From Planctomycetia bacterium (lineage in GTDB: Bacteria; Planctomycetota; Planctomycetia; Pirellulales; UBA1268): 42,222 nt of DNA. Below the pieces are notes generated by a model. The model ran no database searches, was not told the origin of the DNA, and saw nothing but the letters and a program-made list of their open reading frames with translations. How positions within the stretch are numbered: position 1 is the first letter of the stretch; every line of letters starts with the position of its first letter. Where the stretch lies: positions 4,210 to 46,431 of the forward strand of contig JAPLNQ010000295.1 in the NCBI GenBank assembly GCA_026401075.1. The letters are read 5' to 3'. Positions 1 to 42,222 of this stretch are shown one piece after another. Position numbers and translations under genes: made by a program.

Positions 1-531
1 ATGCTGGTCGATGACCTGAAGAAGCGGCTCGACAACGTGGCCGAAGTGGTCGTTGTCAGCCTCGGCAAGCTAAATGCCCAGAAAACGTCGCAACTACGAC
101 ACGCCCTCCGCAAGAAAAACATCCATCTCCAGATGGTGAAAAACAGTCTTGTCCGCAAGGCGACCCTCGATTCCCCGCTCGCCCCCGCGTTCACGAAGAC
201 CGAGGGCATGCTGGCGATTGCCTGGGGCGGCGAAGATGTCGTCGATCTCACCAAGGAACTCGACCGCCTGGCGTCCGTGAAGGACTTCGAGGGCTTTGAG
301 TGCCGGGGCGGGGCTCTCGATGGTGCCGGCCTCGATGCCGGTGACATCAAGCGGGTTGCCAAGTGGCCCACTCGGGCAGAACAACTCTCCATCCTGTCCG
401 GCCAGATCTCCGGACTGGCGTCAACGCTTTCCGGCCAGATTCTGTCTGTCGGGGGGACGATTGCCGGTCAGATTTCTTCCCGTGTCGACGATCTGGAGAA
501 GAGCTCGGACGGGGAGGCCCCGTCCGCGTGA
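1..531 (+). CDS. rplJ: 50S ribosomal protein L10, probably 5'-truncated by the window edge
   Basis: L10-like sequence (KKNIHLQMVKNSLVRKAT, LAIAWGGEDVVDL) directly upstream of rplL; the usual N-terminal MSKYVK-type residues are absent, so the true start probably lies before base 1. Confidence 0.93.
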   Translation: MLVDDLKKRLDNVAEVVVVSLGKLNAQKTSQLRHALRKKNIHLQMVKNSLVRKATLDSPLAPAFTKTEGMLAIAWGGEDVVDLTKELDRLASVKDFEGFECRGGALDGAGLDAGDIKRVAKWPTRAEQLSILSGQISGLASTLSGQILSVGGTIAGQISSRVDDLEKSSDGEAPSA

Positions 532-728
532 GAGTGGTCTCCACCGCGAATTTTTGTGGTGGTCTTCACTCGTGCAAAGTTCATGGTATGACATTAGGCC
601 TCCCTCCTCAGACGTTGAGGGTAATGGCCCCGACGCCCATACAATTCACATCACACCTGACCGGTCGTGCCAATCGACGGTCAATATTTTTGTAGAACTG
701 TTTTTTTGACAGAAAGGGATCTCGAGCG

Positions 729-1145
729 ATGGCAACGGCTGAAGCAACACGTGATTTCACCAAGGAAACGAAGGATCTCGGCGACAAGATCGTCGGCTTG
801 ACTCTGAAGGCCGCAAAGGAACTCTCCGATTACCTCGACGAGGTTCACGGCATCAAGCCGGCCGCTGGCGGCGCGATGGTCATGGCCGCTCCTGGTGGCG
901 GTGCAGGCGCTGCAGCTGAAGCTGCAGTCGAGAAGACCGAGTTCGACGTTGTTCTCGACGCCTTCGGCGACAACAAGATCGGTGTCATCAAGGTCGTGCG
1001 TGCCGCGACTGGCTTGGGCTTGAAAGAAGCCAAGGATTTGGTCGAGAGCGCCCCGGCAAAGGTCAAGGAAGGCATTTCCAAGGCCGACTCCGAGAAGCTG
1101 AAGAAGGAACTCGAGGACTCGGGCGCCAAGGTCTCGATCAAGTAA
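729..1145 (+). CDS. rplL: 50S ribosomal protein L7/L12
   Basis: Classic L7/L12 C-terminal domain ([51 protein letters not shown]) and Ala/Gly hinge. Confidence 0.98.
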
Positions 1146-1163
1146 AACCGCAAAAACGTGCCG

Positions 1164-1197
1164 TTGGCAGGCGGAGGCTTTTTCTTCCGCCTGCCAA
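1164..1197 (+). promoter_or_regulatory. Perfect 12-bp hairpin in the rplL-rpoB intergenic region (possible attenuator or processing site)
   Basis: ttggcaggcgga (1164-1175), loop ggctttttct, tccgcctgccaa (1186-1197); no downstream T-tract. Confidence 0.6.
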
Positions 1198-1430
1198 TTG
1201 GTATAGTATTTGCTCGTCTGTTGGCCCTGCCGTTTCTTGATCCTGCCCATCTGCCCTTCTTTGTCCTGTCGATGCCACTGCGTTCGATAGCCCCCGCTCG
1301 ATAGTGCTCGCCTTCGGGATGCGACCTTCCCGAAGGTGGCTTTCTTCGATTGGCGTGCGCTCCCCTCCGAACCAGTTGCACCGGCAGCTTCATCCACGCC
1401 CAAGAAGCCCCGTTCAGGAGCCTTTCTTCT

Positions 1431-4400
1431 ATGGCAACTCGCGCCGTCCGCCGTCTCCAGCCCACCGAGATCCGTCACTTCGGCAGCCGCCGCGCCAGCC
1501 ACGCCATTCCCGACCTGACCGAGATCCAGACGCGGTTTTACGACGCGTTTCTGCAGTACGACGTGCCGTCGAACAAGCGCAAGGATCATGGCATCGAGGG
1601 CGTGCTCCGTGAGATCTTTCCGATCGAGAGCTACGACAAGACAGTCAAGATCGAGTACCTGCGGTACGAACTTGGCAAGCCGCGATACGATCCAGATGAA
1701 TGCCGGCAGCTGCGGCTGACCTATGGCCGCCCGCTCCGGGTCTCGTTGCGGCTCACTCGCGAACAGCCCATCGAGGAAGAGGTCTATCTCGGTGACATCC
1801 CCATCATGCTGGGCGGTGGCGAGTTCATCATCAACGGTGCCGAAGCAAAACCTATAACTGTCGCATCATTCCCGAGCGTGGCAGCTGGATCGAACTCAAC
1901 GTCTCGAAAAAAGACACCCTGCAGGTACGCATCGATCAGAGCGGCAAGTTTTCCGCACTGACACTCCTGCGGGCGATGGATCCGAAATTCAGCCATGATT
2001 CCGAGATCCTTAAGCTTTTCTATAAGACCACCGTCGAAAAGGTCGCCGGCGGACGAAGCGTGCCGAAACTCGAGGGCCGCATCGCCGTCGACGACATCGT
2101 CTATCCGAAGGGCAGCGAGCGAGCGGGCGAGATCATCGTCGATGCCGGCGTCAAGATCACGCACGACATGGCCGAACTGATCTGCACCTCGGACCTCAAG
2201 GCCGTCGAGGTGATGCAGGAGCAGAAGGTGCCGCTCCTGATGCACAGTCTCAAAGAGGACTCCGACGAGTCGAAGAAACGCACCGGAGTCGCCCCGAGCC
2301 ACGAGGATGCGCTGGTGCGGATTTACCAGCGGCTCCGGCCGGGCAATCCGCCCGCCCTGGACAAGGCGAGGACGCTGTTCGACGAGAAGTTCAAAGACAC
2401 GAACCGGTATCGCCTCGGCCGCGTGGGTCGCTTCCGTATCAACCGTAAGCTCGGGCTCTCGGTGCCAGAAACCGAGATGACGCTCCGGCCGGATGACCTG
2501 ATCGCCGCGTTCAAGTACATGCTGCAGCTCAGCGAGGGCGAGGGCCAGGTGGAGGTCGATGACATCGACCACCTCGGCAACCGCCGCCTGCGCACGATCG
2601 ACGAACTCGCCAGTGATGAACTCCGCAAGGGCTTCCTGAAACTGCGCCGTACGGTGCAGGAGCGGATGAGCCTCAAGGATGTGGCCGAAATGTCGCCCCG
2701 GACGCTCATCAATCCCAAGAGCATCTCCGCTGCGATTGAATACTTCTTCGGCCGCGGCGAGCTCTCACAGGTAGTTGACCAGACGAATCCGCTTTCGATG
2801 CTCACGCACGAACGGCGACTCTCCGCGCTCGGTCCAGGCGGCTTGAACCGCAAGCGAGCGGGCTTCGAGGTGCGCGACGTGCACATCTCGCACTACGGTC
2901 GCATCTGTCCGATCGAAACGCCTGAAGGCACGAATATCGGCCTCATCTCGAGTCTCGCCATCTACTCCGGCGTCGACTCTTACGGCTTTTTGGTCACGCC
3001 GTATCGCAAGGTATCGAAGTGCAAGCTGACTGACGACGTCGTCTGGCTCCGCGCTGACGAGGAGCACGACGCCCATCTTGCGCCGGCCGACGCCACTGTC
3101 GTCGACGGCAGAATCGAGGGAGATACGATCATCGCCCGGTATCGCGGCGACTTCGTGCTCGTGCCTGCCGAGTCGATCGAATACATCGACGTGGCGCCCA
3201 GCCAGATGGTGGGCGTGTCCGCCGGCCTGATTCCGTTCCTTGAGCACGACGACGCCAACCGCGCGTTGATGGGTTCCAACATGCAGCGTCAGGCCGTGCC
3301 GTTGCTGGTGACCGAGCCGCCGATCGTGGGCACGGGGATGGAACGCGACGTGGCAGTCAATTCAGGGCTGCTCGTGCGGGCGGCCAAAAAGGGCGCCGTC
3401 ACATACGTCGACGCCGAATCGATCGAGGTGACTACGGCATCCGGATCCGTCGATGCCTACAAGCTTCGGAAATACGTCGGGCTCAATGAGCGCACGTGCC
3501 AAAACCAAAAGCCGATCGTGCAACTCGGCCAAAAGGTCGATAAGGGCGATGTGCTGGCCGACGGTGCCGCCACCTACAAGGGTGAACTGGCGCTCGGCCG
3601 CAACGTGCTGGTCGGTTTCATGGCGTGGGATGGCTTCAACTTCGAAGACGCCATCATCATCAGCGAGGAACTCGTCGAAGATGACGTCTACACCTCGATC
3701 CACATCGAGGAATACGACATCGAGATCCGCGACACCAAGCTGGGTCGCGAGGAGTTCACGCGGGACATCCCCAACGTCGGCGAGCGTGCGCTGCACAACC
3801 TTGACGAAAGTGGGATCGTCCGGATCGGCACGTATGTACGACCGGGTGACATCCTCGTCGGCAAGGTCTCCCCGAAGAGCAAGACCGAGTTGACGCCTGA
3901 AGAGAAACTCCTGCATGCCATCTTCGGCCGCGCCGGCGAGGACGTGAAGAACGACTCGCTGGAGGTGCCGTCCGGCGTCGAGGGCATCGTGATCGCTGCA
4001 GAGAAGTTCTCCCGGCGAATGAGCCTCTCCGAAGAGGAACGCCGCGAGTTTGAGAAGCAGCTCAAGGAAGCGGAAAACATAGGCAACGCACAGATCGCCG
4101 AGGTGTTTGCGGTGTTGGTCGCGGAACTGGAAAAGGTGCTGCAAAAGCCGCTCACGGCGGCCGACGGCAGCCCGCTCGTTCGCAACCAGGATCACAAGGT
4201 GGTGGCGGAGCGGGCGGCGGCTTTCAAGCTCGAAGACCTCGACATCCGCTCCCCGCAGCGCAAGGCCGACGTTGAGAAACTCCATAAGGCGATGTGGCCT
4301 GCCGTGGATGCCGCGATCGACGCTCGGGATCGCCGACTCAACAGCATGAAGCGTGGCGACGAACTGCGGCCCGGTGTGCTGCAGATGGTGAAGGTCTACG

Positions 4401-5113
4401 TTGCTGCCCGGCGTGTCATTTCAGTCGGCGACAAGATGGCCGGCCGACACGGCAACAAGGGTGTGATCGCAAAGATTCTCCCCAAGGAGGACATGCCCTT
4501 CCTGGCGGACGGAACGCCTGTGCAGATTCTTCTCAATCCTCTCGGCGTGCCCAGCCGCATGAACGTGGGCCAGATCCTGGAAACCCATCTGGGGTGGGCC
4601 GGCATGAAACTCGGCTTCCAGGCCATCACGCCGGTGTTTGATGGTGCCAGTGAAGATGACATCAACGACGTGCTGGTCAAAGCGGGCCTGCCGCGGCACG
4701 GCAAGGCCCAACTCTATGACGGCCGCACGGGCGAAAAGATGGAGCAGGAGACAACCGTCGGCTACATCTACATGCTCAAACTCCATCATCTCGTCGACGA
4801 CAAGGTGCACGCCAGATCGACGGGCCCCTACTCGCTCATCACGCAGCAACCGCTGGGTGGCAAGGCCCGATTCGGCGGTCAGCGTTTTGGCGAGATGGAA
4901 GTCTGGGCATTGGAGGCCTACGGAGCGGCCTACATCCTCCAGGAACTCCTCACCGTCAAGAGCGACGACGTCGAGGGCCGTACCAAGATCTACGAGAGCA
5001 TGGTGAAGGGCGAGAACACGCTCGAGGCTGGCACACCTGCCAGCTTCGACGTGCTGACCAACGAGATTCGTGGCCTGGCCCTCAACATGCAACTGGAAAA
5101 ACGGCGGGTGTGA
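1431..5113 (+). pseudogene. rpoB: RNA polymerase beta subunit, interrupted in this sequence (N-terminal part 1431 to about 1844 in one frame, remainder from about 1844 to 5113 in another)
   Basis: N-terminal fragment ends ...[18 protein letters not shown] in the 1350-1961 ORF. The other frame resumes as [50 protein letters not shown] and continues to 5113. The conserved RVxVSQLHRSPGV block between them is missing. Most likely a local assembly or sequencing deletion rather than a true pseudogene. Confidence 0.93.
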
Positions 5114-5190
5114 GGGCCGCCGGGTAGCGGTAGCGGCGGTGAGATACGTTGATTGATCGACACGACTGACTGATTCCAAGGAGCATCCAC

Positions 5191-9531
<4,341 letters not shown>

Positions 9532-9602
9532 CAACCCGGGCATTTGGCCGGCCGGCTCAGCGCAGGCCGGACAAAGCTCGTTCCTGGCGTTTTGACCGTC
9601 AT

Positions 9603-9641
9603 AAACAGCACGTGCCACCATCCTGGTGGGATGCTGTTTTT
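9603..9641 (+). terminator. Rho-independent terminator after rpoC
   Basis: aacagca/tgctgtt outer stem and ccacca-tcc-tggtgg inner stem, followed by a T-run. Confidence 0.75.
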
Positions 9642-9743
9642 GATCCGGAGAGACGGCCGAAGTACGGTAGAGGGTAGGAATCCGTCAGTCGTCGTGCACG
9701 ACGTCGGAACTGCGTTCTCCCCCGCCTCGCCGGAAGCCTCCTC

Positions 9744-10664
9744 ATGCTGCGATCGAAACGACTCCGCCCGTTATGCCTGCCGTTGATGACGGGGCTGTTG
9801 GCCTGCACGCTGCTCGGCAGTTGTGCCGAAACCGTACTGGCACAGCCATACAATCCGTATGCCGACGGTCACGATGATCTGGCTCCCGTTGCCGCCGATG
9901 GCACCCTGCGCTGGGGGCCGTTCTACAAGTCCGCTGCCATCCAAAAGACCTACGAACGACTCTGGAATCTGGGGGCCTGCCGGGGCACGAACAAGGCCAT
10001 CACCGTGCCTGTTGAACGCAACAAAATGATGATCGATAATCTGCCGGAGGAGTCGTTCACAGGCCGGGTCCGGGCAACGGCCGGCTCGCTGTCAGGCGGC
10101 ATGGTGGCCTTCACCGAGGGCGCCACCGTCGATCACTCCTCGGCCGTGCTGATCGCACAACTGCACCCAGCGGGTGTCACCCAGATGCAGGTGGGAGGCA
10201 GCACGTCATTGGCAGCCATCAAACCTGGCATGACGGTTCGCCTGCGGACGGAGGTGAACGACAAGGGCAGGGCTGCGGAACCAATTCGGGCCATCGAGAT
10301 CGTCACTCCCCCACGCGACTTCACACCCGATGCGGTGCGTTCGCACCAGTTCGACACCGTCGTTGGGACGGTGGTCCAGGCTCGCAACAAGCTGCTGATC
10401 GTCAAGGTCGATGCCGGCAAAATTCGCCGCCTCACCCTGCCACTTGCGGATGACGCGGTGGTGATGGTCGTCGACGCGGAACAGATCGACCTCATTGCTC
10501 CGGGCGATGAGGTCGAAGTCACTGGCCGTCGCTGGAGCGGTGAGGGGGCCATGGGAGCGGGTACGGTCTTCACATCTCGTATCGTCGTGACCAAGGCACC
10601 GCTTCAGCCGAAAGGCCCCGTACAGCCCGGCCCAAACGAGGTCGGTGCCAAGCCGGGGCTGTGA
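9744..10664 (+). CDS. Hypothetical secreted/lipoprotein-like protein
   Basis: N-terminal hydrophobic signal (LPLMTGLLACTLLGSCAETVLA); no recognised domain. Confidence 0.75.
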   Translation: MLRSKRLRPLCLPLMTGLLACTLLGSCAETVLAQPYNPYADGHDDLAPVAADGTLRWGPFYKSAAIQKTYERLWNLGACRGTNKAITVPVERNKMMIDNLPEESFTGRVRATAGSLSGGMVAFTEGATVDHSSAVLIAQLHPAGVTQMQVGGSTSLAAIKPGMTVRLRTEVNDKGRAAEPIRAIEIVTPPRDFTPDAVRSHQFDTVVGTVVQARNKLLIVKVDAGKIRRLTLPLADDAVVMVVDAEQIDLIAPGDEVEVTGRRWSGEGAMGAGTVFTSRIVVTKAPLQPKGPVQPGPNEVGAKPGL

Positions 10665-10807
10665 GTCATGACAGCCTGCGTTGCCCTTTTGCCGCCCCGC
10701 TGGAATCCGGCCTGTCAAAACCGGTAGATTGTTGAGAGGCGTCACCGGCACGGCGCCCACTCGGCAATGGCGCCGCGGAGTGTGTCGTATCGTGCGGATC
10801 GAGCCTG

Positions 10808-11710
10808 ATGGCGGCCTCGGAAAGATGGATCGTGAGCGACGACCACCGGCTGTCCGTGGGGCAGCTGGCGGCGACGACGCTCCGCAGGCGATTTGATGCC
10901 GTCTGGACGAAACTCCAGGCAACTTGTGACATGCCCGACCATACCGAGCATGTTCATCAACTGCGCGTTGCCACACGCCGCACCCTGGCCGCATTCGATG
11001 CTTTCCACGCCGTGATACCGGCGAGACGTCGTGCTTGGTTCGAAAAACGTCTCCGCAGGCTGCGACGCACCGCGGGCGAGGCACGCGACCTTGACGTGCT
11101 CACCGATCGCCTGGCAAACGACGCGGCACGTGCGCGCAATCGGCTGGTCGCGATGCTCTCCAAACAGCGGCGCAAGTCGCGGGCGCCCATTCGCGCCCTG
11201 CTCGAAGACCTCGTGGATGCGGATTGGTGCTGCCGTGTCGACCGACTGCTCAATGATGTCCACGTCCGGCGGCGGCGGTCTGACTTTCGGTCCTATGCGA
11301 GGCGGCACTTCAAACCCATGATCGCGGCGTTCTTCGCAAAGGCCGACCACAAACTGCATGACGACGCCAAGATCCACGCGCTCCGCATCGAGGGCAAGAA
11401 GCTTCGTTACGCGCTGGAAATTTTTGCGCCGGCCTTGCCTTCCCATGCACGAGCCAGGTGCCAAGGGTCGCTCGAGCGGCTCCAGAAGACACTCGGAGAT
11501 TTCACCGACCACGCAGCTGCGGCCGATCGCTTCGGGCGTTGGGCGCGGAGCGCGGATGCGGGTCCCAATCGCGACATGCTCGTCTCGCTGCGTGAAGACG
11601 AGAGCCGGCAGGCCGACATTGCCCGCAAGGCTTTTTCAAAATGGTGGAATCCATCGAGACGCCGATCACTCCGTCGTCGCTTCGCACGCACCATGCGGCG
11701 TTCCGCATGA
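10808..11710 (+). CDS. CHAD domain-containing protein
   Basis: HVHQLRVATRRTLAAFDAF ... RLRRLRRTAGEARDLDVLTDRL and KIHALRIEGKKLRYALE are typical CHAD motifs. Confidence 0.9.
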   Translation: MAASERWIVSDDHRLSVGQLAATTLRRRFDAVWTKLQATCDMPDHTEHVHQLRVATRRTLAAFDAFHAVIPARRRAWFEKRLRRLRRTAGEARDLDVLTDRLANDAARARNRLVAMLSKQRRKSRAPIRALLEDLVDADWCCRVDRLLNDVHVRRRRSDFRSYARRHFKPMIAAFFAKADHKLHDDAKIHALRIEGKKLRYALEIFAPALPSHARARCQGSLERLQKTLGDFTDHAAAADRFGRWARSADAGPNRDMLVSLREDESRQADIARKAFSKWWNPSRRRSLRRRFARTMRRSA

Positions 11711-12864
11711 CCCCTTCTTTGCCACCCGCCAGATCTTCATCGGGCCGCACACCCACGCGACGCCTGCCACCCGTGGCCATGCAGATCGGGATCGCCCTGG
11801 CGGCAGCGGCACTCGTGTGGTCGATCGGTTCGCTCGCGCTCGACCGTGCCGGCGCAAAGCCGGGAACAGCCCTCCGGGGATTTCAGCCGACCGCAGCCAA
11901 CACGCAGCCGCCTCCGCGGGAGTCGCCGCCGGGCATGGTCTGGATTCCAGGAGGCGAGTTCTCCATGGGTTGTGCCGATCCTCGCGACCAGCCTTTCGGC
12001 GGACCCGATGCGATGCGCGACGGGCGTCCGATCCACCGAGCGTACGTCGATGGCCTGTGGATGGACCGCACCGAGGTGACGAACGACCGCTTCGCTGAAT
12101 TCGTCGCTGCGACAGACTACGTCACCGTGGCGGAGCGACCGCCCAGGCAGGAGGACTTCCCCGGCGCGCCGCCCGAAAATCTCGTGCCCGGTTCGCTCGT
12201 ATTCACGCCACCACCAGGCCCCGTCCCGCTGACCAACCATTACGTCTGGTGGAACTACGTCGCGGGCGCGGAATGGCGGCATCCCACCGGCCCAGACAGT
12301 TCGATCGCGGGCCGTGGCGATGATCCCGTGGTGCAGGTTGCCCACGAGGATGCGGCTGCCTTCGCAGCGTGGGCCGGCAAGCGGCTCCCGACGGAAACCG
12401 AGTGGGAATTTGCGGCCCGGGGCGGACTCGCGGGCAACCTCTATCCCTGGGGCAATGAATTCCGGCCAGCCGGCCAATTCATGGCCAACACCTGGCAGGG
12501 GAGGTTTCCAGGGGAGAACACCGCCGCCGATGGCCATGCCGCCGCCGCGCCGGCCGGAAGGTTTCCCGCCAACGCCTACGGGCTGCACGACATGTCGGGG
12601 AACGTCTGGGAATGGTGTGCCGATTGGTACCGCCACGACGCGTATGCCACGGCGCTCGCCGCGGGAAAGCCCGAACGGAATCCGGCCGGCCCGGCCGACA
12701 GCTTCGACCCGCAGGAGCCACACGAGAAGAAACGTGTCCTCCGCGGCGGCTCGTTTCTCTGCTCCGATCAATACTGCGCCCGCTACATCGTGGGCACCCG
12801 CGGCAAGGGCGAGCCCTCCAGCGGCTGCAACCACATCGGCTTCCGGTGCGTGAAGTCGCGGTAG
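11707..12864 (+). CDS. Formylglycine-generating enzyme (SUMF1/FGE family), membrane-anchored or secreted
   Basis: PPGMVWIPGGEFSMGC, DRTEVTNDRFAEFV, SGNVWEWCADWY, RVLRGGSFLCSDQYCARY...IGFRCVK; ATGA start/stop overlap with the CHAD gene. Confidence 0.93.
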   Translation: MTPSLPPARSSSGRTPTRRLPPVAMQIGIALAAAALVWSIGSLALDRAGAKPGTALRGFQPTAANTQPPPRESPPGMVWIPGGEFSMGCADPRDQPFGGPDAMRDGRPIHRAYVDGLWMDRTEVTNDRFAEFVAATDYVTVAERPPRQEDFPGAPPENLVPGSLVFTPPPGPVPLTNHYVWWNYVAGAEWRHPTGPDSSIAGRGDDPVVQVAHEDAAAFAAWAGKRLPTETEWEFAARGGLAGNLYPWGNEFRPAGQFMANTWQGRFPGENTAADGHAAAAPAGRFPANAYGLHDMSGNVWEWCADWYRHDAYATALAAGKPERNPAGPADSFDPQEPHEKKRVLRGGSFLCSDQYCARYIVGTRGKGEPSSGCNHIGFRCVKSR

Positions 12865-12889
12865 CGTCATGGTGCTGCGCCGCCGGGGA

Positions 12890-13030
12890 CAGTTCGGGGC
12901 TGCCCATGCCCCGTCGCCGGACGTTCGCTTTCGTCTCCTGCCTTCGCTCACTCGATGCTGACTGCGCTCCGGCATCCTGCCTGCGCTGGTCAGCAACGCC
13001 GGCTCTCGGGGCATGGGCAGCCCCGAACTG
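12890..13030. repeat. 141-bp intergenic element bounded by perfect 23-bp inverted repeats
   Basis: cagttcggggctgcccatgcccc (12890-12912) is the exact reverse complement of ggggcatgggcagccccgaactg (13008-13030). Confidence 0.85.
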
Positions 13031-13066
13031 ATGTGGAGACGTCGCTGGGAGACTCGCCCAACGGCC

Positions 13067-14836
13067 TCACCGCTTCATCAATTTGCGGAGGCCGGCGAGG
13101 GTTCGGCTGTTGGCGACGTCACCGGCCTCGAGGCCGGCGCGACGGGCTTGGAGTACGCCGCACCGCATCACGTCCAGGCCTCGCGTCGAGTGTGCATCGG
13201 TGGAGATCACGATCTTCACGCCCGCCTTTTTCGCCGCAGCCGCGTGGTGGTCGTTGAGATCGAGCCGCCAGGGATTGGCATTTATCTCCAGAAATGTTCC
13301 CGTTCGCGCAGCGGCGGCGATCACCGCCTCGATATCGACGTCGTACGGCGGACGCCTATTGAGCAACCGACCGGTGGGATGACCGATCACACTCACGTGT
13401 GGATTCTCGATCGCTTCGATGATCCGGGCAGTGATCCGCTCCCGCGGCTGGTTCTGGCCGTAATGCAGGCTGGCCACGACCCAGTCGGCCTTCTCCAGCA
13501 CGTCATCGGGCAGATCGAGGCCTCCCTTCTCGAGCATGTCGACCTCGATCCCCTTCCACACCACGATCGGCGGCCGGCCATCCTCGGCTAGGGACTCATT
13601 GAGCCGGTCGATCTCGTCCCATTGCTTCAAGAGTCTGTGCTTGTCGAGGCCTCGGGCCATGGTCACACGCTGGCCATGGTCGGTGATCGCGATGTACTGG
13701 AGCCCGCGGGCAACAGCCGCGCGGACCATCTCCGCGAGCGTGTCCTCGCCATCGGTTGCGGTGGTGTGCATGTGAAGATCACCGCGAATATCGGCCAGCT
13801 CCACCAGCTCGGGCAGCTCGCCCCGCTCGGCCATCACAATTTCGTTGCGGTCCTCGCGAAGCTCCGGCGGCACCCATGGCAGTCCCACCGCTCCATAGAC
13901 AGCCTGCTCGGTATCGCCGGCAACGCACACTCCCTTCGCGGACTTTGCATCATTCTTGTCTTCGGTGCCGAGTTCATAGACACCGTATTCGTTGATCGTC
14001 AGCCCTCGCTCCCGCGCCCAAGACCGCAACCGCACGTTGTGCTCCTTCGATCCGGTGAAATACTGGAGCGCCGCCCCAAACGATCCATGCTCCACGACCC
14101 GCAGGTCGATCTGCACGCCCCGGGGGCCCCGCACGCTCGTTTTCGTATCCCCACGAAGCAACACCGCCGACGTCTCCTTCCAGGCGTGCAGCCTGTCCAT
14201 GACGGCGGCGGAATCATCGCTGTCGACGACGAGATCAAGATCGCCCACCGTCTCCCGTCCCCGCCGCCAGCTACCGGCACCCTCGATCTGGCGAACGTGC
14301 GGACACCCACGCATCCAGCCGAGCAAGTCCTGCACGATCGCATCGGCCTCCTGCCACAACAGCCTGGCGTGATCCGGATTCTTGGCGAAGGCAATGTTGT
14401 CGAGAATCATCGTCTGGGTCTTCGCGCCAAAACCCTTCACCTGCTCCACCCGCCCCTCGCGGCAGGCCTGCTCAAGTGAATCGAGCGAATCGATGCCCAA
14501 CTGGTCGACGAGTAGCTTCACCTTCTTGGGGCCAAGTCCGGGCACCCGCATGATGTCAAATACCGCCGCCGGAACAGCCTTTCGCAGTTCGGCCAGCAGC
14601 GGCAATTCGCCCGTGTCCAGCAGCGAGCCGATCTTTTCCGCGAGATCCGTGCCGATGCCATCGATATCGGTCAGGAAGCGTCCCGCATTGGCCCGCACGG
14701 CGGCCAGCGACTCGACCATGCCTCCTATCGTGCGGGCCGCGTTGCGGTAGGCCCGCACGCGGAACACGTTGCCACCCTGGTACTCCAGCAGATCGGCGAT
14801 GTGGTCGAACGTGGCGGCAATATCGGCATTCGTCAC
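13067..14836 (-). CDS. polX: DNA polymerase/3'-5' exonuclease PolX (X-family polymerase + PHP domain)
   Basis: HhH motifs (VPGLGPKKVKLL), nucleotidyltransferase GDLDLVVDS, PHP motif DLHMHTTATDGEDTLAEMVRAA, ITDHGQ. Confidence 0.96.
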   Translation of the reverse strand: MTNADIAATFDHIADLLEYQGGNVFRVRAYRNAARTIGGMVESLAAVRANAGRFLTDIDGIGTDLAEKIGSLLDTGELPLLAELRKAVPAAVFDIMRVPGLGPKKVKLLVDQLGIDSLDSLEQACREGRVEQVKGFGAKTQTMILDNIAFAKNPDHARLLWQEADAIVQDLLGWMRGCPHVRQIEGAGSWRRGRETVGDLDLVVDSDDSAAVMDRLHAWKETSAVLLRGDTKTSVRGPRGVQIDLRVVEHGSFGAALQYFTGSKEHNVRLRSWARERGLTINEYGVYELGTEDKNDAKSAKGVCVAGDTEQAVYGAVGLPWVPPELREDRNEIVMAERGELPELVELADIRGDLHMHTTATDGEDTLAEMVRAAVARGLQYIAITDHGQRVTMARGLDKHRLLKQWDEIDRLNESLAEDGRPPIVVWKGIEVDMLEKGGLDLPDDVLEKADWVVASLHYGQNQPRERITARIIEAIENPHVSVIGHPTGRLLNRRPPYDVDIEAVIAAAARTGTFLEINANPWRLDLNDHHAAAAKKAGVKIVISTDAHSTRGLDVMRCGVLQARRAGLEAGDVANSRTLAGLRKLMKR

Positions 14837-14847
14837 GGCATGCCTCA

Positions 14848-14888
14848 GAACGTTGAACCCGGAACGTTGACCCCGGAACGATCGGCCC
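14848..14888. repeat. Short tandem repeats upstream of polX
   Basis: gaacgttgaacccg, gaacgttgaccccg, then the degenerate gaacgatcggccc. Confidence 0.6.
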
Positions 14889-14940
14889 GTGAAGTTGGGC
14901 GTCGTCGCGTGCTGATCAGGCTGCCGTCATCGTATCAGGC

Positions 14941-16152
14941 CTATCGCTCCAGCACGCGGCCGGGAAGGGCGGCTGTCGGATAGCCCGTGGGCCAGCTTGC
15001 CTGGTGGGACGGGTACCAGCCGGCGGCCGGCTGCCACGAGGTCGTGTGGCCGGTCGGCTCGAGCAGTTTCGGGAAAGCACCGGTCGTAGAACTGGGGCCA
15101 CCGCCGGGCAGAACCGGCATGCCATTACTGCCACTGGTGCTTGTGCCGCCACCCGGGCCGCTCGCACCAGTGCCGTACCCACCCATGGGCGCCAGCGAAG
15201 GAGCCGGCGTGCCGTTGGCGGGAGCGCGGTACTGCTGCATCATCGGCACCGGAGATCCCGGGCCGGCGGGTGATGCGGGGCCGATCGACGCTGCGGAGCC
15301 CGCGCCATTCGTCGCTGGCGTCCGCTGGAGTTCCGGAATCGGCTTCAGCGACGGGGTCGGCGACAGCATCGGCGGAGCCGTCGGCTGAGGCTGTACCGCC
15401 GCAGGGGCGGGCGCCGCGTAGGTCCCGCTCTGCGGCACGACGGGCTGCTGGAAGGTTGGCTGCTGGTACACCGGCTGCTGCATTCCCTGCTGCGGCACCA
15501 TCGCTGGTGCCATCGCCGGGGCTGCGATGTTTTGTGGCTGCCCGGGCTGGATCAGTTGCTGGGGCACATCGGTTCCGGCAGCACCCCAGGCTTGCGGAGT
15601 CGTCTGGACGGTCGACGCGAACGGACTCGACACGGCCCCCGTGGTGGAGGGCGCCATCATCGGTGCTGCGGCCGCCCCTGGCACACCGTAGGCTCCATTC
15701 GCGGAGTATCCAGGCTGCATCTGCACGTACTTCGTCGAATAGACAGCCCGGTACTGCGTCACCGGCACGTTGACAGACTGCTGCACGTATTGAGTCACCT
15801 GCTCCATGCATTCCCGCGGGCATCCGGTGCAGGGATCGATTTCACTCGACGGCTTGTAGCTGGTGACCGGCACGCACTGGTACTGCGTCCGGTAGGTGGT
15901 CTCGGGCACGTAGCTCACCTGTTGCACCGGCACGACAACAGGCGGCGGCGGCGCGGGGACGGGTGCCATGACCGGCGCGGGGACAGGTGCGAAGATCGGC
16001 GCGGGGACCGGGGCCACGGCATAGGCCGCCGGCGCCTTTCGGCATCCCGCGAAGAGATCGGATAGGCAGCACTGCGCATCGCACGCAGTCGGCATCATGC
16101 CAACCGTGCCTCCTACCAACAGCACGATGAAGAAGGGACGCCGGATTCTCAT
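14941..16152 (-). CDS. Secreted Pro/Ala/Gln-rich low-complexity protein
   Basis: Signal-like N-terminus; APVPAPIFAPVPAPVMAPVPAP repeats, Cys motif CTGCPRECMEQVTQYV, Q-rich middle. Confidence 0.8.
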   Translation of the reverse strand: MRIRRPFFIVLLVGGTVGMMPTACDAQCCLSDLFAGCRKAPAAYAVAPVPAPIFAPVPAPVMAPVPAPPPPVVVPVQQVSYVPETTYRTQYQCVPVTSYKPSSEIDPCTGCPRECMEQVTQYVQQSVNVPVTQYRAVYSTKYVQMQPGYSANGAYGVPGAAAAPMMAPSTTGAVSSPFASTVQTTPQAWGAAGTDVPQQLIQPGQPQNIAAPAMAPAMVPQQGMQQPVYQQPTFQQPVVPQSGTYAAPAPAAVQPQPTAPPMLSPTPSLKPIPELQRTPATNGAGSAASIGPASPAGPGSPVPMMQQYRAPANGTPAPSLAPMGGYGTGASGPGGGTSTSGSNGMPVLPGGGPSSTTGAFPKLLEPTGHTTSWQPAAGWYPSHQASWPTGYPTAALPGRVLER

Positions 16153-16214
16153 CTCAGACTCCTGAAGCTTGGTGGGCCGACCGGCCGGTCACGCCGGCAC
16201 GATCACCATCATCC

Positions 16215-16940
16215 CTAGCCTAGGTTGCGCTCTGGTGCGCCTGCGTAAGAAAAACCGTCTATGAATTCATGAATTCCATGACGGCCACCGTCAGAACCAT
16301 TACCGCCGTCAGGACCGGCGCCCACACCCGCCCGGATGCGGCTTGCGCAGGCCTCGAACCGGTCGTAGAGTTCGTAGAGCGATTCCCGGAGATTGCCGCC
16401 GTGGAGGGTGAATGCGGCCTCAATATCGGTGTCGTGAATCAGCTGTCCGTGCCAGCATGCATGGCCGGGCAGGCTCCGCACGATCGACCGAAGGAGGCTC
16501 ACGCTGGTGCCGCAGCGGATGAGTTCCGGCATGCCGGTCCCGCGGTGAGATGTCACGAGAAGCCCGCAGCCCGACACGCCCGCCGCCAGCCGCAACACGC
16601 TACGGGCGGTGACGCCGAGACACTCCCAGCTGTCAATGCAGACGGTGTCTCCAGCGGCAGAATCCCGTATCGCCGTCCACGCTGTCGGCACATCCCACCT
16701 CGAATGCAGGCGAGCCCGCCGCACTCGTTCACCGCGGCGCTCGATCGCTGCGGCCAGATGCGTCAGCAACGTCGACTTGCCACTGCCATGCGGCCCGACG
16801 ATCGCAGCCGTGCCGCAGAGCCCCCGCAGCCGATCGAGGAGTGCATCGACATCGATGGGGCTGCCCGTGACATCGAGCGGCTCGATGCGGCCGGGCCGGG
16901 TGAACCGAGTCGTAAACGGATTCGTCACCGGAACAGCCAC
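16215..16940 (-). CDS. P-loop ATPase-like protein
   Basis: Walker A IVGPHGSGKSTLL; Walker B-like DTVCIDSWE; adjacent to and co-oriented with the arrestin-like genes. Confidence 0.8.
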   Translation of the reverse strand: MAVPVTNPFTTRFTRPGRIEPLDVTGSPIDVDALLDRLRGLCGTAAIVGPHGSGKSTLLTHLAAAIERRGERVRRARLHSRWDVPTAWTAIRDSAAGDTVCIDSWECLGVTARSVLRLAAGVSGCGLLVTSHRGTGMPELIRCGTSVSLLRSIVRSLPGHACWHGQLIHDTDIEAAFTLHGGNLRESLYELYDRFEACASRIRAGVGAGPDGGNGSDGGRHGIHEFIDGFSYAGAPERNLG

Positions 16941-16942
16941 CG

Positions 16943-17371
16943 TCAGGTCCTCGACGAAACAAGCTGGGCCGGCGGAATGCGGCCGAGCGTGAACACGTGC
17001 TCTGAGACAAAGTCACGGGAGCCCTCGAAAAAAAGCCGCACGCGAACGCACCAGCGGACCTTGACGATCACCCCCTCGTAGGAGAGCGGGCTCTGGGGCA
17101 AAGGCGTGGTGAATGCGCCGGTCGCCGTCGCCGACGGCAACAGAGCTCGGTCGGTGAGCCTCTGGAAAAAATGCACTCCAAGATCCTCCTCACCCTTGCC
17201 TTCCGTATACCACAGCACGGAGTGCTCGATCGCACGGATGTGTTCCCCCTCGCAGCCCTCGATGCGATACCTGACCGAGATCTGATCGCGGGGCTCATGC
17301 TGACGATGTGGTCTGTCGAACTGCATGTCGACTCTCGGCATGGCCGGACCACGGTCCACTCCTTTTGTCAT
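16943..17371 (-). CDS. Small beta-rich protein, possibly arrestin-like fold
   Basis: ISVRYRIEG...HSVLWYTEGKGEEDLGVHFF...LSYEGVIVKVRWCVRVRLFFEG; 4-bp overlap with the upstream DUF3592 gene. Confidence 0.65.
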   Translation of the reverse strand: MTKGVDRGPAMPRVDMQFDRPHRQHEPRDQISVRYRIEGCEGEHIRAIEHSVLWYTEGKGEEDLGVHFFQRLTDRALLPSATATGAFTTPLPQSPLSYEGVIVKVRWCVRVRLFFEGSRDFVSEHVFTLGRIPPAQLVSSRT

Positions 17372-18762
17372 CGCGACACCTCCCTTGACCGCGACGCCTC
17401 ACCACTTCCAGCGGGGCGGGGCGACGGCTCCTTCGCCTCGTCATCGGGCGGAAACACCACAACGGGGAAAATCCGGGAAAACTCCGGCCAATGTTCGGGA
17501 GTGCCACGAACGACGAGCCGCCACCGGACGGCGTTGTGGGACGACGTGAACGAGTGCATGGAGCCCGGGGGAATCTCGACCACGGCCCGCGCCTCGAATC
17601 GGGTATGGGGAGCCGCATTCACCTCATGAAAGACGGCCACCGACTGCTTCCAGACGACTGCTTGCTCCGTGCGGGTGTCGGTTCCCTGCCGAAAGGTCGC
17701 CTGCTCCTCCAACTCGAGCGACAACGCCAGCGACCGAATCGTTCCCGTGCCACCCTGCGCGAGCAGGACGTCATACCGTCTGCCAGGGAACAGCGGATGA
17801 TCTGCGATCTCCAGCTGGGTCGGCCCGACGGCCGTCGCGAACACGAGGCTTCTGATGAACATGATGACTCCACCGATACCCACCCCGAGGAATGGCACCA
17901 GCAAAGCGAACAACCACCAGTCGATCCTGCCTCCCAGCAGGTCCAGACCGGCCCCCACCGCCAGCACCACCAGCACGGCGTTCCAGAGGAGGGCGAACAG
18001 CCCAAAGCCCACCAGCGTCCAGTTTTCCGGGCTTTCAATCGGCAGCCGATAGCGCAGCATCGTGCCGGGTGAATTGACAAGATCGTCCCAAACAGGCACC
18101 GCCGGATAGCCGGGCGCCGCCGATGTCGGCTGAGCCAGCGGATCGAGCAATTCGGAGAGCCCGGCGGACGCCGCCCGATGTTCCTCCGATTTTCCCCAGG
18201 ACCTCAGTCCGCGCACCAGCCCCGACCCACCAATGAGCACGAGGGCCCCCGGCAGCAGCAGCGACAGCAGCCAGAGCCACCAGTTGTAGCCGCGCTGCAA
18301 CACCACCGTCTGGGGCGCTGCGGGGTCGTACCAGCAGGTGGCCTCTGACCCGAGTGTCCATGCCGCCAGACGTCGCAGCGCAGCCTCACGATCGGGCGTG
18401 TTCTCAGTGGATGGCCCGTCGCTCCATGACTCGTGCACGCTCTCATTGGCGACGTAACGCACCCGTAGGCAGGGTCGCCAGGTCGTGATCACCGCCGCCG
18501 GCAGATCCGCGACGGTCGTGCGTGCCAACCCTTTGGCCAGGATCGTGCATCGGCTTTCAAGAAACGCGTGGTTGATCCGCCACTCGGGGGCAGCCACGCC
18601 AGAAACCAGCAGCGCGCCGAAAAACAGCCCGGCCAGGAGGAGCGTGCCGTGGAACAGACCGTCGCCGAAGACTCCCCATTCCCGGGAACCTGTCCGACGA
18701 TGGCCGCGCTTTTTGGAAAAAAACCGCGGCAGCCTCACGATCGATCTCCTGCGGGCCGACAC
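17368..18762 (-). CDS. DUF3592-like membrane protein with C-terminal arrestin-like region
   Basis: N-terminal TM, extracytoplasmic segment with ATCWYDPAAPQTVVLQRGYNWWLWLL (DUF3592-type), more TM helices, C-terminal VVEIPPGSMHSFTSSHNAVRWRLVVRG. Confidence 0.75.
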   Translation of the reverse strand: MSARRRSIVRLPRFFSKKRGHRRTGSREWGVFGDGLFHGTLLLAGLFFGALLVSGVAAPEWRINHAFLESRCTILAKGLARTTVADLPAAVITTWRPCLRVRYVANESVHESWSDGPSTENTPDREAALRRLAAWTLGSEATCWYDPAAPQTVVLQRGYNWWLWLLSLLLPGALVLIGGSGLVRGLRSWGKSEEHRAASAGLSELLDPLAQPTSAAPGYPAVPVWDDLVNSPGTMLRYRLPIESPENWTLVGFGLFALLWNAVLVVLAVGAGLDLLGGRIDWWLFALLVPFLGVGIGGVIMFIRSLVFATAVGPTQLEIADHPLFPGRRYDVLLAQGGTGTIRSLALSLELEEQATFRQGTDTRTEQAVVWKQSVAVFHEVNAAPHTRFEARAVVEIPPGSMHSFTSSHNAVRWRLVVRGTPEHWPEFSRIFPVVVFPPDDEAKEPSPRPAGSGEASRSREVSR

Positions 18763-18831
18763 TTCATGTCCACCTACGTCACGCGCGATGCCTCGGCATC
18801 CCCGACGCTGCCCGCCTGCACCGTGCCAGCA

Positions 18832-19194
18832 TCATGCCTGGCTGCAGCTCTCTTCACGCGTCTCGGGCCCCCGCAGGCGATCTTCGGTGACGTTACCGAC
18901 CATGCCACGGAGAGACCGCGGCCCAGCGGAGCCCACCGGCAACGCAGGGCTGGTGCGATAAAAACCGATCTTCTCCAGTGACCGATACACCTCTTCGAGC
19001 GTCTTTTCACCGAAGTTCGAAATCGAGAGCAGGTCGGCGCGGGTGCAGTTGAGCAGGTCGTGGACCGTGAAGATGCCTTTTTCCTCGAGGCAGTTGGTTG
19101 TGCGGACGGACAGCCCGATTTCGGCCGTACTCATTTCGAGTTTCTCGGCCATTTCGTCAGACTGCGTCAGGTTTTTGTAAGGAATGCGAGGCAT
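18832..19194 (-). CDS. Stand-alone RNA polymerase alpha C-terminal-domain (alpha-CTD) protein
   Basis: LEMSTAEIGLSVRTTNCLEEKGIFTVHDLLNCTRADLLSISNFGEKTLEEVYRSLEKIGF matches alpha-CTD; no alpha-NTD. Start chosen at MPRIPYKNL with gggagg upstream. Confidence 0.88.
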   Translation of the reverse strand: MPRIPYKNLTQSDEMAEKLEMSTAEIGLSVRTTNCLEEKGIFTVHDLLNCTRADLLSISNFGEKTLEEVYRSLEKIGFYRTSPALPVGSAGPRSLRGMVGNVTEDRLRGPETREESCSQA

Positions 19195-19385
19195 GGGGTC
19201 CCTCCCGTGCGAATGAATGATGCGGTCCGGCGGGCAATCGTGCCCGAAACAGTTAAGGAGGAATATACTCGAAAGGGTCTGGAACCGGCTACCTTCGCCC
19301 CATTCGAGTGGTGGTGCAGTTGCCGGGGAACATGGCCCGAACACCTCACGAAATTCCCGTGCCTGCCCATCCTTCAGCCCTTTCC

Positions 19386-21776
19386 ATGAACACGCTGAAC
19401 CCGTCTCAGCAGATTGCGGCCACGCATGTCGAGGGGCCGCTGCTGGTGCTAGCAGGGCCCGGGAGCGGGAAGACACGCGTCGTGACCCACCGGATCGCCC
19501 ACCTGATCTCGGCCGGCGTGCCAGCGGAACAGATCGTGGCCCTGTCATTCACCAACAAGGCAGCCGACGAGATGCGGCGCAGGGTGTCGGAACTCGTCGG
19601 CCCACAGCCTGTGGAGATGGGCACATTCCACCGCTTTGCAGCCCGCCTGCTCAGGCGACACGCCCGACTCGTCGGTCTCACCAGCGACTATTCGATCCTC
19701 GATCCCGATGACGCTGGCGCCCTGCTCAAACGCGCCGCCAAGAAACTCGGATTGTCACTGACCCACACGCCGATCGATCGCGTCGCAGGGGTGATCAGCC
19801 GCGCCAAGAACGACCTGGGAACACCCGAATCATTCGAACCCAAGTGGGGTCGTCCGGTGGACGAGGTGGCACAACGGGTGTGGCCCGTCTACCAGCAGAT
19901 GCTGCTCGAAGCGAACTCGGTCGACTTCGATGACCTGCTCGTGCATGTCGCCCGCATGCTCCTGGACAATGCCGACCTCCGCCAGTTGCTCGACGCGCGA
20001 CACCGCTGGATCCTGGTGGATGAATACCAAGACACCAACGCGGTGCAGTATTGCATCGTGCGGGGCCTCTCGATCGACCACCCAAACCTCGCGGTGACGG
20101 GCGACCCTGATCAGGCGATCTACGGCTGGCGGGGCGCAAGCATCCGCAACATCCTGGAATTCGAGCGGGACTATCCCGCGGCCAAGGTCGTCAAGCTCGA
20201 GCACAACTACCGCAGCACATCCAATATTCTCGGCACCGCCGACCGGCTCATCGCCCACAACAGCCGGCGCAAGCCGAAACGGCTGATGACTGACGCCCCG
20301 CCAGGGGAGCCCGTCCGGATCGTGCTCGATGCATCCAGCCATGACGAGGCTGATCGCATCGCGGACGAGATCGCCCAGGGCGTCGCGGGCGGCGTCCGCT
20401 CCCCGCGCGACTTCGCCATCCTGTTTCGGACAAACGCCCTCTCACGTTCGCTGGAAGTGGCGTTGCGAGGCCGCGGCGTCCCCTATCAGTTGGTACGCGG
20501 GCTCGAATTCTTCAAGCGACGCGAGATTCGCGATGCAGTCGCATGGCTACGGCTTCTCAAGAATCCCCGCGACGACGAGGCGTTCCTGCGGGTTGTGAAC
20601 GTGCCTCCTCGCGGGATCGGCAAACAGTCACTCGACCGGTTGCTGGCGTGGGCGGGGGACCAGCGGTGCAGCCTTCTGGAAGCGGCCGCCGTGGCGGCAC
20701 GCATTCCTGGCATCTCCAAGCGATCCGGCACGGCCCTGTCGCAGTTTGCGAAGCTCCATGCCGAACTGGCCGAGCAGGCCGGGGCCCCGTCGGGCAGCGT
20801 GGCCATGCTGCTCGATGCCGTCCTCGAAAAAACGGGCTATCGCCGGATGCTCGCAGAGGAGGGTGGGGACGAGGGTGGTGAGGATCGCCTCGCCAACGTT
20901 GAGGAACTCGTCACAGCCGCCCGGCAATGTGACGAATCCTTCCGGCCCGTAGTCCCCGGCGACGATGCGTTGGGAGCATTCCTGGAAACCACGGCCCTGG
21001 TGGCCGACACCGACGTCTGGGATGCCGAGCAAAACCGCGTCTCACTGATGACGCTTCACGCCGCCAAGGGTCTGGAATTCCCGGTGGTCTACCTGGTGGC
21101 GATGGAGGATGGCATCCTGCCCCACGAGCGCAGCCTCGACCATCCGGATCAGCTGGAGGAGGAGCGGCGACTCGTGTTCGTGGGCATCACGCGGGGCCGT
21201 GAGGAGGTGCACGCCAGCGCTTCCCGCATGCGCGATTACCGTGGCACACGCCGCATCTCTGCACCGAGCCTGTTTCTCGCCGAGATGACCGGCGCCGAGA
21301 CGGTCGTCACCGGCGCGGAAGCGCCGGCAGCGGGCGCCTCATGGGCCCGATGGGGTACCGACGCGGATGACTATTCGCAAGCCGCCGCCAACGACGATGC
21401 GGCCGACATCGCGGCCACATCCCCAACACGCACGCCGACGACACTCCGGCCCGATGGCCTCGTGCTGGAATTCGAGGAGTCGGATCCGGAGGCCGAGGCC
21501 GAGATGCGACCTCTGCGGCGCCAAAAGCCCGCGGCGGCACGGCGACACCACCTCGACGCCGCGATCGGGCGGGCGTCAGACCTCGCGAGCCGTCTGGGCG
21601 GACAACCACCCGTCAAGCGAACCTACCAGATCGGCCAACGGGTTCGTCATGCGGAATACGGCGAGGGCAGCATCACGGGCATCAGTGGGACGGGTCCCCG
21701 CGCCGTCGGCACCGTGATCTTCGACGGCGCAGCCGGCACGCGGAAATTCATCCTCGGCCACGGCGCTTTGGAGTAA
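19386..21776 (+). CDS. pcrA: UvrD/PcrA/Rep-family ATP-dependent DNA helicase
   Basis: LNPSQQIAATHVEGPLLVLAGPGSGKTRVVTHRIAHLI, VDEYQDTNAVQY, GDPDQAIYGWRGA, LMTLHAAKGLEFPVVYLVAMEDGILPH; C-terminal PcrA-like RVRHAEYGEGSI. Confidence 0.95.
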   Translation: MNTLNPSQQIAATHVEGPLLVLAGPGSGKTRVVTHRIAHLISAGVPAEQIVALSFTNKAADEMRRRVSELVGPQPVEMGTFHRFAARLLRRHARLVGLTSDYSILDPDDAGALLKRAAKKLGLSLTHTPIDRVAGVISRAKNDLGTPESFEPKWGRPVDEVAQRVWPVYQQMLLEANSVDFDDLLVHVARMLLDNADLRQLLDARHRWILVDEYQDTNAVQYCIVRGLSIDHPNLAVTGDPDQAIYGWRGASIRNILEFERDYPAAKVVKLEHNYRSTSNILGTADRLIAHNSRRKPKRLMTDAPPGEPVRIVLDASSHDEADRIADEIAQGVAGGVRSPRDFAILFRTNALSRSLEVALRGRGVPYQLVRGLEFFKRREIRDAVAWLRLLKNPRDDEAFLRVVNVPPRGIGKQSLDRLLAWAGDQRCSLLEAAAVAARIPGISKRSGTALSQFAKLHAELAEQAGAPSGSVAMLLDAVLEKTGYRRMLAEEGGDEGGEDRLANVEELVTAARQCDESFRPVVPGDDALGAFLETTALVADTDVWDAEQNRVSLMTLHAAKGLEFPVVYLVAMEDGILPHERSLDHPDQLEEERRLVFVGITRGREEVHASASRMRDYRGTRRISAPSLFLAEMTGAETVVTGAEAPAAGASWARWGTDADDYSQAAANDDAADIAATSPTRTPTTLRPDGLVLEFEESDPEAEAEMRPLRRQKPAAARRHHLDAAIGRASDLASRLGGQPPVKRTYQIGQRVRHAEYGEGSITGISGTGPRAVGTVIFDGAAGTRKFILGHGALE

Positions 21777-21780
21777 TCGG

Positions 21781-24629
<2,849 letters not shown>

Positions 24630-24658
24630 CGCCGCGGCGGCATGGACCTGGCTTGCGC

Positions 24659-26929
24659 TCAGCGCGACACCGGCAGGGCCGACCGACGCCGTGCCGGGGT
24701 CACCGCGACGCCGTGCACGACCACGCCCAACAACCGCACTCCCACCGATCGCAACCGTTCGACGGCGGCGGCCAGTTGCGGCACGCGACTGACGTCCAAC
24801 ATCGTCGACAGAATCACGGCGTCGCTCTGCTGACCCAGCAGGAGAGCGTCCGACACGTCCAGAACGCTGCCGGCATCGATCACGACATGGTCGAAGGAAT
24901 CACGAAAGCCCTGAATGATCCTGGCCAAATCCGGGCGTGACAACGCCGAAATCGCGGCATAATCGCAGGCACCGCCCGTCACTGCGAACAAGCCATCAAT
25001 GCTGGTGGGCTGGACGGCCTCGTCATTGCCAAGCTCGCCACGCAACAACTCCGGCAGGCCGGCACGCAATTCCAGCCCCAACGCCAGATGGGTGCCGGGG
25101 TGGCGCAGATCACCGTCCAGCAACAGCGTTCGCTTGTCGGCACGGGCAAGACTGGCGGCAAGTTGGGAGGCGGCTGTCGTCTTTCCCTCCCGTTCAACGC
25201 CACTGGTGACGAGGATCACCTTGGGCGCCTCACGGCCGGTCTGGAAGATAAGCGTCCGGATGGTATCGCCGCATTCCGCCAACACGGCACCGTGGTCCTG
25301 CCGCTTCCCAAGCCTCGATGCCAGTGGAAAGGTGCCGAGTACCTTCGCGCCGATCCGGCGTGACACGTCGTCAGCCACGTTGAGGCGATCCCGCAGATAA
25401 TCTGACAGCACGATCAAGCCACCGCCGAGCGTGGCGCCGGCCGTCCCGGCAATCAGCGTGAGCAGGATGCGGAACAGTCGGTCGTTGCCGCGGGGCACAC
25501 CAGCCGGTTCGATCAGCGTCACGCGATTGGGCATGTTGAGGTCGATCGCCGAACTCTCGAGTTCGATGCCGATCTGATCGGTCACCTTCTGGAGATGCTC
25601 GAGTTCGACCTTTCTCGCATCCATGTCCGCGTTTGCCCTGCCGAGTTCCATCACCTCCTTCGACAGCAGATCGAATTCCTTCGATGTTTCCCCGAGCGTT
25701 TTGACCAACATCTCGCGTCGTTTCTTCAGCACGACGGGCGTCTCGCCGCGCCGGCCGACCGTCTCGGCCACGAGACGGGAGACGATCGCCGGACGAAGCT
25801 CGCGCCGTCGGGATTCATACCGGTCAATCAATTCCTGGCCCTGGGCTCGCAGCCGCCGTACGGCGGGCTCGGTCCCGGCCCGGGCGCTCCGCTGTTCCTG
25901 ATAGGAAATCGCCTCTTCGATGCGAGCGACCCGGTCAGTGAGTTCGACGATCTGGGGATCTCGCGCCAGCGTGGCATCGATGATCTCCTGCGGCACCGCA
26001 TCCTCCGGCGAGATCTCGCCGCTCTCACGCGCTTCGGCGATCCACAGTTCGGCATCGATGGCGGTGATGTCGCGCTGAGTCTGGACGAGCAACCCCCGGA
26101 GGGTGCCCACGTGATCCATGAGCAGGCCCCGTTGGGTTGACACCTCGGAACTGTCCCGCGTGCCCAGGGTACGCGCCAGGTTGTTGAGCGTCTCACGACG
26201 GGTTCGCAACTCCGCCATGTTTTCCTTGAATTTCTTCTCGAGCGCGTCACGACGTCCGAGCCGTTCCGTGCGTTCCTTGTTGACCACGTCATCGAGAAAC
26301 GACGTCGTCACCGCGTTGAGAACTTTGGCGACCTCTTCCGGGTTCTTTCCACGCAGGCGGACCTGCACCACCTCTGACTCGGGCGACGCGCTGACTATCA
26401 GCCCCCGGGAGAGCCAGCCGATCGGATCACCCCCTGCCTCACGAAGCGTCTCCAGGTTTTCGATGCCGGGTTTCCGCAAGGCCGCCTGGAGCACGTAGGG
26501 GCTCTTCATGAGTTGCAACTGGGTCTTCTTGTACGACTCATACTCAGCACTGTCGCGTCCGCGACTGAGCATGCCCCCCTTGTCCCGCACTCGGAGCCAG
26601 GCCACGGCCTCATACCCGCGTGGCAGAAGGATCCAGACCGGCACCACGGTCAACATGCCCATCAACAGCCCCAGCGACGTGGCCGGCAGCCAACGGCGGC
26701 GGAAGGCATGAATCACCCTGACATAGTCAATGCCGCCAGCTGCATACTCACTTCCACCAGACGGCAGCATCGGGGCCAGCGAAGGCTGAAGTGGGGCCAG
26801 CGAAGGCTGAGGGGAGGCCAGCGAAGGCTGAAGTGAGGAAAGCGCCCCATCGCGAACGACGAGCGTGCCGGCCGACGCGCGCGGCGTCGTTGCTGGGGGT
26901 TCATCGACGAGTGTGTTGGGATCGCTCAT
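24659..26929 (-). CDS. Polysaccharide co-polymerase (Wzz/GumC) fused to a BY-kinase-type ATPase
   Basis: N-terminal TM Wzz-like region with coiled coils; VILVTSGVEREGKTTAASQLAASLA and TLLLDGDLRHPG; no C-terminal Tyr cluster. Confidence 0.9.
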   Translation of the reverse strand: MSDPNTLVDEPPATTPRASAGTLVVRDGALSSLQPSLASPQPSLAPLQPSLAPMLPSGGSEYAAGGIDYVRVIHAFRRRWLPATSLGLLMGMLTVVPVWILLPRGYEAVAWLRVRDKGGMLSRGRDSAEYESYKKTQLQLMKSPYVLQAALRKPGIENLETLREAGGDPIGWLSRGLIVSASPESEVVQVRLRGKNPEEVAKVLNAVTTSFLDDVVNKERTERLGRRDALEKKFKENMAELRTRRETLNNLARTLGTRDSSEVSTQRGLLMDHVGTLRGLLVQTQRDITAIDAELWIAEARESGEISPEDAVPQEIIDATLARDPQIVELTDRVARIEEAISYQEQRSARAGTEPAVRRLRAQGQELIDRYESRRRELRPAIVSRLVAETVGRRGETPVVLKKRREMLVKTLGETSKEFDLLSKEVMELGRANADMDARKVELEHLQKVTDQIGIELESSAIDLNMPNRVTLIEPAGVPRGNDRLFRILLTLIAGTAGATLGGGLIVLSDYLRDRLNVADDVSRRIGAKVLGTFPLASRLGKRQDHGAVLAECGDTIRTLIFQTGREAPKVILVTSGVEREGKTTAASQLAASLARADKRTLLLDGDLRHPGTHLALGLELRAGLPELLRGELGNDEAVQPTSIDGLFAVTGGACDYAAISALSRPDLARIIQGFRDSFDHVVIDAGSVLDVSDALLLGQQSDAVILSTMLDVSRVPQLAAAVERLRSVGVRLLGVVVHGVAVTPARRRSALPVSR
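26774..26836 (-). repeat. Three tandem 21-bp repeats inside the Wzz/BY-kinase gene
   Basis: ggccagcgaaggctgaagtgg-type unit at 26774, 26795 and 26816; encodes PSLASPQ/PSLAPLQ/PSLAP heptads. Confidence 0.9.
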
Positions 26930-26977
26930 GTCATCCGTTCGCCAGTGCTGAGGCCACCATGCCGTCGATCACCGATT

Positions 26978-28138
26978 CTAGCCTGCATTGTGCTCCCTCT
27001 GGTCGGGATTGCCCCCGCGCCGATCACCCGAGTGAGCCGGCTCCGGACGCATCTCCATACCCACAGGCCGCACAACTGGGCGATTTCGGTCGCCAACGTG
27101 GCCCAGCCCCCCCGAAGCCGCTCCGCCAAGGGGGGCGATCGGCACCAAGGCCCGGTCATCCATGACGAACAGCATGGACAGCAGTTTCTGCAAGAGATAG
27201 AGCAGGGCCAGAGCGAGTGGCATCATGAAGTACCCCGCCCAGTCATGGAAGATCTTCTCCGCAATGGCGGGGTCAATCGTATACATCACGCCCGTCAACG
27301 TGATGCGAATCGCGTTGACGGTCAGCGCGATGGGGACGGCGCTGGCCAGAATCACCAGGTTCTCGTACCACTCCGCATCCCCGAGCATGACGATCGCCAC
27401 CGACAGCGCAATGAAGATCGTAAGCATCCGCAGGCCGCTGCAGGCATCGACGACGCCGAGGTGCATCTTGCCGACGATAATCTGGTTGCCCTCACGGATG
27501 GCATCGATTCCCAGCGTCTGGATGGCATAGGTGCTGACCATGGTAGCCATCATCTGCAACGGTCCCAGCAGATAGCGAGTGGCCTCGTCAGGAAGTGGAT
27601 ACATGAAGATCAGGAAGCCGATCGGCGCCCACGCCCAGCGAAACACGCTCCAGCCGCCGCTCAGCAACGCCACGCCGGCCAACGCCGGCACGAATGTGTA
27701 CATATCAATCGTGATGATGCGGTAGCGGGCCACGAAGAGCCGGAGCACGAGGCTCGCCACGAGCAATCCCAGCCCCGCGGCCTGCGCCGAGAGGCTCACC
27801 GGCCGGATCGGCTGCCGCCACCAGAACAGGATCGCCACCGAGAACAACGGCACGATCCAGCCGTGGGAATACTGAGGGTTGTTCCACGCGGCCTTCGCGC
27901 TCAGCAGGCCGGGCCAGTAGCTGAACATCAGCAAGGCCGTCAAAGCAGCCAACCGGAGCACGAACTGTCTTTGCTCCGGTTGCTGAAGGTCTTCGACGAG
28001 GGCCCGGCACCGATCCCGGACTGAATCGAAGAGCGAGCCGTTGTCGGGGAACACTCGCCCCACGTCCCGGGCCATCGTGGCGTTCGTCGGGGGCAGGGAA
28101 CTGGACGGCCTCTTCGAGGGCAGGACGGACACCGGCAT
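26978..28138 (-). CDS. Exosortase (Xrt family)
   Basis: Multi-TM protein with VVDACSGLRML (catalytic Cys), ALTVNAIRITLTG (Arg), IFHDWAGYFMM (His). Confidence 0.93.
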   Translation of the reverse strand: MPVSVLPSKRPSSSLPPTNATMARDVGRVFPDNGSLFDSVRDRCRALVEDLQQPEQRQFVLRLAALTALLMFSYWPGLLSAKAAWNNPQYSHGWIVPLFSVAILFWWRQPIRPVSLSAQAAGLGLLVASLVLRLFVARYRIITIDMYTFVPALAGVALLSGGWSVFRWAWAPIGFLIFMYPLPDEATRYLLGPLQMMATMVSTYAIQTLGIDAIREGNQIIVGKMHLGVVDACSGLRMLTIFIALSVAIVMLGDAEWYENLVILASAVPIALTVNAIRITLTGVMYTIDPAIAEKIFHDWAGYFMMPLALALLYLLQKLLSMLFVMDDRALVPIAPLGGAASGGLGHVGDRNRPVVRPVGMEMRPEPAHSGDRRGGNPDQREHNAG

Positions 28139-28393
28139 ATTGAAGGCCCAAAGCGTTCCAGGAATCGCTAGCGACCCTGATTTTACCCGACCCGGACAGC
28201 ATTTTCACGCCTGCGGTGCGTTGCTCCCCGCAGGGACTAGGCGAGAATAGGATCGTCGCCGACCTTCAATTACGATGATCTTAGCCCTTCCGTTTGGCCG
28301 TGACACCGGCGATCCGGGCTGCAATGATCCATCCGGCTTAGCCGTACGGACGCCCATTTCAGCCCCCGCATCCCACCCAGCTTCGCAGATTGC

Positions 28394-29398
28394 ATGGACC
28401 CCGTTGTTCCCAACCCGCCTGCGTCGCAGTCCGCCCGCCGGCTACCGGGTTGGCTCACGTTGGTGCTTCGATTGGCGGCCACGGGAGCCCTGATGGCCGT
28501 GGTGCTGCGCGGGCTCGAGTGGCACAAGCTTCTGGATCTTCTGGAGCAATGTGACTGGCGCTGGTGGTTCGCGGGACTCGCGGTCAGCATTCTCGTGCAA
28601 ACGCTCGCCGCCATCCGCTGGGCCGCGCTCGCGCGGCCAATCGGCTTTCCTTTTCCCGTGACGACCTTCCTCTGGCGATTTTTCGAGGGCCTGTTCTTCA
28701 ACCTCTGCCTGCCGTCGTCGATCGGCGGCGATGTGGTCAAGGCCTACCGACTCGCCGACTCGACCCCCAGTCGGCTGCTGGCCGGCTGCACCGTTCTCGC
28801 CGACCGGCTGACGGGATTGGCGGCGCTCGGCGTGTTGGCGGGCACCGCCCTGACGGCCAAGGAATGGGCATTGGACATGCCCGCCACGCTCGCTTTGGGA
28901 GCCGTGTTGCTGGTGGCGGTGCTGTTGATGTTCTGGGTGGTCGTCGGCTCCCTCGATCGCCTTCTGACCATAATTCCGGAGCAGCACGCGGCCCGACACT
29001 TCATCGCTCAGCTGCTGCCTTACAAAATGCAACCCAGCCTCATGATGCGAGCGGTCGGCTGGAGCCTGATCATCCAGATGGGCGGCTCGGTGGTCGTGGC
29101 GTTCATCGCCCGCGCGATCGGGGTGTCTCTGCCGCTGTCGGTGTGGTTTGCGGTGGTGCCACTGGTGACGCTGGCGATGGTGGTGCCGCTGAGCATCAAC
29201 GGCGTGGGCGTGCGTGAGGGAGGGCTCGCGCTGATGCTGAAGCCCGCCGGCGTGTCGACCGATGCCGCCGTGGCTATCGGCCTGCTTTGGTTCCTCGCGA
29301 CGATTCTCACCGGTCTGATCGGCGGGGTGCTGTTCCTGCTCGATCGCAAACCGTCGGCTGCTCCGGCGTCGGTCATCCCTCCCGCGCGGCCCGCCTAA
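28394..29398 (+). CDS. Flippase-like / lysylphosphatidylglycerol synthase TM region family protein
   Basis: Multi-TM with WWFAGLAVSILVQTLAAIRWAALARPIG, FFEGLFFNLCLPSSIGGDVVKAYRL, PLSINGVGVREGGLALML. Confidence 0.9.
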   Translation: MDPVVPNPPASQSARRLPGWLTLVLRLAATGALMAVVLRGLEWHKLLDLLEQCDWRWWFAGLAVSILVQTLAAIRWAALARPIGFPFPVTTFLWRFFEGLFFNLCLPSSIGGDVVKAYRLADSTPSRLLAGCTVLADRLTGLAALGVLAGTALTAKEWALDMPATLALGAVLLVAVLLMFWVVVGSLDRLLTIIPEQHAARHFIAQLLPYKMQPSLMMRAVGWSLIIQMGGSVVVAFIARAIGVSLPLSVWFAVVPLVTLAMVVPLSINGVGVREGGLALMLKPAGVSTDAAVAIGLLWFLATILTGLIGGVLFLLDRKPSAAPASVIPPARPA

Positions 29399-30996
29399 CG
29401 CCGCCGTGCCGCGGTAAGCAGCAATCCGGCAATCGTCTTCGCGTCGTCGATCCGGCCATCGAGGCACATCGCGATCGCCTCGTCCCAGGTGACCACGCGG
29501 GTGCGAATCTGCTCACCAGGCTCGAGTGCCTGCGGACCCGCGACCAGATCTTCGGCGACGAAGAGATGCATTCGCTCCCGGAGAATCCCCGGAGACATCC
29601 ACATCTCGCCTGCCGGCACGATCCGACCCGCACGATACCCCGTTTCCTCGGCCAGTTCCCGCCGCGCGGCCTCCTCCAACGATTCGACGCGGTCGAGCGT
29701 CCCGGCGGGGAGTTCCAGGAGCGTCTTCCCGACGGCCACGCGGACCACCTCCACCAGACAGACTTCCTGCGGCGACACCAGTGGCACGATGACCACGCTG
29801 CCCGGATGTCGCACCACCTCCCGCTCGCGTCGGCTGCCATCCGTGCACGACTCCGACACCCGCACGACGCGAAACCGTCTTGTCTCCAACAGCAGCTCAC
29901 CCTCTTCCTGCGGCGGATCAAACGGTTGCACCGCTGCGGACTCCTGCAACGGCACTGCCACCACGCGGGCGGCTGCCCCGCCCACCTCGAGCGGCTGCGC
30001 CGCGTCCACCACCTTCGCCTGCACGAGTCCGAGCCCCAGGCCGCAGCCGAGCGCGGGCGAGTAGCAGATCGATGGAAGCCGGCCGACGACCTCGTCACCG
30101 CAGCGCACGACCACGTCAGCAGCAACTCCCTGCAGGCTGGCATCGCCGCCCCAGCCATCGGTAGCGCCATCGATGGCGATCGCCACAAACCTTCGGTTGA
30201 CATGCCCCAGGGCGTCGATTCTCGCCACGGTCTCCTGGCCGAGGTAGCAGCCCTTCGTGAACGAGATCGCACGCTGGTCGCGGGCCAACTCTTGCGGCAG
30301 CGTCTTCTCCGGAATATCGATCGGCGCGGGCATGCCCGCTTCGATGCGGGCGGTATCCCATGCGGCCGCTTCGGCCCGTGGTACGGCATGTGCCTCCAGC
30401 CACGCCACCAGACGGGGATGGTCGGCCTTGTCCGATTGCACGAGAAATCCTGTCGGACCGTACCAGTCGACCCGCACGATCGCCACGGGCACATCGCCCA
30501 GCAGTCCGCGGCCGTGGTGAAGCAAGGCCTCCGGCGGCCGCACGCTCAACCGCGCCGCCAACCATGCCTCGGCCTGCGGCCCCGCGATGATCAGATTTCC
30601 GCGGTCCTCTGATGCGTCGCACAGTTCGAGACGCTCGCGAATGTGGTAGCGGTCAAGGTGCTCGCGCAGGGGCGCAGCCAGCCCCGCCGGCGCGTCGATC
30701 CAGACGCCATCTTCGATCCGCAGGATGCTCGTCAGCGCGAGCACCCATCCCCGAGCGTCTGTGAAAAAGCCTTCGGTGCCCTCCCCTTCCGCGAGCGCGG
30801 AGAGCGCCGCCGTCGTGAAGTTGTCGACGAACCGCACGGCATCGGGCCCGCGAGCCGTCAGCACCAACCGCCGACCGAGATCCCCCCAGGCCAGCCCCCG
30901 CCGCAGATCGGCATAGCCGTCCGGGATCGGCGCAGGGGCATCGCACGCATTGGACCGGTGGGGCTCACGCGATTCCTGCTGTTTCTGCTGCATCAT
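29395..30996 (-). CDS. YgfZ/GcvT-like folate-binding protein fused to Nudix hydrolase
   Basis: YgfZ signature KGCYLGQETVARIDALGHVNRR; complete Nudix box GTLDRVESLEEAARRELAEETGY in the same uninterrupted ORF (start could be as far upstream as 31122). Confidence 0.9.
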   Translation of the reverse strand: MMQQKQQESREPHRSNACDAPAPIPDGYADLRRGLAWGDLGRRLVLTARGPDAVRFVDNFTTAALSALAEGEGTEGFFTDARGWVLALTSILRIEDGVWIDAPAGLAAPLREHLDRYHIRERLELCDASEDRGNLIIAGPQAEAWLAARLSVRPPEALLHHGRGLLGDVPVAIVRVDWYGPTGFLVQSDKADHPRLVAWLEAHAVPRAEAAAWDTARIEAGMPAPIDIPEKTLPQELARDQRAISFTKGCYLGQETVARIDALGHVNRRFVAIAIDGATDGWGGDASLQGVAADVVVRCGDEVVGRLPSICYSPALGCGLGLGLVQAKVVDAAQPLEVGGAAARVVAVPLQESAAVQPFDPPQEEGELLLETRRFRVVRVSESCTDGSRREREVVRHPGSVVIVPLVSPQEVCLVEVVRVAVGKTLLELPAGTLDRVESLEEAARRELAEETGYRAGRIVPAGEMWMSPGILRERMHLFVAEDLVAGPQALEPGEQIRTRVVTWDEAIAMCLDGRIDDAKTIAGLLLTAARRR

Positions 30997-31192
30997 GGCT
31001 GGCTGCTCTGGCTGGCTCCTGTGGGGCGGCTGGGCTGGCTGCAGCCTACCAAGAAAATTTCTGCCACCGCGCGAACGCTCCTGCTGGTTGCTGCGTATGG
31101 GAGAGCACCGCAACGACGACACGAATGGTGCGGTCGGAGATGGAATCCGGGGGCAAACGCCGCCCCACGCTCACGTGCAGAGGGACCCAACC

Positions 31193-31816
31193 ATGGCCAC
31201 TGTTGACTACCGAAACGGATACCTGAATGACTATGGCGACGACGCGGACGACATGCTCGATGATCCGCTAGCCGTCGCCGACTCAGAACACTCCGACGCG
31301 GTGCGAGCGGCGGTTGATGGCGGAGACGCCGGCCTGCGTACAGCCCACCGCCGTCAGCGACAACTGCACCGCATCGCCGAGGTGCGGAGGCTTCAAGGCG
31401 TGACGCTCCGCAACGTGTCACGGCGATTGGGTGCGCCGCTGGCAGCGGTCCGCCGGCAGGAGCAGCCGGACTGCGACCTGCGGCTTTCCGATCTCCTTCG
31501 ATGGCAGGAGGTGTTGGAGGTGCCAGTTGCCGAACTGCTCGTCGAAGGCGAGGACCAGCTATCCGGCCCGGTGCTGCAGCGGTCACGCATGGTGAAACTG
31601 ATGAAGACAGCCGCAGCGATCCGCGAACGCACTCAAGACACGACGACCGCCCGGATGGTGTCGATGTTGATCGAGCAGATTCTGGAACTCATGCCCGAAC
31701 TTGCCGACGTGACACCATGGCATACCGTGGGCCAGCGGCGCACGCTCGACGACGTCGGCCGCACCGCCAGGAATCCGGTCGCCGACGATGTCTTCCGCCG
31801 GACAGCACTCGACTGA
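31193..31816 (+). CDS. Helix-turn-helix (XRE-like) DNA-binding protein
   Basis: LHRIAEVRRLQGVTLRNVSRRLGAPLAAVRRQEQPDCDLRLSDLLRWQEVLEVPVAELL resembles Cro/CI-type HTH. Confidence 0.7.
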   Translation: MATVDYRNGYLNDYGDDADDMLDDPLAVADSEHSDAVRAAVDGGDAGLRTAHRRQRQLHRIAEVRRLQGVTLRNVSRRLGAPLAAVRRQEQPDCDLRLSDLLRWQEVLEVPVAELLVEGEDQLSGPVLQRSRMVKLMKTAAAIRERTQDTTTARMVSMLIEQILELMPELADVTPWHTVGQRRTLDDVGRTARNPVADDVFRRTALD

Positions 31817-31916
31817 CGCCCCGCCCAGGCGGCCTCGCGGGCCACGAATACGCTGTCAGAAACAATCTCGACGGGGGGCCCGACATGTCAGGGGCGCGGG
31901 TCGCCCGTGAGTCATG

Positions 31917-31955
31917 CCGCCGGTGCGGACAAGCCCGCCTTGTTCGCACCGGCGG
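31917..31955. promoter_or_regulatory. Strong 17-bp-stem hairpin, intergenic (possible terminator or structured RNA)
   Basis: ccgccggtgcggacaag / cttgttcgcaccggcgg with 5-nt loop cccgc and one mismatch. Confidence 0.55.
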
Positions 31956-32046
31956 TGCTGTTTACGATCGACGCACCGCGGTACGCGCCGCGGCAGTCAC
32001 CGTGCCTTGATTCCCCCTCCAGCACTTCTTCTTCAGGTCGCCAATC

Positions 32047-32133
32047 GTGTTTTCCTTACTGGGTGTCATCGGCATCACGCTCGTGCTGTTTCTCGTCGTT
32101 GCGCTGACGGCGGGGCTGGTCCTGGGCAAGTGA
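32047..32133 (+). CDS. Possible 28-aa single-pass membrane microprotein
   Basis: GTG-start frame reads MFSLLGVIGITLVLFLVVALTAGLVLGK-stop; no strong ribosome-binding site. Confidence 0.3.
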   Translation: MFSLLGVIGITLVLFLVVALTAGLVLGK

Positions 32134-32523
32134 TGTCGCGCATGCCTGCCGGCTGCCTGTGCCGCCCGCGGCGCCGCCGCGGAGCACTCCGACCACAAGC
32201 AGGGTGAAGAAGCCTCCCAGCACGCCCATGAACAGCACCCACGCCACCACGGCCAACTGGAAATAATCCCGCAGCCAGACCCGTATGGGCGGTTCGGCGC
32301 TCTTGGGAACTTTTCTCTGCACCGGCCCGTCGCGGCCCGACTGCTGCCGCATGTCGTGTCGAAATGCGTCCCACTGCGACTGTGCCTCCGGGCGATCCCA
32401 TTGCTCGAGCCAATCGGCGCGAGCCCGCAGCAGCAGCACTGGCGGCAGGATGAGGGCGGCCAGCCACACGGCCACGATCAGGCCGATCGCGCTCGTCCGC
32501 AGAAATACCTCGCGTCGCACCAT
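32056..32523 (-). CDS. Small membrane protein with two TM segments
   Basis: IGLIVAVWLAALILPPVLLL and LAVVAWVLFMGVLGGFFTLLVVGVL segments; no recognised domain. Confidence 0.6.
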   Translation of the reverse strand: MVRREVFLRTSAIGLIVAVWLAALILPPVLLLRARADWLEQWDRPEAQSQWDAFRHDMRQQSGRDGPVQRKVPKSAEPPIRVWLRDYFQLAVVAWVLFMGVLGGFFTLLVVGVLRGGAAGGTGSRQACATSLAQDQPRRQRNDEKQHERDADDTQ

Positions 32524-32756
32524 GCCACCCAATCCCTTCCCACAACTCTTAAAAACACCTTGACCACCGTCCACGAGCCCGGGCAGCGCCCGCTGCACGA
32601 TCGAATCTATCACCCCCCATCTTGCCCGTCTTTCCGGGCAGGCAAACGGTCTGGCATCGGCGGTGATCAGCCACTACCGTCCTGCCGCCCATTGCCCACC
32701 CAAGCCCCCAGCCAAGTCATTGGGCCAGCCATCGACCCACGTCAGGAGCCTGTAGC

Positions 32757-33839
32757 GTGAGTGTTCGTGCGTCATCCCCCTGGATTCCGTTGGTGTTGAT
32801 CGCCGTTGGCCTGGCGGTCGGCGGCCCCGTGGCAAAAGCCCAGACAGGCTGGTTGCCCACGGCCTGGTTTTCGCAGGACACGGTCGACCCCAAGGCAATG
32901 TTCCCGCTGGCCGAGAGCGACGGGCCATGGATGGTGCTGGCAACGACGTTCCGTGGTGAGGGAGCCCGCGACGACGCCCGTCAGCTCGTGCAGGAACTCC
33001 GCGGCCCCCACAAGCTCAAGGCCTACACGCATGAGAAGTCGTTCGACTTCACGGGCAACCAGCGCGGGCTCGGACTCAATCCCGACGGCACTCCAAAGAA
33101 GATGCGGTATGCCATAGCGGAACAGGTGACGGAGGTCGCCGTGCTCGTGGGCGACTTCGCCTCCTTCGACGACCCGCGTGGGCAGAAGATGCTCACCAAA
33201 ATCAAGAACCTCCACCCCGAGTCGCTCGCAGCCGGAAGCGGCAAGAGCCAGTCGTTCAGCGATTTCAGGCGGATGATGGGGCTCAACAAGAACAGCGGCA
33301 AGGGTCCGATGCATCTGGCGTTTGTGATTCCGAATCCACTCCTGCCGGAAGACTTCTTCGCGCGACAGCAGGTGGACCAGTTCGTGCTCGACATGAATGC
33401 CGATGTCACCAACAGTCTGCTCGACTGCCCGGGCCGGTATAGCGTGCGGGTGGCAACCTTCACCGGGGCCGGCACCTTCGACCAAAAAGCGATCGCAGAC
33501 GGCGGCAAGGAGGTGGAGCTGAAGGGGCGTCTGGTGGAGGCGGCGGAGAAGGCCCACCGACTCACCGAAACGCTCCGCCGCAGCGGCTGGCAGGCGTGGG
33601 AATTCCACGATCGCGATTCGAGCATGGTCTGCGTCGGGAGCGTCGATCAGCTGGCCGTGCAACAGGCCAGCGGCACGATGGCCACCCATCCCGAGATCAT
33701 CCGCATCGTGAAGGAACTCGGTCCCGATCCGGTGAAACTGGCGGTCGGCCAGATCATGCCGCGGAGTATCGACGGCGTCCTGCTCGACGTGCAGCCCAAG
33801 CCGATCGACGTGCCGCGGGTGCCGACCGGCCGCCGTTGA
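32757..33839 (+). CDS. Hypothetical secreted protein
   Basis: GTG start, signal peptide IPLVLIAVGLAVGGPVAKAQ; long uninterrupted ORF without a recognised domain. Confidence 0.75.
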   Translation: MSVRASSPWIPLVLIAVGLAVGGPVAKAQTGWLPTAWFSQDTVDPKAMFPLAESDGPWMVLATTFRGEGARDDARQLVQELRGPHKLKAYTHEKSFDFTGNQRGLGLNPDGTPKKMRYAIAEQVTEVAVLVGDFASFDDPRGQKMLTKIKNLHPESLAAGSGKSQSFSDFRRMMGLNKNSGKGPMHLAFVIPNPLLPEDFFARQQVDQFVLDMNADVTNSLLDCPGRYSVRVATFTGAGTFDQKAIADGGKEVELKGRLVEAAEKAHRLTETLRRSGWQAWEFHDRDSSMVCVGSVDQLAVQQASGTMATHPEIIRIVKELGPDPVKLAVGQIMPRSIDGVLLDVQPKPIDVPRVPTGRR

Positions 33840-33874
33840 TAGACGCACCACGCAACCGCCGGACAGACCGGTCT

Positions 33875-34510
33875 ATGGACACCATCGCGACGCTCGTGCT
33901 CGGCACGACCAATGCCGGTAAGCTCCGCGAGCTCACCGAACTGCTCGCCCCGCTGGGCATCGCATGCTGCTCGCTCGCCGGCCTCGACGCCGCGGTCGAC
34001 GTCGAGGAAACGGGTGATTCGTTCGCCGCCAACGCGGCTCTCAAGGCCTCGCAGCAGGCCAGGGCCCTGGGCCGCTGGGTGCTCGCGGAAGACAGTGGAC
34101 TCGTGGTGGACGCCCTCGGCGGTGCGCCGGGCATCTATTCGGCGAGGTTCTCTGGAGCCGGCGCGACGGATGAGCGAAACAATGCCCTCCTGCTTGAACG
34201 GCTCGTCCCCTTTCCCGCGGCGCCGCGGTCGGCCCACTACGCCTGCCACGCCGCCCTCTCTGATCCCAACGGCACGATCGTGGCAATCTCAAGCGGGGTC
34301 TGCGGCGGCCTGATCGCCGACCGCCCGGCAGGAGTCGGCGGCTTCGGCTACGACCCGCTGTTCATCGTGCCTGAATACCATCGCACCTTCGGGGAACTGT
34401 CGCCGGCGGTGAAAGCGTTGATCAGCCATCGCGCCCGCGCGATGCGGGCGATCATCCCGGCGATCGAGCGGTGGCTGCGTCCGCACCAGATGCCAGCCGG
34501 TGGGCAATGA
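33875..34510 (+). CDS. rdgB: XTP/dITP diphosphatase (RdgB/HAM1 family)
   Basis: LVLGTTNAGKLRELTELL, EETGDSFAANAALKA, AEDSGLVVDALGGAPGIYSARFSG, GFGYDPLFIVPEYHRTFGEL. Confidence 0.96.
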   Translation: MDTIATLVLGTTNAGKLRELTELLAPLGIACCSLAGLDAAVDVEETGDSFAANAALKASQQARALGRWVLAEDSGLVVDALGGAPGIYSARFSGAGATDERNNALLLERLVPFPAAPRSAHYACHAALSDPNGTIVAISSGVCGGLIADRPAGVGGFGYDPLFIVPEYHRTFGELSPAVKALISHRARAMRAIIPAIERWLRPHQMPAGGQ

Positions 34511-35564
34511 CACGCAGCACGTCCGGGGTGCCGTCCATCCGCCCCGCCACGCTCGCAAGCGCCGGCGCATAGCCCCCGAGGCCGTCGAGAAAGCCTCGCA
34601 CCCGTGCACCTGTCACCTCCTCGAGCAGTGCGAAATCGCCGCATCCCATCGCGGCCAGGAACGAGCTGTTCATGAACTGTTCCGAGTGGGCCCTCTCGGG
34701 CAGAACGAGCAGCGGCTTGCCCAGGTGCAGGCTCTCACCGATGAGCTGGTTGCCGGCCGCGCTGACCAAGGCCCGACATCCCGCCAGGTCTTCCACGAAT
34801 CTCCCCTCATCAATCGCGTGAAATGACACGTTGCCCACGCTGTCACGTGCGCCGAGCCCATACACCTTCACGGGCAGGCCGCAATCGGTGAGCGACTCAA
34901 TGGTCGAAAACGGCGTGTGCCGGCGCAGGTAGCTGAGCAGAAACCCGCCGTCATGGGGCACCGCCGCCGTGATCTCGCGGCGCAGCAGCGGCCCCACCTG
35001 CACGACATGCTCCCACCCGCGGCGGAGCGGCGGCCTGAAAAAAGCGGAGACGACGGTATCGGTCGCCTCCACCACATACATCCAGACTGCGTGGCTCATG
35101 AACCAGGCGTTCCACTGGAGCGACCACGGCAGGGCATCAAGATCGTACGCCAGCAGGAAGTGCTGGTGATCGACGCTCACCAGCGGGATTCCCTGCCGGC
35201 TCGCGGCCCGTGGCAAGCTCGGCTCAAAGTCGGTGATGGCGAGGTCGGCCTGGAACGCATCCAATTCCACCATCAGCCGATCCACGATGGGGCCGAGTTG
35301 GCGGGCCTGGTATTCGAGACCCGCCGCGATCGAACGCATCACGTCGAGCTGACCATCGGTGTATTGGAAGACGATGCCGGGAATCTCAGAGACACGAACG
35401 CGGGGATGACCCTCGCCAAAGCGTTTCGAGAGCAACTCCCAGGCGTCTGCCGACGTGAACAGCAGGATGTCGTGGTCACGCTCGAGATGCTCGACGAGGG
35501 TGCAGATCCTGGTGGCGTGGCCGCGTCCTTCCCCACACAGGCTGATGGCGATTTTCGACACCGA
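34452..35564 (-). CDS. Glycosyltransferase-like protein (MJ1255/UDP-glycosyltransferase type)
   Basis: KIAISLCGEGRGHATRICTLVEHL; C-terminal AGNQLIGESLHLGKPLLVLPERAHSEQFMNSSFLAAMGCG. Start approximate. Confidence 0.85.
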   Translation of the reverse strand, partial: SVSKIAISLCGEGRGHATRICTLVEHLERDHDILLFTSADAWELLSKRFGEGHPRVRVSEIPGIVFQYTDGQLDVMRSIAAGLEYQARQLGPIVDRLMVELDAFQADLAITDFEPSLPRAASRQGIPLVSVDHQHFLLAYDLDALPWSLQWNAWFMSHAVWMYVVEATDTVVSAFFRPPLRRGWEHVVQVGPLLRREITAAVPHDGGFLLSYLRRHTPFSTIESLTDCGLPVKVYGLGARDSVGNVSFHAIDEGRFVEDLAGCRALVSAAGNQLIGESLHLGKPLLVLPERAHSEQFMNSSFLAAMGCGDFALLEEVTGARVRGFLDGLGGYAPALASVAGRMDGTPDVLRVIAHRLASGADAATARSPG

Positions 35565-35792
35565 ATCTCCTCGACAACCCGTGGCCTGAACAACCCGTGC
35601 CCTGATGGGCTCGGAGTATGATGGCACATCGACCGGTTTCAAGTGTTTGCCGGCATTTTGCGCCGGTTTTTACGGGCGATTTCGGATTGAAGGACAGCCT
35701 GCCGGCCGCTATCGTCCCCGTCCCGCCCCTGTGGCATGTCGCCCCAGAACCGCCCCGGCAGAGCCGGGCCCCAGATTGCCAGACACGACACC

Positions 35793-36536
35793 ATGAAGCT
35801 CCGTTCCTTGCTCCTGGTGAGCTGCATGCTGGTCGTGCCGGCGCTGGCGATGTTTTCGCACTTGATCCCGGCGGAAATGCGGGCGGCAGCCCGCCACAGT
35901 TTTGCCACGGCCACGAGCGACTGGCTGGGAACTCCGGCTGAGTCGCGAACTATCCCGACTCCTCCAGCCGCTTTGCCCCCGGCAGTGGCACAGTCAGCCT
36001 TGCCCGTCCATGGGGGCGAGACACTCGGATTTCTGCCCGCGGCTACCGTTCCCAAGCCCATCGCCACCGGCCTGCCCCCTGCCGCCACGGGCCTGCCGCC
36101 CGCAGCGACCGGCGGAGCGGCGGCGGCCACCAGTCCACCACTCCCTGCGGGAGCCGCGTCATCCACCGCGGCAGAACCTGCCACGCCGCCACTGGTCACG
36201 CAGTTGGCTGACCGCACCCGGCAACTCCGTGACCTGCAGGCCCGCGAACAGCAGGCGATCGAAGCCCAGTTGAAGTCGGCTGGGGCGGTGTCGTTCGACT
36301 GCCAGCCGCTCCCTGGTTCCGAGGGTCTCTTCAGCAGCTCTTGCCGGGTGCCGATGGACGCGACCGGCCAACTGCAGCGGGTGTTTCAGGCCAGCGGCCA
36401 CGACCCGGGGACCGCGTCCGCGGCGCTGCTGGCGCAGGTGACGGCATGGCGGCAGCGGATGGCCATGCAGGAGCCCCCCGCGACTGCCGGAGGTGCCGAT
36501 GGCACCAGCCCGCCGCCGGGCGGACGTTTTCAATGA
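35793..36536 (+). CDS. Secreted/anchored Pro-Ala-rich hypothetical protein
   Basis: MKLRSLLLVSCMLVVPALAMF signal/anchor; LPPAATGLPPAATGG repeats. Confidence 0.7.
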   Translation: MKLRSLLLVSCMLVVPALAMFSHLIPAEMRAAARHSFATATSDWLGTPAESRTIPTPPAALPPAVAQSALPVHGGETLGFLPAATVPKPIATGLPPAATGLPPAATGGAAAATSPPLPAGAASSTAAEPATPPLVTQLADRTRQLRDLQAREQQAIEAQLKSAGAVSFDCQPLPGSEGLFSSSCRVPMDATGQLQRVFQASGHDPGTASAALLAQVTAWRQRMAMQEPPATAGGADGTSPPPGGRFQ

Positions 36537-36578
36537 CCGGTTCCTTCGTCTGAAGTCTGCTTTCAGCCGCTCTTCGCC

Positions 36579-37325
36579 ATGCGACTCCCAACGCCTTGCC
36601 GTGGCCGGTTCCGAGAACCGTTTGGCGGCGTGCGCGGTCGGAGCCTCGCCCGCGGCTGGAAACCGCCGCCAGGACTTGAAACATGCCGAACTCGCGGACG
36701 CTCCCGCCGTCGCCGCCTCACCCGACCCCACCATCAGGCTACCAATGAGCCGCCCGCCCCCGGACCGCATCACCGTTCCGAAGAGTTGGCCCGCCTGGAA
36801 GCCGCCCTATTTCTCGCTCGCGAGCCGCTCTCGATCCGGCGACTGGCAAAGCTGGCCCGACTGACCGACGGCACCCGCGCCCGCATGCTTATCCGTGAGC
36901 TCAAACGGCTGCATGAGGAGGCCGGATCTGCATTTCGTGTCGAGCAGATTGCCGGGGGCTTCAGGCTTCTCACGCGTGCGGCGCTGGGCCCCTGGGTGCG
37001 TCGGGTGCTGGGCACCCCCACGGAAACCCGCCTGTCGGCAGCGGCGATCGAGACGCTGGCGATCGTGGCATACCGGCAGCCCGTGACACGGGCGGAGATT
37101 GAGGCCATCCGGGGTGTCGGCTGCGAAGACATGCTGCGGCAGCTGATGGAGCGTGATTTCGTGGCCATTGGTGGCCGCACGGAGGATCTTGGCCGGCCGA
37201 ACGTCTACGTGACGTCACGGCGGTTTCTGGAGGCCTTTGGCCTCGCCAAGATTGAGGATTTGCCGCAAATCGAGCCTTTCAACCCGGATCCGCCGGCCGG
37301 AATAGCCGACGCACCGACGGTCTAA
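36579..37325 (+). CDS. scpB: Segregation and condensation protein B
   Basis: LEAALFLAREPLSIRRLAKLA, RLSAAAIETLAIVAYRQPVTRAEIEAIRGVGCEDMLRQLMERDFVAIGGRTEDLGRPNVYVTSRRFLEAFGL. N-terminus uncertain. Confidence 0.93.
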   Translation: MRLPTPCRGRFREPFGGVRGRSLARGWKPPPGLETCRTRGRSRRRRLTRPHHQATNEPPAPGPHHRSEELARLEAALFLAREPLSIRRLAKLARLTDGTRARMLIRELKRLHEEAGSAFRVEQIAGGFRLLTRAALGPWVRRVLGTPTETRLSAAAIETLAIVAYRQPVTRAEIEAIRGVGCEDMLRQLMERDFVAIGGRTEDLGRPNVYVTSRRFLEAFGLAKIEDLPQIEPFNPDPPAGIADAPTV

Positions 37326-37537
37326 AAACGGGGCACTTGCACCCGGCCCAACTCCACGACACACTTTCGCGTCCGCTCCGCGAAAAAGCCGTTCCGTGGG
37401 CGGTCAAGAGCTGAAATAATTCGGCGGTTTCTATTTTTTTTGTTCAGCCTGTTGGATCATTTGGGACGATCGGGTACAGAAATGTTCGGTGATCGCGAAA
37501 TGTTGACGGGTTCACCCCGCGAGGAGTGTTAGTCTGG

Positions 37538-37588
37538 CTTTGATCTAGCTTTGATCTGGTTTCATTTTTGGGTTTCATTTTTGGGTTT
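37538..37588. repeat. Two short tandem duplications upstream of the acidic-protein gene
   Basis: ctttgatctag/ctttgatctgg (37538-37559) and ggtttcatttttg twice (37558-37583), followed by ggttt. Confidence 0.8.
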
Positions 37589-37681
37589 GCTCACTGTCTT
37601 CCGTTTCGTCCTTTTGTTCACCTGTCACCAAGCCAGCAGTCCGGCCGCAGTGACGATGAACAGACTTCAGGAGGTATTGCC

Positions 37682-38149
37682 GTGACGATTGCGACGAGTG
37701 GCCGAGGCCATCAAGAAGTGCTGAACGCTGACGTATTCTCGTGGAGCGAACTCCCTGAACTGCTCGCTGCCGAGGATCTGTTCGACACGGTTGCCGGAAC
37801 AGGTTTGGACCGTCTTGCCGTCATCGCTGCGAAGGACGAAGACGAGGATGAAGACGATGACGAAGAATTCGAAGACGACGAGGATGACGACGAAGACGAC
37901 GATGAAGAGGACGATGAAGAAGAAGAAGACGAGGACGATGAGTGGGAGGAAGTTGAAGACGAAGACGAAGACGAAGACGAAGACGAAGAAGAAGAAGAAG
38001 AAGAAGAAAAAAAGAAAGAGGAAAAAGAAGACGAGGAAGAAGACGAAGAAGACGATGAAGACTGGGAAGACGACGAAGAGGACTGGGAAGACGACGACGA
38101 CGAAGAAGACGACGACGAGGATGACGAAGAAGAAGACGACGACGACTGA
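37682..38149 (+). CDS. Small protein with extremely acidic (Asp/Glu) C-terminal tail
   Basis: GTG start preceded by aggagg; about 50-aa ordered-looking N-terminus, then about 100 residues almost entirely D/E with a few W, F, K. Confidence 0.8.
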   Translation: MTIATSGRGHQEVLNADVFSWSELPELLAAEDLFDTVAGTGLDRLAVIAAKDEDEDEDDDEEFEDDEDDDEDDDEEDDEEEEDEDDEWEEVEDEDEDEDEDEEEEEEEEKKKEEKEDEEEDEEDDEDWEDDEEDWEDDDDEEDDDEDDEEEDDDD

Positions 38150-38224
38150 TCCTGCTTCAGCGTCACGTCTTGCCGAGCGTCATGGTTCCAAGCGCCAACG
38201 TGCCGTTGGACCTGGCTCGGCGAG

Positions 38225-39559
38225 TCACGGCTGCATGGCCGCCACTGCGAGCCGCACGACCCTGCCCTTCCGATCGACATCGATCGCGACACTGCTCCCG
38301 GCGGCTGCGAGCCGCGCGACCATGTCCGCCTGATTGATCACAACCGTCCCGTCTATGGCGACCACTCGGTCTCCGAGCATCATGCCCGCCTGGGCGGCCG
38401 GAGACCCTGCTGTGATCCGCACGATCACGGGATTCATGGGCTCGCCTGAATCGGCACGGGTGCCAATTCCCCAGCGAGGCCGCGAGTTGAGTGCGGGCTG
38501 AGCGACTGTCTGTGGGGCCGCCCCGCTCACCGCCGGCGCTTCGAGCGCTCGCTTGGTGGCATCGGATTCACTGCGCGCCTGCGAGCGAAAGGACCGCGGC
38601 GGCCCTCGATCGTCGGCCAGTGCCGTGAGAAAATCGAGCGTGAGCCTGGCCACCGGCTCGATGCCCTCGAAGTTGATGAGTTGCACGTCGTCACTGGGGC
38701 GGTGGTATTGGTCGTGCAACCCGGTGTGGAACATGATGGTGGGGATCTGGGCGGCGATGAACGGATAGTGGTCGGAGTCTTCGTCGATGGCCCAGTCGAA
38801 GGCGAGTTCGAGAGGCTGGGCAGCGGGCCGGTTGTTGGACTGCACGACCGCGGCCCGCAGCCCTTCGGAGGTACGGGCCCCAAAGATCTCCAGCCGCTCG
38901 CCGCGGAGCCGGCCGATCATGTCGAGGTTTACGGAAAAGGCGATCGACATCTGAGCGAGCAGCGCGGGCCGCACACGCACGAAGTGGTAAGAGCCCAGCA
39001 GCCCCTTTTCCTCACCATCCCAGAAGGCGAACAGGATGGGCCGCCGCGGTCGGCCCGGCAGGTGCTGCATCGCCTCGGCCACTTCGATCAGTCCGGCCAC
39101 ACCGGAGGCATTGTCGTCGGCCCCGTTGTGGACGAAGCCGAAAGGGCCATAGCTGTTGCCAGAGTTGCCGTAGCCAACGTGGTCGTAGTGGGCGCCGACC
39201 ACGATCAGTTCGTTGGCGACGGCCGGATCGCTGCCGCGGGCGAGGGCGAGGATGTTTCGCATGCCGCCAAACTGCTGGTAGTAGCTGCCATTGTCGCCGG
39301 CGGGTTCGAGCTCGAGTTTTTCGAGGTGGCTGATGATGTAGCTGCCGGCAGCCCGACCGCCGCGGCTGCCCCCTTCGCGGCCCTCGAGAGCGTCGTCGGC
39401 GAGGGCGCAGACGTGCCGCTTGGCATCTTCGGCCTGAATGCTCGAGCGGGCCGCGGCCATCAGTTCGGCGGCGAAAAGAGCCGGCTTGCCGGCTGCCAGA
39501 GCCACGCCGGCAACGGCGGCGGCCAGCACCAGCCGGGCTGGAATCCTCGTGATCCTCAT
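38225..39559 (-). CDS. M28-family metallopeptidase with C-terminal PDZ domain, secreted
   Basis: VGAHYDHVGYG, HNGADDNASGVAGLIEVAEAM, FWDGEEKGLLGSYHF, HRPSDD; C-terminal PDZ (GSPAAQAGMMLGDRVVAIDGTVV). Confidence 0.92.
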   Translation of the reverse strand: MRITRIPARLVLAAAVAGVALAAGKPALFAAELMAAARSSIQAEDAKRHVCALADDALEGREGGSRGGRAAGSYIISHLEKLELEPAGDNGSYYQQFGGMRNILALARGSDPAVANELIVVGAHYDHVGYGNSGNSYGPFGFVHNGADDNASGVAGLIEVAEAMQHLPGRPRRPILFAFWDGEEKGLLGSYHFVRVRPALLAQMSIAFSVNLDMIGRLRGERLEIFGARTSEGLRAAVVQSNNRPAAQPLELAFDWAIDEDSDHYPFIAAQIPTIMFHTGLHDQYHRPSDDVQLINFEGIEPVARLTLDFLTALADDRGPPRSFRSQARSESDATKRALEAPAVSGAAPQTVAQPALNSRPRWGIGTRADSGEPMNPVIVRITAGSPAAQAGMMLGDRVVAIDGTVVINQADMVARLAAAGSSVAIDVDRKGRVVRLAVAAMQP

Positions 39560-39651
39560 GACGCGCGAAGCCTCCTTGCATGACCGGCCGATGGGGTCCA
39601 GAATAGACCGCCCGGCGGGACGCCAGTCTATGGCGGTTTCGGCGGGGTGCT

Positions 39652-39741
39652 GGAGAGGTGGTAGAGTGGTCGAATGCGCGTCTTTGCTAAAGCCGTGTCC
39701 GGTCAAAAGCTGGACCGCGGGTTCGAATCCCGCCCTCTCCG
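39652..39741 (+). tRNA. tRNA-Ser (anticodon GCT)
   Basis: Acceptor ggagagg/cctctcc, anticodon loop ttGCTaa, long variable arm gtccggtcaaaagctggac, T-arm gcgggttcgaatcccgc. Confidence 0.9.
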
Positions 39742-39799
39742 TTTGGTGAAGAAGGTCGAGAAGAAGGGGCCTTGTTTCCAAGGCTTCTTGAAAAGGGAG

Positions 39800-41059
39800 T
39801 CATCGTTTCCCTCCGTGACTTTGCTGAAACTTTGCTGAACCACCACCAGTCCCGCGACCACCGCGGGGCGACTTTGCTGAAACTTTGCTGATGCCCTGCC
39901 GCCCCCGGGTGGGCTTGGAAGGGCGTCCGGCGGCCTGGCGGCGCTCGGTCAACTGCCGCATGGTCACCTGGGCCTGCTCGTCGGCGATGTGGACGTAGAT
40001 CTTCAGGGCCTCCTCGTCGACGTGACCGACCCAGCGACGGAGCGTGAAGAAGTCCACCCCGGCGAGCACGGCGATCGTGCAAAAGGAGTGTCGGAACTTG
40101 TGGTTCGTGCCCTCGAGGCCGAGCTTCGCGAGCACGGTCTTAAGATAAGCCAGGATGTGGCGGTCGTTCGCCGGCTGGTTCGCGGTGGCGGCGGTGCCGT
40201 TCATCCGATCGATCAACCAGCGGCGCCGGCGGGGAAGCGAGCGGAGCATGGCAACGGCCCGCGGGGAAAGCGGCACGGCCCGCTCCTCGCCGTTCTTCGG
40301 TCGCCAGGGCTTCGCCCCGGCCACGACCTCCTTCGCCCTGATGTGTGCGACGGGCGCCGGTCCATCCAGCGTCAGGTCGTCCCACGTGAGGTGGATGACC
40401 TCGCCAACCCGCATCCCGGTCTCGGACATCAGAAGATAGGCCGCCTTGTAGGGCCCCTTGGCGGCGTCCACGATCGCGTCGAGCTTGTCCTGTCGCCAGT
40501 AATCCCTCGGAGTCGGCTTGGGCTTCACCAGCTTCGTGCCGGCCACGGGGCTGGCGGTGAGCATCCGGCGGGTGACGGCGAAGTTGAGCCACTGCCGGAT
40601 GATCGTCAGCTCGGTATAGACCGTCTTCGCGGCCATGCCGTCCCGCCGCCGTCGCACGCCGAACTCGTCGATCGTCTGTACCGAGATCGCGTGCATGAGC
40701 CGCACGCCGGCCGTGTGGCAATGGGCCACAAACCGATTGAGGACACCCCGGTATTTCATCATGGTCTTGGCGGCGCGGTCGTTGGAGTCCTGCCAATCGA
40801 GGTAGGACTGCACGACGGCGGCGACGTCGAACGTGCCCGCCTGCCTCGGCACTGCACCGGAGAGCTCGCTCTCCAGCACACGCGCCTTCTGCCTCGCGAC
40901 ATCGTGGTTACGGGTGCGGAGACTCTTCCGCTGTTGCTTCGGCCCTTCCTGCCAGTTCGCGTACCAGACGCGGCTGTTCTGGAAGATCGAGACCCGCTCA
41001 CCGATCCGTTCGTATCCGTGGCCGGCTTGCCGGCCACCGGGGGGTCGTTCATGCGCCAC
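39800..41059 (-). CDS. int: Tyrosine recombinase / phage-type integrase
   Basis: MSETGMRVGEVIHLTWDDL, HKFRHSFCTIAVLAGVDFFTLRRWVGHVDEEALKIYVHI (catalytic R...HxxR...H...Y). Start uncertain (GTG 41059 assumed; ORF open to 41101). Confidence 0.93.
   Translation of the reverse strand: MAHERPPGGRQAGHGYERIGERVSIFQNSRVWYANWQEGPKQQRKSLRTRNHDVARQKARVLESELSGAVPRQAGTFDVAAVVQSYLDWQDSNDRAAKTMMKYRGVLNRFVAHCHTAGVRLMHAISVQTIDEFGVRRRRDGMAAKTVYTELTIIRQWLNFAVTRRMLTASPVAGTKLVKPKPTPRDYWRQDKLDAIVDAAKGPYKAAYLLMSETGMRVGEVIHLTWDDLTLDGPAPVAHIRAKEVVAGAKPWRPKNGEERAVPLSPRAVAMLRSLPRRRRWLIDRMNGTAATANQPANDRHILAYLKTVLAKLGLEGTNHKFRHSFCTIAVLAGVDFFTLRRWVGHVDEEALKIYVHIADEQAQVTMRQLTERRQAAGRPSKPTRGRQGISKVSAKSPRGGRGTGGGSAKFQQSHGGKR
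39817..39891. repeat. Two copies of gactttgctgaaactttgctga (four ACTTTGCTGA half-units) flanking a small palindrome
   Basis: Identical 22-mers at 39817-39838 and 39870-39891; cccgcg-accac-cgcggg between them. Confidence 0.9.
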
Positions 41060-41396
41060 GGCGTCCCTCCCCCTCGAAAAACCACCGGACGAGGCGATCA
41101 CGATAGAAGCGGAGCACGCGGCCGTAGCGTCGGCTGCAGCCGTTCAGCTTGCCGGTCGTTCGCCAGAAGCGAAGCGTGCCGACGGGCACCTGCAGCATGT
41201 CCGCAGCCTGCGCGATCGTGAGGATCGGCGGATACTTCTCGGCCCACGGGCCACTTGTAAAGTTGGTGGTGAGCTCGTCTGCCGAGAGCTTCACGCACCC
41301 CATATTCCTGCTGGCTGCCATGATGAAAAAGCTCCATGTTCGACCGTGTTTCGCCATCGCATCCGTCGCGACTCGCATCGAATCAACAACAACCAT
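41049..41396 (-). CDS. Excisionase-like helix-turn-helix (MerR/HTH_17-type) protein
   Basis: PPILTIAQAADMLQVPVGTLRFWRTTGKLNGCSRRYGRVLRFYRDRLVRWF; located directly upstream of int. Confidence 0.8.
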   Translation of the reverse strand: MVVVDSMRVATDAMAKHGRTWSFFIMAASRNMGCVKLSADELTTNFTSGPWAEKYPPILTIAQAADMLQVPVGTLRFWRTTGKLNGCSRRYGRVLRFYRDRLVRWFFEGEGRRGA

Positions 41397-41490
41397 GATC
41401 TGAAACTCCTTCTGGGGGATGAATCCACGGAGCGCCCGTGCTGCGCCCGTCCACGGGACGGCGCCGCGGTGCAGCTCTCGTGGTGTGAAA

Positions 41491-41520
41491 AGAAAAAGCC
41501 CGCCGCAATTGCGACGGGCT
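41491..41520 (-). terminator. Rho-independent terminator (minus strand)
   Basis: Reverse complement agcccgtcgc-aatt-gcggcgggct followed by tttttctttt; downstream of the 41584-42216 minus-strand ORF. Confidence 0.8.
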
Positions 41521-41583
41521 CACGTAGTCGTGGTCGGTTTCACCACGAGCGGATCATCGAAACGGCCGGCGGGGACCGGCAGT

Positions 41584-42216
41584 TCATCGACTTTTGCGTT
41601 TGGCTGCCTTCTTCGCGGTCTTCCGCGCATTTCCACGCGGCGAGGCCCGCCAGATGAAGCCGGTGCCGTCGCCATCGCACTCGAACCACATCGACTTCTT
41701 GAGCATGCCGTTATTCAGGGTCTCCACTGCCCGTCGCCGCCGATCGTCTTTCCCGCCCTCGCCAAACGGATCCTCGATGCGAGGCGGCCACCCGAAGTCC
41801 TCGAACTCATCGAGTATCCGGACGATATTTCCTGCGGAGGCTGGCTTCGGCACCTTGCGCACCACGACGCTACGAAATCGAAGTTCACGGGCCTGCTTGT
41901 CCCAGTGCGGCTTTTCGGGGTCGCGCTCGGCAGGCTGCTCCCCGAGAGCATCAAGCAAATCGTCCCGCAGCCGGTCATTGAGAAAGCCCAGGGCGTGCGC
42001 GACTTCCACGAGCCCACGGTCGGCGGTGGTGCCACGAGCGGTGCAGTACATGCCGACCGTCAATCCCGTGTCGGCAGTCCACGCTGCAGCCAAACTGCCG
42101 CCACACTTCCGGCGTTCCTTCTCGGTGAACACCCGCTCCCATAGCCGCCTTGCCGCCGTGAGGTTCTGAATCCTTTGGTAAGCCTTCTCAAGTTCGTCGC
42201 GTGCCCAATCTGGCAC
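41584..42216 (-). CDS. Hypothetical island protein, possibly truncated at the window edge
   Basis: Long ORF ending in a Lys/Arg-rich tail (ARKTAKKAAKRKSR); GTG start 6 bp from the window end, so the true start may be outside. Confidence 0.6.
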   Translation of the reverse strand: MPDWARDELEKAYQRIQNLTAARRLWERVFTEKERRKCGGSLAAAWTADTGLTVGMYCTARGTTADRGLVEVAHALGFLNDRLRDDLLDALGEQPAERDPEKPHWDKQARELRFRSVVVRKVPKPASAGNIVRILDEFEDFGWPPRIEDPFGEGGKDDRRRRAVETLNNGMLKKSMWFECDGDGTGFIWRASPRGNARKTAKKAAKRKSR

Positions 42217-42222
42217 GCGTAT

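Follow-up and report, generated by a model that had tools for sequence, protein, structure and literature searches.

The rpoB is an essential gene, and its bacterial product, described by the RpoB profile TIGR02013, is read from one continuous open frame and contains the near-invariant SQLHRSPG block in the region of the N-terminal rifampicin cluster. A literature search for precedent of a split rpoB gave nothing relevant. Programmed frameshifting of the dnaX type is recognized by a zero-frame slippery heptamer leading into the right downstream frame, a stimulatory structure and conservation. Local assembly errors are a general problem of uncurated metagenome-assembled genomes (MAGs), are suspected to be most prominent in IDBA-UD assemblies, and 13 of them were reported in one 1.1-Mb genome (Chen et al, 2020; PMC7111523). 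In these cases, a short stretch is lost or unsupported at a join and a wrong protein-coding gene appears in the draft. The rpoB described here resembles them in this respect and differs in that those errors were defined by read support, whereas this one was judged from assembled sequences.

Organization of the rpoB locus and the absent segment

The window, which is the whole stretch of 42,222 nucleotides analysed here, corresponds to bases 4210–46431 of contig C45 (JAPLNQ010000295.1; G000:C45) in a Planctomycetia genome of 4.16 Mb, assembled into 301 contigs with 92.8% completeness and 2.5% contamination. The order rplJ, rplL, rpoB, rpoC is the standard arrangement. The features are as follows.

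Contig 4161–4209: scaffold gap of 49 N, its last N directly before window base 1, the start of rplJ
1–531, + strand: rplJ, adjoining the 49-N scaffold gap
1431–1844, + strand: 5′ part of rpoB, intact, 138 codons from MATRAV... to ...INGAE (TIGR02013 5–136, translation and codon comparison)
1844|1845 (span 1844–1847), + strand: junction with 70 nt absent, no N and a net frame change (alignment with 30 relatives, blast offsets)
1845–1961, + strand: continuation of the 5′ frame past the junction, out of frame with rpoB, up to its stop
1847–5113, + strand: 3′ part of rpoB, intact, 1088 codons plus stop, ending ...LEKRRV (TIGR02013 157–1237)
1907–1913, + strand: A_AAA_AAG heptamer in the 5′ frame, from which a −1 slip enters the 3′ rpoB frame
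5191–9531, + strand: rpoC, intact in a single frame

The RpoB profile matched twice, at its positions 5–136 and 157–1237, on one strand of the same contig and in two overlapping frames, and a continuous open frame across the profile was not found. The 5′ frame is open from the ATG at 1431 to the stop ending at 1961 and the 3′ frame from 1796 to 5113, resulting in an overlap over 1796–1961. The first in-frame ATG of the 3′ frame is at 1976, and a start there would drop 43 more RpoB residues. A sequence-only reading had noticed the interruption and the frame change, with perfect RpoB in both frames, and the split profile match agrees with it. For the 3′ frame this holds except for the S of its SKTYN, which is a codon made by the junction; true RpoB resumes at the K (1847).

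Between the same anchors the window has 117 nt and each of the other four genomes in the genus has 187 nt, and thus exactly 70 nt are absent. This length equals 23 codons, which in the relatives read RVVVSQLHRSPGIDFVADTESSD, plus one base (3n+1), and the loss of this one further base changes the frame. The absent stretch aligns to the segment of E. coli beta starting ERVIVSQLHRSPG. The earlier estimate had been 20–29 missing residues with a length of 3n+1, into which the measured value falls, and the loss of the near-invariant RVxVSQLHRSPG segment was borne out by the alignment with the closest relatives, all of which are intact there. The window rpoB, therefore, encodes the whole bacterial RpoB minus 23 residues, in two frames, but it is frame-broken and without the RVVVSQLHRSPG block, and the SQLHRSPG motif is absent from it.

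The block in relatives and the state of both halves

The block was intact in all 30 aligned relatives, and it was kept in 24 of 24 loci that share the downstream sequence in a GTDB-wide pattern scan. The relatives found by pattern that carry names are nearly all metagenome-assembled Planctomycetaceae or Pirellulales, and several of the names hint at lakes. When 72 genomes of the same GTDB family were searched, the profile match was continuous wherever rpoB had been assembled through this point, except in the source genome. In the wider order, the difference is 67 or 73 nt instead of 70 for some genomes, which have natural codon indels immediately behind the block, and SQLHRSPG is present in all of them. 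A lineage-wide deletion was therefore rejected, as none of the examined relatives is without the block.

Within the source genome, a search of the 301 contigs with a degenerate DNA pattern (SQLHR..PG) did not find the block elsewhere, and the same pattern located the rpoB site in four of four other genomes of the genus. A profile search of the 301 contigs for a second rpoB, which had been suggested together with the original observation, found none; rpoB is single-copy in the genus and in the source assembly. The assembly is 92.8% complete, however, and the part that was not assembled could still contain an intact second rpoB, which is a point against an assembly error.

The dN/dS against the nearest relatives was 0.02–0.035 on both sides of the junction (134 codons upstream and 1088 downstream), and the differences were mostly synonymous; for the 3′ comparisons with L019 and L020 the aligned values were used, owing to a 2-codon indel. 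This strong and equal purifying selection on both halves indicated that neither is decaying. The 3′ part showed 97.2% identity to G002 with zero gaps. Furthermore, the nearest relatives are alike for the two halves (G001 and G002), and the synonymous distances to G001 are 0.43 and 0.49, respectively. An undecayed flanking coding sequence from a single organism, together with a lesion that occurs in no relative (30 relatives, 24 GTDB loci), is the pattern expected from an assembly error.

Assembly context and comparable breaks in other genomes

In a gene-by-gene comparison of ~30 genes, rpoB was the only gene of the window that is frame-split against all three syntenic relatives. Other two-frame matches, at ~24.6 kb and 31.8–32.7 kb, were not counted; each was seen with one relative only and lies in low-identity extensions. 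The contig is a scaffold, and its 49-N gap lies 1.8 kb upstream of the junction. Three relatives have 87, 87 and 89 nt in the interval filled by these 49 N, and this scaffold gap is therefore undersized by ~40 nt. The rpoB junction itself is free of Ns, which speaks against an assembly error.

Comparable breaks of rpoB were observed in other genomes. Planctomycetia bacterium WB5_5_029 (RFVE01000066.1, G091), which is also a MAG and belongs to the same GTDB family, has lost 166 nt from its rpoB (locus L066, G091:C579, ~2865), which is likewise an N-free, frame-changing loss of 3n+1, but at another place in the gene. Among 149 genomes sampled from the phylum, the rpoB of G113 (L070, G113:C151, ~1360–1387) has lost ~88 nt close to the 5′ end, again with the frame changed and no N, and that of G191 contains two NN joins, each with a frame change. 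In many more genomes of the family and the phylum sample, rpoB is truncated at contig ends. That the three measured lesions (70, 166 and ~88 nt) are all 3n+1 is probably due to chance.

Some other irregularities of rpoB were also noted in these genomes. In L089 (G122:C3), a single open frame of 2620 aa covers both rpoB and rpoC, which thus appear to be fused, and neither of the usual strings, SQLHRSPG and [FV][IV][IV]NG, was found there. One genome has two full-length rpoB that are 62% identical on two long contigs (L090 and L091; G178:C2 and C3), representing either a paralogue or contamination. L071 (G135:C43) contains an in-frame stretch of ~820 nt inside rpoB at 4266–5087, from a chimeric contig or an insertion, the translation of which looks like an endonuclease III-type protein, and the rpoB match of L077 (G108:C14) has one in-frame TAG.

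Origin of the junction

The 70-nt gap in rpoB most probably arose from a local error during assembly of the MAG, to which we assign a probability of about 0.95. An assembly deletion had been proposed earlier as the most parsimonious explanation, and it is supported, short of proof, by the intact relatives, the undecayed halves, the single copy, the undersized scaffold gap and the N-free rpoB breaks in other planctomycete genomes. Two rpoB pieces assembled from the same organism would have been joined directly, omitting 70 nt of a highly conserved stretch. Such stretches are near-identical among co-occurring relatives and may tangle the assembly graph, and a 70-nt gap sized at zero would give the same picture as the rpoB junction. 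The join would thus have been made during assembly or scaffolding, outside the cell, with the tangle arising from shared conservation, and the living organism very probably carries an ordinary intact rpoB.

A clean, N-free join between undecayed flanks would also be seen if a very recent 70-nt deletion, present in a minority of cells or in a dead-end lineage as a null mutation or beside an intact second rpoB, had been picked by the assembler. We consider this very unlikely, because the gene is essential, only one copy is seen in the genus and in the source assembly, the loss of a near-invariant block together with a frameshift would be lethal, and a consensus MAG should show the majority form. 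A chimeric join, with each rpoB piece coming from another organism, would be eased by the near-identity of this block in related planctomycetes; however, both halves are nearest to the same two genomes at similar synonymous distances, and synteny runs on at both sides, which leaves a chimera scarcely credible.

The remaining alternative is a functional rpoB, in which either a −1 slip at 1907 gives a beta subunit without the block, or each fragment is made as its own polypeptide and the two then assemble. The overlap of the frames and the correct phase of the heptamer, which stands in the zero frame and leads into the right downstream frame, are in its favour. The downstream fold is nevertheless unremarkable (z = −1.33, with 25 of 200 shuffles as stable), and the relatives read rpoB in one frame with Lys codons varying between AAG and AAA. 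The heptamer consists of ordinary Lys-Lys-Asp (K-K-D) codons, which the relatives carry in their normal frame, some of them as AAAAAAG. Moreover, the fused product would still be without the 23 near-invariant residues and would carry ~21 foreign residues replacing native ones, and the late first ATG of the 3′ frame, with its further loss of 43 residues, also speaks against a functional gene. A programmed frameshift at 1907 was rejected on the grounds that, despite the right phase, the fold is unremarkable and the block is not restored; we judged the heptamer coincidental, and a split or recoded functional rpoB extremely improbable.

A deletion that is both real and tolerated, by means of an unassembled second rpoB or a frameshifted beta without the SQLHRSPG block, would mean a bacterium that lacks a near-invariant part of RNA polymerase, and we give this next to no credence. 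As an artefact, the junction is only a warning that uncurated MAGs serving as species representatives may hide N-free breaks in universal marker genes; phylogenies built on rpoB, or claims that a gene has been lost, would be misled by such silent breaks.
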